A DNA stretch of 64,000 nt from Bacteroides sp. OF04-15BH. Its GTDB lineage: Bacteria > Bacteroidota > Bacteroidia > Bacteroidales > Bacteroidaceae. The position numbers were made by a program, and so were the translations under genes. This document shows positions 1-64,000 of the stretch, one piece after another. The first letter of the stretch is position 1; each line of letters starts with the position of its first letter. The DNA is taken from positions 1-64,000 of the forward strand of contig NZ_QUEM01000016.1 in the NCBI RefSeq assembly GCF_003477995.1, written 5' to 3'. The notes beneath the pieces are model-generated. The model saw nothing but the letters and a program-made list of their open reading frames with translations, did not search any database and was not told the DNA's origin.

Positions 1-590
1 GTTGCCAAACCTACATTTACAGTATGCCCTTATGGGCGCAGAACTACAAAGCCAACGAAACCTCTCCGGCCTTAGGCGAATGGGGTAAAGGCGGAATCTA
101 TGGTAAGGCTGAAGTGATTCCATATTATTTCGACCACGTGGCACTGGGATGCATCGGAACATCATTCAACGGTACCGGAGGATATATCCCTGCTGATGTA
201 GAAGCCGGAAAGACTTATGAAGCCACAATCACCACAACCAACAGCGCCATCAAATATAATGATGCAAACTCTTGCAAGGTTGTCGTTATGATGATTGACG
301 GAAACAGTGGTAAATATATCAATGCAGCTCAGGCTCGTCTGAGCATCACTTCTGGAATTGAAGACGCACAGGACGCTCAGAAGATCCAGATTTCTTGCCA
401 GGATAACGAAATCTGCATCGCAGGTGCAGCTGACGCCAAAGTGGAACTGATTGGCATGAACGGTGCAGTACTGAACAGCGCTGTCTGCTCTGAACGCACC
501 CGACTGACCGTACCGGGATATAAGGGTATTGTTCTGGTTAAAGTGACGCAAGGCAGTCAGACCACAGTACAAAAGGTACTCATGAAATAA
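1..590 (+). CDS. Omp28-related secreted protein, C-terminal part (partial)
   Basis: The reading frame is open to the left edge of the window, so only the last ~195 residues are present. The segment with VVMMIDGNSGKYINAAQ resembles the end of Omp28-related outer membrane protein domains, where a hydrophobic strand is followed by LID..tGxIxNA. After it comes a ~70-residue C-terminal tail (KVELIGMNGAVL ... GIVLVKV ... KVLMK) of the kind annotated as a type IX-like sorting or Ig-fold tail in Bacteroidetes. It lies just upstream of susC, and Omp28-like proteins often accompany this type of SusCD locus with a zinc metallohydrolase and DUF4302 lipoprotein. A hairpin terminator separates it from susC. 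The family call rests on a short segment; the N-terminus is not visible. Confidence 0.6.
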   Translation, partial: CQTYIYSMPLWAQNYKANETSPALGEWGKGGIYGKAEVIPYYFDHVALGCIGTSFNGTGGYIPADVEAGKTYEATITTTNSAIKYNDANSCKVVVMMIDGNSGKYINAAQARLSITSGIEDAQDAQKIQISCQDNEICIAGAADAKVELIGMNGAVLNSAVCSERTRLTVPGYKGIVLVKVTQGSQTTVQKVLMK

Positions 591-618
591 AAATCTATTC
601 TTATTAACATGATAAAGT

Positions 619-645
619 GTGAGGGAGACAACTCCCTCACCTTTT
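619..645 (+). terminator. Rho-independent terminator or attenuator before susC
   Basis: A perfect 9-bp stem (GTGAGGGAG at 619-627 with CTCCCTCAC at 632-640), a 4-nt loop and a CTTTT tail follow the Omp28-like stop codon by 28 bp. It sits 22 bp before the susC ATG, so it may either end the upstream gene or limit read-through into the SusCD operon. The GTG at 619 belongs to this stem and is not a credible start codon. Confidence 0.75.
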
Positions 646-666
646 AATACCTACATCAAAAAACTT

Positions 667-3600
667 ATGAAACACAAAGTTTTACTATTTCTTTTTTCGC
701 TTTTGGCTTTCAGCTATAGCTCTTGGGCACAGAAGAAGGCATCAGGTGTCGTCATCGACGGCGACTTCAATGAGCCGCTTATGGGAGCCACTATTAAAGT
801 CAAAGGTACTTCATTGGGTGTCGTGACGGATATAAACGGACGTTTTACCCTCAATAACATTCCGAATGAATCTAAGTTTCTGGAAATTACCTATATGGGA
901 TTTAATCCTCAGAGTGTTCCCATACAGGAAAATATTAAAGTAATCCTTCAATCCGAGAAAAAGAATCTGGGCGAGGTAGTGGTCACCGGTATGCAGAAAA
1001 TGGATAAACGTCTGTTCTCTGGTGCCACGGTAAAAATCGATGCCGAGAAAATGAAAATAGACGGTATGGCCGATATCAGCCGCTCTCTGGAAGGAAGAGC
1101 TGCCGGTGTTTCCGTTCAGAACGTATCGGGAACTTTCGGTTCGGCTCCTAAAATCAGAGTTCGTGGTGCTACTTCCATTTATGGCAGCAGCCGCCCTCTG
1201 TGGGTCGTTGACGGAGTCATCCAGGAAGACGTGATCAACATCGGTGCCGACGAACTGGCAACAGGTGATGTGGAAACCTTGCTGAGCTCTGCCATTGCCG
1301 GACTGAATGCCGACGATATCGAGAGCTTCCAAATCCTGAAGGATGGTTCCGCAACTTCTATTTATGGAGCACGGGCCATGGCCGGCGTTATTGTCATTAC
1401 GACCAAGAAAGGAAAGGCCGGTGTAAGCCGCATCAATTATACGGGAGAATTCACCACCCGTATGAAACCCAGCTACAACAACTACAACATCATGAACTCC
1501 AAAGACCAGATGGATGTGTACCGCGAAATGGCTGCAAAAGGTTGGCTGAACTTCTCCGGTGACAACACAAATGGTCTGTACAATGCTCCCAACAGCGGAG
1601 TTTATGGAAAAATGTGGCAGCTGATCAATACTTACGATCCGACAACCGGACAGTTTGCCTTGGCAAACACTACTGAAGCACGCAACGGTTATCTGCAAAT
1701 GGCAGAACAGAGAAACACAGACTGGTTCGACGAACTGTTCAGCAATTCAATCATGCAGAACCACTCTATCAGTGTTTCCTCCGGTAGTGACAAAGCTACT
1801 TATTACGCTTCCCTGAGTGTGATGAACGATCCGGGATGGTATCTGAAAAGTGGTGTTCAGCGCTATACTGCCAATTTGAACACTTCTTATAAGTTAGGTA
1901 AGAAAGTAACTTTGAACCTGCTCAGCAATGCAGCCTACAGAAAGCAGAACGCGCCGGGAACTTCCAGTCAGGCCGTCAATCTGGTAGATGGAGAAATCAG
2001 TCGTGATTTTGACATTAACCCCTACTCTTATGCTTTGAATTCTTCACGTACACTTGATCCGAAAGAAACTTACCGACGCAATTATGCCGATTTCAATATC
2101 TTCAAGGAACTGGACAACAACTTCATTGAACTGAATACCGTTGACCTGAAGTTCCAGACCGAACTGAAGTGGGCTCCTGTGAAGGAATTGGAATTAAGCG
2201 TTTTGGGTGCCCTGAAGTATAACACCATCGACAATGAGCACTTCATCATGGATGAGTCCAATCAGGCCAATGCCTACCGCGCCATGGACAACTCTATCAT
2301 CATTGACTCCAATGATAAACTGTATCCAGACCCGGATCATCCTTATGACCTGCCGATCACCGTTCTCCCGGAAGGAGGTATCTATCGCCGTACAGACTAT
2401 AAGACCAAAGGATTTGATTTCCGTACTTCATTCTCTTGGAACCGCCTGTGGAAAGACGACCATCTGACCAACGTATACGGAGGTATGGAAACCAATGCCA
2501 CAGACTATGACTATTCTACCTTCAATGGTATCGGTATGCAATATGAAATGGGAGAAACTCCATTCTATATCTACCAGTATTTCAAACAGGCCATTGAACA
2601 GGGAACCAGCTATTACGGTCTGTCACATTCTCACTCCAGAAGTGCAGCCTTCTTCCTGAATGCCAACTACGCCTACCAGCAGAGATATTCTGTAAACGGT
2701 ACCGTACGTTACGAAGGAACCAACCAGCTGGGCCGTTCACGCTCTGCACGCTGGTTGCCCACCTGGAACATTTCCGGCAGATGGAACCTGGATCAGGAGA
2801 AATTCTTCGCACCCCTGAAAAAGGTTGTCTCTACTGCATCACTGAAATTGTCATACTCACTGACCGGAGACCGTGGTCCGAACCTGACCAATTCAACAGC
2901 CATATTCTCCAGCTACAATCCGTTCCGTCCTATGACCGGTACTCAGGAAAGTGGTCTGGAACTGGTGATGCTGGCCAATGATGATCTGACCTACGAAAAG
3001 AAAACTGAGTTCAACGTCGGTTTGGAAATCGGTCTGTTCGACAACAGAATCAACACCAGCATGGATTTCTATACCCGTGACAACCACGATTTGATCGGAA
3101 CAACCAGAACTCAGGGTGTGGGAGGAGAGATCTCCAAATACGCAAACGTTGCAGCCATGAAGTCACATGGTTTTGAATTGAGCATCTCTTCAACCAATAT
3201 TCAGAACAAGAACTTCAGATGGACAACCGACTTCATCTACTCTGTTTACAAGAATGAGGTGACCCAGCTGAATGCCATCGCCTCTACAATGGACTATGTG
3301 AGCGGAACCGGATTCACCATGGTGGGTTATCCACACCGAGGTCTGTTCTCCATTCCGTTTGCCGGACTGGACGAAAACGGTATCCCGACCTTCTATAACG
3401 AAAAGGGAGAGATTACCAGCACAGACCTGAGTTTCCAATACAGCGACGACTTCTCCTGGTTGAAATACGAAGGACCGACTGACCCGACTTTCAGCGGTAG
3501 TTTGGGAAATACTTTCTCTTACAAGAATTTCCGTCTGAATGTCTATATCACCTATTCAGGAGGTAATGTAGTTCGTCTGGACCCTGTATTCAGTGCCAAA

Positions 3601-3999
3601 TATACAGACCTTACCGCTACTTCACGCGAGTTCAAAAACCGTTGGATGAAGCCGGGTGACGAGGAACACACCACAATTCCGACCATCCTGAGCTACCGTC
3701 AGTATTACAACAATACACAGCTCGCAACAGCATATAACGCTTACAACTATTCAACAGAAAGAGTAGCCGACGGAGGATTCATCCGTTTGAAGGAAATTTC
3801 CCTGAACTATGATTTCCCGAAAAAGATCTGTTCAACTCTGAAGCTGTCCAGCCTGTCCGCCAAATTACAGGCAACCAATCTTTGCCTTCTCTATGCAGAC
3901 AAGAAGCTGAACGGACAGGATCCGGAATTCATCAACTCCGGTGGTGTTGCTTCACCAGTACCCCGTCAGTTCACCTTTACTCTTAGATTAGGAATTTAA
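667..3999 (+). CDS. SusC/RagA-family TonB-linked outer membrane transporter
   Basis: This is a 1110-residue outer membrane TonB-dependent transporter that imports a substrate captured with its SusD partner. It has an N-terminal signal peptide (MKHKVLLFLFSLLAFS...WAQ). A carboxypeptidase-regulatory-like domain follows at about residues 22-100 (GVVIDGDFNEPLMGATIKVKG). The plug domain starts near EVVVTGMQK and has the SusC signature region RVRGATSIYGSSRPLWVVDG, and a 22-strand-type barrel makes up the rest, ending in FTFTLRLGI with a terminal-strand pattern. I chose the ATG at 667 because it begins the signal peptide; the upstream GTG lies in a terminator hairpin. SusD follows after 29 bp. The companion metallohydrolase lipoprotein suggests a peptide or peptide-derived substrate rather than a glycan, but this is inference. 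Confidence 0.95.
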   Translation: MKHKVLLFLFSLLAFSYSSWAQKKASGVVIDGDFNEPLMGATIKVKGTSLGVVTDINGRFTLNNIPNESKFLEITYMGFNPQSVPIQENIKVILQSEKKNLGEVVVTGMQKMDKRLFSGATVKIDAEKMKIDGMADISRSLEGRAAGVSVQNVSGTFGSAPKIRVRGATSIYGSSRPLWVVDGVIQEDVINIGADELATGDVETLLSSAIAGLNADDIESFQILKDGSATSIYGARAMAGVIVITTKKGKAGVSRINYTGEFTTRMKPSYNNYNIMNSKDQMDVYREMAAKGWLNFSGDNTNGLYNAPNSGVYGKMWQLINTYDPTTGQFALANTTEARNGYLQMAEQRNTDWFDELFSNSIMQNHSISVSSGSDKATYYASLSVMNDPGWYLKSGVQRYTANLNTSYKLGKKVTLNLLSNAAYRKQNAPGTSSQAVNLVDGEISRDFDINPYSYALNSSRTLDPKETYRRNYADFNIFKELDNNFIELNTVDLKFQTELKWAPVKELELSVLGALKYNTIDNEHFIMDESNQANAYRAMDNSIIIDSNDKLYPDPDHPYDLPITVLPEGGIYRRTDYKTKGFDFRTSFSWNRLWKDDHLTNVYGGMETNATDYDYSTFNGIGMQYEMGETPFYIYQYFKQAIEQGTSYYGLSHSHSRSAAFFLNANYAYQQRYSVNGTVRYEGTNQLGRSRSARWLPTWNISGRWNLDQEKFFAPLKKVVSTASLKLSYSLTGDRGPNLTNSTAIFSSYNPFRPMTGTQESGLELVMLANDDLTYEKKTEFNVGLEIGLFDNRINTSMDFYTRDNHDLIGTTRTQGVGGEISKYANVAAMKSHGFELSISSTNIQNKNFRWTTDFIYSVYKNEVTQLNAIASTMDYVSGTGFTMVGYPHRGLFSIPFAGLDENGIPTFYNEKGEITSTDLSFQYSDDFSWLKYEGPTDPTFSGSLGNTFSYKNFRLNVYITYSGGNVVRLDPVFSAKYTDLTATSREFKNRWMKPGDEEHTTIPTILSYRQYYNNTQLATAYNAYNYSTERVADGGFIRLKEISLNYDFPKKICSTLKLSSLSAKLQATNLCLLYADKKLNGQDPEFINSGGVASPVPRQFTFTLRLGI

Positions 4000-4028
4000 T
4001 AGTGTATCACAAAGTATAGAAAAAGAAA

Positions 4029-5585
4029 ATGAAAAAAATATTGCAAGCAATCGTTGTTCCATCTATTCTGTTTGCATGCGCCTCATGCAACGACTTTCTG
4101 GATACAATGCCTGATAACCGTACAGAATTGAACACCCCTGAAAAGATCAGCAAAGTGCTTGTGGATGCCTACCCCACTGCCAATTGGAATATGCTGGCAG
4201 AATTTTCATCAGACAATACCGATGACAACGGTTCCAGAAATATGGAGTTAGACCGTCTTTCGGAAGAGGTCTATCACTGGAAAGACACTAAAGAATCCGG
4301 CAATGACAGTCCGGGAGCTTACTGGGAAGCCTGCTACAAGGCTGTTGCCGTCAGCAACCATGCTCTGGAAGCTATCGAGAAACTGGGTGACACGGAGGAT
4401 TTGAAAGCACAGAAAGGCGAAGCTCTTTTGTGCCGTGCTTACGGACACTTCATGCTGAGCTACATTTTCTGCAATGCCTGGACTACCAGCAATCAGAATA
4501 CAGCTTTGGGTATTCCTTACAGCACCAAACCGGAAACTACGGTCAATCCAAGCTATGAGCGCGGAACAATCGGTCAGACTTACGAAAAGATCGCCAAAGA
4601 TATCGAAGAAGGTCTCGCCTTAGTGGACGACAATAATTATAGTGTTCCGAAATATCACTTCAACCGTAAGGCTGCTTATGCCTTTGCCGCACGTTTCTAT
4701 TTGTATTATGGAAAATATGAACGCGCCATTGAATGTGCCAACGTAGTTCTGGGCGACAATGCCAGTCTGGTACTGCGTGACTGGGAGGCCTTGGGTAAGT
4801 TGTCTTTAAATGAAGATCATCAACCTAACGCCTACATCAGTTCGACGGAACAGGCCAACCTGCTGCTGGTCACCTCACGTTCTTTCTGGGGACTCTACAA
4901 CGGTCCGTTGACAACCTCAAACCGTTACTGTCACAATCCGACAATTGCAGAAACAGAAACCTGTAGCTCAACCGGTGTTTGGGGAGACTGCACCAGCACT
5001 CTGAAACAGCAGCCGGCCGACTATACCAGCATTCCGAAGGTGGTGTTCAGAAAGTTCCCACTTTATTATATGGAATATACAGATCCGGTTTTAGGAAACG
5101 GTTATTACAACATCATCAGTTCTGCTTTCAACACCGACGAAACCTTGCTCGTCCGTGCCGAAGCCTATGCACTGACCAAGCAATACAGCAAGGCCATTGC
5201 CGACATGCAGAGCTGGCTGAATGCCTACACCACTTCCAAGGTACAGTTGACAGAAGAGAACATCAACCAGTTCTACGGTAATATTGCCTACTACACACCG
5301 ACTGAACCGACCGTGAAGAAAGAGCTTCATCCGGATTTTGCTTTGGAAGCCGGAACACAGGAAAACCTGATTCAGTTCATCCTGCACGCCCGTCGTATCA
5401 CCACCTTGCATGAAGGTCTGCGTTGGGGCGACATCAAGCGCTATGGTATTACCATTTACCGCAGAATTATTGAGGATAAGGAAATCACCGTAACCGATGA
5501 ACTGAAAGCCGACGATCCACGCCGCGCCATCCAGCTTCCGGCAGATGTTATTCTGGCTGGTCTGGAAGCGAATCCGAGATCATAA
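4029..5585 (+). CDS. SusD/RagB-family nutrient-binding lipoprotein
   Basis: The 518-residue protein is the surface lid partner of the preceding SusC. A signal peptide ends at a lipobox with Cys20 (FACAS-C), followed by NDFLDTMPD, the usual SusD N-terminal pattern. TPR-like helices (KAQKGEALLCRAYGHFMLSYIF, KAAYAFAARFYLYYGKYERAI) form the SusD scaffold. The C-terminal part has HEGLRWGDIKRYGI, the conserved ER..E..RW.D..RWG-type region of the family. It is part of the operon 667-8915, with 29 bp to susC and 38 bp to the next gene. No substrate can be deduced from the sequence. Confidence 0.93.
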   Translation: MKKILQAIVVPSILFACASCNDFLDTMPDNRTELNTPEKISKVLVDAYPTANWNMLAEFSSDNTDDNGSRNMELDRLSEEVYHWKDTKESGNDSPGAYWEACYKAVAVSNHALEAIEKLGDTEDLKAQKGEALLCRAYGHFMLSYIFCNAWTTSNQNTALGIPYSTKPETTVNPSYERGTIGQTYEKIAKDIEEGLALVDDNNYSVPKYHFNRKAAYAFAARFYLYYGKYERAIECANVVLGDNASLVLRDWEALGKLSLNEDHQPNAYISSTEQANLLLVTSRSFWGLYNGPLTTSNRYCHNPTIAETETCSSTGVWGDCTSTLKQQPADYTSIPKVVFRKFPLYYMEYTDPVLGNGYYNIISSAFNTDETLLVRAEAYALTKQYSKAIADMQSWLNAYTTSKVQLTEENINQFYGNIAYYTPTEPTVKKELHPDFALEAGTQENLIQFILHARRITTLHEGLRWGDIKRYGITIYRRIIEDKEITVTDELKADDPRRAIQLPADVILAGLEANPRS

Positions 5586-5623
5586 CATATCATATATAGA
5601 TCATTATTAAACAAGTATACCCA

Positions 5624-6508
5624 ATGATTAGAAAATATATAGGTTATCTGTTTTTGGCAGCCTGCTGTTTCGGTGCTACCTCATGCGACCGGGACGAAAT
5701 AACTCCGGGAAGTAATTTCGACACCACAGCTCCCGAGCGTAACGCTTTCGACCAATGGCTGCTGAAGAATTATGTAGCTCCTTATAATATTGATGTCAAA
5801 TACAAATGGGAAGACATCGAGAGCAATCTGGCTTATGACCTGGCTCCGGTAAAGACGGAGAATGCCATCAAGCTTTCAAAGATCGTAAAATACGTGTGGC
5901 TGGAAGCTTATGACGAAGTAGCCGGAATCGACTTCATGCGTACTTATGTGCCAAAACAAATCATGCTCATCGGTTCATCAGCCTATAATGCCGATACCCA
6001 AACCGAGATGCTGGGTACTGCTGAAGGAGGTATGAAGGTCATGCTCTACAATGTAAACTATATCGACAACTATATCCAGCATCCGGAACAGCTGAACACA
6101 AGCTATTTCCACGTCATGCACCATGAGTTCTCTCATATCCTGCACCAGACCAAGCCTTACAGCACCGATTTCAAGACAATCACCGAAAGCGGATACATCG
6201 GCTCACAGTGGGAAGAGACAGCCGATTCCACAGCTCATAAGAGAGGGTTCGTAACTCCTTATGCCATGGAACAGCCTGACGAGGATTTTGCAGAGACCTT
6301 GTCAACCTATATCACCCAAGACCAGGCTTCATGGGATGCCATGCTGAAGGATTGCGGTGAAGAAGGTGCCCAGTTGGTTACCCGCAAACTGGAGCTGGTC
6401 AAGACCTACATGCAGGAATCCTGGAATATTGACATGGACGAGCTTCGCAGCGTGGTGCAGCGTCGTTGCAGCGAAATTCACAATCTGGATCTAGAAAATA
6501 TTAATTAA
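5624..6508 (+). CDS. Substrate import-associated zinc metallohydrolase lipoprotein
   Basis: This 294-residue lipoprotein has a signal peptide with Cys21 (FGATS-C). It carries a gluzincin-like HExxH motif, H167-E168-F-S-H171, within HHEFSHILHQ, and a downstream DEDFAETLSTYI segment whose glutamate could be the third zinc ligand. This matches the TIGR04549 type of proteins found beside SusCD pairs in Bacteroidetes, named for an association with substrate import. It probably acts at the cell surface or in the periplasm on a peptide or ester substrate. It lies between susD and the DUF4302 gene (8 bp gap), so it is clearly co-transcribed. Confidence 0.88.
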   Translation: MIRKYIGYLFLAACCFGATSCDRDEITPGSNFDTTAPERNAFDQWLLKNYVAPYNIDVKYKWEDIESNLAYDLAPVKTENAIKLSKIVKYVWLEAYDEVAGIDFMRTYVPKQIMLIGSSAYNADTQTEMLGTAEGGMKVMLYNVNYIDNYIQHPEQLNTSYFHVMHHEFSHILHQTKPYSTDFKTITESGYIGSQWEETADSTAHKRGFVTPYAMEQPDEDFAETLSTYITQDQASWDAMLKDCGEEGAQLVTRKLELVKTYMQESWNIDMDELRSVVQRRCSEIHNLDLENIN

Positions 6509-6516
6509 GAAACGGT

Positions 6517-7884
6517 ATGAAAAAATATAGTTTAATCAGTTGTTTGTTCTTGATATCCCTGCTGATGCAATCCTGCTTCTTCAGCGAAGAGGAAATTTTC
6601 AATGAAGAGCCCGGCCAGCGTGTTGAAGCAAGTCTGAAGGAATATCAGAAAATTCTGACCGAAGCCCCCAACGGTTGGTTATTGGAATATTATGCTGGAG
6701 GAGAAATGCACGATATCGGCGGTGTGGTTCTTCTCATGAAATTCGAAGGAGAAGATGTCACGATTGCTTCCGACACCCGTGTCAGAGGCTATGGCGAAGC
6801 CAAGGCCGTAGAAGTGGGCGAACGTGTCACTTCCAAATATTCTTTGCTGAAGGATCAGGGTCCTACCCTATCTTTCTGCACCTACAATGCATTGATTCAC
6901 TATTGGTCTGAGCCTAAGGGTGTGTTCGATGCCGATGGTCTGGAAGGCGACTTTGAGTTTGTCATTACCAATGCCACTCCGGATGCCATCACCCTGAAAG
7001 GAAAGAAACACAATACGATTCTGACCATGAAGCGTATGGCAGAGGATATGGATTGGGATACTTACCTGAACAACTGTAAGAAAGTTCGCGAAGAAAGCGC
7101 CGAGTATGCGACACTCGTCGGTTATCAGAACGGCTATGCTTTCAACAAGAACATTTATTCTCAGTCCAATGTCCTGATCATCAGCAAGACCGATGGTACC
7201 GGCAAAGAAACCACTCAAAAAACTTCTTTTGCCTATACCGATAAAGGTATCCGCCTGTTTGAACCGCTTACCGTAAACGACGTTACAGTGAACGAGTTCA
7301 CCTGGAATGTCACAGACAAGAAGTTTACTGCCACCACAGATGCTTCCGTAGTATTGCAATATGAACGCCCAGACTATTGGGTTCCTATTGAGTTCTATAC
7401 AGATAATGAATGGGAAGCCAGCTACAGCTATATGTTTGAGCGCAAGGACACCACGGTGAACATCGAATTCACCCGCCTGAACGAAAGCGACACGCTGTCG
7501 GTAAAGATTCCTTGCGGAAGCATGAAGGTAGAAACCAAAGCACTCTACAACAGAATCACCGGTATGCTGGAGTTCCGCACCCAGTTCCTTACCGCAGTAC
7601 AGCTGACCTATGAAAGCGGAGAGAAAGTAAATGCCTATCTGTATCTCTGCCCTTGGAACCCGGATCAGGGAACCATGTTCATGACCGAAACTGCCGGAAT
7701 TGTCAGCGAAGCCAAGCAGCTGTCTCCGCGCATTCTCACCTTCAAGGACAACGGACGCTCTTCGGGTACTTCATTGGAAGGTTTCGTTTTCTATGCCTTC
7801 AAGGAATTCTCTTTGGAAAGTTCCCCTATCGGTGTTTTGGAGAGTTACAACAACATTGAGTTTAAACAAAAAGAACAAGAATAA
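6517..7884 (+). CDS. DUF4302 domain lipoprotein
   Basis: A 455-residue lipoprotein with Cys20 in a lipobox (LMQS-C). The N-terminal region with VEASLKEYQKILTEAPNGWLLEYYAGG is typical of DUF4302 proteins, which occur in SusCD loci together with the zinc metallohydrolase above. The start of the family fold is followed by beta-rich sequence to the end. The biochemical function is unknown; a surface substrate-binding role is plausible. Its stop codon overlaps the next start by one base (TAATG), indicating tight translational coupling. Confidence 0.85.
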   Translation: MKKYSLISCLFLISLLMQSCFFSEEEIFNEEPGQRVEASLKEYQKILTEAPNGWLLEYYAGGEMHDIGGVVLLMKFEGEDVTIASDTRVRGYGEAKAVEVGERVTSKYSLLKDQGPTLSFCTYNALIHYWSEPKGVFDADGLEGDFEFVITNATPDAITLKGKKHNTILTMKRMAEDMDWDTYLNNCKKVREESAEYATLVGYQNGYAFNKNIYSQSNVLIISKTDGTGKETTQKTSFAYTDKGIRLFEPLTVNDVTVNEFTWNVTDKKFTATTDASVVLQYERPDYWVPIEFYTDNEWEASYSYMFERKDTTVNIEFTRLNESDTLSVKIPCGSMKVETKALYNRITGMLEFRTQFLTAVQLTYESGEKVNAYLYLCPWNPDQGTMFMTETAGIVSEAKQLSPRILTFKDNGRSSGTSLEGFVFYAFKEFSLESSPIGVLESYNNIEFKQKEQE

Positions 7885-8915
7885 TGAAAAAATATATTCC
7901 TTTTCTGATGGTTCCCATGCTCTGCATGGGTGCCATCAGTTGCCAGGATGAAGAAGAGAGCACTTACTCTTTGCAGGTCGTTAAATCGGAAGCTTACTTT
8001 CAGGCCAAAGAATCCAAGGGTTACATTGTCCTGTCTCAATCCGGCAATTTTACAGCAAGTTCTTCTGAAGACTGGTGCCAGGTAACCTGCAAGCAGGACA
8101 GCGTGCTCCTGCAGGTATCCAACAATACCTCCCTGGAGGGCCGTACGGCTATCGTCACCATCACTTCTGCCGACGGAAGTCAGAAGGTGCCGGTTTCACA
8201 AGCCGGAGGTTATTTCAGAAGCGATGCCGGACAGGATACCTTTGTAGTAAATAACAAACAACAGGATCTGGCCTACGCCATCAAAACCGTTTTCGATTAT
8301 GAATCTTCAACCGATGCTTCCTGGATTACCCCGAATATCGGTTCTGACGGCACCACTTTAAGCATCACTTCCAATACCAGTGGAGCACCGCGCTATGCCC
8401 TGGTGAAGTTCTATTGTGCTTCTCTGAACCAGACCATCACGACAGGCATTTACCAGTATGAAACCAGCGACTTCTTAGGAAACTGGACTGCACAATGGCA
8501 GGATAAAAGCGGCAAGCAACAGCAAAAGCCGATTCAGCTCATTGCCGATGAAAGTCATCCCGGACAGATGGTCATCGAAGGATTGCAAGATGGAATCCGT
8601 ATTCCGGTCGTAGCATACGGAAATAGTCTGGCCATTGTCACCAACAGTTATGCCGGTATGTTCAATTCACAATATCAGGTATATGTCTGCGGTTTGTCGG
8701 AAGACAACATTATCTATTCCAAGGAAAAGGAAACCGTGGCACGCCACTATTTCTGCAATCCGGAATATCTGAACGACAAGCTCAGTTATCCCTTCAAGGC
8801 CGACAGTACTTTCCAGGATGGAAAGAAGATGGGAGGATTTGCCCTGTCTGCCTATAAGAACAATCAGAATATGGGAGCCATCAACCAGTTCCTGAATCTG
8901 GAACTGACCCGCTAA
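7884..8915 (+). CDS. BACON-domain lipoprotein (DUF5627-like position in operon)
   Basis: A 343-residue lipoprotein with Cys20 (GAIS-C). Residues ~30-110 form a BACON-type domain: a SGNFTASSSEDWCQVT strand pair, then LLQVSNNTSLEGRTAIVTITSADGSQ and VPVSQAG, the usual BACON ending. A second BACON-like repeat may follow (YESSTDASWITPN ... LSITSNTSGAPRYALVKFYC). The C-terminal ~150 residues are beta-rich and unrecognised. BACON domains usually bind carbohydrate, mucin or the surface and act as spacers between lipid anchor and functional domain. It is the last gene of the SusCD operon and is followed by a strong bidirectional terminator. Confidence 0.8.
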   Translation: MKKYIPFLMVPMLCMGAISCQDEEESTYSLQVVKSEAYFQAKESKGYIVLSQSGNFTASSSEDWCQVTCKQDSVLLQVSNNTSLEGRTAIVTITSADGSQKVPVSQAGGYFRSDAGQDTFVVNNKQQDLAYAIKTVFDYESSTDASWITPNIGSDGTTLSITSNTSGAPRYALVKFYCASLNQTITTGIYQYETSDFLGNWTAQWQDKSGKQQQKPIQLIADESHPGQMVIEGLQDGIRIPVVAYGNSLAIVTNSYAGMFNSQYQVYVCGLSEDNIIYSKEKETVARHYFCNPEYLNDKLSYPFKADSTFQDGKKMGGFALSAYKNNQNMGAINQFLNLELTR

Positions 8916-8938
8916 CCCGCTTCTGAGACATAAAAAAC

Positions 8939-8990
8939 AAACCGCCCGGACAACAGTGAAGGAAACACTGAGTCCGGGCGGTTTATTTTA
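8939..8990. terminator. Bidirectional terminator between convergent genes
   Basis: A perfect 12-bp stem (AAACCGCCCGGA at 8939-8950 with TCCGGGCGGTTT at 8973-8984) encloses a second small CAGTG/CACTG stem. A T-rich tail follows on the + strand and a TTTTTTAT tail on the - strand. It separates the SusCD operon from the convergent M6 peptidase gene. Confidence 0.9.
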
Positions 8991-9007
8991 TCACGATACC
9001 CCAAGTC

Positions 9008-10675
9008 TTATCGGAGCACTTTGATCAGATTTCCCTGTGCATCGCGAACAATATAGATACCCTTCTGATTCGGCTTTTTGTCCCAACGCAATCCGTCCAG
9101 ACTCCAGCAACCTTCTTCTGCTCCGGCCTGTAGGAGCGGAGCATTGACCGAGGTAATCACATTCTGGTCGTCTCCCCCCATAAACTGGAATGAAGCCCGT
9201 CCGGTCTGTGCATCATAAGTCATTTCCGTTATCGGCTTGCCCATCAGTCCCCAAAGACCCACATATACATTCGCCGCCGGAGTTGATGTATCGGTCAGCT
9301 CATTATTACCGGCCTCGTTCGGATACAGGTCATGACGGATGCTTTCTTCATATTCCGCCTCGTTCACTCCGGTTACCAGTTGCAGACGCTCATTGTCGGC
9401 AGCAATCACATGCACGCTGGGAGCAGCACTGTTGTTCAGAGAATTGTCTTTCCAGGAATTGGAATTAAATCCGCCGGGCAGATAAACGTGCGTGATGAGA
9501 ATACCCTCAGCCGGACAGTCATGGTTCCATCCCTTTCCGTCGATTGTTTCCAGAATATAGTATTCCGAATTATCCACATTATTGGAAACCTTGAGCGGTG
9601 CCGCATTCGCCGGCCAGCCCACAATCGTAGCCGCCTTGTCCAGCTCTACCGGTTCGGTCCATCCCATACACCATTTCTCCAAAGCACGATAACCCACAGG
9701 CAGGTAACCGCCGCCGTTATAACCGCCGTAATCCATCAAAGACCAGGGGCCCATATTAAACTCGGTCAGGATGCCTCCGTCGGTGCGATAGAAGTCCGGC
9801 AATCCCAACTGATGACTGAATTCATGGCAGAACGTGCCAAAGCCGTCCAGCTCATCATATAGCAGTTCATTACAGCAGGAATAAGCATGGAAAGTCACTC
9901 CGTCAGCCTGCGGCGGGTTATTCACAAATACAGAGGTCTGCGGCCAGATCAGCGTCATGTCCTGAGGATGAGCATGCCGTCCTTCACCGGCAAAGATCAC
10001 ATACGATGCGTCCACCATTCCGTCCCCATTGCTGTCATAGACCGACCAGTCGGGCACAATACCCTGTTCTGAGGCCATAGCTACGGCCTCGCTGACCATT
10101 TCGGCTTCTTTATTGACATAGGAAGCTTCGGGCTGCGACAGCTTCAAGGGACCGATGATTTCAAACTCGGGTGTAAACTTGCCGTCGCTCTGATCGGCGA
10201 AATACTGATAGGCAGAACCGTTTCCGGCTTCCACCTCACTGCGCGTAGCCGCTCTGCACAAACGGTTTTCAAATCCGGCCTTCGGATCCTTTTCCGAGAA
10301 GTCCTTGTCCGCAAAAGAAACCAGAATAACCGGTATGCGGGGACTTCCTTCGTGAATGGACATCTCGCCGATACGGTTCTGGGCTGCCGCTCTGGTCCGG
10401 TTGACAACAGCGGCATCCGGACGGCCATACACAAAATTACCCTGTGCATCCTGCACCATCACCCGTCCTTCTGTATCGGTATACCACACTCCGAACTCAT
10501 CGCCATGAGGCATCAGCACCAGTTCGCTTCCATCCGGCCCAGTCACCGTGATGCTCTTGCGGATCACGGGTGAGGCTGCCAAGGAAGCGCAACACAGAAG
10601 CGCCATGGACAGTGTCTTGAAACGCAAAGATCCCTGCATTCTTTTCTGATTTTTTTTCAATCCGATAATACTCAT
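9008..10675 (-). CDS. M6-family secreted metalloprotease with C-terminal sorting-like tail
   Basis: A 555-residue secreted protease. An N-terminal signal peptide (SMALLCCASLAAS) is followed by a ~100-residue pro-region (GDEFGVWYTDTEGRVMVQDAQGN), common in M6 (immune inhibitor A-like) proteases. The catalytic domain starts near RIPVILVSFADKDF and has the zinc site H284-E285-F-S-H288 followed by LGLPDFY, the HExxHxxGxxD pattern. MGPWSLMDYGGYNGGG provides the met-turn. The last ~50 residues (CWSLDGLRWDKKPNQKGIYIV) form a short sorting-like tail similar to the proteins at 1-590 and 10789-14235. I chose the ATG at 10675: longer in-frame starts lie inside tandem terminator hairpins of the upstream gene. 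It likely degrades protein outside the cell or at the surface. Confidence 0.87.
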   Translation of the reverse strand: MSIIGLKKNQKRMQGSLRFKTLSMALLCCASLAASPVIRKSITVTGPDGSELVLMPHGDEFGVWYTDTEGRVMVQDAQGNFVYGRPDAAVVNRTRAAAQNRIGEMSIHEGSPRIPVILVSFADKDFSEKDPKAGFENRLCRAATRSEVEAGNGSAYQYFADQSDGKFTPEFEIIGPLKLSQPEASYVNKEAEMVSEAVAMASEQGIVPDWSVYDSNGDGMVDASYVIFAGEGRHAHPQDMTLIWPQTSVFVNNPPQADGVTFHAYSCCNELLYDELDGFGTFCHEFSHQLGLPDFYRTDGGILTEFNMGPWSLMDYGGYNGGGYLPVGYRALEKWCMGWTEPVELDKAATIVGWPANAAPLKVSNNVDNSEYYILETIDGKGWNHDCPAEGILITHVYLPGGFNSNSWKDNSLNNSAAPSVHVIAADNERLQLVTGVNEAEYEESIRHDLYPNEAGNNELTDTSTPAANVYVGLWGLMGKPITEMTYDAQTGRASFQFMGGDDQNVITSVNAPLLQAGAEEGCWSLDGLRWDKKPNQKGIYIVRDAQGNLIKVLR

Positions 10676-10702
10676 AATATCATGTTTATTAAATCTTAAA
10701 AA

Positions 10703-10764
10703 CCCGCAGCCCAACCGGTTGCGGGAAAAAAGAGGAAAGATAACACAGTCTGTTACCTTTCCTC
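10703..10764 (-). terminator. Tandem Rho-independent terminators
   Basis: Reading the - strand, a 14-bp stem (10764-10751 with 10745-10732, one G-T wobble, 5-nt loop) runs into six T (10731-10726). A 9-bp GC-rich stem (10725-10717 with 10711-10703) then runs into TTTTT. Both end the gene at 10789-14235 immediately after its stop. Two consecutive terminators in 62 bp make read-through into the M6 protease gene unlikely, although no separate promoter for that gene is obvious. Confidence 0.88.
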
Positions 10765-10788
10765 CCAATCATTTATCTGTCAATTAAA

Positions 10789-13700
10789 TTATTTAACAGC
10801 TACCTTCTTACCATTAATGATATAAAGTCCTTTCTTCAGATTCTTCACTACGGAAGCATCAGCCTTATGATAGAGCAATACACCATCAATTGTGTAAACG
10901 GTTACCTGAGCATTGTCGCCCCATACATTCTGAATACCGGTAGCCGGACCAGCAATGTGGTAAGTCAATGTCATGGCAGGTATTGGCTCGAAGTTAGAGT
11001 AAGCCAGCATGCCTTCCGGAATCTCCAGAGTGTAGTCACCCGGCTCAGTGATTGTCTCATCCAAAGTGTAACGGTAACCCAAGAAGTTTTCCCAATTACC
11101 ATCTTCGAATACCCATTCCAACTTGTCGGCATTGAACTTAGCCAGTTCGTTACCATCCTTATCCTTCAGAACCATCTCCTTGGCATAATCATTGATTTCA
11201 ATGCCCTTGAAGAAGAATTCGCTCAACTCTTCCACTTCAGCACCGTCGGCCGGAGTGATTTCGATTGGTTTCGGAGCCGCAACGACAACAATTGAATACA
11301 TCAACTTAGGATTGCACTTACCACCGGCAAACTCAGTTGCACCATACTCATCATCACCGAAGGCTTCTTCCGGAATGATCAACATGTAAGAATCAGGAGT
11401 AGTCACTTCCTTCTCCAAAGTTACCAGAATGGTGAAGAACTCATCTTCCGGATCACGGCTCAAAGTACCGGTAATTGTGCTACCGCTCAGACGTCCCACC
11501 AGACTGACTTCCTTAGGATCTTTCTCATTGAGAGAGAATGTAGTCGACATCTTCAGGCGGATTTCCTTAATGCTGTAGACTGACTCTTCGCCAGATGGAG
11601 TTACAGATGCAGGTTCAAAGGTCTTGTCCAGTTCACCGTCACCGGTTGAAGAACCTACAGTGAAGTTATAGACTTCCTCCTTGTTGTTGAATGAATCAAA
11701 CTGTTCACCCAAAATGAAGTAACCGCGTGGCAAAATCACATTGTAAGCTCCGTCTGCCAGAGGCTTGTCAAAGTAATAGATCAGTGAATTAGGCTGATAG
11801 AACGGATTATCCTGTTCTTCTTCAGGAATTACCGGAGTGAACTGAGCGCCGCTCTCAATGCTATAAACCACGGTACGGTTGGCCAAATCATAAATCTTGA
11901 TTTCCTTACTTCCCAGATAAGACTGAGACAGGAACTTGGTACAATCAAATTTGAGTCCGGTAACCACGCCTGCAGTTTCTACGGTAGAGATTGTTACATC
12001 CGGAACCTGTACTGTGCAAGAATAGTATAAAATCCAGTAGCTGCCATCATCTTCTCCATGAGTAGCCTTAACTGTTCTTCCCTGCTCATCCTTTGCAGAA
12101 ACAGAAAGCTGAATTGTTTCTGGAGCTGAAGCCAGATATTCCTTACCGATAACCAAAGTCCAAACGGTCTTGTCCTCATTTGAAGTAACTGACTTCAAGT
12201 CAGCGGTCATACCGAATCCCTGGATAATGAAAGCATTGACATCAACAGCCTTACTGAAAGTCAAATCAATGCTGTAATCCTCGTCAGCAGTTTCAATCTT
12301 CACAGGAGTTTCCAGATTGGTATCGTCTTCCGGTGTCGGTTCCGGAGTGATACTTACCAGAGTTGCGTCGCTGTACTCATAAGGTTTGGTCAAACCGTTC
12401 CAGGTAACTTTGCCTACTCCCAGAGGATCAGCTCCGTAATTGTAATCATTTTCTTCCTTATAAGCAGTAACAGTCAGTTCGTATTGATGACCTTCCATCA
12501 AAACGCAGTCATAATAGAAGTAGTTAGACCATCCGTTTTCTTCTTTCTGGAAGATTGAAGTAGATTTCACAATTTCATCTGTTGTAATATCCTTGATATC
12601 GAAAATCATGAAACCAATCTCGTCATCCTTAGAAGTTGTCAGGGTCAGCGTACCTTCTGATGGAATCTTTTCGTAAGAACCACCATTTTCGTAATTACAG
12701 CTCAAGATCTTCAACTCGGTATCTTCCGGAGAATAAACCGGTGCCTGATAAGTGGCTACTACATCCTGACTATGATCCAATCCATCAACAGTAGACAAAG
12801 CAGACAAGGATACCTTAACCTCAGAACCTTCATCAGCAATCATACGTGGAACCGGTACGGTCAGAATCATGGCAGTGTTATCTGCCGGGTCCTCAACCTT
12901 CTCAATCTTGTCGTTCATGACGATAGTGCTTTTGTTCGCACCACCGGAAACGTAGTCAAAACGTACACCTTCATAAATCAATGTAGCATCGTTCTGAATC
13001 CAGATTTCCAAATTATCCACATCGGTCAGTGAAGAACCATTTGCCGGAGTGAAGTCACTGGCTACATTTGCAGTTACGTCCACCAGATTGAACATAAAGG
13101 AAATAGAACCGACAGCACCTGGCTGTGTAGAAGCGATATACTGTCCGTCTTCAGACTTCAGATTGGCAACCTTAATAGAAAGGATCTTGAAGATATCATC
13201 ATCAGAACTGTAATTCGGAGTCATGTCCTGAGTACGTCTGAGTTTACCAGACAAATCTACGGTAGCCGTATTACCTTCGACAGTTACCGGAATACTCTCC
13301 TGATAATAACCACCGACTGCATCCAGATCCAGATCTCCATAATTCAAAACAGCCTTCGGAGCATCATTGGCATCATTCAACAGATTGCCGTCGAAAGTCA
13401 AGACAATCTTGGATGCAGGATTTGAAGGAACATAATATGAAAGGAAATCGGTGAACTTATCCAGAGATGCACCGGTTACACTAACCAGTTCCAGAGCTTT
13501 TGCAGCTATTTTATAGGTTACGCTCAAAGAACCGTCTTCTCCGTAGATAATGCTCTGGTCTTTAGCATAACGTACCTTGTTCAGAGTAATGGTCAAATCA
13601 TCACCGGCCTTTACCTTCTCTTCCTTAAGCCATCCTGTCAGAACAGACAGAACATCCAAAGAAGCAAAACGCTCAGAAGTGATGTTGACTTCTACGGTTG

Positions 13701-14235
13701 CAGTCTGTGCTCCCGAAGTAATCGTGGCATTGTCGATCAACACATCGTTGTTAAAGGCATAAGACACCAGAGAAGCGTCTTCAGAAGAAAGCACGGAACC
13801 TTCCTGCGGAGTTACAGACACCAGTTCCAGTTTCACCTCGTCTGCTTTTCTGAAAGAAGAAGTAAAGCTTCCGGCATCCATCATCCACTGATAAAAATAA
13901 TAAGTGGCACCTGTCTGAACCTCCACTTCCAGAACTCCATTCACAGCTGTCTTCAGAGTCTCTGTAGAAGTGTCAACATAACGTCCTTTTGTCTGACTCA
14001 AAAAAGAACCGTAAGGAGAATGATTCTCCAATCTAAGGACTCCATTTTCTGTGGCTACGTAAGAAACATAGACTGACTGGAAAGCCTTATACTCATAAGT
14101 CTCTCCCACCTTCAAGTCTATATTCAGATCTTCAACTGCAGAAGACCGAACGGCTTTTGCATCAAGACCTACAAACAGTAAGCATACCAAAGCCATCAGA
14201 ATGCCCTTTACTGAATAAGTAGATAATTTTTGCAT
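10789..14235 (-). CDS. Large secreted multidomain beta-sandwich protein with C-terminal sorting-like tail
   Basis: 1148 residues, with a signal peptide (MQKLSTYSVKGILMALVCLLFVG...DAKA). I do not recognise a named family for the whole protein. The body is a string of beta-rich modules of ~100 residues with recurrent openings such as LVSVTPQEGSVLS, LVSITPEPTPEDD and IEITPADGAEVEELSEF, the style of SbsA/Big_5-like Ig domains in which the first strand ends in P.dG..v. It is strongly acidic. The last ~50 residues (NAQVTVYTIDGVLLYHK ... LKKGLYIINGKKVAVK) are a classic Bacteroidetes C-terminal sorting-like tail. Its own promoter is visible at 14271-14300 and tandem terminators follow, so it is monocistronic. 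A surface adhesin or structural role is possible but unsupported. Confidence 0.75.
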   Translation of the reverse strand: MQKLSTYSVKGILMALVCLLFVGLDAKAVRSSAVEDLNIDLKVGETYEYKAFQSVYVSYVATENGVLRLENHSPYGSFLSQTKGRYVDTSTETLKTAVNGVLEVEVQTGATYYFYQWMMDAGSFTSSFRKADEVKLELVSVTPQEGSVLSSEDASLVSYAFNNDVLIDNATITSGAQTATVEVNITSERFASLDVLSVLTGWLKEEKVKAGDDLTITLNKVRYAKDQSIIYGEDGSLSVTYKIAAKALELVSVTGASLDKFTDFLSYYVPSNPASKIVLTFDGNLLNDANDAPKAVLNYGDLDLDAVGGYYQESIPVTVEGNTATVDLSGKLRRTQDMTPNYSSDDDIFKILSIKVANLKSEDGQYIASTQPGAVGSISFMFNLVDVTANVASDFTPANGSSLTDVDNLEIWIQNDATLIYEGVRFDYVSGGANKSTIVMNDKIEKVEDPADNTAMILTVPVPRMIADEGSEVKVSLSALSTVDGLDHSQDVVATYQAPVYSPEDTELKILSCNYENGGSYEKIPSEGTLTLTTSKDDEIGFMIFDIKDITTDEIVKSTSIFQKEENGWSNYFYYDCVLMEGHQYELTVTAYKEENDYNYGADPLGVGKVTWNGLTKPYEYSDATLVSITPEPTPEDDTNLETPVKIETADEDYSIDLTFSKAVDVNAFIIQGFGMTADLKSVTSNEDKTVWTLVIGKEYLASAPETIQLSVSAKDEQGRTVKATHGEDDGSYWILYYSCTVQVPDVTISTVETAGVVTGLKFDCTKFLSQSYLGSKEIKIYDLANRTVVYSIESGAQFTPVIPEEEQDNPFYQPNSLIYYFDKPLADGAYNVILPRGYFILGEQFDSFNNKEEVYNFTVGSSTGDGELDKTFEPASVTPSGEESVYSIKEIRLKMSTTFSLNEKDPKEVSLVGRLSGSTITGTLSRDPEDEFFTILVTLEKEVTTPDSYMLIIPEEAFGDDEYGATEFAGGKCNPKLMYSIVVVAAPKPIEITPADGAEVEELSEFFFKGIEINDYAKEMVLKDKDGNELAKFNADKLEWVFEDGNWENFLGYRYTLDETITEPGDYTLEIPEGMLAYSNFEPIPAMTLTYHIAGPATGIQNVWGDNAQVTVYTIDGVLLYHKADASVVKNLKKGLYIINGKKVAVK

Positions 14236-14270
14236 AAAACTTAATTTTAAATTAATTTGTTATTCGATTG

Positions 14271-14300
14271 CAAATATAGGGATATATATTAAAAGCCAAA
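14271..14300 (-). promoter_or_regulatory. Bacteroidetes promoter of the 1148-residue protein
   Basis: On the - strand TTTG (14300-14297), 18 bp, then TATATTTG (14278-14271) match the Bacteroides sigma-ABfr consensus TTTG-N19-TAnnTTTG. The box lies 35 bp before the ATG at 14235. Confidence 0.8.
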
Positions 14301-14650
14301 AAAAATATCCTTTTTTTTTACGCAATAAGTAGTAATATTAATGATTTGGAATAAAAAACAGCATTAAAATGAATAAATATAACAATAAATGCATAAAGCA
14401 ATGGATTTATAGTAATATCAAAAAATAAATAGTACTTTTTTTAATTTCTATATTAAGATAAAAGATTAATACATTAACCAATTAAAACATAAAAAACCTT
14501 GCACAACAATATAAATTAACCCATAAAATCCAACGGTTGCTGAAGCACACCTTATATATATAAACAGGAAATCATCACCTGCCGAAAAGATGATTTCCGC
14601 AGACCTCATTTTACTCACTTTTGGGTATTGCATCCTTGGAGGCTTCGGAC

Positions 14651-14658
14651 TACCTTTG
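14651..14658 (+). promoter_or_regulatory. Likely -7 box of ahpCF
   Basis: TACCTTTG matches TAnnTTTG and lies 59 bp before the ahpC start. The -33 element is poor (TTTG only at 14620, 27 bp away), which would fit a promoter that needs an activator such as OxyR; no clear OxyR site was identified by eye. Confidence 0.55.
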
Positions 14659-14717
14659 CATTGTAATTATTACAAAACAGTATTCAAACAAAACCACAAT
14701 TTAAAACGAAGAAAATT

Positions 14718-15284
14718 ATGACTACAATTATCAACACACGTGTACCTGAGTTCAAGGTTCAGGCTTATCATAACGGCAAGTTCGTAACCGTATCCAATGA
14801 GGATATTCAAGGCAAGTGGGCCATTTTCTTTTTCTATCCGGCTGATTTCACTTTTGTCTGCCCTACTGAGCTGGTCGATATGGCCGAGAAGTATGAGCAG
14901 TTCCGTGCCATGGGTGTCGAGGTATATTCCGTAAGTACGGACTCTCACTTTGTACACAAGGCATGGCACGATGCCTCTGAAAGCATCCGCAAGATTCAGT
15001 ATCCGATGCTGGCCGATCCTACCGGAGCTCTGTCTCGTGCCTTTGGCGTGATGATCGAGGAGGATGGCATGGCCTACCGCGGTACTTTTGTCGTAAACCC
15101 GGAAGGTCTCATCAAGCTGGTGGAGATTCAGGACAACAGCATCGGACGAAATGCCGACGAGCTGTTGCGTAAGGTCGAAGCGGCTCAGTTTGTAGCGGCA
15201 CACGACGGCGAGGTTTGTCCCGCAAAATGGAAGAAAGGAGAAGAAACTCTGAAACCAAGCATTGACTTGGTGGGTAAAATCTAA
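14718..15284 (+). CDS. ahpC: Alkyl hydroperoxide reductase peroxiredoxin subunit AhpC
   Basis: A 188-residue typical 2-Cys peroxiredoxin that reduces H2O2 and organic hydroperoxides in the cytoplasm. The peroxidatic cysteine is C48 in FYPADFTFVCPTEL, and the resolving cysteine is C167 in GEVCPAKWKKGEETL. Length and the W-K-K-G-E-E-T-L ending match the AhpC subgroup reduced by AhpF. The ahpF gene follows 15 bp downstream, forming the standard ahpCF operon. Confidence 0.97.
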   Translation: MTTIINTRVPEFKVQAYHNGKFVTVSNEDIQGKWAIFFFYPADFTFVCPTELVDMAEKYEQFRAMGVEVYSVSTDSHFVHKAWHDASESIRKIQYPMLADPTGALSRAFGVMIEEDGMAYRGTFVVNPEGLIKLVEIQDNSIGRNADELLRKVEAAQFVAAHDGEVCPAKWKKGEETLKPSIDLVGKI

Positions 15285-15299
15285 AAAAGGAGGTACTTT

Positions 15300-16856
15300 A
15301 TGCTGGATGCATCATTAAAGGAACAGGTGAAACAGATCTTTGCCGGACTGGAAGCGGACTATCTCTTCGACATCGCTGCAAGAAACGGCCACAAATCTTT
15401 GCAGGAGCTGAAAGAACTGCTGGAAGAAACGGCGTCGTGCTCGGAACGGCTGGACTGTCGCCTGCGCGAAGGAAAGGATCTGGAGCTGCACCTCCTGAAA
15501 AACGGTTCGGACACGGGAATCTGCTTCCGGGCCGTACCGGGCGGACATGAGTTCAGTTCGTTGCTGCTGGCCATTCTCAATGCCGACGGCAAGGGCAAGA
15601 ACCTGCCCGACGAAACGACCACACGACGAATCCAGGCTCTGAAAGGAGAAGCGGAGATTATCACTTACATGTCGCTGTCGTGTACCAACTGTCCGGATGT
15701 GGTGCAGGCTCTGAACACCATCGCCCTGCTGCATCCCGGCATCCGGCACACGGCCGTTGACGGTGCGCTCTATCCTGAGGAGACCCGGGAAAAGGGAATT
15801 CAGGCCGTGCCCGCGGTATTTTTAGGCGATCAGGTGTTGCATATCGGACGGGGCACCTTGGGCGAATTGCTCGACAAACTGGAAGAAAGGCTCGGCCGGC
15901 AACCGGCATCCGAGGTAACCTCTCCCGAGGAGGTGGATTTTGATGTTCTGGTGGCTGGCGGTGGACCGGCCGGAACGGCAGCAGCCATCTATTCGGCACG
16001 AAAGGGTCTGAAAGTGGGAGTCGTCGCAGGACGTATCGGTGGTCAGGTAAACGAAACCGTCGGCATCGAGAACCTCATTTCCGTACCTCATACCACCGGA
16101 AAAGAACTGGCGGGTGATTTGCGCCGCCATCTGGATGCCTATCACATTCAGGTGTATGACAACCGGCAAATCGAGAACTTTTCTCTGGAGGAGGGACAGA
16201 AAGTGCTGCACACCCGCGGCGGAGAACGTTTCCGAGCCCCGGCTCTGATTATTGCCACCGGTGCTTCCTGGCGCAAGCTGAATGTGCCGGGCGAGCAGGA
16301 ATATATCGGACGCGGCGTGGCCTTTTGCCCGCACTGCGACGGTCCGTTCTACAAAGGACGGCATGTGGCAGTCATCGGCGGAGGAAATTCGGGCGTGGAA
16401 GCTGCCATCGACCTGGCCGGAATCTGTGCCCGTGTAACGGTACTGGAGTTTATGGATTCCCTGAAAGCGGACACGGTGCTGCAAGAGAAACTGCACACAC
16501 TGCCGAATGTGGAGGTGCTCACCGGAAAACAGACACTGGAAATTCTGGGCAACGGGGAAAAGCTCACGGGTCTGCGCCTGAAAGACCGTGCCACAGAACA
16601 GGAAGAAACCCTGGCGCTGGATGGCGTGTTCCTGCAAATCGGACTGACAGCCAACAGCCAGCTGTTCCGCGAAGTGGTAGAAACCAACCGTCTGGGCGAA
16701 ATCGTCACCGACCGGAATGGCCGCACTTCCCTACCGGGAATCTATGCAGCCGGCGATGTGTCGGACGTAAGTTACAAACAGATCATCATCTCCATGGGCG
16801 AAGGCGCCAAGGCCGCTCTCGCTGCCTTTGACGACCGCATTCGCGGAGTATGCTGA
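15300..16856 (+). CDS. ahpF: Alkyl hydroperoxide reductase flavoprotein subunit AhpF
   Basis: A 518-residue NADH:peroxiredoxin reductase. The N-terminal ~200 residues are a tandem thioredoxin-fold domain with the CTNC disulfide (C128/C131). The C-terminal part is thioredoxin reductase-like, with the FAD motif GGGPAGTAAAIYSARKG, the redox pair C343-PH-C346 in FCPHCDGPFYKG, the NAD motif VIGGGNSGVEAA and the closing FAD segment GIYAAGDVSDVSYKQ. It passes electrons from NADH to AhpC. An AAAGGAGG-like sequence before its ATG is one of the few apparent Shine-Dalgarno motifs in this window. A strong terminator follows. Confidence 0.97.
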   Translation: MLDASLKEQVKQIFAGLEADYLFDIAARNGHKSLQELKELLEETASCSERLDCRLREGKDLELHLLKNGSDTGICFRAVPGGHEFSSLLLAILNADGKGKNLPDETTTRRIQALKGEAEIITYMSLSCTNCPDVVQALNTIALLHPGIRHTAVDGALYPEETREKGIQAVPAVFLGDQVLHIGRGTLGELLDKLEERLGRQPASEVTSPEEVDFDVLVAGGGPAGTAAAIYSARKGLKVGVVAGRIGGQVNETVGIENLISVPHTTGKELAGDLRRHLDAYHIQVYDNRQIENFSLEEGQKVLHTRGGERFRAPALIIATGASWRKLNVPGEQEYIGRGVAFCPHCDGPFYKGRHVAVIGGGNSGVEAAIDLAGICARVTVLEFMDSLKADTVLQEKLHTLPNVEVLTGKQTLEILGNGEKLTGLRLKDRATEQEETLALDGVFLQIGLTANSQLFREVVETNRLGEIVTDRNGRTSLPGIYAAGDVSDVSYKQIIISMGEGAKAALAAFDDRIRGVC

Positions 16857-16865
16857 AAGACATGA

Positions 16866-16938
16866 AAAAAATCATCCCAATGAACGGACAGAATCATCAA
16901 AATGATCTGTTCATTTCATTGGGATGATTTTTTCTTTT
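16866..16938. terminator. Bidirectional terminator between ahpF and the efflux operon
   Basis: A 19-bp perfect stem (16866-16884 with 16915-16933) with A-tract on the left arm and T-tract on the right acts on both strands. It contains a second imperfect hairpin around ATCAT/ATGAT. Confidence 0.9.
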
Positions 16939-18542
16939 TATACCATATCCTCGCCGGTATGGATAACAGGTACCCGAACGGTCTTATGGAACGGAATGAA
17001 GCGCGACACAATGGCCAGCACCACAGTCACGGCAAACAGCCATCCGAGCAGTTCCTTCAAAGCCAGCAACGTGCTTTGCTGCTGCAACACATTATAGAGC
17101 GTGTTGGTGGCCACCTGCGTAGCCTCGTCCATCCCCCTTCCCTGCTGCAAGGCCGAAGCCAAAGACGAATTCCAGCGGGACACCGCCAGCGGATCCACCA
17201 GCGTGGTATTCTCGGCCAGCTGAACCAGATATTTCTGCTGCAACCGATAGAGCGCATTGTTGTAAAAGGCAGATGCCACCACCGGCGTGAGCACCGAACG
17301 GAACGTGATCAGAAAGAAGGCATTGGACAACAGATATTTCGGCGGAAGATCCTCCACGGCAAAAAGGGCAAAAGCGATAATCAGCGTAAGCATGCCCAAA
17401 CCGCGCAGAAACATCGGCAAGTAGAGCATCTCATAGGTGCTGTCGGGCGAAATGCCGAAATAAAGCATCCCGAAAAAGATCGCGAAACAGGCCATCCCCC
17501 CGGCAATGAGGAAACGGAAACGCCAGCGCTGCCAGCGGAACCACCAGAAACAGATAAAGGCACCGAGCATATAGCCGGGCAGCAGCCAGATGTAAAGGGT
17601 ATAGCTGTGTGTGTTGTCCACCCGCAGAATCGTGGTGAGATAACTCGTGAGCAAACTGGTGGAAGTGCTGAAAAACATCACAAGCATCATATAGAAGTAT
17701 CCCAGAATGGCCTTCCACTGAAACAGAGGCTTCAGACTGACATAAGGATGTGTGGAATGGAACTGCTCCCAAAGGAACAGGGCTATCAACAACGGGGCCA
17801 GAATGATGTAGAGGATGATGCGCGAAGAGGCCATCCAGTCGAGCACCTTACCGTAAGTGATGACATAGATGAGCATCAGCAGTCCTGTAGAGATAATGAG
17901 CATCTCCCGCAGATGCAGTTCGCGCCAGGGCACCGGCTTGGCCGGACGGTCATGGCGCATCAGCAGCAGAACGGCCAGCAAAGCCACCAGCAGCAGCAAC
18001 ATCATGAAGTAGTACATATACTTCCAGTCGTAATGATAGGCCAGCAGGGCGGTAATGACCATCGACAGCTGTCCGCAACCGAACACCAGCGGATAGAAGT
18101 AGGCATAGAACTCACTGCGCACATCGGCCGGACTGAATATGAACTTGATGCGGCGGATGACCCACAGCATCAGAAATCCTTTCAGAAAACCGATGACGAA
18201 ACTGGAGGCTATGAGCAACTCGATCTGCGACTGCCGGGCGCAGAACCAGCTGAGCAGAAACTGCAAGGTGAGATCGGCCACCAGCAGGGTTTTGGAAGAA
18301 AAGGTGGCCAGAATCTTGGGCACAATGGGATAAGACACCGCCATTCCTGCCGAAGCGGCATAATAACCGATGGTGATGTCTTCGGTATAGACACCGAGCG
18401 TATTGGACACTTCCACAATGCTGCCGGTATAGGTGCCGTTGAGCATGGCGATGGGAAGCATCACCAGAAAGAGAATCATCACCGCCACACGGTCGGGCAC
18501 CCAGGCCCGCACCGGTATTTCCAGTTCGCGCGCCGTCTTCAT
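16938..18542 (-). CDS. MFS efflux permease, EmrB/QacA-like (14 TM)
   Basis: A 534-residue inner membrane drug:H+ antiporter-like protein with about 14 hydrophobic segments. It starts with a short cytoplasmic leader and PDRVAVMILFLVMLPIAMLNGTY. A motif C-like region (GYYAASAGMAVSYPIVPKIL) lies early in the protein. The large polar loop near residues 415-470 (YRLQQKYLVQLAENTTLVDPL) is the periplasmic loop typical of EmrB-type permeases. It overlaps the membrane fusion protein gene by 4 bp and is the last gene of the operon marR-tolC-like-hlyD-like-MFS, so it probably forms a tripartite pump with them. Confidence 0.88.
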   Translation of the reverse strand: MKTARELEIPVRAWVPDRVAVMILFLVMLPIAMLNGTYTGSIVEVSNTLGVYTEDITIGYYAASAGMAVSYPIVPKILATFSSKTLLVADLTLQFLLSWFCARQSQIELLIASSFVIGFLKGFLMLWVIRRIKFIFSPADVRSEFYAYFYPLVFGCGQLSMVITALLAYHYDWKYMYYFMMLLLLVALLAVLLLMRHDRPAKPVPWRELHLREMLIISTGLLMLIYVITYGKVLDWMASSRIILYIILAPLLIALFLWEQFHSTHPYVSLKPLFQWKAILGYFYMMLVMFFSTSTSLLTSYLTTILRVDNTHSYTLYIWLLPGYMLGAFICFWWFRWQRWRFRFLIAGGMACFAIFFGMLYFGISPDSTYEMLYLPMFLRGLGMLTLIIAFALFAVEDLPPKYLLSNAFFLITFRSVLTPVVASAFYNNALYRLQQKYLVQLAENTTLVDPLAVSRWNSSLASALQQGRGMDEATQVATNTLYNVLQQQSTLLALKELLGWLFAVTVVLAIVSRFIPFHKTVRVPVIHTGEDMV

Positions 18543-19615
18543 CGTTTCCGCTCCGCTTCGGTGATTACCATCATGCCGGCACGCAGCTGGCTCATGCTCT
18601 GCTCGTCTACCTCATCCAGATCTATCCGCACGGGGATGCGCTGCTGCACCTTCACAAAGTTACCGGCCGAATTGTCGGTCGGCACCAGAGAATACTTGGA
18701 GCCCGTAGCCTCGGATATGGCGGTGACATGCCCGCGGAACACCTTGCCGGGAATGCCGTCCACCTTGACACGGACAGGCTGCCCGATGTAGATATGGGCA
18801 ATCTGCGTTTCGCGGTAATTGGCGGTGATCCACTTGCCGGACTGGCGGACCAGATAAGACAAGGTCTGTCCGGCAGTGACATACTGACCGGGCTCCAGAG
18901 TACGCCGTCCCATGTAGCCGCTATAAGGAGCTGTCACCACGGTGTACGAAAGATTCAGATTGGCCAGATCCAGTGCCGCTTCGGCCCGCAGCACATTGGC
19001 CTCCACGCCCACCTTTTTATGAGTGGTTTCATCATATTGCGAATGGGCTGCCTCCTTCTGTTTGCGCAGCGCGTCATAACGGGCCTTCGCCGCTTCGTAA
19101 GTGGCTTTCATCTGCTCATATTGCTGGCGGGGCACAGACTCCTCCTGCAACAGACGCTCATAACGGCGGTAATCCTGCTCGGCCTGCCAGAGCTTGGCCT
19201 TGGCCTCGGCCAGATTGGCATCCTGCTCGTCAATGCGCGTCTGCGAAGTACGGATGCCGGAAGCCAGCACCTGTCCCGCCCCCTTGGCATCCAGCAAAGC
19301 GGCCTGCGCCTCTTTCTGCCGGATGAGATACTCGCGGTTGTCCAGAATGACCAGGGTATCTCCCTGATGCACATACTGATGCTCGCGGAAGCGGACTTCC
19401 TGCACATACCCGGACACCCGCACGTTTATCGGTGCGATATACTGGTCCACAAAAGCGTCGTTGGTAATCTCATAACTGATATAACGCCAAAAGTAATTGG
19501 CCGTCCAGGCCAGTCCGGAACCGGCAATGAGCAGACATACGATATTCAGAATGATGTTGCGGCGCTTTTTCTTTTTCAGGCGCTCATATCTGATTTGAAT
19601 GAATGACTTTGACAT
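18539..19615 (-). CDS. HlyD/EmrA-family membrane fusion protein
   Basis: 358 residues. A cytoplasmic basic start (RYERLKKKKRRN) precedes one TM helix (IILNIVCLLIAGSGLAWTANYF). The first half-lipoyl segment (INVRVSGYVQEVRFREHQYVHQGDTLVILD) is followed by a long alpha-helical hairpin (QAALLDAKGAG ... YDALRKQKEAAHSQYDE). The second half-lipoyl and beta-barrel segment is VVTAPYSGYMGRRTLEPGQYVTAGQ. This is the periplasmic adaptor linking the MFS permease to the TolC-like channel. It overlaps the permease gene by 4 bp and lies 26 bp after the outer membrane channel gene. Confidence 0.92.
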   Translation of the reverse strand: MSKSFIQIRYERLKKKKRRNIILNIVCLLIAGSGLAWTANYFWRYISYEITNDAFVDQYIAPINVRVSGYVQEVRFREHQYVHQGDTLVILDNREYLIRQKEAQAALLDAKGAGQVLASGIRTSQTRIDEQDANLAEAKAKLWQAEQDYRRYERLLQEESVPRQQYEQMKATYEAAKARYDALRKQKEAAHSQYDETTHKKVGVEANVLRAEAALDLANLNLSYTVVTAPYSGYMGRRTLEPGQYVTAGQTLSYLVRQSGKWITANYRETQIAHIYIGQPVRVKVDGIPGKVFRGHVTAISEATGSKYSLVPTDNSAGNFVKVQQRIPVRIDLDEVDEQSMSQLRAGMMVITEAERKR

Positions 19616-19641
19616 ATTCTTAGATACTATGGAATTCTTGA

Positions 19642-20958
19642 CTATAAATTACCGGTTACCCGTTGCAGTTCATAATAGGTATAAAGCACCCGGGTGCGCG
19701 CCGTAGTGAGCTGCAGCTCGGCATTCAGCCGCAAATTGTCGGCATCGAGCAGGTCCGTAAGAATGGCCAGCTGATTCAGATAGCGGTTGTTCATGATGCG
19801 GTAGTTCTCTTCGGCCTGACGCACGGAGAACTTCAGAGCCTCCACCCGGTCCAGCGCTTCGCGGTGTTTCAACAAAGCCTTCTGAACGGTCATGCGGATC
19901 TGCTGCCGGGTCTGGTCGGTGGTGTTCTGCAACAGCGACACCTGCTGCCGGGCCTCGTTCAGGCGATGCCGGTTCTGATAAAGCGAAGAAAGGGAATAGG
20001 TGAAGGTGAGCCCCACATTCCAACTGTTGTTATACAGGTCGGCCATGGTGCGGGTGATCGGACGCGCCAAGGTGTTGGAGGCATAAAGCGACAGGCGGGG
20101 CATCTGCTCGGCCTGAGTGAGGCGAATCTGATTCCGGGCCATCTCGGTCTGTTTCTGCAAGAGCAGCATCGACGGCTCTGCCTCATAGGCACGGTCTACA
20201 TATTCCGAATAAGTGGCCACCGGACAATCCTGACTCAAAAGGGTGGTATCGGGGACCAGAAGCAGACTTTCGTCCAAACCGAGCAGAATGTCGAGCTGTT
20301 GTGACACCAGACGGATATTGTTCTGAGTCTCGGAAAGCGAAAGACGGTTATCGGTCAGCTGCATTTCGCTGCGCAGCACATCGTTGTTGGTAATCACTCC
20401 CTCTTCGCACAGGCGACGGATATTCCGCAGGCGCTGTTCCGACTCTTCGATGTTGCGCTGCAACACACGGCATTGCTTGTAAAGGCTGAACAAATCCAGA
20501 TATTGCTCCAGCAATGCCAGTTTGATGTCTGCCTGGTCGGCAGCCGTCTGCAGCACGGCAAGCTCCTGGGCCAGATCGGCCTGACGGATGGCATACCGGA
20601 TGCGTCCCCCCTGATAAACAGGCTGCGAAAAATCAAACGCATAACTCTGTTGCCAGTCGGGCGATTCGGGACGGGTAGGATCGCTCAATCCATGCTGCCA
20701 GACAATCGGCTGCCCCAAATAGCCTCCTTTCAGACCGACAGTCATTTCGGGCAAACGGGCCGTGCGGGCCGTACGGGCTTTCTCCTGGGCAATCTCTTCC
20801 TTCAACCGGTCGGCCGCCAGACGAAGATGCTCCCGGCTGCCCCGCTCAAACAGCTGTGGCAGGGAGAGAAAAAGACTGTCGTTTTGGGCTTTGACTCCTG
20901 CGGAAGTTGCCATAAACCCTCCCAGCAGACAAAGAAATTTAATAGGTCTCCAACGCAT
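19642..20958 (-). CDS. TolC-family outer membrane efflux protein
   Basis: 438 residues with a signal peptide (FLCLLGGFMATSAGVKAQ). Two repeated OEP halves of long amphipathic helices are visible (LKEEIAQEKARTARTARLPEMTVGLKGGYLG and TEMARNQIRLTQAEQMPRLSLYASN). The second half ends in VRQAEENYRIMNNRYLNQLAILTDLLDADNLRLNAELQ, a canonical TolC-family pattern. It forms the outer membrane exit duct of the pump. Its start overlaps the marR end by 20 bp. Confidence 0.93.
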   Translation of the reverse strand: MRWRPIKFLCLLGGFMATSAGVKAQNDSLFLSLPQLFERGSREHLRLAADRLKEEIAQEKARTARTARLPEMTVGLKGGYLGQPIVWQHGLSDPTRPESPDWQQSYAFDFSQPVYQGGRIRYAIRQADLAQELAVLQTAADQADIKLALLEQYLDLFSLYKQCRVLQRNIEESEQRLRNIRRLCEEGVITNNDVLRSEMQLTDNRLSLSETQNNIRLVSQQLDILLGLDESLLLVPDTTLLSQDCPVATYSEYVDRAYEAEPSMLLLQKQTEMARNQIRLTQAEQMPRLSLYASNTLARPITRTMADLYNNSWNVGLTFTYSLSSLYQNRHRLNEARQQVSLLQNTTDQTRQQIRMTVQKALLKHREALDRVEALKFSVRQAEENYRIMNNRYLNQLAILTDLLDADNLRLNAELQLTTARTRVLYTYYELQRVTGNL

Positions 20959-21385
20959 GTTGCACCTCCTTCAACAGATTCTCTATTTGTTTCAGTTTCT
21001 CTTCGCCAATCAGCAAATCCAGTCGCTGATAATACTCTTGCAGTTTCGGCACCATACACCGACGGAAGCGCTCTCCCTCTTCGGTCAGAAAAACCAGTTT
21101 GTTACGCCGGTCACGGGTATCTTCCCGGCGGCAGACATAACCCTTACGCTCCAGATTCAGCATCAGGTTGGTCAGGCAGGCCTTGTCCTTTGCCGTACGC
21201 TCTGCCAAAATCTGCTGGCTGATTCCCTGTTCATACCACAGACAACTCATTATCTGCAACATCTCAAAAGTAATGTCAGCACCAATATTCTTCAAAAAAC
21301 GCTGCATAGCCTGACGCGACGCCATACGGGTACGGATCAGCTGGCGCAGACACTCACGCGAAGTGTTGTTCACTTTTTCTTGCAT
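20939..21385 (-). CDS. MarR-family transcriptional regulator
   Basis: A 148-residue winged-helix regulator. The HTH (TFEMLQIMSCLWYEQGISQQILAERTAKDKACLTNLMLNLERKGYVCR) and the wing with D-x-R-D (REDTRDRRNKLVFLTEEGE) are classic MarR features. It is the first gene of the efflux operon and probably represses it until a drug-like ligand binds. I start it at the ATG at 21385, since the -7 box TACCTTTG occupies 21413-21420 and a start further upstream would be in the promoter. A 24-bp palindrome lies just upstream. Confidence 0.92.
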   Translation of the reverse strand: MQEKVNNTSRECLRQLIRTRMASRQAMQRFLKNIGADITFEMLQIMSCLWYEQGISQQILAERTAKDKACLTNLMLNLERKGYVCRREDTRDRRNKLVFLTEEGERFRRCMVPKLQEYYQRLDLLIGEEKLKQIENLLKEVQHALETY

Positions 21386-21412
21386 CCGATGTGGTTTTAA
21401 ATTTTCAAGGTG

Positions 21413-21457
21413 CAAAGGTAAGGCTTTCTTTTTAATTAGTAAAACATTTGACTAATT
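21413..21457 (-). promoter_or_regulatory. MarR operon promoter and palindromic operator
   Basis: The -7 box TACCTTTG (21420-21413, - strand) lies 27 bp before the marR ATG. A perfect inverted repeat AATTAGT-N10-ACTAATT (21434-21457) overlaps the expected -33 position (TTTA at 21443-21440, 19-bp spacing). Such placement is typical of a self-repressing MarR operator. Confidence 0.75.
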
Positions 21458-21472
21458 TTCCATCAAACAATT

Positions 21473-21514
21473 CATCCCGCCTTTCCTTATTAAATATACA
21501 GGAAAAGCGGGATG
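21473..21514 (-). terminator. Likely terminator of the aldolase gene
   Basis: An 8-bp GC-rich stem CATCCCGC/GCGGGATG (21473-21480, 21507-21514) continues into a second paired stretch CTTTCCT/AGGAAAAG with one bulge. It lies just after the - strand stop at 21519. The T-tract is weak, so termination is probable but not certain. Confidence 0.55.
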
Positions 21515-21518
21515 ATTC

Positions 21519-22544
21519 TTATAAGAGGGAAATCAGGGTATCTACATCTTCCTCACGCGTAGCCCAGCTGGTCACAAAACGGACCACCGTCTCCGTCTCA
21601 CCGCGGGGGCCCCACAATTCAAAGGTGGCCTGCGCTGACAATCGGTCGATCACCTCGTTGGGCAGGAACACAAACTGCTGGTTGGTCGGAGAATCCAGGA
21701 ATAGCCGATAGCCTTTGGCACGAAAGGCTTCTTTCAGTTTCAAGGCCAAACGCACGGCATGCGCTCCGATGCGCTGATAGAGTCCGTCGGCAAACAGAGC
21801 CTCGAACTGCAATCCCAACAAACGGCCTTTTGCCAATAAGGCTCCGTGCTGCTTGATGAGCGGATAGAAATGAGGCAGTCGGCCCGGATGAGCTGCCACG
21901 ACAGCTTCGCCAAACAAAGCACCGACTTTCGTACCTCCTATATAAAAGACATCGCACAGACGGGCCACATCGGCCAATGTCACGTCAGTAGAAGGAGCCG
22001 ACAGGGCATATCCCAAACGGGCTCCATCGAGATAAAGCGGAATGCCGGCCTTGCGGCACACTCCGCTCAAAGCCTCCAGTTCCGAAAGGCTATACAGAGT
22101 ACCCAGCTCGGTAGGATGAGAGATATAGACCATTCCCGGTGCCACCATGTGTTCATAAGTCTCATCCCGATAAAAATCGCGGATGAAAGCCTCAACCTCC
22201 GAAGCCAGCAGCTTTCCGTCATGCTGGGGCAGCGCCAACACCTTATGACCGGTGGCCTCGATGGCTCCCGACTCGTGAGTATTGATATGTGCTGTTTCCG
22301 TAGCCAGCACCCCCTCATGGCGGCGCAACAGTCCGTCAATGACCGTAGCATTGGTCTGTGTACCTCCTACCAGCAGATATACGGCAGCTTCCGGAGCCTG
22401 ACATGCCTCACGGATCAGTTCCTTGGCATGCACACTGTAATCATCCAGACCATATCCCACAGTCTGTTCCAAATTGGTCTCTACCAGACGACGCATCACT
22501 TCGGGATGCGCTCCTTCCATATAATCAGAATTAAAATGTATCAT
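21519..22544 (-). CDS. ltaE: Low-specificity L-threonine aldolase (PLP enzyme)
   Basis: A 341-residue PLP-dependent aldolase of the beta-eliminating lyase family that cleaves threonine or allo-threonine to glycine and acetaldehyde. FNSDYMEGAHPEVM opens the protein. VGGTQTNATVIDGLL, HINTHESGAIEATGHKV and the Asp of LYLDGARLGYAL line the PLP site. The Schiff-base lysine is in IGGTKVGALFGEA. Length fits the family. It is monocistronic: it has its own -7 box at 22572-22579, divergent from the acyltransferase gene. Confidence 0.9.
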   Translation of the reverse strand: MIHFNSDYMEGAHPEVMRRLVETNLEQTVGYGLDDYSVHAKELIREACQAPEAAVYLLVGGTQTNATVIDGLLRRHEGVLATETAHINTHESGAIEATGHKVLALPQHDGKLLASEVEAFIRDFYRDETYEHMVAPGMVYISHPTELGTLYSLSELEALSGVCRKAGIPLYLDGARLGYALSAPSTDVTLADVARLCDVFYIGGTKVGALFGEAVVAAHPGRLPHFYPLIKQHGALLAKGRLLGLQFEALFADGLYQRIGAHAVRLALKLKEAFRAKGYRLFLDSPTNQQFVFLPNEVIDRLSAQATFELWGPRGETETVVRFVTSWATREEDVDTLISLL

Positions 22545-22571
22545 TGTCTTTCCTTAGCTTTGAAGTCCGGA

Positions 22572-22579
22572 CAAAGTTA
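22572..22579 (-). promoter_or_regulatory. -7 box of the threonine aldolase gene
   Basis: On the - strand TAACTTTG (22579-22572) fits TAnnTTTG and lies 27 bp before the ATG. The -33 element is not clear. Confidence 0.6.
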
Positions 22580-22644
22580 CGGGTTTTCCCGGCTGAAACG
22601 GTAAAAATCTGAAAAAAAGAATTCATTTTTATTCCAATATGTTA

Positions 22645-22652
22645 TAACTTTG
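22645..22652 (+). promoter_or_regulatory. -7 box of the acyltransferase gene
   Basis: TAACTTTG at 22645-22652 fits TAnnTTTG. It overlaps an upstream in-frame TTG, which supports translation starting at the ATG at 22707 instead. Confidence 0.6.
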
Positions 22653-22706
22653 CTTCTCAAGGCGACAAACCGCCCTGATTTCTATTTATCGCCAAATCTC
22701 TACATC

Positions 22707-23822
22707 ATGGTATCCCAACAGGCTCAAACCGGCAACGGCAGAATGATTTCTATGGATGTGCTCCGCGTGCTATCCATGTTTTTGATTGTAACAGGGCATT
22801 TCCTGTTTTATGGTGTACGCAACCATCCTACTCTGGGCACCTTTCATCCGGAATCAGTTTCCGAAACATGTACCTATCTCATTCTGCAACTGATTTATGT
22901 CTTTACCGTGACGGGAGTAAACTGCTTTGTCCTGATATCCGGTTATTTTCTCATTGAAAAGACCACTTTCCGGAGCGCGCTGCTGAAAATATGGGTGGAG
23001 ACTATTTTTTATTCTCTCCTCCTGTCCTTGATTTTCAGCTTCTGTGGCGGTGAAAAGATTCCGCCGACAACGTGGCTGGATCATCTCAGTCCCTTTCCCC
23101 GACGCGAATACTGGTTTATCACCCAATATATGGGACTGGCTCTTCTGGCTCCCTTTCTGGCTTATTTGGGCAAAAGCCTCAACCAAAAACAATACCTTTT
23201 TCTGCTGGGAGTGCTCCTGCTGCTGTTTTTCAAGATTCCCTTTGGCAGAAGCTTTACCACCGGCATGTCCATCAACTGGTTCATCCTTCTGTTTTTTGTC
23301 GGAGGGTATTTCCGGAAATTCGCCCTGCCTGACTGGCTGCGCACACGCACTGTCCTTTGCCTGACGGTTACCGCTGCGGGAATATATCTGTTCCATCTGG
23401 CTGAAAATCTGACCGACATCACCCAGCCACAGGGTGCCTTCACACTGAGATATACCGGCAACAACGCCCTGACTTTCCTGACTTCCATCTGTCTTTTTGC
23501 CTGCTTCACGGAAAAGAAAGAAATCTGCCAAGCAGGGCAATTCATCGGAAAACTGGCTCCTTACACTTTGGGCATCTATTTGTGCCATGAGCATAGTGCC
23601 GTACGGGATTTCCTCTGGAACAGACTGTTACCGGAAATCTGCCACCATCACCTTCTGCTGCCGGGACTGTTCTTCACCATTCTGGTATTTCTAAGCTGCA
23701 CCGGGATTGATTTTCTGCGAGAACAGCTTTTTAAACGGATAGGCATCAACCGGGCCATACAAAAACTGGGCGAAAAACTCCCCCAGCCTTTTGGTCCGAA
23801 AAAAGAAATACGGAACCAATAA
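22707..23822 (+). CDS. Acyltransferase 3 family membrane protein
   Basis: 371 residues with about ten TM helices. It begins with RMISMDVLRVLSMFLIVTGHFLFYG, where the R..S.D.lR.......V..H pattern of acyltransferase family 3 (OatA/NodX type) gives the catalytic histidine. A later YLCHEHSAVRDFLW segment is usual in Bacteroidetes members. It likely O-acetylates a surface polysaccharide or another envelope sugar; the substrate cannot be told. The ATG at 22707 is chosen because the -7 box lies upstream at 22645. Confidence 0.85.
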   Translation: MVSQQAQTGNGRMISMDVLRVLSMFLIVTGHFLFYGVRNHPTLGTFHPESVSETCTYLILQLIYVFTVTGVNCFVLISGYFLIEKTTFRSALLKIWVETIFYSLLLSLIFSFCGGEKIPPTTWLDHLSPFPRREYWFITQYMGLALLAPFLAYLGKSLNQKQYLFLLGVLLLLFFKIPFGRSFTTGMSINWFILLFFVGGYFRKFALPDWLRTRTVLCLTVTAAGIYLFHLAENLTDITQPQGAFTLRYTGNNALTFLTSICLFACFTEKKEICQAGQFIGKLAPYTLGIYLCHEHSAVRDFLWNRLLPEICHHHLLLPGLFFTILVFLSCTGIDFLREQLFKRIGINRAIQKLGEKLPQPFGPKKEIRNQ

Positions 23823-23835
23823 AAATATCCATGCA

Positions 23836-24162
23836 ATGAAAAAAATTAAAATAACAGTCATGAGAAAAGCCTGCTATCCGGATTTAATGGAGAAATATGA
23901 AAATCCGATAGAACATGCCTGCGATATAGAGGAAGGACAGGTCTTTATCTCTGAAGACGGAAACAAGCCGCTGGGACTTTGCGAAAGTGCCTGGCAAAGC
24001 ATGCTGCCCTTTGTCTGGACGCTGGCCCACGGAGGCTGCAATTTTTACGACGGCTGGATGAAAAACAAATATTCGGCCATGATTTCCTGCAACGACGGGT
24101 TCCGCCCCGTGAGCTTTCTGCTCGAAACCATCGAAGATTCCATTTCTCAAAATCAAGAATAA
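23836..24162 (+). CDS. TIGR04076-family small protein
   Basis: A 108-residue protein starting MKKIKITVMRKACYPDLME. The motifs EEGQVFISE, GLCESAWQSMLPFVWTLAHGG and MISCNDGFRPVSFLLE match the TIGR04076 family, which is widespread in anaerobes and of unknown function. Conserved cysteines in the family suggest metal or redox chemistry. It lies 13 bp after the acyltransferase gene and 5 bp before the RNA methyltransferase gene, so it is co-transcribed. Confidence 0.75.
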   Translation: MKKIKITVMRKACYPDLMEKYENPIEHACDIEEGQVFISEDGNKPLGLCESAWQSMLPFVWTLAHGGCNFYDGWMKNKYSAMISCNDGFRPVSFLLETIEDSISQNQE

Positions 24163-24167
24163 CCGAC

Positions 24168-24965
24168 ATGCCAATCCTAGAAATCCAAACACTGGACCAC
24201 CCCGGAGTGGAAATATTCAGTACGCTGACCGAAGCCCAGCTACGCAACCGGCTGGATCCCGAACGGGGGATCTTCATCGCCGAAAGCCCGAAAGTCATCC
24301 GGGTGGCGCTGGATGCAGGCTATCAGCCGCAAGCCCTGCTCTGTGAGGCCCGACATATTGAGGGAGACGCCGCTGACATTATCCGGCGTTGCGGTGACAT
24401 ACCCGTCTATACCGGACCACGCGAACTGCTGGCCCGCCTTACCGGATATACCCTGACCCGCGGAGTGCTTTGCGCCATGCATCGTCGTCCGCAGCCTTCT
24501 CTGGAAGAGATTTGCAGAAATGCCCGCCGAGTTGCCGTAATTCACGGAGTGGTGGATACGACCAATATCGGTGCCATATTCCGCTCGGCTGCCGCCTTGG
24601 GCATAGATGCCGTTCTGATTACACGGGATTCCTGCGACCCGCTGAACCGACGTGCCATACGGGTATCTATGGGAAGTGTGTTCCTCGTTCCCTGGAGCTG
24701 GACCGAGCGTCCTTTGGAAGACCTGCACCGACTGGGATTCCGCACGGCTGCTCTGGCCCTGACCGACCGTTCCATTCCATTGGATCATCCGGCACTGAAG
24801 GAAGAACCGCGTCTGGCCCTGATTCTAGGAACCGAAGGCGACGGACTCCCCCAACAAACTATAGAAGAAGCCGATTATGTGGTCCGCATTCCCATGGCCC
24901 ACGGAGTAGATTCCCTGAATGTGGCAGCAGCCTCTGCCGTAGCATTCTGGGAGCTAAACAAATAA
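24168..24965 (+). CDS. SpoU/TrmH-family RNA 2'-O-methyltransferase
   Basis: A 265-residue SPOUT methyltransferase. The N-terminal substrate-binding part (GIFIAESPKVIRVALDAGY) is followed by the three SpoU motifs: VVDTTNIGAIFRSAAALG, LILGTEGDGLP, and IPMAHGVDSLNVAAASAVAFW, which form the deep-trefoil-knot SAM site. It probably methylates rRNA or tRNA ribose; the exact position cannot be inferred. The start at 24168 gives the usual length; a start further upstream would overlap the TIGR04076 gene heavily. Confidence 0.9.
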   Translation: MPILEIQTLDHPGVEIFSTLTEAQLRNRLDPERGIFIAESPKVIRVALDAGYQPQALLCEARHIEGDAADIIRRCGDIPVYTGPRELLARLTGYTLTRGVLCAMHRRPQPSLEEICRNARRVAVIHGVVDTTNIGAIFRSAAALGIDAVLITRDSCDPLNRRAIRVSMGSVFLVPWSWTERPLEDLHRLGFRTAALALTDRSIPLDHPALKEEPRLALILGTEGDGLPQQTIEEADYVVRIPMAHGVDSLNVAAASAVAFWELNK

Positions 24966-24966
24966 A

Positions 24967-25002
24967 TTTACCCCCAAAGGATTTTTCTCCTTTGGGGGTA
25001 AA
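24967..25002. terminator. Convergent hairpin between methyltransferase and fucosidase genes
   Basis: A perfect 15-bp stem (24967-24981 with 24988-25002) with a TTTTTC loop lies between the convergent stops. Neither side has a long T-tract, but its position and stability support a bidirectional terminator. Confidence 0.75.
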
Positions 25003-25031
25003 TACACTATATATCCGTGATTCAACTCTTA

Positions 25032-26429
25032 TTATTTCACAGAGAAAATACTGAAATTCCGTATTTGCGGTTCAGCCGTACTTTGCTCTATAACCAGTCG
25101 GAATTCACGGGCCTCCGTTTCCGGAAAGGCTTCTATACGCTTATGGCCCACAGAAGAGCCTTTGGCAACCGTAATCCACTTCCCGTCTACCCGAGCTTCA
25201 ACCCGATAGGCCCGGATACGTTCTCCCTGAGTAATATCTTCCTGAATCAGGTAATAATTAACCGGTTGTGCTTTGTCCAGCTTCAAAGATACTTTCTGCT
25301 TTCCGGTTGCTGCCGTCTGTGCCAAAGGAGTTCCAAAACGACGGCGAATCTCCGCACCCCATTCTTTCAGACGCGCCACATCTCCCGAAGGAATAAGTCC
25401 CTGCGGATTAGGCGTCAGTCCCACCATCAGAGTAGCATTCCGACCTACAGACTTTTCATACATATCCATCAGATTTGCCAACGGATAGACAGCCCGGTCA
25501 TCATCACCCGGTTCCCAAAACCATTCATGGCGTCCGTTATATCCTCTCAAAGGAGTATCGGCCATGGCCGGCACCCAATACTTTCCCTCCGGATCGCCAT
25601 GGGCCAATAGTTTATTATGATCTATTGCTCCTTCTGTAGTATTACTATGGCTATACGGATATGGGAAGCTGGACCAGCAAGGATAACCCACCGTACCGCT
25701 TTCCGAACCACCCCAACGCAAATCAGCCCGGTTTACATTATGATAAAACAGGCAGTTGGGCTGATAACGGTTTACAATCGGTTCTACATCCGGCCCCAAT
25801 CCCTTCGGATCATCTGCTCCACCATCAAACCAGATCATGAACAGCTCTCCATAACGGGTACAGATTTCCTCAACCATCCTTTCACACAGACGTTTGTACC
25901 ATTGCTGACGGTTGCGTGCAAACTCCCCTTCGCCCTCAGCCTTGAAATTATGAATACCGAACAAAGAGTTCCAGCGAATACCGATATAGATGCCAGGCTG
26001 CACATCATATTTACGACACGAATTCACAAAATCACGCACGATATCCCCCTTGCCGTCGCGCCATTTCACCGCCTTCAGACAATAAGGATTCACATCACTC
26101 TGCCACAAACCGAAACCCGTTTCATGTGTAGCCGTCAGAATGGCAAACTTGGCACCGGCAGCCTTTGCCGCCAGAATCCACTGATCGGTATCCAGACTGT
26201 CCGGATGAAAAATATTATAGTCCTCCACAGGAGTGATGCGATTGTTGCCTTGCCCGTATACCTGACCATCGAAGACATGAAGGTCATAATGAAAAACCAC
26301 TCCCAGTTCCGCCTCATGCCATTTCAGCTGATGAGCAGCCGGAACAGGTCCCTCATGGTCTTTTGCCGCATTTGCAACCGGACAAGACATCCCCAACAGG
26401 AGTAAAAAGGTAAAAAGTATTTTCTTCAT
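25032..26429 (-). CDS. GH29 alpha-L-fucosidase, secreted
   Basis: 465 residues with a signal peptide (MKKILFTFLLLLGMSCPVANA). The GH29 TIM barrel is recognisable by WHEAELGVVFHYDLHVF near the start, FAILTATHETGFGLW and FMIWFDGGADDPKG, whose Asp is the expected nucleophile, and WVPAMADTPLRGYNG. The C-terminal ~100 residues are beta-rich (VSLKLDKAQPVNYYLIQEDITQGERI), a discoidin-like module. It would release fucose from host or dietary glycans in the periplasm or outside. The cysteine near the end of the signal region (GMSC) could alternatively be a lipobox. It stands alone, without a SusCD pair. Confidence 0.88.
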   Translation of the reverse strand: MKKILFTFLLLLGMSCPVANAAKDHEGPVPAAHQLKWHEAELGVVFHYDLHVFDGQVYGQGNNRITPVEDYNIFHPDSLDTDQWILAAKAAGAKFAILTATHETGFGLWQSDVNPYCLKAVKWRDGKGDIVRDFVNSCRKYDVQPGIYIGIRWNSLFGIHNFKAEGEGEFARNRQQWYKRLCERMVEEICTRYGELFMIWFDGGADDPKGLGPDVEPIVNRYQPNCLFYHNVNRADLRWGGSESGTVGYPCWSSFPYPYSHSNTTEGAIDHNKLLAHGDPEGKYWVPAMADTPLRGYNGRHEWFWEPGDDDRAVYPLANLMDMYEKSVGRNATLMVGLTPNPQGLIPSGDVARLKEWGAEIRRRFGTPLAQTAATGKQKVSLKLDKAQPVNYYLIQEDITQGERIRAYRVEARVDGKWITVAKGSSVGHKRIEAFPETEAREFRLVIEQSTAEPQIRNFSIFSVK

Positions 26430-26537
26430 ATTCAATAAGTATAAATTAATTAGGTATTGCATAACGACTTCTGAAGCGAAGATACACAAAAGTTTCAAAT
26501 AGTTCGGAACAAAAATCCATTTCCGAATTAAAATCCT

Positions 26538-26545
26538 TATATTTG
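26538..26545 (+). promoter_or_regulatory. -7 box of the alcohol dehydrogenase operon
   Basis: TATATTTG fits TAnnTTTG exactly and lies 22 bp before the ATG at 26568. Confidence 0.65.
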
Positions 26546-26567
26546 TATAGATTGAAATACAGCAATT

Positions 26568-27602
26568 ATGTTAGCATATACTTATATCGAACGGGGAAAG
26601 TTTGCCTGGACCGACAAACCGGTGCCACTGATTCAGGATCCGCGCGATGCGATTGTACGCATCACACTGAGCAGCATCTGTACCAGCGACCTGCACATCA
26701 AGCATGGCTCCGTGCCGCGTGCCGTGCCCGGCATCACCGTGGGCCACGAAATGGTGGGCATTATAGAGCAAACAGGCTCAGAAGTTACCTCTGTAAAGCC
26801 CGGCGACCGGGTTACCGTCAATGTGGAGACTTTTTGCGGAGAATGTTTTTTCTGCCGCAAAGGGTATGTAAACAACTGTCAGGACCCGAACGGCGGATGG
26901 GCCTTGGGCTGTCGTATCGACGGCGGACAAACTGAATTGGTACGGGTACCCTATGCCGATCAGGGACTGAACCGCATTCCCGATACCGTGAGCGACGAAC
27001 AGGCTCTTTTTGTAGGGGACATTCTGGCCACGGGATTCTGGGCTACCCGCATTTCTGAAATAACTCCCGAAGACACAGTCCTCCTGATTGGAGGCGGACC
27101 GACGGGCATCTGCACCTTGCTTTGCACCCGACTGAAAAAGCCGCACCGCATCATTCTCTGCGAAAAGTCAGAAGAACGCATCCGTTTTATCCGGGAGCAC
27201 TATCCCGAAGTGCTGGTTACCACTCCGGAACAATGTGTGGAATTTGTGCAACGCAACAGCGATCATGGCGGTGCGGATGTAGTCATCGAAGTAGCCGGCG
27301 CTCCCGACACGTTCCAGCTGGCCTGGCAATGCGCCCGCCCCAATGCTCTTGTCACGGTGGTGGCTCTGTATGACCAGCCTCAAGTTCTTCCGCTGCCCGA
27401 CATGTATGGCAAGAACCTGACCTTCAAGACCGGCGGTGTAGACGGATGCGACTGTGCCGAAATACTCCAGCTGATTGCTGAAGGAAAGATCGACACTACC
27501 CCACTGATTACCCACCGTTTTCCTTTGCAGGATATCGAAAAAGCCTATCACCTTTTTGAACATCATCTGGATGGTGTCATCAAAGTGGCAATAACCGTAT
27601 AA
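26568..27602 (+). CDS. Zinc-dependent medium-chain alcohol dehydrogenase
   Basis: A 344-residue MDR dehydrogenase. The catalytic zinc ligand C38 is in SSICTSDLH, with the GHE motif in GITVGHEMVG. The structural zinc loop has four cysteines in CGECFFCRKGYVNNC. The Rossmann motif is GGGPTGICTLL, followed by the acidic E in ILCEKSEERI, which favours NAD. GGVDGCDCAEILQLI and the terminal HHLDGVIKVAI match the iditol/threonine dehydrogenase-like branch. The substrate is uncertain. It is the first of three co-directional genes with the flavin reductase (11 bp gap) and ribokinase. Confidence 0.88.
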   Translation: MLAYTYIERGKFAWTDKPVPLIQDPRDAIVRITLSSICTSDLHIKHGSVPRAVPGITVGHEMVGIIEQTGSEVTSVKPGDRVTVNVETFCGECFFCRKGYVNNCQDPNGGWALGCRIDGGQTELVRVPYADQGLNRIPDTVSDEQALFVGDILATGFWATRISEITPEDTVLLIGGGPTGICTLLCTRLKKPHRIILCEKSEERIRFIREHYPEVLVTTPEQCVEFVQRNSDHGGADVVIEVAGAPDTFQLAWQCARPNALVTVVALYDQPQVLPLPDMYGKNLTFKTGGVDGCDCAEILQLIAEGKIDTTPLITHRFPLQDIEKAYHLFEHHLDGVIKVAITV

Positions 27603-27613
27603 AACTTAAGATT

Positions 27614-28174
27614 ATGAGAAAGAATTTTGGAACAAAAACCTGGTTGTATCCCATGCCTGTATTTATCGTGGCAGCATACGACGAAGCCGGAAAACCCAAT
27701 GCCATGAACGCCGCATGGGGAGGCATCTATACTGACAATATGGTAGGTATCTGCCTGTCTGAAGGACATAAGACCACTCAGAATATCCTGGCCACCAAGG
27801 CCTTTACCGTAAGCATGGCCACCGCAGACCATGTCGCTGCATGTGACTATCTGGGACTGGTGTCTGGCAATAAAGAACCCGAAAAGATGGAAAAATCCGG
27901 ATTGCACACAGTAAAATCTGAGTTTGTGAATGCCCCGGTTATCGAGGAACTTCCCATGACTCTGGAATGTGAACTGGTATCTTATGATCCGGAAAGCTGC
28001 CACATGGTGGGCCGCATAGTCAATATCTCCGCCGACGAAAAGATTCTGAATGAAGAGGGAGCCATTGACCCGGCACTCTTAAAACCGATTACCTATGATC
28101 CAATCCACCATAAATATCTGATTATCGGCGAAGAAGTCGGAAAAGCCTTTTCAGACGGTAAAAAACTAAAATAA
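27614..28174 (+). CDS. Flavin reductase-like FMN-binding protein
   Basis: 186 residues with a flavin reductase-like domain. It opens with MPVFIVAAYDEAGKPNAMNAAWGG, then KTTQNILATKAFTVSMATADHV, the usual split-barrel FMN-binding pattern, and ends with LGEEVGKAF-like residues (IIGEEVGKAF). Related proteins in Bacteroidetes (about 185-190 aa) are annotated flavoredoxin or flavin reductase. It likely reduces or binds FMN as an electron carrier in the cytoplasm. It is 6 bp upstream of the ribokinase gene. Confidence 0.86.
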   Translation: MRKNFGTKTWLYPMPVFIVAAYDEAGKPNAMNAAWGGIYTDNMVGICLSEGHKTTQNILATKAFTVSMATADHVAACDYLGLVSGNKEPEKMEKSGLHTVKSEFVNAPVIEELPMTLECELVSYDPESCHMVGRIVNISADEKILNEEGAIDPALLKPITYDPIHHKYLIIGEEVGKAFSDGKKLK

Positions 28175-28180
28175 AGAACG

Positions 28181-29092
28181 ATGAGCAAGATTACAGTTAT
28201 CGGAAGTACCAACATGGACCTGGTAGTCACGGTGCCACGCTGTCCGGTAGCCGGTGAAACGATTTTCGGCTCCTCCTTTGTCACCAATCCCGGTGGCAAG
28301 GGAGCCAATCAGGCAGTTGCCGTAGCACGTATCGGTTCGGAAGTGACCTTCATCACCAAACTCGGAAAGGATGGTTTCGGTGAACAGATGCGCCAGCATT
28401 TCATGCACGAAGGTATTTCTCCCAAACATATACTAACGGATGCAGAAGCCCCTACCGGCACCGCCCTGATTACTGTGGAGGAACAGGGCGAAAACCGCAT
28501 CATTGTCATTTCCGGTGCCAATGCCCGCCTTACGGAAGAGGACATAGAAAAAGCTGCCGAAGATATTGCTGAAAGCGATTTTGTACTGACCCAGCTGGAG
28601 ATTCCCCTTCAGACGGTGGAATATATTGCGGAAAAGACCACTGCGCGCCAACAACGGCTCATTCTCAATCCGGCTCCGGCACGCCCCTTGCCAGACAGTC
28701 TGCTAGAGAAGATATTTCTGATCACTCCCAATGAAACCGAAGCAGAACTGCTGACCGGAATACGGGTATGCGATGAAGAAAGTGCTCTTCAGGCCGCTCT
28801 CTGGTTCCGCAAGAAGGGAGTGCAGCAAACAGTCATCACGATGGGCTCGCAGGGAGCGTTTGTCTTTACCGATGATTTTCAAGGAATGATTCCCGCCTTC
28901 AAAGTACAGGCTGTAGACACTACTGCCGCAGGCGATGTCTTCAACGGAGCTTTGACTGTAGCTCTTGCAGAAGGAAAATCTACGGTCGATGCGGCCCGTT
29001 TCGGATGTGCGGCTTCCGCTTTGGCAGTAACCCGCCCCGGTGCCCAGAATTCGATACCGACAAGAACAGAAACCGATGTCTTTCTCTCCTGA
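28181..29092 (+). CDS. rbsK: Ribokinase (PfkB family)
   Basis: A 303-residue sugar kinase that phosphorylates ribose to ribose 5-phosphate. STNMDLV opens the protein and NPGGKGANQAVAVARIG is the PfkB signature 1. NPAPARPLP and TPNETEAELLTG are ribokinase-specific. DTTAAGDVFNGAL holds the catalytic Asp and anion hole; the usual DTTGAGD has an Ala here. It is the last of the three-gene unit, and a hairpin overlaps its stop codon. Confidence 0.93.
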   Translation: MSKITVIGSTNMDLVVTVPRCPVAGETIFGSSFVTNPGGKGANQAVAVARIGSEVTFITKLGKDGFGEQMRQHFMHEGISPKHILTDAEAPTGTALITVEEQGENRIIVISGANARLTEEDIEKAAEDIAESDFVLTQLEIPLQTVEYIAEKTTARQQRLILNPAPARPLPDSLLEKIFLITPNETEAELLTGIRVCDEESALQAALWFRKKGVQQTVITMGSQGAFVFTDDFQGMIPAFKVQAVDTTAAGDVFNGALTVALAEGKSTVDAARFGCAASALAVTRPGAQNSIPTRTETDVFLS

Positions 29093-29112
29093 GAAGGACA
29101 TCGGTTTCTTCC
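29069..29112 (+). terminator. Terminator overlapping the rbsK stop codon
   Basis: A 12-bp stem GAAACCGATGTC/GACATCGGTTTC (29069-29080, 29097-29108) has the rbsK TGA (29090-29092) inside its loop and a TTCC tail. It lies between convergent rbsK and the YkvA gene and may work for both. Confidence 0.75.
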
Positions 29113-29126
29113 TGATTTCCCCAGAA

Positions 29127-29501
29127 TCAGCATCCTTTCCAAATTCTGTATCTTTCCAGTTCTTCGGCAGCTTCCTTAAAGGCCCAGCCAACGATGGTAG
29201 CATCATCTATCAATCCACCCGGCACAAAATCAGGAACCAGATCCAACGGAGACACCACATAAATCAAAGCAGCCAGAATAATCAACAAACGCGTTGTGTC
29301 ATAATTCTTATACTCACCGGTAGCCACATCTTTGATATAAGAATACATCAGACATAAAATATCCTTTACCTTACTCAAGCCTTCCTTACTGATATACTCT
29401 TTCAAAAGCGGAAGCATTTTACTGATCTTCTGAGGATTGGACAAGTACTCCTTAGCCTTGACCATCCAGGAAGAGTTCAAAAAATCATCTACGTATTTCA
29501 T
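29127..29501 (-). CDS. YkvA/DUF1232 membrane protein
   Basis: A 124-residue protein with the DUF1232 signature YVVSPLDLVPDFVPGGLIDDA in the second half, preceded by a hydrophobic segment LLIILAALIY. The family is widespread with unknown function, possibly in membrane stress. The ATG at 29501 is preferred because the -7 box TATATTTG lies at 29533-29526. Confidence 0.88.
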   Translation of the reverse strand: MKYVDDFLNSSWMVKAKEYLSNPQKISKMLPLLKEYISKEGLSKVKDILCLMYSYIKDVATGEYKNYDTTRLLIILAALIYVVSPLDLVPDFVPGGLIDDATIVGWAFKEAAEELERYRIWKGC

Positions 29502-29525
29502 GTTTTTCTTTTTAAGTTCCTCCTG

Positions 29526-29562
29526 CAAATATAGCGACTTAACGAGAAAAAACGTAACTTTG
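29526..29562. promoter_or_regulatory. Divergent -7 boxes for the YkvA and HD-domain genes
   Basis: The - strand box TATATTTG (29533-29526) lies 24 bp before the YkvA ATG. The + strand box TAACTTTG (29555-29562) lies 38 bp before the HD-domain gene. Neither has a clear -33 element. Confidence 0.6.
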
Positions 29563-29600
29563 AAAGCATATTATCAAGTATTCCCAAAATTCAAGAAACC

Positions 29601-30224
29601 ATGAAAAAAGAGCTCTTTCAAGAATTTATCCGGACACACCAGCAGGAGATTATAGCGATCCGAGACGCCGCCTGTGCCCTGCATCAAAGCGTTGGTCAGA
29701 TTTACGACCGTGATCTGCCTTATGGATATCATCTCTGTATGGTTGCCGACGCAGCCATGAAATACGGTCACGAAATCGTTACTGATAAAACAGACATACT
29801 CCCTTTAGTGTTTGGTGCCTACTACCACGACAGCATCGAAGACGCGCGACTAACCTACAACGATGTGCGTAAACAAGCCAGTCGGTTTATGGAAGAAGAG
29901 CAGGCGCTGACCGCCGCTGAAATAGTCTACGCCCTGACCAACGACAAGGGACGTACCCGGGCCGAACGCGCCGGAGCACATTATTATGCCGGTATCCGCT
30001 GCACTCCCTATGCCCCTTTCGTAAAACTGTGCGACCGGTATGCCAATACCTACCACAGCCAGCAAAACGCATCTCAAAGTCACGGAATAAACAACCGCAT
30101 GTATGAGGTGTACCGACAAGAATGGCCACACTTTCTGAATGCCATCCGCTGTGACGAAAAAGACAAACGCTTTCTGCTTCCCGGCGCACTGATACAGGTT
30201 GTCGTGTCCCTGCTTACGCCCTAA
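29601..30224 (+). CDS. HD-domain phosphohydrolase-like protein
   Basis: A 207-residue protein. Residues ~40-75 (PYGYHLCMVADAAMKYGHEIV ... VFGAYYHDSIEDARLTYNDVR) show an H...HD pattern with the HD of YYHDSIED and a later D in VKLCDRYANTY, as in the HD superfamily related to RelA/SpoT hydrolases and guanosine polyphosphate phosphohydrolase-like proteins. The D-R-Y-A-N-T segment resembles the ADR(L)HN site of SpoT. It may hydrolyse a nucleotide. It runs convergent with the Nudix gene, with only 7 bp between the stops. Confidence 0.72.
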   Translation: MKKELFQEFIRTHQQEIIAIRDAACALHQSVGQIYDRDLPYGYHLCMVADAAMKYGHEIVTDKTDILPLVFGAYYHDSIEDARLTYNDVRKQASRFMEEEQALTAAEIVYALTNDKGRTRAERAGAHYYAGIRCTPYAPFVKLCDRYANTYHSQQNASQSHGINNRMYEVYRQEWPHFLNAIRCDEKDKRFLLPGALIQVVVSLLTP

Positions 30225-30231
30225 GAATCAT

Positions 30232-30651
30232 CTAAGAACAGGATTGTCCGGAAGGTAGAGAAGTCGACAGACGCTCTACCACCGCTTCATCTGCCGGTAG
30301 CCAATGCACGCTATGCAAATCCTCCCGGCACAGCCACAAAGCATGCTCATGCTCCCGGAGTACCGGTGTTCCTGATGCGATGGAACACAAAAAACAGTGC
30401 ATGGTCAGATGAAAAGAAGGATAATCATATTCCACCGTCATCTGCTCGGAATCTACCGTAATCTCCAAATCGAGTTCCTCACGAATCTCCCGTTTCAAGG
30501 CCTCCTCCTTGCTTTCGCCCGGCTCCATCTTTCCTCCGGGAAACTCCCAGAAATCTTTAAACTCTCCATAGCCGCGCTGTGTCGCCAGAAATTTCCCGTC
30601 ACGCACCAGCACGGCTGCAACTACCTCTATGCTTTTTCTGATTTGTTCCAT
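30232..30651 (-). CDS. Nudix hydrolase, MutT-like (8-oxo-dGTP pyrophosphatase)
   Basis: 139 residues. The Nudix box is complete: GGKMEPGESKEEALKREIREEL, with the catalytic REIREEL helix. The N-terminal VVAAVLVRDGKFLATQRGYGEFKDFWEFPGGK is very like MutT (FWEFPGGK). The C-terminal region EHEHALWLCREDLHSVHWLPAD is also MutT-like. It probably sanitises oxidised nucleotides. It lies 5 bp after the MBL hydrolase gene and is co-transcribed with it. Confidence 0.92.
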   Translation of the reverse strand: MEQIRKSIEVVAAVLVRDGKFLATQRGYGEFKDFWEFPGGKMEPGESKEEALKREIREELDLEITVDSEQMTVEYDYPSFHLTMHCFLCSIASGTPVLREHEHALWLCREDLHSVHWLPADEAVVERLSTSLPSGQSCS

Positions 30652-30656
30652 ATTGC

Positions 30657-31409
30657 TTAAAACTCCAAAGACTCTCCATTACGGGAGATACTCCAAAAGC
30701 CCACCCCCCGCGGACCAGTAAACTCTCTCATGCGCCAGGCTGATTCAAAACCGCCGGCCACAAAATGCATCGGTACGAACAAAGACACAGAAAACTGCTC
30801 GATGAACTGGCGGCCTCCCCGCGTATATCCGTTACCGATGCGGCTGTCTATCGGAAACATCACCAAGTCAAAGTGTCCGGTGACTTTCCGGATGTCCTTC
30901 AATTCTCCCAGATACTGTTTTTCTTCTTTCTCTGGATTTACCCACAAATTAAATTCGGCACTGAATATGGACGAACGGCGGCGCTGATCGGTCAGATAAT
31001 GAGCATACCAGTTGTTCAGATCGCCGGCATGGAAAATACACCGGCCACCGGTCTGCACCATCCAGGACACTCCACTGTCGGTACTACCTGTGGCCGTCAC
31101 CCGAATCCGCTCGTCCTGCCAGACTCCGCCTTTGGCCAACCAAACATCCGCCTCTTCCTTTTGGGCCCTACGCCGTTTCAGGATATCCTTTGAAAGAATA
31201 TACAGTATATCTGGGCGCATGTTTTTCCATTGGAATATGGTCCGGTTAAAGTGGTCCTCGTGGAAATGACTGGCAAAGACATATATCGGCTTGCCGGACT
31301 GCAACAAAGTCGGCATCACTCCGGCGGGGTCCATCCAGTAGTCGAACACCAGTATGCACTGCTCTGTCTCCAAAGCAAAGCCACTATGAAAAATATAAGT
31401 CAGTCTCAT
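30657..31409 (-). CDS. MBL-fold metal-dependent hydrolase
   Basis: A 250-residue protein starting MRLTYIFHSGFALETEQCILVFDYW, the usual start of a small beta-lactamase-fold family. The metal site is seen as ASHFHEDHFNRTIF (HxHxDH-like, with S-H-F-H-E-D-H), GGRCIFHAGDLNNW (H and D ligands) and FVPMHF (last His). The substrate is unknown. The ATG at 31409 fits the family start and the promoter at 31435-31467. Confidence 0.85.
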   Translation of the reverse strand: MRLTYIFHSGFALETEQCILVFDYWMDPAGVMPTLLQSGKPIYVFASHFHEDHFNRTIFQWKNMRPDILYILSKDILKRRRAQKEEADVWLAKGGVWQDERIRVTATGSTDSGVSWMVQTGGRCIFHAGDLNNWYAHYLTDQRRRSSIFSAEFNLWVNPEKEEKQYLGELKDIRKVTGHFDLVMFPIDSRIGNGYTRGGRQFIEQFSVSLFVPMHFVAGGFESAWRMREFTGPRGVGFWSISRNGESLEF

Positions 31410-31434
31410 GATTCGTATTTCTGTTCCAGAAAAC

Positions 31435-31467
31435 CAAAGATACAATTTTTTTGCAGCGTCAGGCAAA
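31435..31467 (-). promoter_or_regulatory. Promoter of the MBL-Nudix operon
   Basis: On the - strand TTTG (31467-31464) and TATCTTTG (31442-31435) have 21 bp between them, close to the Bacteroides consensus. The -7 box lies 25 bp before the ATG at 31409. Confidence 0.7.
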
Positions 31468-31512
31468 GTTATGATAGAAAATATTAACTTTACACAACAA
31501 ATTATCATTCCA

Positions 31513-31944
31513 ATGAAGAAACCGTCTGTGACTGCTCCCGGCTCGCTCTTTTCTGAAGAAGACTTTGCCGCTCCGACTGTTTACGACCACAGCCAACTGT
31601 TTGAAAAACTGGCCCGTTCCGAATTCAGAAGCCGTTTTCACCTATCGGAAAAGGACAGAAGCTACATTCGCGAGAAGGGAATGGAAACCATAAAACGCCA
31701 TGCAGCAGACTTTGTGGCCAAACGTCTGGCACCAGCCTTCATCCCCAATGACGGCAAACAGACTCCCATGCGCGGTCACCCTGTATTCCTGGCCCAGCAT
31801 GCCACGGGCTGCTGTTGCCGCGGCTGTTTCTACAAATGGCATCATATCCCTCCCGGAAGAGCGCTGACAACGGATGAAAAAGAATATGCCGTAAGTGTCC
31901 TGATGGCTTGGATTCATCGGGAAATAAATCGTAACCAACAATAA
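31513..31944 (+). CDS. DUF4186 protein
   Basis: A 143-residue protein of the DUF4186 family, recognised by RSRFHLSEKDRSYIREKGMETIKRHAADFVAKRLAPA, GKQTPMRGHPVFLAQHATGCCCRGC and KWHHIPPGRAL. The conserved cysteines and histidines (ATGCCCRGCFYKWHHIP) look like a metal site. The function is unknown. The ATG at 31513 begins the conserved part. Thioredoxin follows 12 bp downstream. Confidence 0.85.
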   Translation: MKKPSVTAPGSLFSEEDFAAPTVYDHSQLFEKLARSEFRSRFHLSEKDRSYIREKGMETIKRHAADFVAKRLAPAFIPNDGKQTPMRGHPVFLAQHATGCCCRGCFYKWHHIPPGRALTTDEKEYAVSVLMAWIHREINRNQQ

Positions 31945-31956
31945 AAAGATTAGACT

Positions 31957-32253
31957 ATGGAAAGTTTCAAAGATGTTATTTCATCCGGCCAGCTGGTGCT
32001 GGTGGATTTTTATGCCACCTGGTGTGGCCCTTGCAAAACCATGCATCCTGTACTTTTGGAACTGAAACAGCGTTTGGGCGAGCAGATACGCATCCTGAAG
32101 ATTGACGTTGACAAATATCAGAATACCGCCGCGGAATACCGAATACAGTCTGTACCCACACTCATGCTCTTCCGAAACGGACAGATGCTGTGGCGACAGA
32201 GCGGCGCGCTGCCTCTGAATGCCTTATTACAACAAGTGCAGGCACATCTGTAA
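31957..32253 (+). CDS. trxA: Thioredoxin
   Basis: A 98-residue thioredoxin with active site W22-C23-G-P-C26-K, then the cis-Pro segment RIQSVPTLMLFRNGQ. It reduces disulfides in the cytoplasm. It is slightly short at the C-terminus but complete for the fold. It is co-directional with the DUF4186 gene, and a bidirectional terminator follows. Confidence 0.95.
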   Translation: MESFKDVISSGQLVLVDFYATWCGPCKTMHPVLLELKQRLGEQIRILKIDVDKYQNTAAEYRIQSVPTLMLFRNGQMLWRQSGALPLNALLQQVQAHL

Positions 32254-32260
32254 GCCTAAA

Positions 32261-32302
32261 AAAAATCATTGGAAGCGAAATGCATTCCAATGATTTTTCC
32301 TT
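32261..32302. terminator. Bidirectional terminator between thioredoxin and glutaredoxin-like genes
   Basis: A perfect 14-bp stem (32261-32274 with 32285-32298) with A-tract on the left and T-tract on the right serves both convergent genes. Confidence 0.9.
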
Positions 32303-32306
32303 TTAT

Positions 32307-32606
32307 TCAGCAACCGCTTCCGTCGAGGCTGCACACAGCTCCATCCTCTATCGGACGGGATTGCAAGCCTGCATCCTCGGGCACCAGAGTGACAGTGCCA
32401 TCCTCAAGCACAAAACAGGGAATGCCGGCAGCACCATTCTTTTTAGCCTCATCAAAAACCGGACTCGTATCGCGCAATCTCAAAAACTCCTTGAGTTTTC
32501 GGACATGCTGCCCGATATCAATAATCTCGTAACGGTCATCGTTCTTGATTTGCTCCTTAACATAAACACAATCCGGACATGTGTCCATACTATAAATCTT
32601 TATCAT
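32307..32606 (-). CDS. Glutaredoxin-related protein (CPDC motif)
   Basis: A 99-residue thioredoxin-fold protein opening IKIYSMDTCPDCVYVKEQI with the redox pair C10-P-D-C13. IGQHVRKLKEFLRLRDTSPVFDEAKKNGAAGIPCFVLEDG contains the cis-Pro region. Members in Bacteroidetes and Firmicutes are annotated glutaredoxin-related. It overlaps the upstream lipoprotein gene by 17 bp, so the two are translationally coupled. Confidence 0.85.
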   Translation of the reverse strand: MIKIYSMDTCPDCVYVKEQIKNDDRYEIIDIGQHVRKLKEFLRLRDTSPVFDEAKKNGAAGIPCFVLEDGTVTLVPEDAGLQSRPIEDGAVCSLDGSGC

Positions 32607-33390
32607 ATTTTATTTTTTCTGTAAAAACAAACTTTCTGCCATTAAAGCGAAAACACTCACTCCATACACACGAACTATTATCAGATGCCCATTCTAAAGG
32701 AAGATAAAGCCTACGAGTATTTTTATCATAAGTTATATACGCGCCAAAACAATCACTGGTAAGATTGCTCACCATATTAGAATCTGCTTTAATGAACAGA
32801 TTCGGAACTGCTTGTAAAGAGTCTTCCACTACGGTATACGCTGATAATATATTCGTTCCGTAAACAGCTGATGCAGAAGCATAACAAGAAAGCAAATAGA
32901 TAACTTTTCCTGAATTATCGCGCACCTGATAAAGTTCTTTCACAAAAGAACCAAAATCTACCTCATCCTTTTCCATGAGATTAGCCTGCTGTGCCAGAAA
33001 TTCCGGACTATATGGTTTTGCCATGACACCATTCGCTGTGCGGTATTGTGTCACATTTCCCCAAAGAAACATAGAACCACCTAACATAGTATCCCAATAG
33101 TATACACACAAATTATTATCCGGCGATACGACCTTTCCTAGTTTTATAGAATCGCGAAGCAAATCAAAGGGATAATCCATTGTCAACGTATCAGAAAGCA
33201 ACCAAGATTTCAACTCTTTATAAGCTACCTCACATCCCTGATTACGATACAAATCAAGAATCTTTTGCTCATGTTCCAACAACTTACTTTCCACCTTGTT
33301 TTCTATCTCGTCAACAGATTCTGTTTTTGAAGTACAAGCTGAACATATTAAGGCTGAACCTACAATATATAATAGAAATTGTTTAAGCAT
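32590..33390 (-). CDS. Hypothetical lipoprotein
   Basis: 266 residues. The signal peptide ends in a lipobox with Cys19 (ICSA-C). A short coiled segment follows (IENKVESKLLEHEQKILDLYRNQGC), then a mixed alpha/beta domain (LCVYYWDTMLGGSMFLWGNV, GKVIYLLSCYASASAVYG). I do not recognise a family. A -7 box is upstream at 33416-33423. The overlap with the glutaredoxin-like gene may be coincidental rather than functional. Confidence 0.75.
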   Translation of the reverse strand: MLKQFLLYIVGSALICSACTSKTESVDEIENKVESKLLEHEQKILDLYRNQGCEVAYKELKSWLLSDTLTMDYPFDLLRDSIKLGKVVSPDNNLCVYYWDTMLGGSMFLWGNVTQYRTANGVMAKPYSPEFLAQQANLMEKDEVDFGSFVKELYQVRDNSGKVIYLLSCYASASAVYGTNILSAYTVVEDSLQAVPNLFIKADSNMVSNLTSDCFGAYITYDKNTRRLYLPLEWASDNSSCVWSECFRFNGRKFVFTEKIKYDKDL

Positions 33391-33415
33391 AAAAAATCAT
33401 GTTATAAGAAGACCT

Positions 33416-33423
33416 CAAAAATA
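33416..33423 (-). promoter_or_regulatory. -7 box of the lipoprotein gene
   Basis: On the - strand TATTTTTG (33423-33416) fits TAnnTTTG, 25 bp before the ATG at 33390. Confidence 0.55.
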
Positions 33424-33453
33424 CAAAATAAAATCATACGAGTAATTAAAGCC

Positions 33454-34002
33454 CTAGAAATAGTAAAAGTTTTGGTAATTAAAATCAGTCAAGGGAGTAT
33501 GATGCTGATCAAAATCCCGCATACGCTGCGGAAAATCCATCAAAGGAATGTCTTCATCCAATAATTGGCGGAGCCGTAGCCCCAACAGTTCATTCTCCTG
33601 TTTCAGTTCCTCGGGAGTCGTTTCCACTCCATAATATTCCGCCTCACTCATTTCTGTAATAATCATTCCGGAGAAAAGCCCGTGAAGCCCTTCTGCCTGT
33701 GCAAAAAGCCGGGCATGACACCATATCCCCACCAGATTTCCCCCGTGACGACGCAAGGCATAAGCATGTGTGTGAGATACTATGAGGCGGTCGAAATCAT
33801 CCGCTTCATCATTTTCGCGGGAAAACAATCCCTGATCGGAACCGTGCCCCAGCAAAAGTATTCTCTCTTGCCGGGAAGTATGGAACAAGGCACGGTTTAT
33901 CTCCGCACTACTAAAATTCTGGTCAAACAAACGCACTTGCTGCCCTTCATACAGGGCAGCAAGCATGCGTGTCGTTCTGTCTTTCGGATGTACTACTAAC
34001 AT
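33454..34002 (-). CDS. Unknown protein with caspase-like His/Cys pattern
   Basis: 182 residues; not a family I can name. The sequence shows a hydrophobic strand ending in G52-H53-G-S (RILLLGHGSDQGLF) and, 42 residues later, another strand ending in a cysteine (NLVGIWCHARLF, C95). This is the strand-HG and strand-C arrangement of caspase-fold peptidases and related CHAT/C13 proteins, but an oxidoreductase or simple structural role cannot be excluded. The C-terminal third is helical and acidic. It is the distal gene of the nan cluster, 2 bp after the preceding gene, so it is translated with it. The start at 34002 is preferred because longer starts overlap that gene. Confidence 0.6.
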   Translation of the reverse strand: MLVVHPKDRTTRMLAALYEGQQVRLFDQNFSSAEINRALFHTSRQERILLLGHGSDQGLFSRENDEADDFDRLIVSHTHAYALRRHGGNLVGIWCHARLFAQAEGLHGLFSGMIITEMSEAEYYGVETTPEELKQENELLGLRLRQLLDEDIPLMDFPQRMRDFDQHHTPLTDFNYQNFYYF

Positions 34003-34004
34003 AA

Positions 34005-34775
34005 TCAAATATCCTGATCCCGTACTGTATAATATAAAGGATGATACGTGTCTCCCTCCCAATAAGCAATTGGATGCATTTCGGGATACAACTTGTTATA
34101 GTTCCCTTTCAAAAGTTTTCTATTCTCAAGCATGGCCAGTTTGTCCTCCAGTTCAGCCCGAGTAGAGGCAAACACAAAGTTATGGTAATAACGGTTTTCC
34201 GTTGCATAATCCGAAGAATCAAAGCAAGGATAACGCTCCGAATCTTCACCTACCCAAACCCCATCCTTGGGTTGTTCGCTACGAGCGTATTGCATGAGTT
34301 CCTCTACCCCATGGAATGTAGTGCCCCACACTTGCATTGCATCCGTACAACCTATCTCTTTGACTTCCACGGTCTCCCTTCCAAAGGCAAACAATTGAAC
34401 CTGACGCTGGTAACCAAACTCCTTTCTTGACTGCAGCCCCCATTTTATCTCAATGTTCTGCTCATTATAGGATTGAAAGATGTCCACCAAAGCCTGTATC
34501 TCCTCTATATGAATCGGATTATCTTCCCCATAAACAAAGTTCAGAATAATCACGGAAGGTTTCAGAGAAAGATTGCTGTCCAAGTTATGAAAAGCCTGCT
34601 GACAAAGTTCCGGAATCAAAGCTTCATCCTCCACTTTTACCGCCAGCAAGGGACGCCTGTAACGGACGGCATACAAAAAGTCATTTATGTCCAGTTGAAC
34701 AATGCCTTGCTGTAAAGCGACCTCATAAATGTACTCCTTCGTAATCTCCCATTCTTTTGTCAATATCTGAATCAT
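34005..34775 (-). CDS. Unknown protein of the nan cluster (weak FtsZ C-domain-like segment)
   Basis: 256 residues, not recognised. Residues ~55-115 (IPELCQQAFHNLDSNLSLKPSVIILNFVYGEDNPIHIEEIQALVDIFQSY, then IEIKWGLQ) have the order helix, LLxxxxI-like turn, strand VIILNF.xGxD, helix, strand IxWG. That is the layout of the C-terminal domain of FtsZ, but there is no GTPase domain. The rest includes a segment rich in aromatic residues (YHNFVFASTRAELEDKLAMLENRKLL). It overlaps the YhcH gene by 4 bp and is followed after 2 bp by the caspase-like gene. The neighbourhood suggests a link to sialic acid use, but nothing in the sequence proves it. Confidence 0.55.
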   Translation of the reverse strand: MIQILTKEWEITKEYIYEVALQQGIVQLDINDFLYAVRYRRPLLAVKVEDEALIPELCQQAFHNLDSNLSLKPSVIILNFVYGEDNPIHIEEIQALVDIFQSYNEQNIEIKWGLQSRKEFGYQRQVQLFAFGRETVEVKEIGCTDAMQVWGTTFHGVEELMQYARSEQPKDGVWVGEDSERYPCFDSSDYATENRYYHNFVFASTRAELEDKLAMLENRKLLKGNYNKLYPEMHPIAYWEGDTYHPLYYTVRDQDI

Positions 34776-35218
34776 ATTCTTATCTTCCCAACTAATTTCC
34801 TAAGTTTACCTTCGCCAATCAACGGCGCATGAGGATCTTCCGGCCATACAATCAGGAACTGCCCCGGTCGTAAAGTGACGTAAGTAGTCGGCTGATCGCC
34901 ATACAAAGCATAATCACCCTCTTTCTGATAAGCCTGCCTTTCGTTCTGAAGGTCTTCCAAAGCCTTCCAACCAACGGTTTCTTCTCCTTCCAACAACACA
35001 TGAATGTCAATATAATCACGGTGCACTTCCAACACCTGATCCTCAGCCTTTACACAAGACGGATTGACATTATTAATAAACAGACAGTCACCATCCAACT
35101 CAATACGGCCGCACTCCGTATGCAACAAATCATGACTCTTTACATAGTCAAAAAACTTTTTGAACAAAGGATGCAACGCCTCTATGCGGGCGCTATTCTG
35201 TAAATTTGAAAGTATCAT
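34772..35218 (-). CDS. YhcH/YjgK/YiaL family sugar anomerase-like protein
   Basis: A 148-residue cupin of the DUF386 family. VLEVHRDYIDIHVLLEGEETVGW has the metal-binding E.H...D.H pattern of the family, and YFLIVWPED-like GQFLIVWPEDPHAPLIGEG closes the fold. YhcH (NanQ) of E. coli speeds sialic acid anomerisation, and its position in this nan cluster agrees with that role. Confidence 0.88.
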   Translation of the reverse strand: MILSNLQNSARIEALHPLFKKFFDYVKSHDLLHTECGRIELDGDCLFINNVNPSCVKAEDQVLEVHRDYIDIHVLLEGEETVGWKALEDLQNERQAYQKEGDYALYGDQPTTYVTLRPGQFLIVWPEDPHAPLIGEGKLRKLVGKIRI

Positions 35219-35247
35219 AACGTAAAAATATTCGTGAATAATCGTTT

Positions 35248-36480
35248 TTAATCAGCATTATCTGTTTTGGGACGCAGGAATATCAACTGGCAGCATACCA
35301 CCACAGCGATAACTATACTCAGCATGGCAAAACCCATACCCAGATTACCTCCGTCGGTCCATTGTCCCAACAAATCCGTAATAGCAGCTCCGGCAAATAC
35401 TCCGGTCATATTCATCACCCCATAAGCCGTAGCACGCCGGCGAGAAGAAACAAACTGGCAGAGAATAGGCATATTGTTGGCATCAAACATACCAAAACCG
35501 ATACCAAACAACAAACCGGCACCGACAACGGAAACAATATGATGTCCCATTCCCAACAACAAAAGAGAAGGAATGGTCAGGCCCAGACCAATGGCACTGG
35601 TATATACACGTCCCTTGAGATTCTTCTGTACCCAACGGTCGGAAAGACTTCCCCCAAACAGCACACCGACAAAAGACGACAAGGCGATGGTAAAGGTAGA
35701 TATCGGACCGGCCTCAGACATCGGAAGATCCAGATTCTCAGAGAACAGTGTCGGAAGCCAGTTCTTGGTTGCCCATCCCGGAAGACTGGATGCAGCAAAG
35801 TAAAGCAAAATAATCCAAAAGGCAACACTACCTGTCAGTTTTTTCAGACTCTGCCACAGGCTTTCTTTAGGCTGTGCCGCTGATGGCTGTATCTTCATTT
35901 CCACTTCTCTTTTTTTGTCTCTCAGAAAAACGACAAGCAAGAAAGCATAAAGAATACCTATGATTCCGAACCAATGAAAGGTGGTCTGCCAGGAAAAAGC
36001 TGCGGCTACCGTGGCTCCGAAACCACCGATGGCCTGACCGGTATACAAACCGGTCATGTGAAGACCGACAGCCAACGAGCGCGAACGACCGGAATGATAA
36101 TCAGCGATGAGAGACAGTCCGGCCGGAATATACAAAGCTTCGCTCACTCCCATCAAGGCACGCAGCCAGTAAATCTGCTCAAAAGTCTGGGCAACACCCA
36201 TCAGATAGGTAACCGACGACCACACAAAAAGACTGCCCACTATCAGCCATTTCCGGTTAAAACGGTCACCAATCATTCCAGCCACCGGACTCATCAGTCC
36301 ATAAATCCAAAGAAATATAGCCATCAGCCTTCCGAAATTCGTTGCCGACTGTAACTCCACAATATCGATCTGCATAGAATCCTTCATGGTACTCAACATC
36401 TGCCGGTCCATGTAATTCAACAAGGCAACTCCCCAAAGCAAGGCCACCACAATCCAAGGATATATTTTTTTGTTTTTCAT
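35248..36480 (-). CDS. nanT: MFS transporter of the nan cluster (NanT-type, sialic acid)
   Basis: A 410-residue 12-TM MFS permease. It opens YPWIVVALLWGVALLNYMDRQMLSTM with the MFS motif region GMIGDRFNRKWLIVGS after TM2. The second half has GGSLSDRWVQKNLKGRVY. It resembles the anion:cation symporter group used for sugar acids. The flanking lyase, epimerase and mutarotase genes make sialic acid the likely substrate, as in the Bacteroides nanLET clusters. An intrinsic terminator lies between the epimerase gene and this gene. Confidence 0.85.
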   Translation of the reverse strand: MKNKKIYPWIVVALLWGVALLNYMDRQMLSTMKDSMQIDIVELQSATNFGRLMAIFLWIYGLMSPVAGMIGDRFNRKWLIVGSLFVWSSVTYLMGVAQTFEQIYWLRALMGVSEALYIPAGLSLIADYHSGRSRSLAVGLHMTGLYTGQAIGGFGATVAAAFSWQTTFHWFGIIGILYAFLLVVFLRDKKREVEMKIQPSAAQPKESLWQSLKKLTGSVAFWIILLYFAASSLPGWATKNWLPTLFSENLDLPMSEAGPISTFTIALSSFVGVLFGGSLSDRWVQKNLKGRVYTSAIGLGLTIPSLLLLGMGHHIVSVVGAGLLFGIGFGMFDANNMPILCQFVSSRRRATAYGVMNMTGVFAGAAITDLLGQWTDGGNLGMGFAMLSIVIAVVVCCQLIFLRPKTDNAD

Positions 36481-36526
36481 GATTTCTAAGAAGATAATTA
36501 AGTTATTTCATGGTTTTCATAAAAAT

Positions 36527-36560
36527 GATTCTGTGCAGACTTTTTGGTCCGCACAGAATC
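36527..36560 (-). terminator. Internal terminator or attenuator in the nan cluster
   Basis: On the - strand, a 14-bp stem (36560-36547 with 36540-36527, one G-T wobble) and a CAAAAA loop are followed by ATTTTTATG. It lies directly after the epimerase stop and 47 bp before the transporter start; no good promoter is visible between them. Confidence 0.8.
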
Positions 36561-36574
36561 GTTCTTTTGCGGGA

Positions 36575-37759
36575 TTACAATCCGGCCAGTATTTCCTGAC
36601 AAAGTGTATAGGCTTTGGTCATCATGCGAGGAATGTGGAACGGTCCTTTAAAAAGATTTCCCTTTGCCGGTTGGGCAACACTTCCGTCACGATGCAAATA
36701 ACCGTACCATTCGCCATATTCAGAATCCGGGAAATGGGCATAAGTCCAGTCACTGATCATACGATGCATCTTCAGATAACGCTCATTACCGGTCAGCTTA
36801 TAAGCATAAAGAGTGGCAATAATAGCCTCAGTCTGCGGCCACCAGAATTTCATGTCCTGAGCATAGTCCTGAGAAGGCAGATTCTTGCAGTCGCGGAAAT
36901 TGATGATGCCTCCATACTGCTCATCCCAGCCCCAATCCCAAGACCAGTCGAGAATGGTCAGCGCCAGCTCCGTCAGTTCCTTGTCGCCTCCACGAGCCTC
37001 TGCCACATCAAAAAGGAACCAAGCCGTTTCGATGCAATGTCCCGGGTTAATGGTGCGGCCACTCAAAGTGTCTATAAACTCACCATTAGGCCCTACCGTT
37101 TCAAGCAAAGCCTTGAATTCCGGATGCATAAAGTAAGTACGAAGAGCATGAACAGATTCATCAATCTGAATATCCAGTTCCGGATCCTCAATCACCTTCT
37201 TGATGCAAGAGGCCACATTGATCATGATCATGGTAATGGAATGCCCCTGACATTGTACTGTAGGCAGATATTTAGGTTCCAGAATGCCCGGGGTGTTCAA
37301 GAAGCGACGCATATCCTTGAAGACAGCCAGTGCTTTACGGGCATATTCGGCATCACCGGTAGCCGCAGCATATTCAGCCATCGCAATAGCCGCAAAGCTC
37401 TCGCTGAACACATAACGGCGCAGACGTAAAGGAGTACCGTCGGCCGTCACCTCAAAATACATTCTGCGATTCTCGTCAAAACAATATTTTTCGATAAAGT
37501 CCAAAGTCGATTTTGCCGCATCCAACCATTCCTGATTTTGAGCCACCTGATTATAGGCAAAACTGCAAGTAAAGGCAAAACGGCCCTGAAACCACACCGA
37601 CTTTGTGGTATCCATCAGACTGCCATCGCGGTTCAGACATGTATAGATACCTCCATGCTCCCGGTCGAGACCATTCTTGAGCCAAAAAGGCATAATGTTC
37701 TCAGTCAGGTCTTCCTTATATTTTTCAGCCCAATAGGCGAGATAAATTTTCTTATCCAT
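36575..37759 (-). CDS. nanE: N-acylglucosamine 2-epimerase (AGE family)
   Basis: A 394-residue (alpha/alpha)6-barrel epimerase that interconverts GlcNAc and ManNAc. ENIMPFWLKNGLDREHGGIYTCLNRDG opens the family domain. WFQGRFAFTCSFAYN, GHSITMIMINVASCI and NPGHCIETAWFLFDVA supply the conserved catalytic histidines. WWPQTEAIIATLYAY is near the end. In Bacteroides this epimerase replaces the ManNAc kinase route after sialic acid cleavage. The gene is 8 bp after the lyase gene. Confidence 0.92.
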   Translation of the reverse strand: MDKKIYLAYWAEKYKEDLTENIMPFWLKNGLDREHGGIYTCLNRDGSLMDTTKSVWFQGRFAFTCSFAYNQVAQNQEWLDAAKSTLDFIEKYCFDENRRMYFEVTADGTPLRLRRYVFSESFAAIAMAEYAAATGDAEYARKALAVFKDMRRFLNTPGILEPKYLPTVQCQGHSITMIMINVASCIKKVIEDPELDIQIDESVHALRTYFMHPEFKALLETVGPNGEFIDTLSGRTINPGHCIETAWFLFDVAEARGGDKELTELALTILDWSWDWGWDEQYGGIINFRDCKNLPSQDYAQDMKFWWPQTEAIIATLYAYKLTGNERYLKMHRMISDWTYAHFPDSEYGEWYGYLHRDGSVAQPAKGNLFKGPFHIPRMMTKAYTLCQEILAGL

Positions 37760-37767
37760 ACCAGTAC

Positions 37768-38685
37768 TTAAAATTTATTACAACGCTCAAAGAAGTTAAT
37801 CGCTTCAAGCTCCTGTTTCATCTTGGCTTCCTCCTCATCTGTCATGTTCTGGAATGGAGTTCTGTTCTTACCCAGATCCAGTCCGATCAATTTCATGATG
37901 CGCTTTCCGGCCACAATATTTCCACGATAATGACAAATCACATTGATAACCTCCTGTGAGAAGTTCTGGAGCTCGCGAGCCTTTTCAATATCACCGGCCT
38001 TCCAGGCGTCGATAATTCCTACCAGGTTGATGCCATTATAGTTGGTTGTGCCTCCGATACCTCCCTGTGCACCTCCCATAGCCAGCGAAGGAAGAATCGT
38101 TTCATCCTGTCCGTGGAGCATATCATATTTTCCGTTCTTATACAAGCGGCACTGGTTGTACTCATAAATGCTCTCATAAGTATACTTGATTCCGGCAAAA
38201 TTCGGAATACGTCCGTCAACAGCTTCCAACAAAGCGGTCATCGGCAGGAAAGCACCATTAAAAGCAGGTATATGATAGTAATAGAAAGGCAGATCCGGAG
38301 CACCGGCCGCAATCTCCTCACAATATTTCACCAATTCCTCGATACGGTTGATTTTCGGGAACGGAGGTGCCATGGCACCGATTCCCCACGCCCCGCATTT
38401 CTGAGCATGCTCTGCCAGCATCTTGCTCGACTTTACACAACAGCTTCCTACATGAACAATTACCTTAAACCCTTCGGGGGCAGCCTTAATCCACGCTTCG
38501 GTCAGTTTCATTCTTTCTTCGTCCGTAAGCATATAGCCTTCGCCGGAAGAACCGTTAATGAAAACACCTTTGAGTCCGTTTTTGGCCAGCATCTGAGCAT
38601 AAGCGCCAATAGGTTCATAATTCACTTCTCCATTTTCATAAAACGGAGTAAAAGGAGCATCGATAAGTCCGATTATTTTTTCCAT
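37768..38685 (-). CDS. nanL: N-acetylneuraminate lyase
   Basis: A 305-residue class I aldolase of the DapA/NanA family that cleaves sialic acid to ManNAc and pyruvate. The substrate loop is FINGSSGEGYMLTDEE. The catalytic tyrosine is in LPFYYYHIPAFNG, and the Schiff-base lysine in NFAGIKYTYESIYEYN. The tail GGIGGTTNYNG is typical. The epimerase and NanT-type genes follow downstream and the mutarotase gene precedes it. Confidence 0.93.
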   Translation of the reverse strand: MEKIIGLIDAPFTPFYENGEVNYEPIGAYAQMLAKNGLKGVFINGSSGEGYMLTDEERMKLTEAWIKAAPEGFKVIVHVGSCCVKSSKMLAEHAQKCGAWGIGAMAPPFPKINRIEELVKYCEEIAAGAPDLPFYYYHIPAFNGAFLPMTALLEAVDGRIPNFAGIKYTYESIYEYNQCRLYKNGKYDMLHGQDETILPSLAMGGAQGGIGGTTNYNGINLVGIIDAWKAGDIEKARELQNFSQEVINVICHYRGNIVAGKRIMKLIGLDLGKNRTPFQNMTDEEEAKMKQELEAINFFERCNKF

Positions 38686-38706
38686 AATAAATGATTGTTT
38701 AAAGGG

Positions 38707-39816
38707 TTATATATTTTTCTCATTGAACACAGAAATCACATTCACCTCTGCACTGCGCACTCCGGGTTTGATCTCCCCGCAAACCATATACAGAAGACCA
38801 TCCTTCTGAAGGAGCACACCACCGGCACGGGCAGCAGCCTCAGTACCGTCCAGCACCTGCCAGGTGCCCTGCTCCGAAGAATAAACCAATATATCACGAT
38901 TAAAGCGATACCACTCCGGAGATTTCTTCATATAGTCCTCAGGAGCCCGGCCTTCCAAAGCATCCTTAAAGATGCGGTAGTTGACTCCCCCTGTCAGAAT
39001 CAGGTGCTTTGAAGTAGCCACCCCACTTCCGCCAACCAGACAACGCTGTTCGCCAGACGGAGTTTTCGGGAAAGCAGAACCGTGCTTCCACTCATTGCGA
39101 GCCACATCATAGCGCAACATATCAACAGACAAGACACAACTGTCCGACCGAAGGGCTTCAAAACCTCCACACAGATACAAGGCGCTATCCTGAGCCAACA
39201 AAACAGGCTGTACCCGCATATTTCCCGGATAATCGGCCAGCTGTTTCCAGCTTTCCCCTTCCTCCGAACCGACTGTCAAAGCATATAATCTACGCCCGTG
39301 ATCGTTCTGGTTTCCTCCTGTCAGAAAGATTTTGCCCTGACTGTGCGCGGCTGCTCCATTGTCTATCGGTGCGGGCAACGAAGGCAAGCATCGGATGGCA
39401 AAAGAATCCTTTTCGGCAATCTTCTCGATCCGATATACGGCTGTCATGACAGAATCACTGTTCATTCCGCCCATACAGACCAGTCCCTGTTCTGTTTCCG
39501 CCATTGCCCCATAGGCCACCGGAAAAGGCAAGTCGGCCACATGCACCCAACGGGAAGCTGTGTCCGCTGTATTCAAAGCATAAACTTCGCGGTAATAAAC
39601 TTTCTTTCCCCCTTCTGCTGCCGGAACATCCGGAAAACTACATCCTCCGGCCACCATCATCCAATCGCCAATAAAACCGGCAAAAGGAGCAGACACTCCC
39701 TTTGATATGGGATAATCGGGCAAACGGCTTGAAGAACCCTCTTTCTGCTGATGACAGGACAGCAGAAAGAACAAACATAAAAATCCCCAATAAATATTTT
39801 TGAGTGTCTTTTTCAT
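38707..39816 (-). CDS. Cyclically permuted sialic acid mutarotase, lipoprotein (NanM-like)
   Basis: 369 residues with a lipobox (FFLLS-C, Cys21). Kelch-type repeats are visible: WMMVAGGCSFPD, GLVCMGGMNSDS, GKIFLTGGNQNDHG, ALYLCGGFEAL and HLILTGGVNYRIFKDAL. They match the TIGR03548 cyclically permuted mutarotase family, which processes sialic acid anomers. It is the first gene of the nan cluster and lies 21 bp before the lyase gene. Confidence 0.87.
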   Translation of the reverse strand: MKKTLKNIYWGFLCLFFLLSCHQQKEGSSSRLPDYPISKGVSAPFAGFIGDWMMVAGGCSFPDVPAAEGGKKVYYREVYALNTADTASRWVHVADLPFPVAYGAMAETEQGLVCMGGMNSDSVMTAVYRIEKIAEKDSFAIRCLPSLPAPIDNGAAAHSQGKIFLTGGNQNDHGRRLYALTVGSEEGESWKQLADYPGNMRVQPVLLAQDSALYLCGGFEALRSDSCVLSVDMLRYDVARNEWKHGSAFPKTPSGEQRCLVGGSGVATSKHLILTGGVNYRIFKDALEGRAPEDYMKKSPEWYRFNRDILVYSSEQGTWQVLDGTEAAARAGGVLLQKDGLLYMVCGEIKPGVRSAEVNVISVFNEKNI

Positions 39817-39852
39817 GCCTCAATAATATTAAATCAACAATTACTACAAACG

Positions 39853-39860
39853 CAAAGATA
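39853..39860 (-). promoter_or_regulatory. -7 box of the nan cluster
   Basis: On the - strand TATCTTTG (39860-39853) fits TAnnTTTG, 36 bp before the mutarotase ATG. The -33 element is weak, which would fit a regulated promoter. Confidence 0.6.
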
Positions 39861-39998
39861 GAAAAAATAGATAAACCACCCCATAGTTACGAAAAAAAAT
39901 AATTAAGTGACTTTAATAAAGTTACTCAATAAAAATATTCTGGGCAAGTCATGGTATACATTCCTGAAAATCATATCAGAAAGTATTAAACGACAGAA

Positions 39999-40283
39999 AT
40001 GAAGAAGTATCTGGACAGGATTACTCCTCCCAAGTTTGTCGGCATCAACCTATAAATAATTAGCTTCGCTGGAGAAGACAACGAAAAAACAATCAGGTAT
40101 ATTAGCAATAATTTTTACAGAACGAATATGGTATCTATTGCAGTGCTACTTGTGGTAACGATGCATTGCTTTCTTCATTTTAAAGTCATCCAGAGAAGAA
40201 TTCGCATAAATATACCGCATTTCCCTCCTCAATTTCTGCATATATGCAGAAAATATACACTTTTTGAGAACGTTTTTTTCTGA
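39999..40283 (+). pseudogene. Possible decayed reading frame with one internal stop
   Basis: An ATG at 39999 opens 18 codons (MKKYLDRITPPKFVGINL) up to TAA at 40053. The same frame then stays open for 75 more codons with a hydrophobic stretch (MVSIAVLLVVTMHCFLHF). It could be a membrane protein inactivated by a nonsense change, or chance. No family is recognised. Confidence 0.25.
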
Positions 40284-40304
40284 AAACATGATCAAAAAAT
40301 AAAA

Positions 40305-40365
40305 AAGTCTTCGGCATCAAAAAAATAATCTTCAGCATGACTTCAGAAAAAGATGCCGAAGACTT
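40305..40365. repeat. 14-bp perfect inverted repeat
   Basis: AAGTCTTCGGCATC (40305-40318) and GATGCCGAAGACTT (40352-40365) are exact reverse complements with a 33-nt spacer. The spacer holds a related copy, TCTTCAGCATGA. It may be a terminator-like structure, a protein-binding site or an element end. Confidence 0.7.
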
Positions 40366-41250
40366 AAAAATTCGTACATTTTGAGGATTTTCTTAGACCA
40401 GATTAAGTTTTTTCATTTCTGCACAACATATTGTTTCTCATTGTAATAGCCTTATTTTATCTTCTGAGATTTCAATTTTTCGGATCAGAGGACGAGTCGA
40501 GCGAGAAATCGGAAGTCTCACCTGAAAAAAGAAACCAAAAGTATTCGGTAATACTATACCCGTTAAACAATAAGCAACTTCGCTATTTCATATTGTAGTC
40601 TCTGAATATCCGAAATACCTTTACACCTAAAAAATCAGATATATAATATGACTCGAACAGCATTTATGCGTTACAACACAAACATATCGCTACTTTTCCA
40701 AGAAGCAATATATCAATGTAATAAAAATGATTGATACATAATTTGCCACTAGAAATTTTATTTTATTGAAATTCAAAGTTTCCCAGTAAATAAATTACAA
40801 GAACGAGATATTTTTCCCTTTTTAGTAGTATAGCGTATTTATCAATGGAGTGCAATATTATACAAAATAGAGTACATATTTTGGAGTTGTCTTTAAATCT
40901 TTATGAAGTGAGATAATATGAAGATTGATGTTGATTTGTGTCGTTTTGTTATATGGTATAGTCCGTTTGTTGGCATTTGTGCCTGCATTTTATGATACTA
41001 TGAAATTTGGAAGAACAGTAGTAGTTGTTGTTAGACTTGACTACGGTATACATCATCCTCATATAATTCGTTATTTTTTTACCCAATATATCAGTGAATA
41101 GCTGATTTTTACAACTTATCATATTTGTTATTGATTAGAGCTTCCTGCATACTGATGAAGCATACATGATATGAAGCATAAAAGAAATAATCTTTTTTCC
41201 TAAGTTTAGTTATAACTGAGTTTTTAGTAAAGATTTCCAATAAAATTCTT

Positions 41251-41258
41251 TAAATTTG
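41251..41258 (+). promoter_or_regulatory. -7 box of the M42/peptide/rSAM operon
   Basis: TAAATTTG fits TAnnTTTG and lies 22 bp before the ATG at 41281. The -33 element is not clear. Confidence 0.6.
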
Positions 41259-41280
41259 TGCCATAAATAAAAATGATATT

Positions 41281-42327
41281 ATGGAGTTTAATACAAGTTT
41301 TTTAAAGCATGCATCAAGTATAATTGCACCATCCGGTTATGAAAAAGAAGTTGTTGATGTATGGTGCAAAGAAATGTCACAATATGTTGATGAGATTAAT
41401 CTTACGAATATAGGTAATGCTGTAGCTGTAAAGTATGGCTGTGGAAATATACGAAAAAAAATAATGATAACTGCTCATGCTGATGAAATTGGAATTATAG
41501 TTACTTATATTGACAATGATGGTTATTTGTATTTTGATGAAATAGGTGGAATAGATACCAATATTCTTCCGGGTAGAACTGTATTAATAAAAGGTGTTGA
41601 TAATCGAATTATTAAAGGAGTCATAGGAGTTAAACCAATTCATCTCCAAAAGGATCCAGGTTCTAAGCAGTCATTAAATCCTGAAGATTTGTGGATTGAT
41701 ATTTGCGTAGGTAATAAAGACTCAGCTTTAGAGTTGGTAGAAGTTGGTAGTATAGGAACATTGGAGTCAGTAGCATATCAGCAAAGTACAAAGATGATAG
41801 GAAAGGCTATGGATAATAGATGCTCCCTTTCTGCAATGATTTCTATAGCTCAAATACTTGCAGAAAAAAAATGTATTGATGACATATATTATGTTGCCAC
41901 GACTCAGGAAGAACTTAGAGGAAGAGGAGCCCAGACTGCTGCATTTGCTATAAATCCAGACCTATGTATAGTTTTGGATGTAACTCATGCAACAGATTAC
42001 CCTGGAATGTCTCCAGTAAGAGATGGTAATATAAATTTAGGAAAAGGCGTTGTTGTTGCAATTGGTCCTAATATGGATAATGAAATTACGAAAAAAGTTG
42101 TATCTTTGGCAAAGAATTTGAATATTAACTATCAGATAGAGGTTTTTGCACGTCCGACTGGTACTGATGCTAATGTGATTCAGATTAGCCGTGATGGAAT
42201 CCGTACTTTGTTATTGAGTATTCCTTGTAGATATATGCATAGTCCTGTTGAGACCATAGATATAGAGGATTTAAAAAGTTGCTGTACTTTAATAACTGAG
42301 TTAATAGAGAACAGACATTATTTATAA
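41281..42327 (+). CDS. M42-family zinc aminopeptidase
   Basis: 348 residues. All metal ligands of the M42 (glutamyl aminopeptidase/PepA-like) site are seen: H66 and D68 in ITAHADEIG, D178 in GKAMDNRCS, the catalytic pair E210-E211 in TTQEELRGRG, D233 in VLDVTHATD, and H320 in YMHSPVE. GTDANVIQ is also conserved. These cytosolic enzymes trim N-termini of peptides. Here the gene precedes a 34-codon peptide gene by 28 bp, suggesting it may process the matured peptide or remove its leader. Codon use is markedly AT-rich, unlike the flanking core genes. Confidence 0.9.
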   Translation: MEFNTSFLKHASSIIAPSGYEKEVVDVWCKEMSQYVDEINLTNIGNAVAVKYGCGNIRKKIMITAHADEIGIIVTYIDNDGYLYFDEIGGIDTNILPGRTVLIKGVDNRIIKGVIGVKPIHLQKDPGSKQSLNPEDLWIDICVGNKDSALELVEVGSIGTLESVAYQQSTKMIGKAMDNRCSLSAMISIAQILAEKKCIDDIYYVATTQEELRGRGAQTAAFAINPDLCIVLDVTHATDYPGMSPVRDGNINLGKGVVVAIGPNMDNEITKKVVSLAKNLNINYQIEVFARPTGTDANVIQISRDGIRTLLLSIPCRYMHSPVETIDIEDLKSCCTLITELIENRHYL

Positions 42328-42355
42328 TTATAAACTTAAAAATAAATTAAAAAAA

Positions 42356-42460
42356 ATGAAAAAGAGAATTACATTCAATTGGTCAGAAAAAAAGATTTCT
42401 GATGCTGAGCGCGTAGGAGCTATGTATTGCTTCAAACGCTGTGATGTAAACCAAAACTAA
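42356..42460 (+). CDS. RiPP-precursor-like 34-residue peptide
   Basis: A short gene with an ATG at 42356 and a stop at 42458-42460. The N-terminal half is basic and polar (MKKRITFNWSEKKISDAERV) and could be a leader bound by the maturase. The C-terminal part is compact and likely modified: VGAM, Y24, C25, F26, K27, R28, C29, D30, and an N32-Q-N34 end. Two cysteines three residues apart and several aromatic residues are suitable rSAM targets. The gene sits directly before a radical SAM/SPASM gene, follows the M42 peptidase gene by 28 bp, and its last codons form part of a hairpin. No homologue is recognised. Placement and composition, not similarity, support the call. Confidence 0.72.
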   Translation: MKKRITFNWSEKKISDAERVGAMYCFKRCDVNQN

Positions 42461-42471
42461 TTTTGGTTTAC
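42446..42471 (+). promoter_or_regulatory. Hairpin at the end of the peptide gene
   Basis: A perfect 11-bp stem GTAAACCAAAA/TTTTGGTTTAC (42446-42456, 42461-42471) spans the last codons with the stop in its 4-nt CTAA loop. It may slow 3' decay of the peptide mRNA. Confidence 0.7.
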
Positions 42472-42482
42472 AGAAATTTTGA

Positions 42483-42510
42483 TGCCCCAGAAAAAAGTGG
42501 GGCATTTTTT
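42483..42510 (+). terminator. Terminator or attenuator between peptide and maturase genes
   Basis: A 7-bp GC-rich stem TGCCCCA/TGGGGCA (42483-42489, 42498-42504) is followed by TTTTTT (42505-42510). No promoter fits in the 23 bp before the radical SAM ATG, so the maturase gene must be reached by read-through. This would make the peptide transcript more abundant than the enzymes. Confidence 0.82.
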
Positions 42511-42533
42511 ATTTATATAAGTTTTGATAGATT

Positions 42534-43871
42534 ATGAATGGAGAATTGAATTACGATGATATACTTCATTTCCCTAATGAAATAGTTGTAGAAAAAATCA
42601 ATAATTTCTATCTGGTTATTGCCGTACAAACAGCAAATTGGATTGTCCTTTATAATACCAGACAGATAGATTTTCTAAATATGCTACGTTCTGGAAAGTG
42701 CGTTGGCAATGTAATAGAAACAGTGGATAGCGAAGAAGCAATGGGTGACTTAAAGATTGTCTTGGCTGCAATTTTTGCAAGAAAATTTGCAGGAGTCAAT
42801 GACGAGATAACTAAAGAATATCTTGAAGGTTACAAAATGCTTAATATATATATTACAAATGCATGTAATCTTAAATGTAAACATTGTTTTATGCTGTCCG
42901 GGAAAAAACTGGAAAATGAATTAACATTAGTAGACTGGATGGAAGTTCTGACCTCATTCAAAGAAAATGGAGGAGAATTTGTAACTTTCTCTGGTGGAGA
43001 GCCTCTTATGTTTAAAAATTTCCCGCAAATAATAAATCATGCTCATGATTTAGGTTTGAAAAGTACTGTTCTTTCCAATGGGTTGTTGTGGTCAGATAAA
43101 TTGATACATGATTTGGCTCCATTTATTGATGAAATTCAGTTTAGCCTTGATGGTGTTGATGAAGAAACAAACTCCATGGTAAGAGGAAGTGGGCATTTTG
43201 AAAAAGTTGTAGATACTATTGTGAAATTTGCCAATGCTGGAGTAAAGACGTCTGTCGCTACTACATTTACTTATGACAATCTTAATGAGAATACACAGAC
43301 CCGATACAAAAATCTGGTCGATTTGATAAAAGAAAAAACATCAGGTAAAGATGTATTCTTCAAACTTAGCAAGAAGCTTCTTCCCGGTAGAGATGTGCAT
43401 TTTACAGCTGAAGAGAACGAAAAATATTCTGCAATAATAAAGGATATAGAAAAGCATGTTGATGAAAATGCAGATTATGAGAACTTCCTTGCCGGTCATA
43501 CTGCAAATCTGGTAGCTATAAATTGTGGATTGGGAGGTATTTCTATCAGCTCGGATGGAAATGTCTACTTCTGTAACAGAATAAACGAAATGGAAACATT
43601 CGGAAATGTTACTGAGAAACCAATGTCTTTTTTCATGGAAAAAGGTAAAGAAATACATTCGGCTACTTCAGTTGATAATGTTATCCCTTGTAGAGACTGT
43701 GAATTGAGATATATTTGTGACGGTGGATGTAGAATAGATGATTTCGATTTTGCAGGTAAAATACAATCTTCGGTTTTGCCATATCATCAGATAAGTTGTA
43801 ATGATGAAAAAAAGAATAAGCTGAAGAAAAGAATGATAGATAGCTTTAATTACTTTTATAAGTTTGACTGA
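42534..43871 (+). CDS. Radical SAM/SPASM peptide maturase with N-terminal RRE-like domain
   Basis: 445 residues. The first ~85 residues (VEKINNFYLVIAVQTANWIVLYNTRQIDFLNMLRSG) resemble a PqqD-like RiPP recognition element. The radical SAM core has the [4Fe-4S] motif C111-xxx-C115-xx-C118 (NACNLKCKHCFM), the GGEP of FSGGEPLMF, and LSNGLLW. The SPASM region has C331, C347, then C386-xx-C389-x5-C395-xxx-C399 (CRDCELRYICDGGC) and a final ISC. Such enzymes make sactionine, ranthipeptide or cyclophane-type crosslinks in peptides. It overlaps the SNF2 gene by one base (TGATG). The target is most likely the 34-residue peptide just upstream. Confidence 0.9.
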   Translation: MNGELNYDDILHFPNEIVVEKINNFYLVIAVQTANWIVLYNTRQIDFLNMLRSGKCVGNVIETVDSEEAMGDLKIVLAAIFARKFAGVNDEITKEYLEGYKMLNIYITNACNLKCKHCFMLSGKKLENELTLVDWMEVLTSFKENGGEFVTFSGGEPLMFKNFPQIINHAHDLGLKSTVLSNGLLWSDKLIHDLAPFIDEIQFSLDGVDEETNSMVRGSGHFEKVVDTIVKFANAGVKTSVATTFTYDNLNENTQTRYKNLVDLIKEKTSGKDVFFKLSKKLLPGRDVHFTAEENEKYSAIIKDIEKHVDENADYENFLAGHTANLVAINCGLGGISISSDGNVYFCNRINEMETFGNVTEKPMSFFMEKGKEIHSATSVDNVIPCRDCELRYICDGGCRIDDFDFAGKIQSSVLPYHQISCNDEKKNKLKKRMIDSFNYFYKFD

Positions 43872-46159
43872 TGGAATACAGGTTTGTATGTATATTGAAT
43901 AATACGACTTCAAACCGAAATATTGACATTGAAGTCTGTATGGAAACAGGTTCCAGATCTTTGTCTCCGTTTCAAAGAAAAGTAAACGGAGATGATATTC
44001 GTCGTTCCAAAATTTTTCAGACAGACCGTTTGGCTCAACTCCTGTTTATGGTTGGACAGGAAGAACAGCCGTTTATTTTCGCTCCAGTGCAAATGGTGAA
44101 TGAAGAACTAATTCAAGCTTTGTCTAATCATGAATGGATATACCAGCGTTCTGGAGGGAAAAATTCATCTCTAAGAAAAATAAAAAATATAACATCTGTT
44201 CTGAAAAACTATGTTTCCTCGGATAAAATACCTATTTGCAAAGGAAAACTTATCGGGGGAGAAATTTATATATCAGATATTCGGGCGTGGTGGAAGAAAA
44301 TGAATCTAAGATTTAGATATGAAGATTCTGCTACATTATATCCAATATGTTATACTTCCATTCCAATTAAAAATGATAATAACGATTTCTTTTACAGAGA
44401 TAAAGAGGGTGAAGATATATTTATAGAATCTATTGATTTAAATCTTGACAGATTATACAGCACGTTATCGTTAGACAAGCCCGATGTAAAAGTACTTACA
44501 GAACTTATATCTAAGGGATGGAAACTCTATTTACCCTCTTCTAAAGGAGTATACTCTACAGCTTCATATCATAGAGATAAGAACGGGATAGAGTGGTTTT
44601 CGTCTGAAAATGAAGAAAGTCCTGACTCTTTAAATATTAAAGATATTCTTCATGCATACCTTAATAGCAGAAATTATATAGAGTCGGATGGTAACTTTAA
44701 TTTGTTTGATTCTGATAAGATAAAGAATCTTACTCCTGAGAAGTTTATCGGTAGTTTGATTCCCAACAATATAAATATCGAGAATTTTTATAAACCTATA
44801 CTACCTTTATCTGATAGCGAAAGAGAAAAAATAACTTCGATAGTTATTGAAAATGTGAATGTACATTTGAAACCATATCAGATGGATGGCGTTATGTGGT
44901 TATCTCAGCTCAGAAAGAATCATAGGGGAGGGCTGCTTGCTGACGATATGGGATTGGGCAAGACATTACAGACATTGGCTTATCTTACTACAATAGCTGA
45001 AGAAAGTAACAGATTTCTTGTAATATGTCCAGCTTCACTTACTGCAAATTGGAAAAATGAAATAATAAAGTTTACCCCCCAATTGTTAGAAAGAATCGAA
45101 ATACAGTCATACGAAGCCATAAGGATTCATGCTTCGGAATACCGCAAAAGAGTATTTGATACAATAATAGTAGATGAAGGACAAATGGTAAAGAATGACA
45201 ATACACACCGTCATAAAGCCATAGAGTCACTTAACAGACATTATTTGATTATACTTAGTGGTACTCCCATTGAAAATTCTATTGATGAAATATGGGCACA
45301 ATTTAAACTTATACAGCCAGAAACTGAGCTGATATATAATAAAATCAAGAGTTTGACTGACACTAACGATAGAAAGAAGGTAGTGGAACTGTCTAAAATG
45401 TTTCTGTCACCGTTTATATTAAGAAGGACAAAAGATGATGTTTTGAATCTGCCTGATATGGTCGTAGAAAATGTATATATAAAGCTTTCGAAGGAAGAAC
45501 GAGAAATATATTCCAAAGTAAGAAAAACATTTCTCCTTGCTATGAGTGATGGAACAAGTGGACGATTGACCAGTATAGCACTTGAGGGGTTATTAAGATT
45601 AAGACAATGCTGTGTAAACACCAGTCTTTTGCCACTTAATCTGAGTGGAAAAGCGATGATAGACAGTTCTAAATTCAAATTCGCAATAAAACTGATAAAG
45701 GATTTCGTTTCACAAAATCATAAAGTATTGTTGTTTTCACAATTTACTTCAGCTTTGGAATTACTTATAAAGCATTCGGAACTGAAAAAACTGAACCCGT
45801 TAATACTTACAGGTAATACGCGTAACAGACAAACACTTGTCAATACATTTCAGAATGATCCTTCTGCCACAGTTATGATGGTAAGTATAAAGGCTGGAGG
45901 AACAGGACTGAATCTTACAGCTGCCGATAGAGTAATTCTTCTGGATGACTGGTGGAATCCTGCTGTTGAAAGTCAGGCTTTTGCACGGACTCACCGGATA
46001 GGTCAAGAAAATGATGTTAAGGTATATCGTTTGGTTTGCAAAGATACCGTTGAAGAAAAAATTTTGGAACTACATAAAAACAAGGAGGAAATGTCCGAAT
46101 TATTCAATACTATAAATGAAAAACTCACAATAGAAGAGATAAAACAACTTTTTGACTAA
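43871..46159 (+). CDS. SNF2-family helicase-like ATPase with unknown N-terminal region
   Basis: 762 residues. The C-terminal ~440 residues are a complete SNF2 motor: KPYQMDGVMWLSQL, Walker A GLLADDMGLGKT (K364), Walker B-like DEGQ (D435-Q438), LILSGTPIENS-type motif III, RRTKDDVLNLP, then the helicase C part with VLLFSQF, GGTGLNLTAADRVILLD and QAFARTHRIGQ. It acts as a DNA translocase. The N-terminal ~330 residues do not match a domain I know; they contain YPICYTSIPIKND and EWFSSENEES. It is followed by the ADA-like gene after 15 bp. SNF2 proteins are recurrent in phage defence (for example DISARM). Confidence 0.92.
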   Translation: MEYRFVCILNNTTSNRNIDIEVCMETGSRSLSPFQRKVNGDDIRRSKIFQTDRLAQLLFMVGQEEQPFIFAPVQMVNEELIQALSNHEWIYQRSGGKNSSLRKIKNITSVLKNYVSSDKIPICKGKLIGGEIYISDIRAWWKKMNLRFRYEDSATLYPICYTSIPIKNDNNDFFYRDKEGEDIFIESIDLNLDRLYSTLSLDKPDVKVLTELISKGWKLYLPSSKGVYSTASYHRDKNGIEWFSSENEESPDSLNIKDILHAYLNSRNYIESDGNFNLFDSDKIKNLTPEKFIGSLIPNNINIENFYKPILPLSDSEREKITSIVIENVNVHLKPYQMDGVMWLSQLRKNHRGGLLADDMGLGKTLQTLAYLTTIAEESNRFLVICPASLTANWKNEIIKFTPQLLERIEIQSYEAIRIHASEYRKRVFDTIIVDEGQMVKNDNTHRHKAIESLNRHYLIILSGTPIENSIDEIWAQFKLIQPETELIYNKIKSLTDTNDRKKVVELSKMFLSPFILRRTKDDVLNLPDMVVENVYIKLSKEEREIYSKVRKTFLLAMSDGTSGRLTSIALEGLLRLRQCCVNTSLLPLNLSGKAMIDSSKFKFAIKLIKDFVSQNHKVLLFSQFTSALELLIKHSELKKLNPLILTGNTRNRQTLVNTFQNDPSATVMMVSIKAGGTGLNLTAADRVILLDDWWNPAVESQAFARTHRIGQENDVKVYRLVCKDTVEEKILELHKNKEEMSELFNTINEKLTIEEIKQLFD

Positions 46160-46174
46160 TAAATCTATAATATA

Positions 46175-48823
46175 ATGGAACATTTAAGTAATGCGCTGAA
46201 AGCTGTTTTTAAGGAACAGGATGGCGATGAAGTCCTTTTTTGTGCGAATATGATGCAAAAGGATAATCAATATAACCGTGGTGAAATGCCACGTCCTGAT
46301 ACGGAGATGAAAGAATCGCAGATTCAATACCTATTAAGAAAGGTTAATACATATAATACTTTAGATCAAGAATCAATAGTGGGGCAGGTTGTAGTTTCTG
46401 AGTGGATGAAACCTTTAAAGTCTCATAAAGAGTTAAAATCTTTCAACCTGTCTGTTTTCAATATGTTGTTGCATTTTGCGTGTAAGACTATATATTTTAA
46501 AAACAACGATCCGGTTTGTCATTATTCCAAATTATTAAGGTGGCATAATGTCTCAAATCTCTTTGGAGAAGATACATTTACTACTGTTTTTGCAGCATCT
46601 CTCGATATTGTTAACAGGTCCAAAAGGAAATATTTTGATTGGCCGGCATATATTGATCATAATAATAAGGAAATTAATGCTCTGTTTAAAAATAAAATGG
46701 CAGATCTCCACATGCACTTAAAAGGCTCTTCATATAATTTTGATATAAGCTGGCTTTCGATAATGAACAATATTACGAGCATGGAGAATATTTTTACCGA
46801 AGTTTATAACTTGCGGAAAACTTACGGATGGGATAAGGATCTTTATGCAAAAATGTATAGAGCATGTGCCATACGTTTATATTTAGCCTCACGAACCGGA
46901 TTACTATCAGAAAATGCCCAAATTACATCTGCTCAATTGTCAATTATCATTGACGATAAAATGAATAATGCAAATGACGCTATCGTACACAGTGCAATCG
47001 ATGAGTCTGCCAAACGTCAATTATTGGAATCACATTCATTGGAATTTCTACTGTCCAAAGCTAAGGAAACATCAAAACATTTTGAAGATAAATCTGACTA
47101 CCAGGATTTGGATTATATACGAATTCCACGTTACAATAAGGATAATGTTAGATCTATACTTTCATCTGAAAGAGAGCTGATGTATAGTGTTTTTAGACTA
47201 TTATTAGAGGGTTGTGATGACTATAAAGATATAAGTTCTCTTTTTTATAGTTATCTCTGTTATAAGATTAAATTTAGAAATGCAATAATTCAGTTAAATT
47301 CTACGGTTGGATTTCACAATTTTACATTGTATGAAGAAATAAAAGATAAGTTTATTGCAAAAAGACATAAGAAATTTCTTTATAAAGCAGCGATAGAGTC
47401 TTTTTTAATAAATGGTAAAGATAGGTATCTTGAAACTCGTATAGTTCCTGATACAACAGCAGAGGGTATAGCAGAAAAAATAAAAGAAATAGCAGAAAGT
47501 GTAGATGAAAAATATAAAGAAAGATTTTCAATTATATTACATTTCATAAAGTCTAGAGATGAAAGAAAGGATAAGGAATATAGGCATAAGGAATTAAGAG
47601 AAGATATCAAAAAAAGAGCTTTTGCTATACATAAATTCCGTAATAATGCTGAATATCTTGGAGTAGGTTCCGAAGATTATCCTCTTTCTGGATATGTTGT
47701 GGGAATTGATGCTGCAAATACAGAGCTCATGTGTCGTCCAGAGGTCTTTGCTCAAGCTTTTCGATTCCTTAGATACCATAATATAAAGAATAATGGAAGA
47801 CAAAGACCTAATGATTTGAATATAACCTATCATGTTGGAGAAGATTTTTATGATATAGCAGATGGACTTCGTGCAGTCGAGGAAGCTATGATTTACTTTA
47901 ACTTGAAAAATGGTGACAGATTAGGCCATTGTCTTGTACTAGGTACTGACGTAAGAAAATACTATTCCATGCGTTATAACACTATATGCTGTACCAAGCA
48001 GGTCCTGCTTGATAATATGGTTTGGTTACACCACAAGTGTAAAAGATTGTTTGGCTTTACTCCTCTCTGTTATTATTTAGAAGGAATATTTAATCAATAT
48101 TTTTATGAAGTGTATCAAGGACAAATATATCAGGATGGTAAGATTAATTATGAATTATTGGATGATCCTGATGTTAAAAATAATATCAATGACTATTACC
48201 AGTCGTGGGTGTTAAGAGGGAATAATCCTAAATTTGCTAGTGATAGGGAAGAAGGTGATGATGAATTAGAACAAGAATGGGACAACTGTGCAGAAAATCA
48301 TGAATATGGAATAGAAATCGCAAAATTCAATATCAATGCGCTTGAATTGTTCGATCAGTATCATAAAGATGAAATTGTAGAGAGAGGCTCGGAAGCTGTA
48401 GCCTTTACTATAAAGGAAAGCTATGTAGAAGATTTTTATAAGCTTCTTGAGGCAATACAAGAGCAATTACTTAAAGAGATTGAAAGCAAGAGGATATCTA
48501 TAGAATGTAATCCTACTTCCAATTACAGAATTGGAGAAATGTCAAACTATGATGAACATCCTATACTGAAATTCTATAATAGTGGTTTGAACACTCCTTA
48601 CAACAAACATGATATAGCCGTTTCAATCAATACAGACGATCAGGGTGTATTTTCTACATCATTGGAAAGAGAGTATTCTTTGATAGCTTTGGCTATTGAA
48701 AGGCATCAGACTGAAGGATTCAAAAATTCACCAAGGCAGATAATAGAATGGCTTGATAAAATTAGACAAATGTCTGTTGAACAACAATTTGATAATGATA
48801 TTTTTAATTATAAAAAAGATTAG
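46175..48823 (+). CDS. Adenosine deaminase-like metal hydrolase with large insertions (RdrB-like)
   Basis: 882 residues, against ~350 for ordinary adenosine deaminase. All ADA motifs are present in order: ADLHMHLKGS (H179, H181), VVGIDAANTE, TYHVGEDF (H553, E556), GDRLGHCLVLG (H585), SIECNPTSNYRIG, and SINTDDQGVFST (D821, D822). Relative to mouse ADA, H17-H214 has 370 instead of ~200 residues and H238-D295 has 236 instead of 57, so two large insertions exist. The first ~170 residues are unrecognised. Size and insertions recall RdrB of the RADAR defence system, but no RdrA ATPase gene is near. It lies 3 bp before the next gene. It could deaminate nucleosides, nucleotides or RNA. Confidence 0.85.
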   Translation: MEHLSNALKAVFKEQDGDEVLFCANMMQKDNQYNRGEMPRPDTEMKESQIQYLLRKVNTYNTLDQESIVGQVVVSEWMKPLKSHKELKSFNLSVFNMLLHFACKTIYFKNNDPVCHYSKLLRWHNVSNLFGEDTFTTVFAASLDIVNRSKRKYFDWPAYIDHNNKEINALFKNKMADLHMHLKGSSYNFDISWLSIMNNITSMENIFTEVYNLRKTYGWDKDLYAKMYRACAIRLYLASRTGLLSENAQITSAQLSIIIDDKMNNANDAIVHSAIDESAKRQLLESHSLEFLLSKAKETSKHFEDKSDYQDLDYIRIPRYNKDNVRSILSSERELMYSVFRLLLEGCDDYKDISSLFYSYLCYKIKFRNAIIQLNSTVGFHNFTLYEEIKDKFIAKRHKKFLYKAAIESFLINGKDRYLETRIVPDTTAEGIAEKIKEIAESVDEKYKERFSIILHFIKSRDERKDKEYRHKELREDIKKRAFAIHKFRNNAEYLGVGSEDYPLSGYVVGIDAANTELMCRPEVFAQAFRFLRYHNIKNNGRQRPNDLNITYHVGEDFYDIADGLRAVEEAMIYFNLKNGDRLGHCLVLGTDVRKYYSMRYNTICCTKQVLLDNMVWLHHKCKRLFGFTPLCYYLEGIFNQYFYEVYQGQIYQDGKINYELLDDPDVKNNINDYYQSWVLRGNNPKFASDREEGDDELEQEWDNCAENHEYGIEIAKFNINALELFDQYHKDEIVERGSEAVAFTIKESYVEDFYKLLEAIQEQLLKEIESKRISIECNPTSNYRIGEMSNYDEHPILKFYNSGLNTPYNKHDIAVSINTDDQGVFSTSLEREYSLIALAIERHQTEGFKNSPRQIIEWLDKIRQMSVEQQFDNDIFNYKKD

Positions 48824-48826
48824 TTT

Positions 48827-49366
48827 ATGGAAAAATTTTACAAAGAATTTGGCTTAAAAAAAGTTCTTGAGTGTGGGGGAACAAACTCTTGGGATAAAGT
48901 TAATGTAGGAAATAAAGTCTTTTTAGTGAACGATTTAAAAAAAAAGTACAAACTTACAGGATTTGAAAAACAGGTAGGAGTTGTTTGGAAAGGTAATATA
49001 GTTTCAACGAAAGAATATAAAAAAACTATATCGAAGACTATTAATAGAAGTAATGGTGAATCAGAAAAGATTGCAGAGGATATTTCAGAAAAAATTATAG
49101 AGAGCAATATCATAGAGAAAGAGGAAGGAAGTAACGATGGTATAGTCATTGGCGTAATTCCCGAAGAAGAAGGAAAATTTATTAAAGACTTCCTTGAAAT
49201 GGGATGGGATGATGATATTTTATTTAGTGCAATAATAAGTCAAAACGATTCTGCAAAACCATTGGAAAACCGTTTTAAAGTGGCTGTTTATATTGAAGAA
49301 TTTGATTTTAAGAAAGTTCAAAAATTTAATGAGAAAGAAAATAAAGCTAAGCAGAACGCAGATTAA
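48827..49366 (+). CDS. Small unknown protein closing the rSAM/ADA operon
   Basis: A 179-residue acidic and lysine-rich protein with no family recognised. It opens FYKEFGLKKVLECGGTNSWDKVNVG with the pattern of a short beta-rich domain (KVFLVNDL, VGVVWKGNIV). The linker EKIAEDISEKIIE is helical, followed by GIVIGVIPEEEGKFIKDFLEMGWDDDILFSAII and a charged end. The first gene segment could be a small ligand- or nucleic-acid-binding domain. It starts 3 bp after the ADA-like stop, so it is very probably part of the same system. Confidence 0.7.
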   Translation: MEKFYKEFGLKKVLECGGTNSWDKVNVGNKVFLVNDLKKKYKLTGFEKQVGVVWKGNIVSTKEYKKTISKTINRSNGESEKIAEDISEKIIESNIIEKEEGSNDGIVIGVIPEEEGKFIKDFLEMGWDDDILFSAIISQNDSAKPLENRFKVAVYIEEFDFKKVQKFNEKENKAKQNAD

Positions 49367-49411
49367 TCGTAAATTAGATAGTTATATTTGTAATTTATAA
49401 TATAAAATCTC

Positions 49412-49645
49412 TTATCTCAACACTATCCAAAATTTTGTGTAAATGGAAACAGGATTCAGCTGTAAGTTTATTCTTACGATCTGGATTCTGTTTTCAAAAA
49501 TAAGCATAAATTGGTTCATAATCAAGCCCCTGTTATGAATAGGCTGTGTCCATTTCTTCTCGATCTCCATAAGTGAAAGGTAAACGGTCTTTTTTACGGC
49601 ATCGTCCGAAGGGAATGAAAGCTTTGATTTTATAGTGCCGTATTT
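49412..49645 (-). pseudogene. IS256-family transposase remnant (C-terminal end)
   Basis: On the - strand, a frame directly following the stop of the YdeI-like gene reads FPSDDAVKKTVYLSLMEIEKK, then KWTQPIHNRGLIMNQFMLIFENRIQ. This matches the C-terminal end of IS256 (MULE-type) transposases, where FPSDeA..K..YLa...a.kKW..pi.nW...lnqf...F is conserved. Only ~77 codons remain. The sequence CACTATCCAAAATTTTGTGTAAATGG at its far end resembles an IS256-type terminal repeat, and an imperfect hairpin lies at 49443-49496. It marks an old insertion at the right edge of the AT-rich core. Confidence 0.72.
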
Positions 49646-50212
49646 TTATAATCTTCCGTTGTCATTCCATTCTCCGTAGAGAAGTCCTTTTCGGGTATTT
49701 TCTATAAATTTGTTCAGGCGACTTTCAAAAAGTTCGGGTTGATTCCTCTTGATTTGGATGGTATCAATTCTGATTCGCCTATATAAATCAGGAAATTGGC
49801 AGAAGTTCTTCCACACTACAGGGTCGGATTGTAGCCTCTGTAATATATCCTTGTCTATGATAAAACCATTAGGCGACATATCCGGCAAAACAGCTCTTCC
49901 GGCATCGGTCATCAGTCCTAACCGTTCCATTCTGCGGCATCTTTCTTTGTTGAGTTCGGACCAATTGCTTCTTGGCTTTCGTGGACAAAGTTTCTGGGCT
50001 GTTATATCATCGGCTATTTTCTTAGTAGTACTGTCTATCCAACCGAAACATAGTGCTTCTTCTACAGCATCGATATACCAGAAAGTATTGTTATCCGTAG
50101 GTCTACCACGTTTTACCACAACCCAGCATTCTTTCTCTGTTTTGTGGTTCTGAATAAGCCACTCACGTAGCTCTGCCCTTGATTTGACGTTCAGTAAATT
50201 ATGTATTTCCAT
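49646..50212 (-). CDS. YdeI/OmpD-associated family protein
   Basis: A 188-residue protein of the YdeI family, recognised by LREWLIQNHKTEKECWVVVKRG, the signature EALCFGWIDSTTKKI and RKPRSNWSELNKERCRRMERLGLMT, with a final NTRKGLLYG. Family members are widespread with unknown function, and the name reflects genetic linkage only. The ATG at 50212 starts the conserved part. Its stop touches the IS256 remnant. Base composition is AT-richer than the core genes but less so than the 41-49 kb operon. Confidence 0.88.
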   Translation of the reverse strand: MEIHNLLNVKSRAELREWLIQNHKTEKECWVVVKRGRPTDNNTFWYIDAVEEALCFGWIDSTTKKIADDITAQKLCPRKPRSNWSELNKERCRRMERLGLMTDAGRAVLPDMSPNGFIIDKDILQRLQSDPVVWKNFCQFPDLYRRIRIDTIQIKRNQPELFESRLNKFIENTRKGLLYGEWNDNGRL

Positions 50213-50228
50213 TGTTTGTTGTTTCAAT

Positions 50229-50642
50229 TTACATTTTGCAATATTGGCTACCTCGTAAAATGGATTCGCAGATTGTTACCCGAAATGCCTTGTCTTTCCA
50301 TAATGAATGTAAGACGTAAAGAATGCTTTGCTTGGAACACTCACAAAGTAAGGGTGTGGAAACATATCCTTGCCGGTGAAGCATGCACGTACATTCCATA
50401 AAGTGCAGATGATACGCAGAACCTTTTTCAATGATTTCGCTTTTAACTCCAGGCAGTTTGTTTGCTTCTGAAAAGAAGGTGTCCAAATCACCATTTGCTT
50501 TTTCATATAGTTGCTGATAGATTTGTAGTGTTCCACATTTCACACAATTTTTCCCGCATTCCGAAAAGAATGAGGCGCGCTGTTCCTCGTTCAGACAGCT
50601 TATCCCTTTTTCGAATCCTTAGAACCAATCTGATAAAGTCAT
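50229..50642 (-). pseudogene. DUF6144-like small Cys-rich protein gene with in-frame stop
   Basis: The segment GSAYHLHFMECTCMLH, followed by STPLLCECSKQSILYVLHSLW, resembles Cys-rich DUF6144-type proteins whose end is a P.LCeCS.QSi.yil..l pattern. Reading upstream on the - strand, the homologous start (MTLSDWF, ATG at 50642) is in frame but interrupted by TAA at 50621-50619. After that stop the frame continues as GFEKGISCLNEEQRASFFSECGKNC and joins the conserved part. Either the gene is inactivated or it starts later. The first Met-encoding codons available after the stop are far inside. It lies 16 bp upstream of the YdeI-like gene start. Confidence 0.6.
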
Positions 50643-50681
50643 GCTATTTCTTTTTTAGATTTCAAAAATATGGAAATATTC

Positions 50682-51344
50682 TCAATATTCATTGGAGATA
50701 TTCAAAAGATATTCCGATATTTTCTCAATGCTGTTGAATACTTTTCCTGGATTGCATTTTTCCAGTTTTTCTTGAATAGAATTTGTTACACACCAGGCAG
50801 CGGACAAGCATACCACGTTCACCATCCTGCATTGTATTATATCAGAAACAGTATCTCCGACATACACGATTTCTGCAGGGGAAAGATGGTAAACATTCAA
50901 CAATGCATTCAAAGCTTCATGTTTGGTATTTCGTTCTGCATTACCTGTTATGATTCTGTCGAAATCAGAATTCATCCCCAATTGCTGCAATGTAATCTCA
51001 CAACTCTTTGCTCCTTTGCCTGTGACAAGTGCTACAGTTAGGTTATTTTGTCTTAATTGAATAATCAGTTCACGTATACCTTGAAATGGCTGTGGACACA
51101 TAAAACGATGCAGTTTCATGTAAATAGGATAAAAATCTTGTAGTGCCTGTTTCCAATATTCATTTTTAATCACCTTTCTTATCATTCCTTCTTCGTTCAG
51201 ACCGAAAGTCTTTATGATATCATCATCTGATAAAGTCTGTGATATATATGGTTGTACAGCCATTCTGAAAGCTTTTATGCATAGTGGAAGCGTATCCGCA
51301 ATGGTTCCATCCAAATCGAAGGCTACCAACTTAATCTTGTTCAT
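50682..51344 (-). CDS. HAD-superfamily phosphatase (phosphoglycolate phosphatase-like)
   Basis: 220 residues. Motif I is KLVAFDLDGTIADTLPLC with the nucleophile and acid/base aspartates (DxD). Motif II is TVALVTGKG, motif III the lysine region before AEIVYVGDTVSDIIQCRMV, which also holds motif IV (GDTVSD). The helical cap between residues ~20-85 is the class I type seen in phosphoglycolate phosphatase and beta-phosphoglucomutase. The start at 51344 overlaps the acetyltransferase gene by 14 bp, so the two are coupled. Confidence 0.88.
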   Translation of the reverse strand: MNKIKLVAFDLDGTIADTLPLCIKAFRMAVQPYISQTLSDDDIIKTFGLNEEGMIRKVIKNEYWKQALQDFYPIYMKLHRFMCPQPFQGIRELIIQLRQNNLTVALVTGKGAKSCEITLQQLGMNSDFDRIITGNAERNTKHEALNALLNVYHLSPAEIVYVGDTVSDIIQCRMVNVVCLSAAWCVTNSIQEKLEKCNPGKVFNSIEKISEYLLNISNEY

Positions 51345-51939
51345 TAGGTACATTGATTTTACGGATGATTTTACAAGGATTACCTGCAGCCAAACAATCA
51401 GCTGGGATAGATTTTGTAACGACACTACCAGCACCAATGACACTTCCTTTGCCTATGGTGACACCTGGTAGAATGATGACTCCACCGCCAACCCAACATC
51501 CATCTTCGATGGTTACAGGAAGTGCATACGTATGGCGTATATATTTTATTCCGTCAGGCGTTTCCACAGGTGTTAATCGTTTTTCCAATTCAACCGGATG
51601 GGTTGCTGTATATATTTGTACATTCGGTCCTATCAGTACGTTGTTTCCTATAGTAATTCTATTACAATCGACCAGTGTACACCCTGTATTGATGCTGACA
51701 TTGTTGCCAATCGTTATGTGGCATCCATAATCACATACAAATGGACTGCCTACAGAAACATTCTTTCCAATATTTTCGAACATATCTTTCAGTATAGCAT
51801 ACTTCTTCTCTTTTGCATCGTAGGGCAAGGCATTGTATTCTAATAACAGTTTATGTGTCTTCGTCTTAAATTCGATGAAGACAGGAGCATGACAATCATA
51901 CCATTCTCCGGACAAGCATTTTTCCAGTTCTGTTTCCAT
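51331..51939 (-). CDS. Maltose/galactoside O-acetyltransferase-like protein (left-handed beta helix)
   Basis: A 202-residue sugar acetyltransferase (Mac/LacA type). The N-terminal cap (LEKCLSGEWYDC) precedes hexapeptide repeats such as IGKNVSVGSPFVCDYGCHITIG, ITIGNNVLIGPN, and GVIILPGVTIGKGSVIGAGSVVTKSI. The active-site histidine is in IYTATHPVE. It transfers an acetyl group from acetyl-CoA to a sugar. The ATG at 51939 fits the -7 box at 51966-51973. Confidence 0.92.
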   Translation of the reverse strand: METELEKCLSGEWYDCHAPVFIEFKTKTHKLLLEYNALPYDAKEKKYAILKDMFENIGKNVSVGSPFVCDYGCHITIGNNVSINTGCTLVDCNRITIGNNVLIGPNVQIYTATHPVELEKRLTPVETPDGIKYIRHTYALPVTIEDGCWVGGGVIILPGVTIGKGSVIGAGSVVTKSIPADCLAAGNPCKIIRKINVPNEQD

Positions 51940-51965
51940 AATCAGTTTTCTTTTAACTACAAAGG

Positions 51966-52026
51966 CAAAATTATACAACTTTTCCGATTTTGCTCTGTAA
52001 TATCTTTCCTATAATCTGTATCTTTG
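51966..52026. promoter_or_regulatory. Divergent -7 boxes for acetyltransferase and AraC genes
   Basis: The - strand box TAATTTTG (51973-51966) lies 26 bp before the acetyltransferase ATG. The + strand box TATCTTTG (52019-52026) lies 17 bp before the AraC-type ATG at 52044. The divergent arrangement suggests that the regulator could act on the neighbour. Confidence 0.6.
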
Positions 52027-52043
52027 TGAATATATACAAGCCC

Positions 52044-52886
52044 ATGAAAAGAGAAAACTTACATCAGCCTTTTGAAATCACCCTCAGTGAGGTAGATGAT
52101 ACGAACTTGAAAGAACATGATCATACATTTTTTGAATTGGTATATATTCTGACCGGTACGGGAATTCAATGGATAAACAACCATAAGTTTCCGTATCATG
52201 ACGGACATCTATTTCTGATTACTCCCGGTGATATTCACTCATTTGAGATTCATACCAGAACAACTTTTATCTATATCAAGTTCAATGATATTTATATCCA
52301 TTCTGCTGTTTTAGGTGATGATAATATTCAGAGACTGGAGTTTATTCTCCAGCATGCTAACCATCAGCCCGGGTGTATCCTAAGAAACACCACGGATAAA
52401 CTGCTTGTCAAACCCATGATAGAGGCTATCATACGTGAATACCAAAACAAGCATATCTATAGTACCGAGATAATTACGCAATTGATTAATACTATAATTA
52501 TAGTGGTAGCCAGAAATGTGGCCATGTTTCTTCCTGAAAGGCTGAATGACAATTCGACAGATCTGGTACTTAATATCTTGCAATATATACAGTCCAATAT
52601 CTGTTTCCCGGAAAAAATTAAAGCAAAAGAAATATGTCGACATTTTGGTATCTCTCCCAATTATCTTGGAAAATATTTTAAAAAGCAAACCAATGAAACC
52701 ATGCAACAATATATATTGAATTATAAGATGAAGATGGTAGAAAGCCGACTTTTACATAGTGATATGAGGATAAATGAAATAGTAGAAGAACTGGGCTTCA
52801 CTGATGAAAGCCACCTGAACAGATTATTCAAGAAATACAAGGATGTCAGTCCTACAGAATTCCGGAAAATAAATAAACTTTTATAG
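52044..52886 (+). CDS. AraC-family transcriptional regulator
   Basis: 280 residues. The N-terminal cupin part (LKEHDHTFFELVYILTGTGIQWINN) resembles sugar-sensing AraC regulators. The C-terminal ~100 residues hold two HTHs: KAKEICRHFGISPNYLGKYFKKQTNETMQQYI and INEIVEELGFTDESHLNRLFKKYKDVSPTEFRK. It probably controls the divergent acetyltransferase operon. Confidence 0.92.
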   Translation: MKRENLHQPFEITLSEVDDTNLKEHDHTFFELVYILTGTGIQWINNHKFPYHDGHLFLITPGDIHSFEIHTRTTFIYIKFNDIYIHSAVLGDDNIQRLEFILQHANHQPGCILRNTTDKLLVKPMIEAIIREYQNKHIYSTEIITQLINTIIIVVARNVAMFLPERLNDNSTDLVLNILQYIQSNICFPEKIKAKEICRHFGISPNYLGKYFKKQTNETMQQYILNYKMKMVESRLLHSDMRINEIVEELGFTDESHLNRLFKKYKDVSPTEFRKINKLL

Positions 52887-53529
52887 AATGATGGCTGGCG
52901 GATTCTGATTTTGGAAGATTGTTTTGCCGGGTATAGGTCCACACGGCGTTGACTTTGTACTTTTCCACAATCTGTTCAGCGGTATAATACTCGGTAACGT
53001 CAAATTCATCTTTTGGTCTGAGAAATTCATAAGGTTTTGTTTTCAGCATAAGTTCGATGTCGATTCTTCTGATGAGCGACATTCTTGAACTCAGCCTTGA
53101 TGTACGAATATAGCTGGATTTTTGGCAAATAAAAAAGCCGCTGAAAATCAGCGACTTCATTATAGTTGGTTCTAATTCGTTGCAGTTGATTACAATATCC
53201 TACTTGCCAATTTGTGAAAATGGAATTTCATAAATCCGCATGTAAGTATAAATACTTTTTCGGCTTACCCCCAGATAAATGGCGAGTTGTTTCAGGCTGA
53301 TAAATTCTCTCGCCTGTATAACTTCCAGTTCATCTACAGCCAGACGGATTCTTTTCTTCTTTTCCTCTTTCACTTCTTTTGTGACTGCATTATAGCGGTC
53401 ACTTCTAATTAACTCCTTGTAATACTTGTCGTTACAAGCCTTACAACAGAAACGTGTCTTGCAGGTCTTTGCTATGAAAGTCTTCCCGCAAAATTCACAG
53501 ATTCTTTCAATTCTTACCTTGTTACCCAT
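52852..53529 (-). pseudogene. Broken excisionase-like HTH gene
   Basis: Two fragments on the - strand belong together. The upstream piece (53529-53200) has RICEFCGKTFIAKTCKTRFCC, a C4 zinc-ribbon-like motif, then ISLKQLAIYLGVSRKSIYTYMR, an HTH. The frame then stops. A second frame (53160-52852) has LIRRIDIELMLKTKPYEF and EYYTAEQIVEKYKV, which are the continuation seen in the ~280-residue HTH proteins next to integrases in Bacteroides mobile elements. The two frames do not join, so the gene is interrupted by a frameshift or loss. It supports a former integrative element here. Confidence 0.65.
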
Positions 53530-53560
53530 ATTTTACTCTCCAAAACTCGCTGCGAAATAG

Positions 53561-53590
53561 TGTGTAAAGGTGTGTAATGATGTGTAAATA
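53561..53590. repeat. Three phased 10-bp TGTGTAA repeats
   Basis: TGTGTAAAGG, TGTGTAATGA and TGTGTAAATA follow each other exactly (53561, 53571, 53581), one helical turn apart. They are flanked by TGCGAA (53551) and TTCGCA (53601), an inverted pair. They lie upstream of the broken HTH gene and may be its binding sites. Confidence 0.75.
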
Positions 53591-53683
53591 CCTTTTGTAC
53601 TTCGCACACGTTGTTAGTGAAAAATTACTCTAATGAGTCAACAGGTACTTTCGGGGTACAAAAATATGCAAAACCGTGAAAAT

Positions 53684-53716
53684 AAACAATGTTAGCGTAG
53701 ATTGCTAACATTGTTT
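53684..53716. terminator. Likely mnmE terminator
   Basis: A perfect 13-bp stem AAACAATGTTAGC/GCTAACATTGTTT (53684-53696, 53704-53716) with a 7-nt loop lies beyond the mnmE stop, and ATTTTCA follows on the - strand. Confidence 0.75.
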
Positions 53717-53781
53717 AATATATTGATTATTAGACTTTTATTTGTTATTGTTTGCTGGCGTTTTTCATCGTTTTTCAGTCC

Positions 53782-55173
53782 TTATTTCCCGATGCAGAAA
53801 TTCTTAAAGATATTACCCAACACCTCATCCGTAGTAATCTCTCCACCAACGATTTCTGCAAGGTGGAACAGACATTCGCGCAAATCCTGAGAAATGAAAT
53901 CACCGGACAAGCCCTGATCCATACCCTGCAACACGCGTTCAATAGATTCCAAAGCCTGCGTCAGAGCCTCGTAATGACGAAGATTGGTCACCACCACATC
54001 CCCCTCTCCCACTTCGGGCAACTGAGCTGTAGCGATCAACAGATTCTGAAGCTGCTCCAATCCCAGCTTCTCGCGGGCGGAAATGGAAATGACGTCCACT
54101 CCTTCTGGTAATTCCGGCAAATGTGCAGGTGAAGCCCCTGCCAAGAGATCAGCCTTATTCAGGACCACCACCAGTTTCTTATCGGCACACAAAGGCAGAA
54201 TCTGAGGAGATAAAGTACGGATCTGTTCCGCAGCGCACTGACTGTCCACCAGCCAAAGCACGATTTGTGCCTGTTCCATTTTCTGAAAACTGCGTTCAAT
54301 ACCCAGACTCTCGATTGTGTCCGTAGTCTCACGGATACCGGCCGTATCAATAAAGCGGAAAGTAATGCCACCCAAATTGACCGTATCCTCAATCACATCA
54401 CGTGTGGTACCGTGAATATCACTTACAATGGCCCGGTCTTCATGCAACAAGGCATTAAGCAAGGTGGATTTGCCGGCATTGGTCTCTCCCACAATAGCCA
54501 CCGGGAAACCGTTCTTGATGGCATTGCCCAAACGGAAGGATTGGGCCAGATGACGGATTACCTGCTCAATTTTCTCGGCCAGAGTACGCAATTCCGAACG
54601 GTCGGCAAACTCCAGTTCTTCATGATCACTGAAATCCAACTCCAGCTCCATCAACGAAGTGAGGTGCAACAGCTGGTCACGAAGTTGGGAAAGTTCACGA
54701 CTGAATCCGCCGCGCATCTGGCTCATCGCCAAACGATGAGTTGCCGCCGAACTGGAAGCAATCAGATCGGCCACTGCCTCAGCCTGGCTCAAATCCATCT
54801 TGCCATTCAGGAAGGCACGTTGTGTAAACTCACCGGGCTCGGCAGTGCGACATCCATGCTGCAACAACAGCTGCATTACCGTCTGAAGAATATAGGCAGA
54901 ACCGTGACAGGAAATCTCCACACTGTTTTCACCGGTATAAGAATGCGGTGCATGAAACACACTGACCAGCACCTCGTCTACCACTTCTTCTTTCTCTCCG
55001 ATAATCTGTCCGAAAGACAAGGTATAGGGTTTTGCAGCAGATAAACTCTTACCCCCTACTCCTTTATAAATAGAATCTGTTATCCTGATAGCATCCGGTC
55101 CGGATACTCGTATCATACCAATTGCTCCTCCCGGAGCTGTGGCAATAGCACAAATAGTTTCTGAGAAATTCAT
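53782..55173 (-). CDS. mnmE: tRNA uridine-5-carboxymethylaminomethyl modification GTPase MnmE
   Basis: A 463-residue protein. The N-terminal folate-binding domain opens NFSETICAIATAPGGAIGMIRVSGP. The G domain inserted in the helical domain has GETNAGKSTL (P-loop), DIHGTTRDV (switch), DTAGI and LNKAD. The C-terminus is NFCIGK, the conserved C-x-G-K of MnmE. With MnmG it modifies U34 of tRNA. I start it at 55173, which gives the canonical N-terminus. Confidence 0.97.
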   Translation of the reverse strand: MNFSETICAIATAPGGAIGMIRVSGPDAIRITDSIYKGVGGKSLSAAKPYTLSFGQIIGEKEEVVDEVLVSVFHAPHSYTGENSVEISCHGSAYILQTVMQLLLQHGCRTAEPGEFTQRAFLNGKMDLSQAEAVADLIASSSAATHRLAMSQMRGGFSRELSQLRDQLLHLTSLMELELDFSDHEELEFADRSELRTLAEKIEQVIRHLAQSFRLGNAIKNGFPVAIVGETNAGKSTLLNALLHEDRAIVSDIHGTTRDVIEDTVNLGGITFRFIDTAGIRETTDTIESLGIERSFQKMEQAQIVLWLVDSQCAAEQIRTLSPQILPLCADKKLVVVLNKADLLAGASPAHLPELPEGVDVISISAREKLGLEQLQNLLIATAQLPEVGEGDVVVTNLRHYEALTQALESIERVLQGMDQGLSGDFISQDLRECLFHLAEIVGGEITTDEVLGNIFKNFCIGK

Positions 55174-55202
55174 ATTGATTTTACTTGTTTGTATAAAATA
55201 GA

Positions 55203-55230
55203 TATGCCCGACTATCAACAGCCGGGCATA
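55203..55230 (-). terminator. Terminator of the nucleoside phosphorylase gene
   Basis: A stem TATGCCCG/CGGGCATA (55203-55210, 55223-55230), extended by wobble pairs on the - strand, is followed by TCTATTTTA. It lies 14 bp after the - strand stop at 55245. Confidence 0.75.
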
Positions 55231-55244
55231 CTTTTGTTTCATTT

Positions 55245-56117
55245 TTAAATCCGATCCAATACGGTCTGTATCAGCGAATCAATCGTCTGCTTATAAGCCG
55301 CATTGGCTTTGCCCGTACGTCGGTTGGCAATAACCATGCAACAGGTCGTTGCCTTATGGCCCAGCAAACGGGCCAGACCCGCCAGCGCCGAGCTTTCCAT
55401 TTCAAAATTGTTCACACGTAGCCCTTTAAACTCAAAGTTCTCCACCTTTTCATTCTGGTGCGGATCCTGCAACGGAATGCGCAATTCACGGCCCTGTGGC
55501 CCGAAGAAGCCTCCGCAGGCGATGGTGATACCACGCACCATGTCGGTACCCGCAATACGGTCGGTCAGTTCGGGATCAGCATCTATCACATAAGGAGCTC
55601 CCTTTTGCGGACACCAGTCCATATATTCCATAAAGGCCTTTTCCAGTTCCAGATCGCACACCTCGTTTCTTCCGGCATAGTAATTCAACAGTCCGTCAAA
55701 ACCGATACTCTTTACACTGGAGACAAAGGTACCTTCGGGAGTATTCAGTTGCAATCCGCCGCACGTTCCGATACGAACCAACTCCAGCGACCGGAGTTCG
55801 TCTTTTTCTTCACGGGTCTGAAAGTCTATGTTCACCAAAGCATCCAGCTCGTTCATCACAATATCGATATTGTCACAACCGATACCCGTAGAAAGCACCG
55901 TGATTCTTTTTCCTTTATAGGAACCGGTTATGGTTCGGAACTCACGGCTCTGAATATCACATTCCTGACTGTCGAAATGCGCAGCCACTGTTGGAACACG
56001 TCCGGGATCACCCACCAGAATGACCTTACCGGCCAACTGCTCCGGTTTCAGGTGCAAGTGGAAGATACTTCCATCCGGATTGATAATCAATTCAGATTCT
56101 GCAAAATACTTTTTCAT
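55245..56117 (-). CDS. Nucleoside phosphorylase (uridine phosphorylase-like)
   Basis: 290 residues of the PNP/UDP phosphorylase family, with GKVILVGDPGRVPTVAAHFDS at the start, a phosphate-binding VLSTGIGCDNIDIVMNEL segment, LVRIGTCGGLQ, and NNFEMESSALAGLARLLG, whose E-M-E-S contacts the ribose. It cleaves nucleosides with phosphate to base and ribose 1-phosphate. Related Bacteroidetes proteins are annotated uridine phosphorylase or phosphorylase. Confidence 0.9.
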   Translation of the reverse strand: MKKYFAESELIINPDGSIFHLHLKPEQLAGKVILVGDPGRVPTVAAHFDSQECDIQSREFRTITGSYKGKRITVLSTGIGCDNIDIVMNELDALVNIDFQTREEKDELRSLELVRIGTCGGLQLNTPEGTFVSSVKSIGFDGLLNYYAGRNEVCDLELEKAFMEYMDWCPQKGAPYVIDADPELTDRIAGTDMVRGITIACGGFFGPQGRELRIPLQDPHQNEKVENFEFKGLRVNNFEMESSALAGLARLLGHKATTCCMVIANRRTGKANAAYKQTIDSLIQTVLDRI

Positions 56118-56159
56118 AGGCCTTCAATTTTAAAATTCCGCTCCGTAATCCCAGCAGGG

Positions 56160-57440
56160 TTACTTGGAGCTTTTCAGATAATTTATCTCTGTATTTCTGA
56201 TTTTGACTTCCTGCTCTTCCAAACCATAGTAAAGCTTTTCATAAGCCTGTTCCATGGTCAGAATCTGCTGCTTGAGCTGCTGTTTTCTGCTTTCATTGCC
56301 CTGTGCGTATGCATTACGCAACTGCAGCAGCGTTTCCTTGCTCTTCGTCAGCTGGGCCTGTCCTTCCTTCCACCACGAAGCCATTTTCTGTGCTTCAGGA
56401 GATCTGAATTCAGCCACCAGTGTATAGGTCAAATCATCATTAATGACAAAATCAAAGTCTTTTGGCTTGACAACATCCTGCTTCTCGTTCATCACCTGTT
56501 CCAGACGCTCACGAGCTTCTGCCATCAGAGCCGCATCTCCCCAGGTGGCCGCAATGCTGCTGATTCTGGCCAGTCCTTTCAGTTCCTCTTCGCTGTAAGC
56601 CTCAGAATCATAGGTCTTGCGCAATGCGTTCGGCACAAAGATATAGATGCAGACTTTTCCCGCAGGCTGGCAGCGGTCTGTCACCAACCAGCCCAGATTA
56701 TTGATTTCATCAATGGCATACAAATAGTCATTGGCCGGAGAGTTAAAAGGCATACCGATATTTTCGGGCTTGAGGAAAGTCTTGTTGTCCGCATCATAAC
56801 GGGTGACAAAGATATCATAGCCTCCCAGACTCTCTTCTCCGCGTGCTCCATAATAAAGAGTCACTCCATCAGAAAGCATAAAGGGATAATCCTGATCCTC
56901 ATCTTCATTCAGCCCCTTTACCTGAGTAGCCTTGCTCCACTGACCTCCCAGCAGATCGCTGGTAAAGATACGTGTCTTACGGGAACCTTGCCCGTCAGCC
57001 TTTTGTGTAGGAACGGAATAATAGATCTTATTCCCCAGTTCCGACAGATAAACACTGCCCACCGAATCACCGGTACCGAAGAATTTGGCATACGAGGTCA
57101 AGGTACCGCTCTCCGGAGTAATTTTTATCGCATCCAGAAAAGTCGCCTTGTCGGTCACGATGCTGTCGATAAAAACCACACGCTCTGTGGCATGCAGCAT
57201 GGCTCTCGCCATATCAATCTTGTCCAACTGCTTTTCGGCTTCTTCCGTAGACTGTTTCTTTCTTTGCAGCATCTTGATGTTGCGTTCCAACTGTGCTTCT
57301 GCATTGTCAAAATCATATTGTTCCAGATAAAAATCAACAGATGAAGAAGATACAGCCGGATTGGACTTGCTCTTCTGAGCCATTCCGTCCGTGCAGAAAG
57401 CCAAACAGGCAGCTAGCGATATGATTTTCAGTTTCATCAT
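56160..57440 (-). CDS. Secreted PD40-type beta-propeller protein with coiled-coil ends
   Basis: 426 residues with a signal peptide (LKIISLAACLAFCTDGMAQ). The N-terminal ~90 residues are helical (YLEQYDFDNAEAQLERNIKMLQRKK). The middle has TolB/PD40-like blades: GSVYLSELGNKIYYSVPTQ, FMLSDGVTLYYGARGEESLGGYDIFVTRYD and DYLYAIDEINNLGWLVTDRC. The end is a coiled coil (KQQLKQQILTMEQAYEKLYYGLEEQEVKI). It resembles propeller proteins of OmpA-type envelope complexes in Bacteroidetes; the exact role is unknown. A -7 box lies at 57463-57470. Confidence 0.8.
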   Translation of the reverse strand: MMKLKIISLAACLAFCTDGMAQKSKSNPAVSSSSVDFYLEQYDFDNAEAQLERNIKMLQRKKQSTEEAEKQLDKIDMARAMLHATERVVFIDSIVTDKATFLDAIKITPESGTLTSYAKFFGTGDSVGSVYLSELGNKIYYSVPTQKADGQGSRKTRIFTSDLLGGQWSKATQVKGLNEDEDQDYPFMLSDGVTLYYGARGEESLGGYDIFVTRYDADNKTFLKPENIGMPFNSPANDYLYAIDEINNLGWLVTDRCQPAGKVCIYIFVPNALRKTYDSEAYSEEELKGLARISSIAATWGDAALMAEARERLEQVMNEKQDVVKPKDFDFVINDDLTYTLVAEFRSPEAQKMASWWKEGQAQLTKSKETLLQLRNAYAQGNESRKQQLKQQILTMEQAYEKLYYGLEEQEVKIRNTEINYLKSSK

Positions 57441-57462
57441 GTCTATTCGTTTTATACTGTTT

Positions 57463-57470
57463 CAAAGATA
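57463..57470 (-). promoter_or_regulatory. -7 box of the PD40 protein gene
   Basis: On the - strand TATCTTTG (57470-57463) fits TAnnTTTG, 22 bp before the ATG at 57440. Confidence 0.6.
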
Positions 57471-57524
57471 GACAAATCTTTCTAATAGAAGAATTATTTA
57501 TCTGTTAAAAAACAATTCAGTGTT

Positions 57525-58259
57525 CTATTCTTCCACCAATTTACCCTCTCGGTCCAAAGCGTTCCACATGGAATGCCGGGCTTCGGGATTCATCTGTTCA
57601 ATTTGGTCGAAGATGTTTCTCATGTCCGAACGGTGGGAATCGCGCTCGTACGGACAAAGTTTCTTTTGTTTCTGATATTCCTGCATCGCAGCCCAGGCCG
57701 CCAGATCGCGCTCCTGCACCATGCAGAACGGACGGATGATGGTCATCGGAAACTTGCGCATGCGCAACCGGGCCGGCATGGTGGAGAACTGTCCCTGAAA
57801 ACTGAAGTTCAGCAAGGTGGTATGCAGAATGTCATCCTGATGATGCCCCAAAGCAATCTTGTTGCATCCCAACTCTTTGGCCGTCTCGAAAAGCATTTTC
57901 CGGCGATTCCAGGAGCACAGAAAGCAGGGGCTCTTCCGTGTGTCGGTCGAAGCATCGAAAGAGGTCTCCCGAATATGAAGTCTCACCCCGTGCTCAGCGG
58001 CAAACTGCTCCAGATAGTGATTGTCACTCTCATAGGCGATATTGGTCATGCGCACATGCAGAGCTTCCAACTGGATTTGCGGACGATAGATCCGCGCCCT
58101 CCGGGCCATGAATTCCAACAGGGCCAGAGAATCCTTGCCTCCGGAAATCCCCAACAGAATATGATCGCCTTCTTCCAGCAATCCATATTCCATGATTCCT
58201 TTGTTGAAATGACGCCAGATGCGGCGTTCCAATAAATCTTTCTCGGTCGGTTTCATCAA
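57525..58259 (-). CDS. ttcA: TtcA-family tRNA thiolation ATPase
   Basis: A 244-residue PP-loop ATPase with LLGISGGKDSLALL (PP-loop) and the CxxC pair in SPCFLCSWNRRKMLF. LGHHQDDILHTTLLNFSFQGQFSTMPARLRM is typical of the TtcA/TilS-like family. It would thiolate cytidine 32 of tRNA, although related members may act elsewhere. The DUF486 gene ends 4 bp upstream of its start, so the two are co-transcribed. Confidence 0.85.
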   Translation of the reverse strand: MMKPTEKDLLERRIWRHFNKGIMEYGLLEEGDHILLGISGGKDSLALLEFMARRARIYRPQIQLEALHVRMTNIAYESDNHYLEQFAAEHGVRLHIRETSFDASTDTRKSPCFLCSWNRRKMLFETAKELGCNKIALGHHQDDILHTTLLNFSFQGQFSTMPARLRMRKFPMTIIRPFCMVQERDLAAWAAMQEYQKQKKLCPYERDSHRSDMRNIFDQIEQMNPEARHSMWNALDREGKLVEE

Positions 58260-58263
58260 CGGG

Positions 58264-58632
58264 TTATTTCATAAAGATAAAATACACGGCCAGAATCAGA
58301 CAACAGAAAGCTGCCAGATGGTTCCAGTGCAGACTCTGTCCCTGAAACATCACATTGGCCATAACGGTGAAGACGATCAGAGAAATCACCTCCTGAATCA
58401 CCTTCAGCTGCATCAGACTGAACGGACCGCCATTACCCACGAAACCAATACGGTTGGCCGGCACCTGACAACAATACTCCGCGAAAGCGATAATCCAGGA
58501 AAAGAGAATCACTCCGATCAGCGGCCAGTTGCTGCTGGTTCCGTTTTCCTGCAACTTCAAATGTCCATACCAGGCCAGAGTCATGAATATATTGCTGCAG
58601 ATCAGCAGCAGAATACTATATAAGCCACTCAT
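58264..58632 (-). CDS. DMT-family (DUF486) small membrane protein
   Basis: A 122-residue protein with four TM helices. It opens SILLLICSNIFMTLAWYGHLK, and the conserved FAEYCCQVPANRIGF and MQLKVIQEVISLIVFTVMANVMF are hallmarks of DUF486. It is related to small multidrug-resistance type transporters; the function is unknown. Confidence 0.9.
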   Translation of the reverse strand: MSGLYSILLLICSNIFMTLAWYGHLKLQENGTSSNWPLIGVILFSWIIAFAEYCCQVPANRIGFVGNGGPFSLMQLKVIQEVISLIVFTVMANVMFQGQSLHWNHLAAFCCLILAVYFIFMK

Positions 58633-58661
58633 AAAAAAGACAAAACGAAATAAGAAATTAA

Positions 58662-58697
58662 AATCTTGCCCGCCGGAAGACTCCGGCAGACAAGATT
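58662..58697 (-). terminator. Terminator after the NfnAB-type gene
   Basis: On the - strand a 16-bp stem (58697-58682 with 58677-58662, with G-T wobbles) is followed by TTAATTTCTTATTTC. It lies between the glutamate synthase-like gene and the DUF486 gene. Confidence 0.8.
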
Positions 58698-58731
58698 CAT
58701 CATATTGATCTATTAAAAAGAATTCAGTAAA

Positions 58732-61092
58732 TTACTGCTGCTGCAGATATTCGTGCATGCTGGCAGCAGCCTTGCGACCGTCGCCCATAGCCAAAATTAC
58801 GGTAGCACCTCCGCGCACAATGTCACCACCGGCAAAGATGGTAGGCAGATTGGTCTGCATGCCCTCGTTCACCACGATGGTGTTCTTGCGGCCCAGTTCC
58901 AGTCCTTCGATAGAAGTCGGAACGATTGGGTTTGGAGATACACCGACAGCCACGATAGACATATCAATATCGATGGTCTCGGTTGCTCCCGGAATCGGTT
59001 CCGGACTGCGGCGACCGCTGGCATCCGGCTCACCCAACTGCATCTTCTGCAATACGACAGCCTTCACGGCTCCGTTCTCATCAGCCAGATACTCAATCGG
59101 GTTATGCAGGGTCAGGAATTCGATACCCTCTTCCTTGGCATGTTTTACCTCCTCGATACGGGCCGGCATCTCTGCCTCAGAACGACGGTACACGATGAAG
59201 ACGCGCTCGGCACCCAGACGCTTGGCTGTACGGCAAGAGTCCATAGCCGTGTTACCGCCACCGACTACCATCACGTTCTTGGCCTTGTTGATCGGGGTAT
59301 CTGTTTCCGGATTGGAAGCGTCCATCAGATTCACACGGGTCAGATACTCGTTGCTGGACATGATGTTGATGCTGTTCTCTCCCGGAATACCCATGAAGTT
59401 CGGCAGACCGGCACCGGAACCTACAAAGATTCCCTTGAAGCCTTCGTTCTCCAGTTCCTTCACACTGATAGTCTTACCTACCAGACAGTCCTTCACGAAG
59501 TGTACACCGATTTTCTCCAGATTGCGGATTTCCACATCTACAATCTTGTTCGGCAAACGGAACTCCGGAATACCATATTTCAATACACCACCGATTTCGT
59601 GCAATGCCTCGAATACGGTAACGTCATAACCGTTCTTGGCCATGTCACCGGCAAAAGACAGACCCGCAGGACCTGAACCGATAACAGCCACCTTGATGCC
59701 ATTGGCAGGAGCACACTCTGGAACAGACATCTTTCCGCTCTCGCGCTCAAAGTCGGCAGCAAAACGCTCCAGATAACCAATAGCCACAGCCGGCTCGTTC
59801 ATCTTCAGGTGGATACACTGGCTCTCGCACTGCTTCTCCTGCGGACAAACACGACCGCATACAGCCGGCAGCGCAGAAGTGCTCTTCAATACACGGGCTG
59901 CATTGAGGAACTCGCCGCGTTCAATATTCTTGATGAATGACGGAATGTTGATGCTCACCGGACATCCCTGCATACAGGTTGGGTTGGCACAGTCCAGACA
60001 ACGCTTAGCCTCAGTGATTGCCTGCTCGCGGGTCAGACCGGTGTTCACCTCCTCGGTACGGGTTGTAGCACGATAAACCGGATCCAACTCGTTCATTACG
60101 ACACGTGGAATGGCAGTACGCTCCTTCGGTTTCATCGCCTTACGGATTTCCTGACGCCATGCCGCATTGCGGTCGGTCAGCTCGCTCAGCGGAGTAGTCG
60201 TATCCATCTCGGCAGCCAGTGCGGCCCACTCCGGATTCAGGTGCTGATCCACCTGATCCATGTGCGCCTGGAAATCCTGCTCCAGATGACACATCTCCTG
60301 AGCCTCTTCCTTCTTGAAGGCACCCATACGCTTCAACATTTCGTTGAAGTCAACCTGGTGTCCGTCAAATTCCGGACCATCCACGCATACGAAGCGGGTC
60401 TTTCCGCCTACAGTGATACGACAGGCACCGCACATACCGGTTCCGTCCACCATGATTGTATTCAAAGAGACATCAGTCGGGATATTGTATTTCTGAGTCA
60501 GCAGGCAGCAGAACTTCATCATGATTGCCGGACCGATGGCAAAACACTTGTCCACCTTCTCGCGCTGGATCACCTGCTCGATTCCTTCTGTTACCAGACC
60601 TTTCTGTCCGTAGCTTCCGTCATCGGTCATGATGATCACCTCGTCTGAGCTCTTGCGTACCTCGTCTTCCAGGATAATCAGATCCTTGCTGCGACCGGCC
60701 AACACAGAGATCACACGGTTACCGGCCTCTTTCAAAGCCTGAATGATCGGCAACATCGGAGCCACACCGACACCACCGCCGGCACAAACTACGGTTCCGA
60801 AATTCTCAATGTGTGTTGCCTTTCCCAGAGGGCCTACCACGTCGGTAATCTCATCGCCTACCTCCAACTGACACAGACGGGTTGAAGACAGTCCCACTTT
60901 CTGTACCACCAGGGTGATGGTACCCTTACGTGTATCAGCACCGGCAATGGTCAGCGGCATACGCTCACCCTTCTCACCGACACGCACGATTACGAAATGG
61001 CCTGCCTTACGAGCCTTGGCAATCAAAGGAGCTTCAATCTCAAATTTAAAGACCTTCTCCGAAAACTGCTCTTTGGAAACAATCTTATTCAT
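58732..61092 (-). CDS. Fused NfnAB-type glutamate synthase-like flavoprotein
   Basis: 786 residues made of two parts. Residues ~1-280 form a dihydroorotate dehydrogenase electron-transfer/sulfide dehydrogenase-like FAD-NAD domain (KFEIEAPLIAKARKAGHFVIV, VVCAGGGVGVAPMLPII) and end with a [2Fe-2S] cysteine cluster (DGTGMCGACRITVGGKTRFVCVDGPEF). Residues ~310-786 form a GltA/GltD-type subunit with the cysteines of EAKRCLDCANPTCMQGCPVSI and VCPQEKQCESQC, then FAD motif VIGSGPAGLSFAGDMA and VVGGGNTAMDSCRTA. The two halves correspond to NfnA and NfnB, which bifurcate electrons between ferredoxin and NADP, here fused in one chain. Confidence 0.92.
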   Translation of the reverse strand: MNKIVSKEQFSEKVFKFEIEAPLIAKARKAGHFVIVRVGEKGERMPLTIAGADTRKGTITLVVQKVGLSSTRLCQLEVGDEITDVVGPLGKATHIENFGTVVCAGGGVGVAPMLPIIQALKEAGNRVISVLAGRSKDLIILEDEVRKSSDEVIIMTDDGSYGQKGLVTEGIEQVIQREKVDKCFAIGPAIMMKFCCLLTQKYNIPTDVSLNTIMVDGTGMCGACRITVGGKTRFVCVDGPEFDGHQVDFNEMLKRMGAFKKEEAQEMCHLEQDFQAHMDQVDQHLNPEWAALAAEMDTTTPLSELTDRNAAWRQEIRKAMKPKERTAIPRVVMNELDPVYRATTRTEEVNTGLTREQAITEAKRCLDCANPTCMQGCPVSINIPSFIKNIERGEFLNAARVLKSTSALPAVCGRVCPQEKQCESQCIHLKMNEPAVAIGYLERFAADFERESGKMSVPECAPANGIKVAVIGSGPAGLSFAGDMAKNGYDVTVFEALHEIGGVLKYGIPEFRLPNKIVDVEIRNLEKIGVHFVKDCLVGKTISVKELENEGFKGIFVGSGAGLPNFMGIPGENSINIMSSNEYLTRVNLMDASNPETDTPINKAKNVMVVGGGNTAMDSCRTAKRLGAERVFIVYRRSEAEMPARIEEVKHAKEEGIEFLTLHNPIEYLADENGAVKAVVLQKMQLGEPDASGRRSPEPIPGATETIDIDMSIVAVGVSPNPIVPTSIEGLELGRKNTIVVNEGMQTNLPTIFAGGDIVRGGATVILAMGDGRKAAASMHEYLQQQ

Positions 61093-61140
61093 TCTTTTCT
61101 GATTTAATATATGTTTTATTTGATGATTAATGCTTACTGT

Positions 61141-62430
61141 TTAGAAAGGTTTTTCATCCAGCATCTCGAAACCGCAGTAAGGAACCAGGCATTTTGGAAT
61201 GCGGATTCCCTCCGGAGTCTGGAAGTTCTCCATGATGGCAGCAACAATACGTGGCAAAGCCAAAGCCGAGCCGTTCAGGGTGTGGCACAACTCTGTCTTC
61301 TTGTCCTCAGCCTTACGGTAACGGCATTTCAGACGGTTGGCCTGATAAGTATCGAAGTTAGAAACTGAACTTACCTCCAACCAACGCTTCTGAGCCTCTG
61401 AGTAAACCTCAAAGTCATAACAGATAGATGAAGTAAAGCTCATGTCGCCACCACACAGACGCAGAATGCGGTAAGGCAACTCCAGTTTCTGCAACAGTCC
61501 CTCTACGTGAGCCAGCATCTCCTGATGTGACTGCTCTGAGTGCTCCGGAGTGTCAATACGTACGATCTCCACCTTTGAGAACTCATGCAGACGGTTCAGT
61601 CCGCGCACATCCTTACCGTATGATCCGGCCTCACGACGGAAACACTGAGTGTAAGCACAGTTCTTGATCGGCAGATCCTTCTCGTCGATAATCACATCAC
61701 GATAGATATTGGTTACCGGAACCTCGGCAGTAGGGATCAGATACAGGTCGTCCAGATTGCAGTGATACATCTGTCCTTCCTTATCCGGCAACTGACCGGT
61801 ACCGTAACCGGAAGCCTGATTTACTACAGTAGGAGGCATAATCTCGGTATAACCGGATTTGCGGGCCTCATCCAGGAAGAAGTTGATCAACGCACGCTGC
61901 AAACGGGCACCCTTACCTTTATAAACAGGGAATCCGGCACCGGTGATCTTCACACCCAGATCGAAGTCAATCAGATCATACTTCTTGGCCAGTTCCCAGT
62001 GAGGCAGCGCATCCTTCGGCAACTCAGTTTCCATACCACCGGTCTTTACCACCACATTATCCTCAGCACCCACACCTTCCGGTACCAGGTCATAAGGAAT
62101 ATTAGGAATGGCGCAAAGCTGCTCGATCACGCTCTTCTGTGCGGCATCCATCTCGGCCTCCAGAGCCTTGTTCACCTCTTTCAGCTGAGCCACCTGTGCC
62201 TTTACAGCCTCGGCTTCTTCCTTGTTGCCGGCTTTCATCAAAGCACCGATCTGTGCGGCCATCTTCTTGCTTTCCGACAGATTCTGGTCCAGCTTGGTCT
62301 GGGCCTCACGGCGTATTTTATCTGTTGCAATGACTTTTTCAATCGCTTCCTTAGCACCGTTGAAGTGCTTTTTCTCCAAACCTTTGATCACTCTCTCGGT
62401 CTGTTCTGTAATCAGTTTTAATGTAAGCAT
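61141..62430 (-). CDS. serS: Seryl-tRNA synthetase
   Basis: A 429-residue class II synthetase. The N-terminal coiled coil (IRREAQTKLDQNLSESKKMAAQIG ... AQLKEVNKALEAEMDAAQ) binds the tRNA. The catalytic core has TEIMPPTVVNQASGYGTGQLP, LIPTAEVPVTN, CFRREAGSYGKDVRGLNRLHEFSKVE and the motif 3 region LNGSALALPRIVAAIMENFQ. The ATG at 62430 gives the usual length; a longer in-frame extension is not conserved. It precedes the glutamate synthase-like gene by 48 bp. Confidence 0.97.
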   Translation of the reverse strand: MLTLKLITEQTERVIKGLEKKHFNGAKEAIEKVIATDKIRREAQTKLDQNLSESKKMAAQIGALMKAGNKEEAEAVKAQVAQLKEVNKALEAEMDAAQKSVIEQLCAIPNIPYDLVPEGVGAEDNVVVKTGGMETELPKDALPHWELAKKYDLIDFDLGVKITGAGFPVYKGKGARLQRALINFFLDEARKSGYTEIMPPTVVNQASGYGTGQLPDKEGQMYHCNLDDLYLIPTAEVPVTNIYRDVIIDEKDLPIKNCAYTQCFRREAGSYGKDVRGLNRLHEFSKVEIVRIDTPEHSEQSHQEMLAHVEGLLQKLELPYRILRLCGGDMSFTSSICYDFEVYSEAQKRWLEVSSVSNFDTYQANRLKCRYRKAEDKKTELCHTLNGSALALPRIVAAIMENFQTPEGIRIPKCLVPYCGFEMLDEKPF

Positions 62431-62467
62431 AATCAGTACATTTAATATGAATTTATTTTCTAACCTG

Positions 62468-62475
62468 CAAAAATA
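62468..62475 (-). promoter_or_regulatory. -7 box of serS
   Basis: On the - strand TATTTTTG (62475-62468) fits TAnnTTTG, 37 bp before the ATG. Confidence 0.6.
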
Positions 62476-62578
62476 GCGAAAAAAAGTGAATGTAAGGCTA
62501 TGAATAATAGAAAAGTAGACATTTTCAAATAAATATCTTAATAAGGCATCATTTTCAGGCAGAATAAGTAGCAAACTT

Positions 62579-62608
62579 TTTGCAGACCAATGTTTTTATC
62601 TATTTTTG
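62579..62608 (+). promoter_or_regulatory. Promoter of the AspT-type transporter gene
   Basis: TTTG (62579-62582), 18 bp, then TATTTTTG (62601-62608) match the Bacteroides consensus well; the ATG is 48 bp further. Confidence 0.75.
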
Positions 62609-62656
62609 TGCGGAAAACTTTATTACTAACCTCATTTATTAATTGAAAAAACCAAA

Positions 62657-64000
62657 ATGTTTGCAGAACTACTTAAATCCTCTTATTTCGCTCTGTTTGT
62701 CATAGTGGCTTTGGGATTCATGCTGGGCAGAATCCGTATCAAAGGTTTGTCGCTGGACATCTCTGCTGTGATTTTTGTCGCTCTTTTATTCGGACACTAT
62801 GGCGTACTGATCCCCAAGGAACTGGGTGATCTGGGTCTGGTACTCTTTATCTTTACCATCGGAATCCAGGCCGGTCCCGGATTCTTTGATTCCTTCCGGA
62901 GCAAAGGCAAAACGCTGATTCTGATTACCGTGCTGATCATTCTTTCGGCATCCCTCACCGCCGTGGGACTGAAATATCTGTTCGGACTGGATACCCCGAG
63001 TACAGTAGGTCTCATCGCCGGTGCGCTGACCAGTACCCCAGGTCTGGCCGTAGCCATCGACAGCACCAACTCACCGCTGGCATCCATTGCCTACGGTATC
63101 GCTTATCCCTTCGGTGTCATCGGTGTGATCCTTTTTGTCAAATTGCTTCCCCGTCTGCTTAAAGTCAATCTGGAGGAAGAAGCACGGCAACTGGAGGCCG
63201 AACGCATTGGTCAGTTCCCGCAATTGAAAACCTGCGTGTTCCATGTTACCAACTCCGCAGCCTTTGGCAAATCCCTGGCCCAACTGAATATCCGTGCCGT
63301 AACAGGTGCCGTGGTATCACGAATCAAAAGCGGCACACAGATTCTCATGCCGTCGGCTTCATATTCCTTGCAGCAGAATGATTATATTCAGGCTGTGGGC
63401 AGTGAAGAATCTCTGGCCATGCTGGCCGATATGATGGGAGAACGTCAGGAAGGAGAGCTTCCGCTCACCAAACGTCAGATTGTGGAAACCATTCTGGTTA
63501 CCAAAAAAGATATGGTCAACAAGAATATCGGCAGTCTGAACCTTCATGAAAACTATGGTTGCGTCATCACTCGTGTACGCCGTAGCGGTATCGACCTGAC
63601 TCCTACTCCGGATCTGGTGCTGAAGTTTGGCGACAAACTGATGATTGTAGGAGAGATTGAAGGCGTGAAGGGAGCTTCCGAATTATTGGGAAACAATGTA
63701 AAATTACTGTCCGATACAGACTTCTTCCCGATTGCCGTGGGCATCGTACTCGGTGTATTGGTAGGCAAGCTGAATGTCACCTTCCCGGGCGGCGTATCTT
63801 TCTCACCGGGATTGACCGGTGGCGTGTTGCTCACCACCCTGATTTTAAGTGCCATCGGCAAGACCGGTCCGATTCTTTGGACCATGTCCGGTCCGGCCAA
63901 TCAGCTGCTGCGTCAGTTGGGTCTGCTGCTTTTCCTCTCCGAAGTCGGAACTTCCGCCGGTCAGAAACTGGTAGCCACATTCCAGGAAAGCGGTTGGAGC
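62657..64000 (+). CDS. AspT/YidE-type antiporter with TrkA-C domains (partial)
   Basis: 448 codons of an incomplete gene that runs off the right edge. The start MFAELLKSSYFALFVIVALGFMLGRIRIKG and the AspT repeat GALTSTPGLAVAID are characteristic of the aspartate:alanine antiporter family. Two TrkA-C-like segments are visible (VVSRIKSGTQILMPSASYSLQQNDYIQAVG and CVITRVRRSGIDLTPTPDLVLKFGDKLMIVG), and the second membrane half begins FPIAVGIVLGVLVGKLNV. The substrate is unknown; C4-dicarboxylates or amino acids are usual. Confidence 0.9.
   Translation, partial: MFAELLKSSYFALFVIVALGFMLGRIRIKGLSLDISAVIFVALLFGHYGVLIPKELGDLGLVLFIFTIGIQAGPGFFDSFRSKGKTLILITVLIILSASLTAVGLKYLFGLDTPSTVGLIAGALTSTPGLAVAIDSTNSPLASIAYGIAYPFGVIGVILFVKLLPRLLKVNLEEEARQLEAERIGQFPQLKTCVFHVTNSAAFGKSLAQLNIRAVTGAVVSRIKSGTQILMPSASYSLQQNDYIQAVGSEESLAMLADMMGERQEGELPLTKRQIVETILVTKKDMVNKNIGSLNLHENYGCVITRVRRSGIDLTPTPDLVLKFGDKLMIVGEIEGVKGASELLGNNVKLLSDTDFFPIAVGIVLGVLVGKLNVTFPGGVSFSPGLTGGVLLTTLILSAIGKTGPILWTMSGPANQLLRQLGLLLFLSEVGTSAGQKLVATFQESGWS

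Follow-up and report, generated by a model that had tools for sequence, protein, structure and literature searches.

RADAR, a defence system of the two proteins RdrA and RdrB, is built around a deaminase that converts ATP and dATP to ITP and dITP and is toxic when overexpressed (excerpts of PMC9994260). The HIRAN domain of HLTF, a protein that also contains a RING domain, binds fork-like DNA and single-stranded DNA (excerpts of PMC4666394). Here we describe a six-gene cassette of Bacteroidales from the gut, apparently an anti-virus system as judged from its sequence, which holds an RdrB-family deaminase together with a SNF2-family protein, a separate HIRAN protein and genes for a modified peptide. 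In the window (the whole 64-kb stretch of DNA that was analysed) six open reading frames on the + strand tile positions 41281-49366 in one direction (Table 1). The first-pass annotation had listed six co-directional genes with gaps of 28, 73, -1, 15 and 3 bases, all of which is borne out by the ORF coordinates. It had also called the cassette AT-rich; the GC content is indeed low (0.31-0.35 per kb over 41-49 kb vs 0.42-0.56 across most of the remaining window), but the AT-rich zone is wider than the six genes (0.31-0.38 across 40-54 kb).

Table 1. Features of the cassette, with positions in the window
Feature	Position	Strand	Details
Putative Bacteroidetes-type -7 box TAAATTTG	41251..41258	+	sequence reading, consensus TAnnTTTG
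M42 family aminopeptidase	41281..42327	+	348 aa; Pfam Peptidase_M42 4e-81
Precursor peptide gene	42356..42460	+	34 aa; near-invariant C-terminus GAMYCFKRCDVNQN
Inverted repeat GTAAACCAAAA...TTTTGGTTTAC across the peptide stop codon	42446..42471	+	read from sequence
Terminator-like hairpin and T run, peptide-maturase spacer	42481..42511	+	folding
Radical SAM/SPASM peptide maturase	42534..43871	+	445 aa; Pfam Radical_SAM 1.4e-23, SPASM 1.3e-4
SNF2-family translocase	43871..46159	+	762 aa; Pfam SNF2 and Helicase_C
RdrB-like adenosine deaminase	46175..48823	+	882 aa; Pfam A_deaminase 5.3e-12
Standalone HIRAN-domain protein	48827..49366	+	179 aa

Promoters of Bacteroidetes carry a -7 box of the consensus TAnnTTTG, and an exact match to it lies within 150 bases upstream of the M42 gene in 9 of 16 loci. 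The homology with the second Phocaeicola copy of the cassette starts at 41235, slightly upstream of the putative box. Scanning the 64 kb yielded no Rfam family and no tRNA, and the six neighbouring genes of the window that were scanned with Pfam contain zero defence domains.

The association of the six genes survives the test for a chance neighbourhood that the first-pass annotation had set out, run both ways, from the deaminase and from the maturase. Starting from the deaminase, the SNF2 gene adjoins it in all 14 loci of the close clade (in L002 as just a 42-aa tail where the contig ends), and maturase, peptide and M42 genes are present in all 11 clade loci on contigs long enough to show them. 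Starting from the maturase, a threshold of 1e-30 picks out 11 of 399 genomes; the seven strong ones are exactly the genomes, likewise seven of 399, that the SNF2 N-terminus retrieves at 1e-5. Six of these seven have an RdrB-family deaminase, which is accompanied by HIRAN in four (G001, G005, G006 and G007, corresponding to L001, L008, L009 and L010) and belongs to an RdrA-RdrB setting in the other two (G009 and G011, corresponding to L014 and L036). When all neighbours of the 14 loci were compared with each other, SNF2 and deaminase were common to 14 loci, radical SAM enzyme and HIRAN to 13 and M42 to 12; the flanking genes vary, these six families recur, and no further family was found in more than two loci (flanks of up to 10 kb, many ended by the contig). 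A chance neighbourhood is thus rejected by the reciprocal searches and the neighbourhood comparison. The gene order is permuted in three ways while the membership is constant, so the set stays together, but not as the one fixed operon initially assumed. Between the four large proteins, the pairwise identities of 12 clade members are correlated (r of 0.91-0.95), a level that 0 of 999 permutations attained.

We regard it as unlikely, though not far-fetched, that two separate defence systems merely travel together, the M42-peptide-rSAM-SNF2 block acting alone (e.g. with the modified peptide as its own effector or sensor) and deaminase plus HIRAN being a reduced RADAR. In favour of this reading, the two blocks lie on opposite strands in L005, L006, L007, L009, L010 and L081, and in L014, L015 and L036 the first block adjoins an RdrA-RdrB pair, HIRAN being absent. 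In these three loci the identity to the window is 39-42% for M42 (41-48% in the clade), 46-50% for the radical SAM enzyme (44-53%) and 37-38% for SNF2 (38-43%), and the deaminase is more distant (39% vs 46-50%). Also, two of the six deaminase-bearing genomes of the maturase search are of the RdrA-RdrB kind, and G406 (1.9 Mb assembly) contains M42, peptide, radical SAM enzyme and SNF2 on a contig ending inside SNF2, with no deaminase found elsewhere. However, neither block was found alone on a sufficiently long contig, 11 of 11 such clade loci having both; the six RdrB-family genes in seven maturase-first genomes and the correlated identity matrices likewise speak against two systems. Even L014, L015 and L036 pair the block with RdrB, and they fit two systems in one island equally well as a block that works with RdrB.

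The fifth protein is recognized as RdrB by both PADLOC (1.7e-33) and NCBIfam (7.6e-53), the NCBIfam model is matched by 47 of 47 aligned deaminase homologues, and there is a match to solved RdrB (8fnv/8fnw). The HxH, HVGED and TDD motifs are present and retained. ATP as the substrate is assigned by family, since the NCBIfam score is far under the RdrB cut-off (180 vs 800 bits). The first-pass annotation had proposed a nucleotide- or RNA-directed deaminase; RNA-directed action is unlikely because the studied member of the RdrB family uses ATP/dATP mononucleotides. All 14 loci of the close deaminase clade have HIRAN and none has RdrA, vs 65 of 67 with RdrA and 0 of 67 with HIRAN among the other, more distant RdrB genome loci. 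Membership in RADAR is therefore rejected, as no RdrA was found beside the deaminase in 14 of 14 clade loci; judged from gene content, SNF2 plus HIRAN occupies the place of RdrA in this clade.

The SNF2 motor comprises about residues 327-745. Preceding it, residues 1-325 have matches solely within this system in 399 genomes, and residues 1-256 are uncovered by any of the structural matches listed. The sixth gene, annotated before as a small protein, encodes a HIRAN domain: Pfam HIRAN matches 6 of its 18 homologues (best 1.7e-4, the window copy itself being unmatched) and its fold agrees with that of HIRAN. A PDB sequence search with the HIRAN profile found no HIRAN entry. On these profile and fold matches it is a standalone HIRAN domain, predicted to bind DNA ends or forks by analogy to HLTF. 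The protein varies in length: the window copy has 179 aa and that of L001 has 110 aa, the former bearing some 50 inserted residues in the variable middle part. Between the window and L001 its dS is 1.06 (dN 0.22) vs 0.12-0.18 in the other five genes, which disfavours fast mutation and makes recombinational allele exchange likelier; the HIRAN gene has apparently been swapped between otherwise near-identical cassettes.

That the 34-aa reading frame is a real gene follows from its last 14 residues, which are conserved while synonymous positions change: in 16 of 16 loci 11 of them never vary and a further one is always K or R, the consensus of the cassette loci compared being GAMYCF[KR]xCDVNxN. 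A short conserved precursor lies beside the maturase in 14 of 14 loci (16 of 16 counting the window and L100). Its exact pattern was found in no viral contig, but this pattern requires Lys and so misses the L081 copy, which has Arg. The inverted repeat across the stop codon is not seen in the same form in every relative, and the spacer between peptide and maturase forms a hairpin, of differing sequence, in 16 of 16 loci folded (z of -2.9 to -6.0 for 13 whole spacers; the other three were re-folded without shuffle control). This suggests that more peptide than enzyme is probably produced.

CxxxCxxC and seven SPASM-type cysteines are retained in 15 of 15 copies of the maturase, and the M42 metal-ligand motifs AHxDE, D, QEEL, DVTH and MHxP in 15 of 15 copies as well. 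The RRE assumed earlier in the maturase was not confirmed (PqqD-like Pfam match in 0 of 14 homologues). Membership of the StsB family was ruled out (131.9 bits, NCBIfam cut-off 625), as was identity with viperin (82.8 bits, NCBIfam cut-off 180). One protein cluster holds near-identical maturases from at least 1000 contigs. Weaker relatives (31-38% identity) in G285, G714, G489, G490 and G565 were rejected as extra cassettes, since the stretches read there matched neither M42 nor SNF2. On the Treponema saccharophilum plasmid pTS1, a radical SAM protein (31%) adjoins a SNF2 protein (36% over the motor) with no deaminase, and a broader radical SAM-SNF2 pair is possible.

Looking for defence islands, as the first-pass annotation had proposed, showed defence genes next to the cassette in those loci that were inspected. 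ZacABC and BREX surround L001; according to PADLOC, ThsB (Thoeris) and PDC-M62A are near L010, AbiLi near L008, Avs4 near L011, AbiU near L014 and HEC-02A near L036. The sample consisted of 19 proteins chosen by eye from six loci, three of them RdrA and cyclase-like genes; 18 match PADLOC, several merely as generic ATPases, SIR2 or methylases, and L008:8840-9868 has no PADLOC match. The presence of the cassette is patchy: in samples of 345-399 genomes 1 to 11 match, and in the Phocaeicola-type genus 2 of 61 do. Its close copy in Phocaeicola vulgatus ATCC 8482 is 95% identical in DNA, whereas the chromosomal gene 2.6 kb upstream is just 78% identical to that strain, which suggests recent horizontal transfer; the argument depends on the left flank, because OmdA in the right flank is itself 92% identical to ATCC 8482. 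A plasmid origin was rejected, as plasmids gave no near DNA match to the cassette and only distant protein matches to radical SAM enzyme and deaminase (26-31% identity). A phage origin was rejected likewise, the deaminase being unmatched in phage records; the set is also present on a putatively viral contig of IMG/VR (18 kb, L081/L142).

Taken together, the first-pass annotation is supported in part: the gene set is conserved, RNA-directed action is unlikely, the small protein is identified as HIRAN and the RRE was not confirmed. We give about an even chance to the reading that this is a mobile anti-phage cassette of the abortive-infection type, with the deaminase as effector, SNF2/HIRAN as sensor and actuator and the peptide as regulator. 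SNF2 and the separate HIRAN protein would detect intermediates of phage replication, either free 3' ends or forks, and switch on the deaminase, in the role of the AAA+ protein RdrA of RADAR, and the switched-on enzyme would turn the (d)ATP pool into (d)ITP. The radical SAM/SPASM enzyme would cross-link the 34-aa peptide, probably via Cys25 and/or Cys29, the M42 aminopeptidase would trim the leader from the N-terminus, and the conserved 14-residue product would remain intracellular as ligand or cofactor of a SNF2/deaminase complex. It may act as inhibitor or activator; most simply, it would be a safety catch that holds the self-toxic deaminase off. Only tentatively do we propose that the modified 14-mer is an obligatory internal ligand, either as a safety catch or as an allosteric cofactor, of the SNF2/HIRAN sensor driving an ATP-deaminating effector. 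We know of no precedent for a radical SAM enzyme supplying a defence system with an intracellular regulatory peptide.

The peptide allows other readings. PqqA is the precursor of PQQ and MftA that of mycofactocin, and the peptide of the cassette might similarly become a small redox or metal cofactor for SNF2 or deaminase, serving DNA repair or nucleotide metabolism and not defence. This would agree with the invariant core, the dedicated aminopeptidase, the radical SAM enzyme with its SPASM clusters and the resemblance of HIRAN plus SNF2 to the fork-repair enzymes HLTF and Rad5, but we consider it improbable, as the patchy distribution, the nearby defence genes and the RdrB-family deaminase indicate conflict over housekeeping. 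Quite improbable is a conventional bacteriocin cluster of the RiPP class, sactipeptide- or ranthipeptide-like, adjoining unrelated defence genes, despite a maturase that resembles StsB and SkfB, a short Cys-containing precursor, an adjacent peptidase and the frequency of radical SAM clusters in a survey of Bacteroidales RiPPs (excerpts of PMC10352776). Instead of being diversified, the core of the peptide stays invariant from genus to genus, and the SNF2 gene begins no more than 13 bases from the maturase end in complete loci. Within the flanks compared for the 14 loci (up to 10 kb, often ended by the contig) there is no recurrent family of exporters or immunity proteins, which disfavours a secreted toxin and contrasts with the peptidase-transporter in seven of the nine clusters displayed by the survey. 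The P. vulgatus cluster BGC2 of the survey was rejected as the same cassette, since by its description there it differs and has a peptidase-transporter (excerpts of PMC10352776). Finally, we give very little credence to an alarm signal that builds up or is released on infection, activates SNF2 or deaminase and is degraded by M42 as an off-switch: M42 enzymes are aminopeptidases, and excess production is suggested by the hairpin that follows the peptide gene in 16 of 16 loci, but these observations are equally compatible with the safety catch, and none favours release or a response to infection.

If the proposal of an internal ligand is true, this would be the first RiPP to serve inside an immune machine as one of its components and not as a secreted weapon, a signal or a free redox cofactor; to our knowledge, there is no earlier case. 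Among the matches listed from open-licence PMC full texts, no paper was recognized as describing this gene set. The cassette shows that an RdrB-family deaminase is not tied to RdrA, one clade having a SNF2 motor and a trans-acting HIRAN protein instead, and this contrast makes the switching of RdrB testable by comparison. It is also a compact case for asking why, in gut bacteria, peptide maturation that lacks a recurrent exporter is locked to an immune-type effector, and its nearly invariant 14-residue product is a defined target for isolation and characterization.

The cassette shares single components with several known systems. Like the sactipeptide maturases StsB and SkfB, its best named family matches, the maturase has radical SAM and SPASM domains, but it lies far under the StsB (streptosactin maturase) cut-off, its genomic partners differ and its product is only putative. 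Its radical SAM domain gives 97.7 bits with the prokaryotic viperins (pVip, PADLOC), yet it differs from them by its SPASM domain, its N-terminal extension and the adjacent peptide gene. With the SNF2 helicases DpdE, ZorD, DrmD and BrxH the best-matching stretches are in the motor only (PADLOC), whereas our protein has the 325-residue N-terminus confined to this system; membership in Dpd, Zorya, DISARM or BREX was ruled out, their partner genes missing from the cassette (no PADLOC match to their components among the M42, radical SAM, deaminase and HIRAN proteins). Cad1, the CARF-fused adenosine deaminase of type III CRISPR, is likewise reported to be a nucleotide deaminase used as immune effector, but the PADLOC CARF_ADA match is weak (2.7e-10) and covers the C-terminus of our deaminase only, and no CRISPR-type partner is among the recurring genes. 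HLTF and Rad5 hold SNF2 and HIRAN in one protein; in our cassette these are two separate genes, in a bacterial set joined to a deaminase and to peptide maturation. RADAR shares the RdrB-family deaminase with its three motifs, but in place of RdrA our cassette has SNF2, HIRAN, the modified-peptide genes and M42.

The six open reading frames of the cassette, their directions and their gaps are as the first-pass annotation described them, and its family assignments were confirmed by domain and family profile matches; the gene it had called merely a small protein is present and encodes a HIRAN domain. The cassette is AT-rich as noted, but the AT-rich stretch (40-54 kb) exceeds its limits. Elsewhere, the same families recur around the deaminase in 14 loci. 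A deaminase family search gave 111 proteins, and the window deaminase aligned with 46 of these 111 relatives served as scan profile. We found 347 relatives in genome contigs, the best 80 of which were used (loci L001-L080), and six loci in viral contigs (L081-L086). The deaminases of these 86 loci split into two kinds. Kind A (L001-L013 and L081) has deaminase identities of 44-97%; from L014 onward it does not exceed 39%. All 14 kind A loci have HIRAN and none of them has RdrA; SNF2 is present in 13/14 as an ORF of at least 60 aa (in L002 a 42-aa tail of it remains where the contig stops), and M42 and maturase are complete in 11, the contig end cutting L002, L005 and L011. Kind B (L014-L080, 67 loci among the best 80 of 347 relatives) contains RdrA in 65/67, the two others (L021, L079) each having <1.4 kb upstream, and HIRAN in 0/67. 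Three kind B loci carry the M42-rSAM-SNF2 block (L014, L015, L036), and L071 shows two remote rSAM matches. Among the five viral loci other than L081, RdrA occurs in four and not in L083, a partial match. In a quick tree restricted to 44 deaminases (window, L001, L003-L036, L081 and seven of L037-L080), kind A forms a single clade (support 100), its sister being L014, L015 and L036 plus L017 with a support of 92, which is under the tool's star level. Where the organism of a kind A locus is named, it is a member of Bacteroidales; the exceptions are the metagenome bins L002 and L007, whose differing labels we infer to be binning errors.

Coordinates of single features in the window and in other loci (L numbers)
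Sequence	Position	Observation
Window	42446-42471	Near-perfect inverted repeat spanning the peptide stop codon
L003	10001-12712	Deaminase ORF in two pieces; copy may be broken or contain an assembly error
L008	8840-9868	Chosen neighbour with no PADLOC match
L013	3125-3753	Deaminase and M42 separated by a pair of overlapping ORFs, the second by eye like the first (HIRAN); in line with HIRAN gene turnover
L014	6666-7337	220-250 aa gene upstream of RdrA-RdrB
L036	2630-3310	220-250 aa gene upstream of RdrA-RdrB
L087	7953-11737	Treponema saccharophilum plasmid pTS1: related rSAM (31%) shortly before SNF2 helicase (36% over motor)
L102	1159-3889	Weak maturase relative, then two uncharacterised proteins (113-114 aa; longer MEQNNN... 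protein)
L103	8384-11502	Weak maturase relative, then the same two proteins

The set is a cassette and not a mere neighbourhood. Comparing the neighbourhoods of 14 loci (window 30-60 kb, L001, L003-L013, L081; longest-ORF gene calls, sharing at 1e-10), we found SNF2 and deaminase in 14, rSAM and HIRAN in 13 and M42 in 12, while three further families were each shared by 2 of 14 loci only. The misses are due to contig ends (L005, L011) and, for the HIRAN gene of L081, to an overlapping false ORF; a separate scan found this gene. The order M42-peptide-rSAM-SNF2-deaminase-HIRAN occurs in the window, L001, L004 and L012, the order deaminase-HIRAN-M42-peptide-rSAM-SNF2 in L003, L008 and L013, and the two blocks lie on opposite strands in L006, L007, L009, L010 and L081 (in L005 as far as the contig goes). 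Across 12 members the pairwise identities of M42, rSAM, SNF2 and deaminase are correlated (0.91-0.95; 0/999 permutations as high); of the two deaminase pieces of L003 only the larger was included.

A peptide ending in GAMYCF[KR]xCDVNxN-stop is encoded between M42 and maturase in 14/14 loci (16/16 including the window and L100), with called lengths of 34-45 aa, the longer values reflecting start choice. Of its 14 core residues 11 are invariant, one is K or R and two are variable, and the codons differ by synonymous changes, so that translation and constraint of this ORF are very probable. Where the window has its inverted repeat, several Prevotella-type copies share another element, TAATCCCCTGATCAAGGATTA. 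A hairpin of varying sequence separates peptide and maturase in 16/16, suggesting that the peptide is made in excess over the enzyme; the L001, L008 and L010 spacers, shortened by the longest-ORF start, were re-folded from the ATG start, and two of the shortened spacers had no unusual stability. The maturase CxxxCxxC and seven SPASM-type cysteines are kept in 15/15, as are the M42 motifs. For other RiPPs, too, leaders are described as being trimmed by aminopeptidase activity, without mention of M42 (PMC10885120). Because the flanks of the 14 loci compared have no recurrent exporter family, the product probably remains inside the cell.

In P. vulgatus ATCC 8482 (L001) the cassette is flanked by ZacABC and BREX genes (BrxHI, PglZ, PglX). 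Chosen neighbours in other loci match AbiLi (L008), ThsB/PDC-M62A (L010), Avs4 (L011), AbiU (L014) and HEC-02A (L036). In all, 19 proteins chosen by eye from six loci were scanned, three of them being the RdrA and cyclase-like genes of L014 and L036; 18/19 had PADLOC matches, some only to generic families. No defence domain was found by Pfam among six neighbours in the window, where a lyase and an epimerase of nan type lie to the left and OmdA/YdeI, HAD, acetyltransferase and AraC genes to the right. A gene lying ~9 kb from the cassette of ATCC 8482 shares 92% identity with the window's OmdA gene, which may therefore mark a shared insertion hotspot. DNA identity to ATCC 8482 is 95% for the cassette and 78% for the left-flank lyase gene, a difference pointing to a probably recent transfer between species. 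L081/L142 carries the cassette on an 18-kb contig classed as viral by IMG/VR.

Few species carry the system. In overlapping samples that contain the seed genomes, the maturase query matched 2/393 genomes of the order and 11/399 of the family of G007 (the L010 genome) at 1e-30, and 3/348 of the genus of G009 (the L014 genome) and 2/61 of the ATCC 8482 genus at 1e-90; the maturase alignment at 1e-60 matched 1/345 of the phylum. In the second match in the ATCC 8482 genus, G1145, the contig stops within the maturase, downstream of M42. Seven of the 11 matches are strong (E < 1e-136) and four weak (1e-83 to 1e-69), and the N-terminal 325 residues of SNF2 (1e-5, 399 genomes) match the same seven only. 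Six of these seven contain the deaminase, four as kind A and two (G009, G011) beside RdrA; in the seventh, G406, none was found in the 1.9 Mb assembly, the contig of which ends inside SNF2. No M42 or SNF2 match was found in the stretches read near the four weak relatives and G285. The L102 and L103 gene groups are perhaps another rSAM-peptide system. In L087 an FRG-domain gene lies upstream, rSAM and helicase are separated by an open frame of unknown function, and there is no deaminase; this locus may represent another type of rSAM-SNF2 system.

In L014, L015 and L036 the M42-peptide-rSAM-SNF2 block adjoins the RdrA-RdrB pair, without HIRAN; only 7 bases separate the SNF2 end from the first gene of the RdrA-RdrB unit in L014. 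Compared with the window, their block proteins are about as close as those of kind A, whereas the deaminase is more distant; of the unrooted gene trees, only that of the deaminase shows the three as one clade with an outstandingly long stem. The block, standing beside RdrB in kind A as well as in these RADAR loci, has therefore met RdrB in two settings, which speaks either for a link with RdrB or for nothing more than a shared island. A 220-250 aa gene lies upstream of RdrA-RdrB in 6/67 kind B loci (L014, L036, L017, L018, L019, L057); in PADLOC the L014 copy is similar to the Pycsar cyclase PycC (9e-22), the five others match the L014 copy, and the two scanned had no Pfam match.

ATP-to-ITP action and self-toxicity are described for RdrB (PMC9994260), and the HIRAN domain of HLTF is described to bind forks and ssDNA; standalone HIRAN proteins are described to exist in bacteria (PMC4666394). 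RiPP clusters near defence systems were noted earlier through co-localisation and co-expression (PMC11118758, PMC12715929); a possible categorical reading of the cassette, which we keep open, is that a RiPP acts as an internal immune component. A term search for SNF2, helicase, M42 and deaminase in the main text of a Bacteroidales RiPP survey (PMC10352776) gave no occurrence, and no description of this gene set was recognised among the papers listed by full-text searches of the open-licence PMC literature. RdrA is absent from kind A; a deaminase of the RdrB family is common to cassette and RADAR. We regard the cassette as a novel, putative form of deaminase-based defence and not as RADAR.
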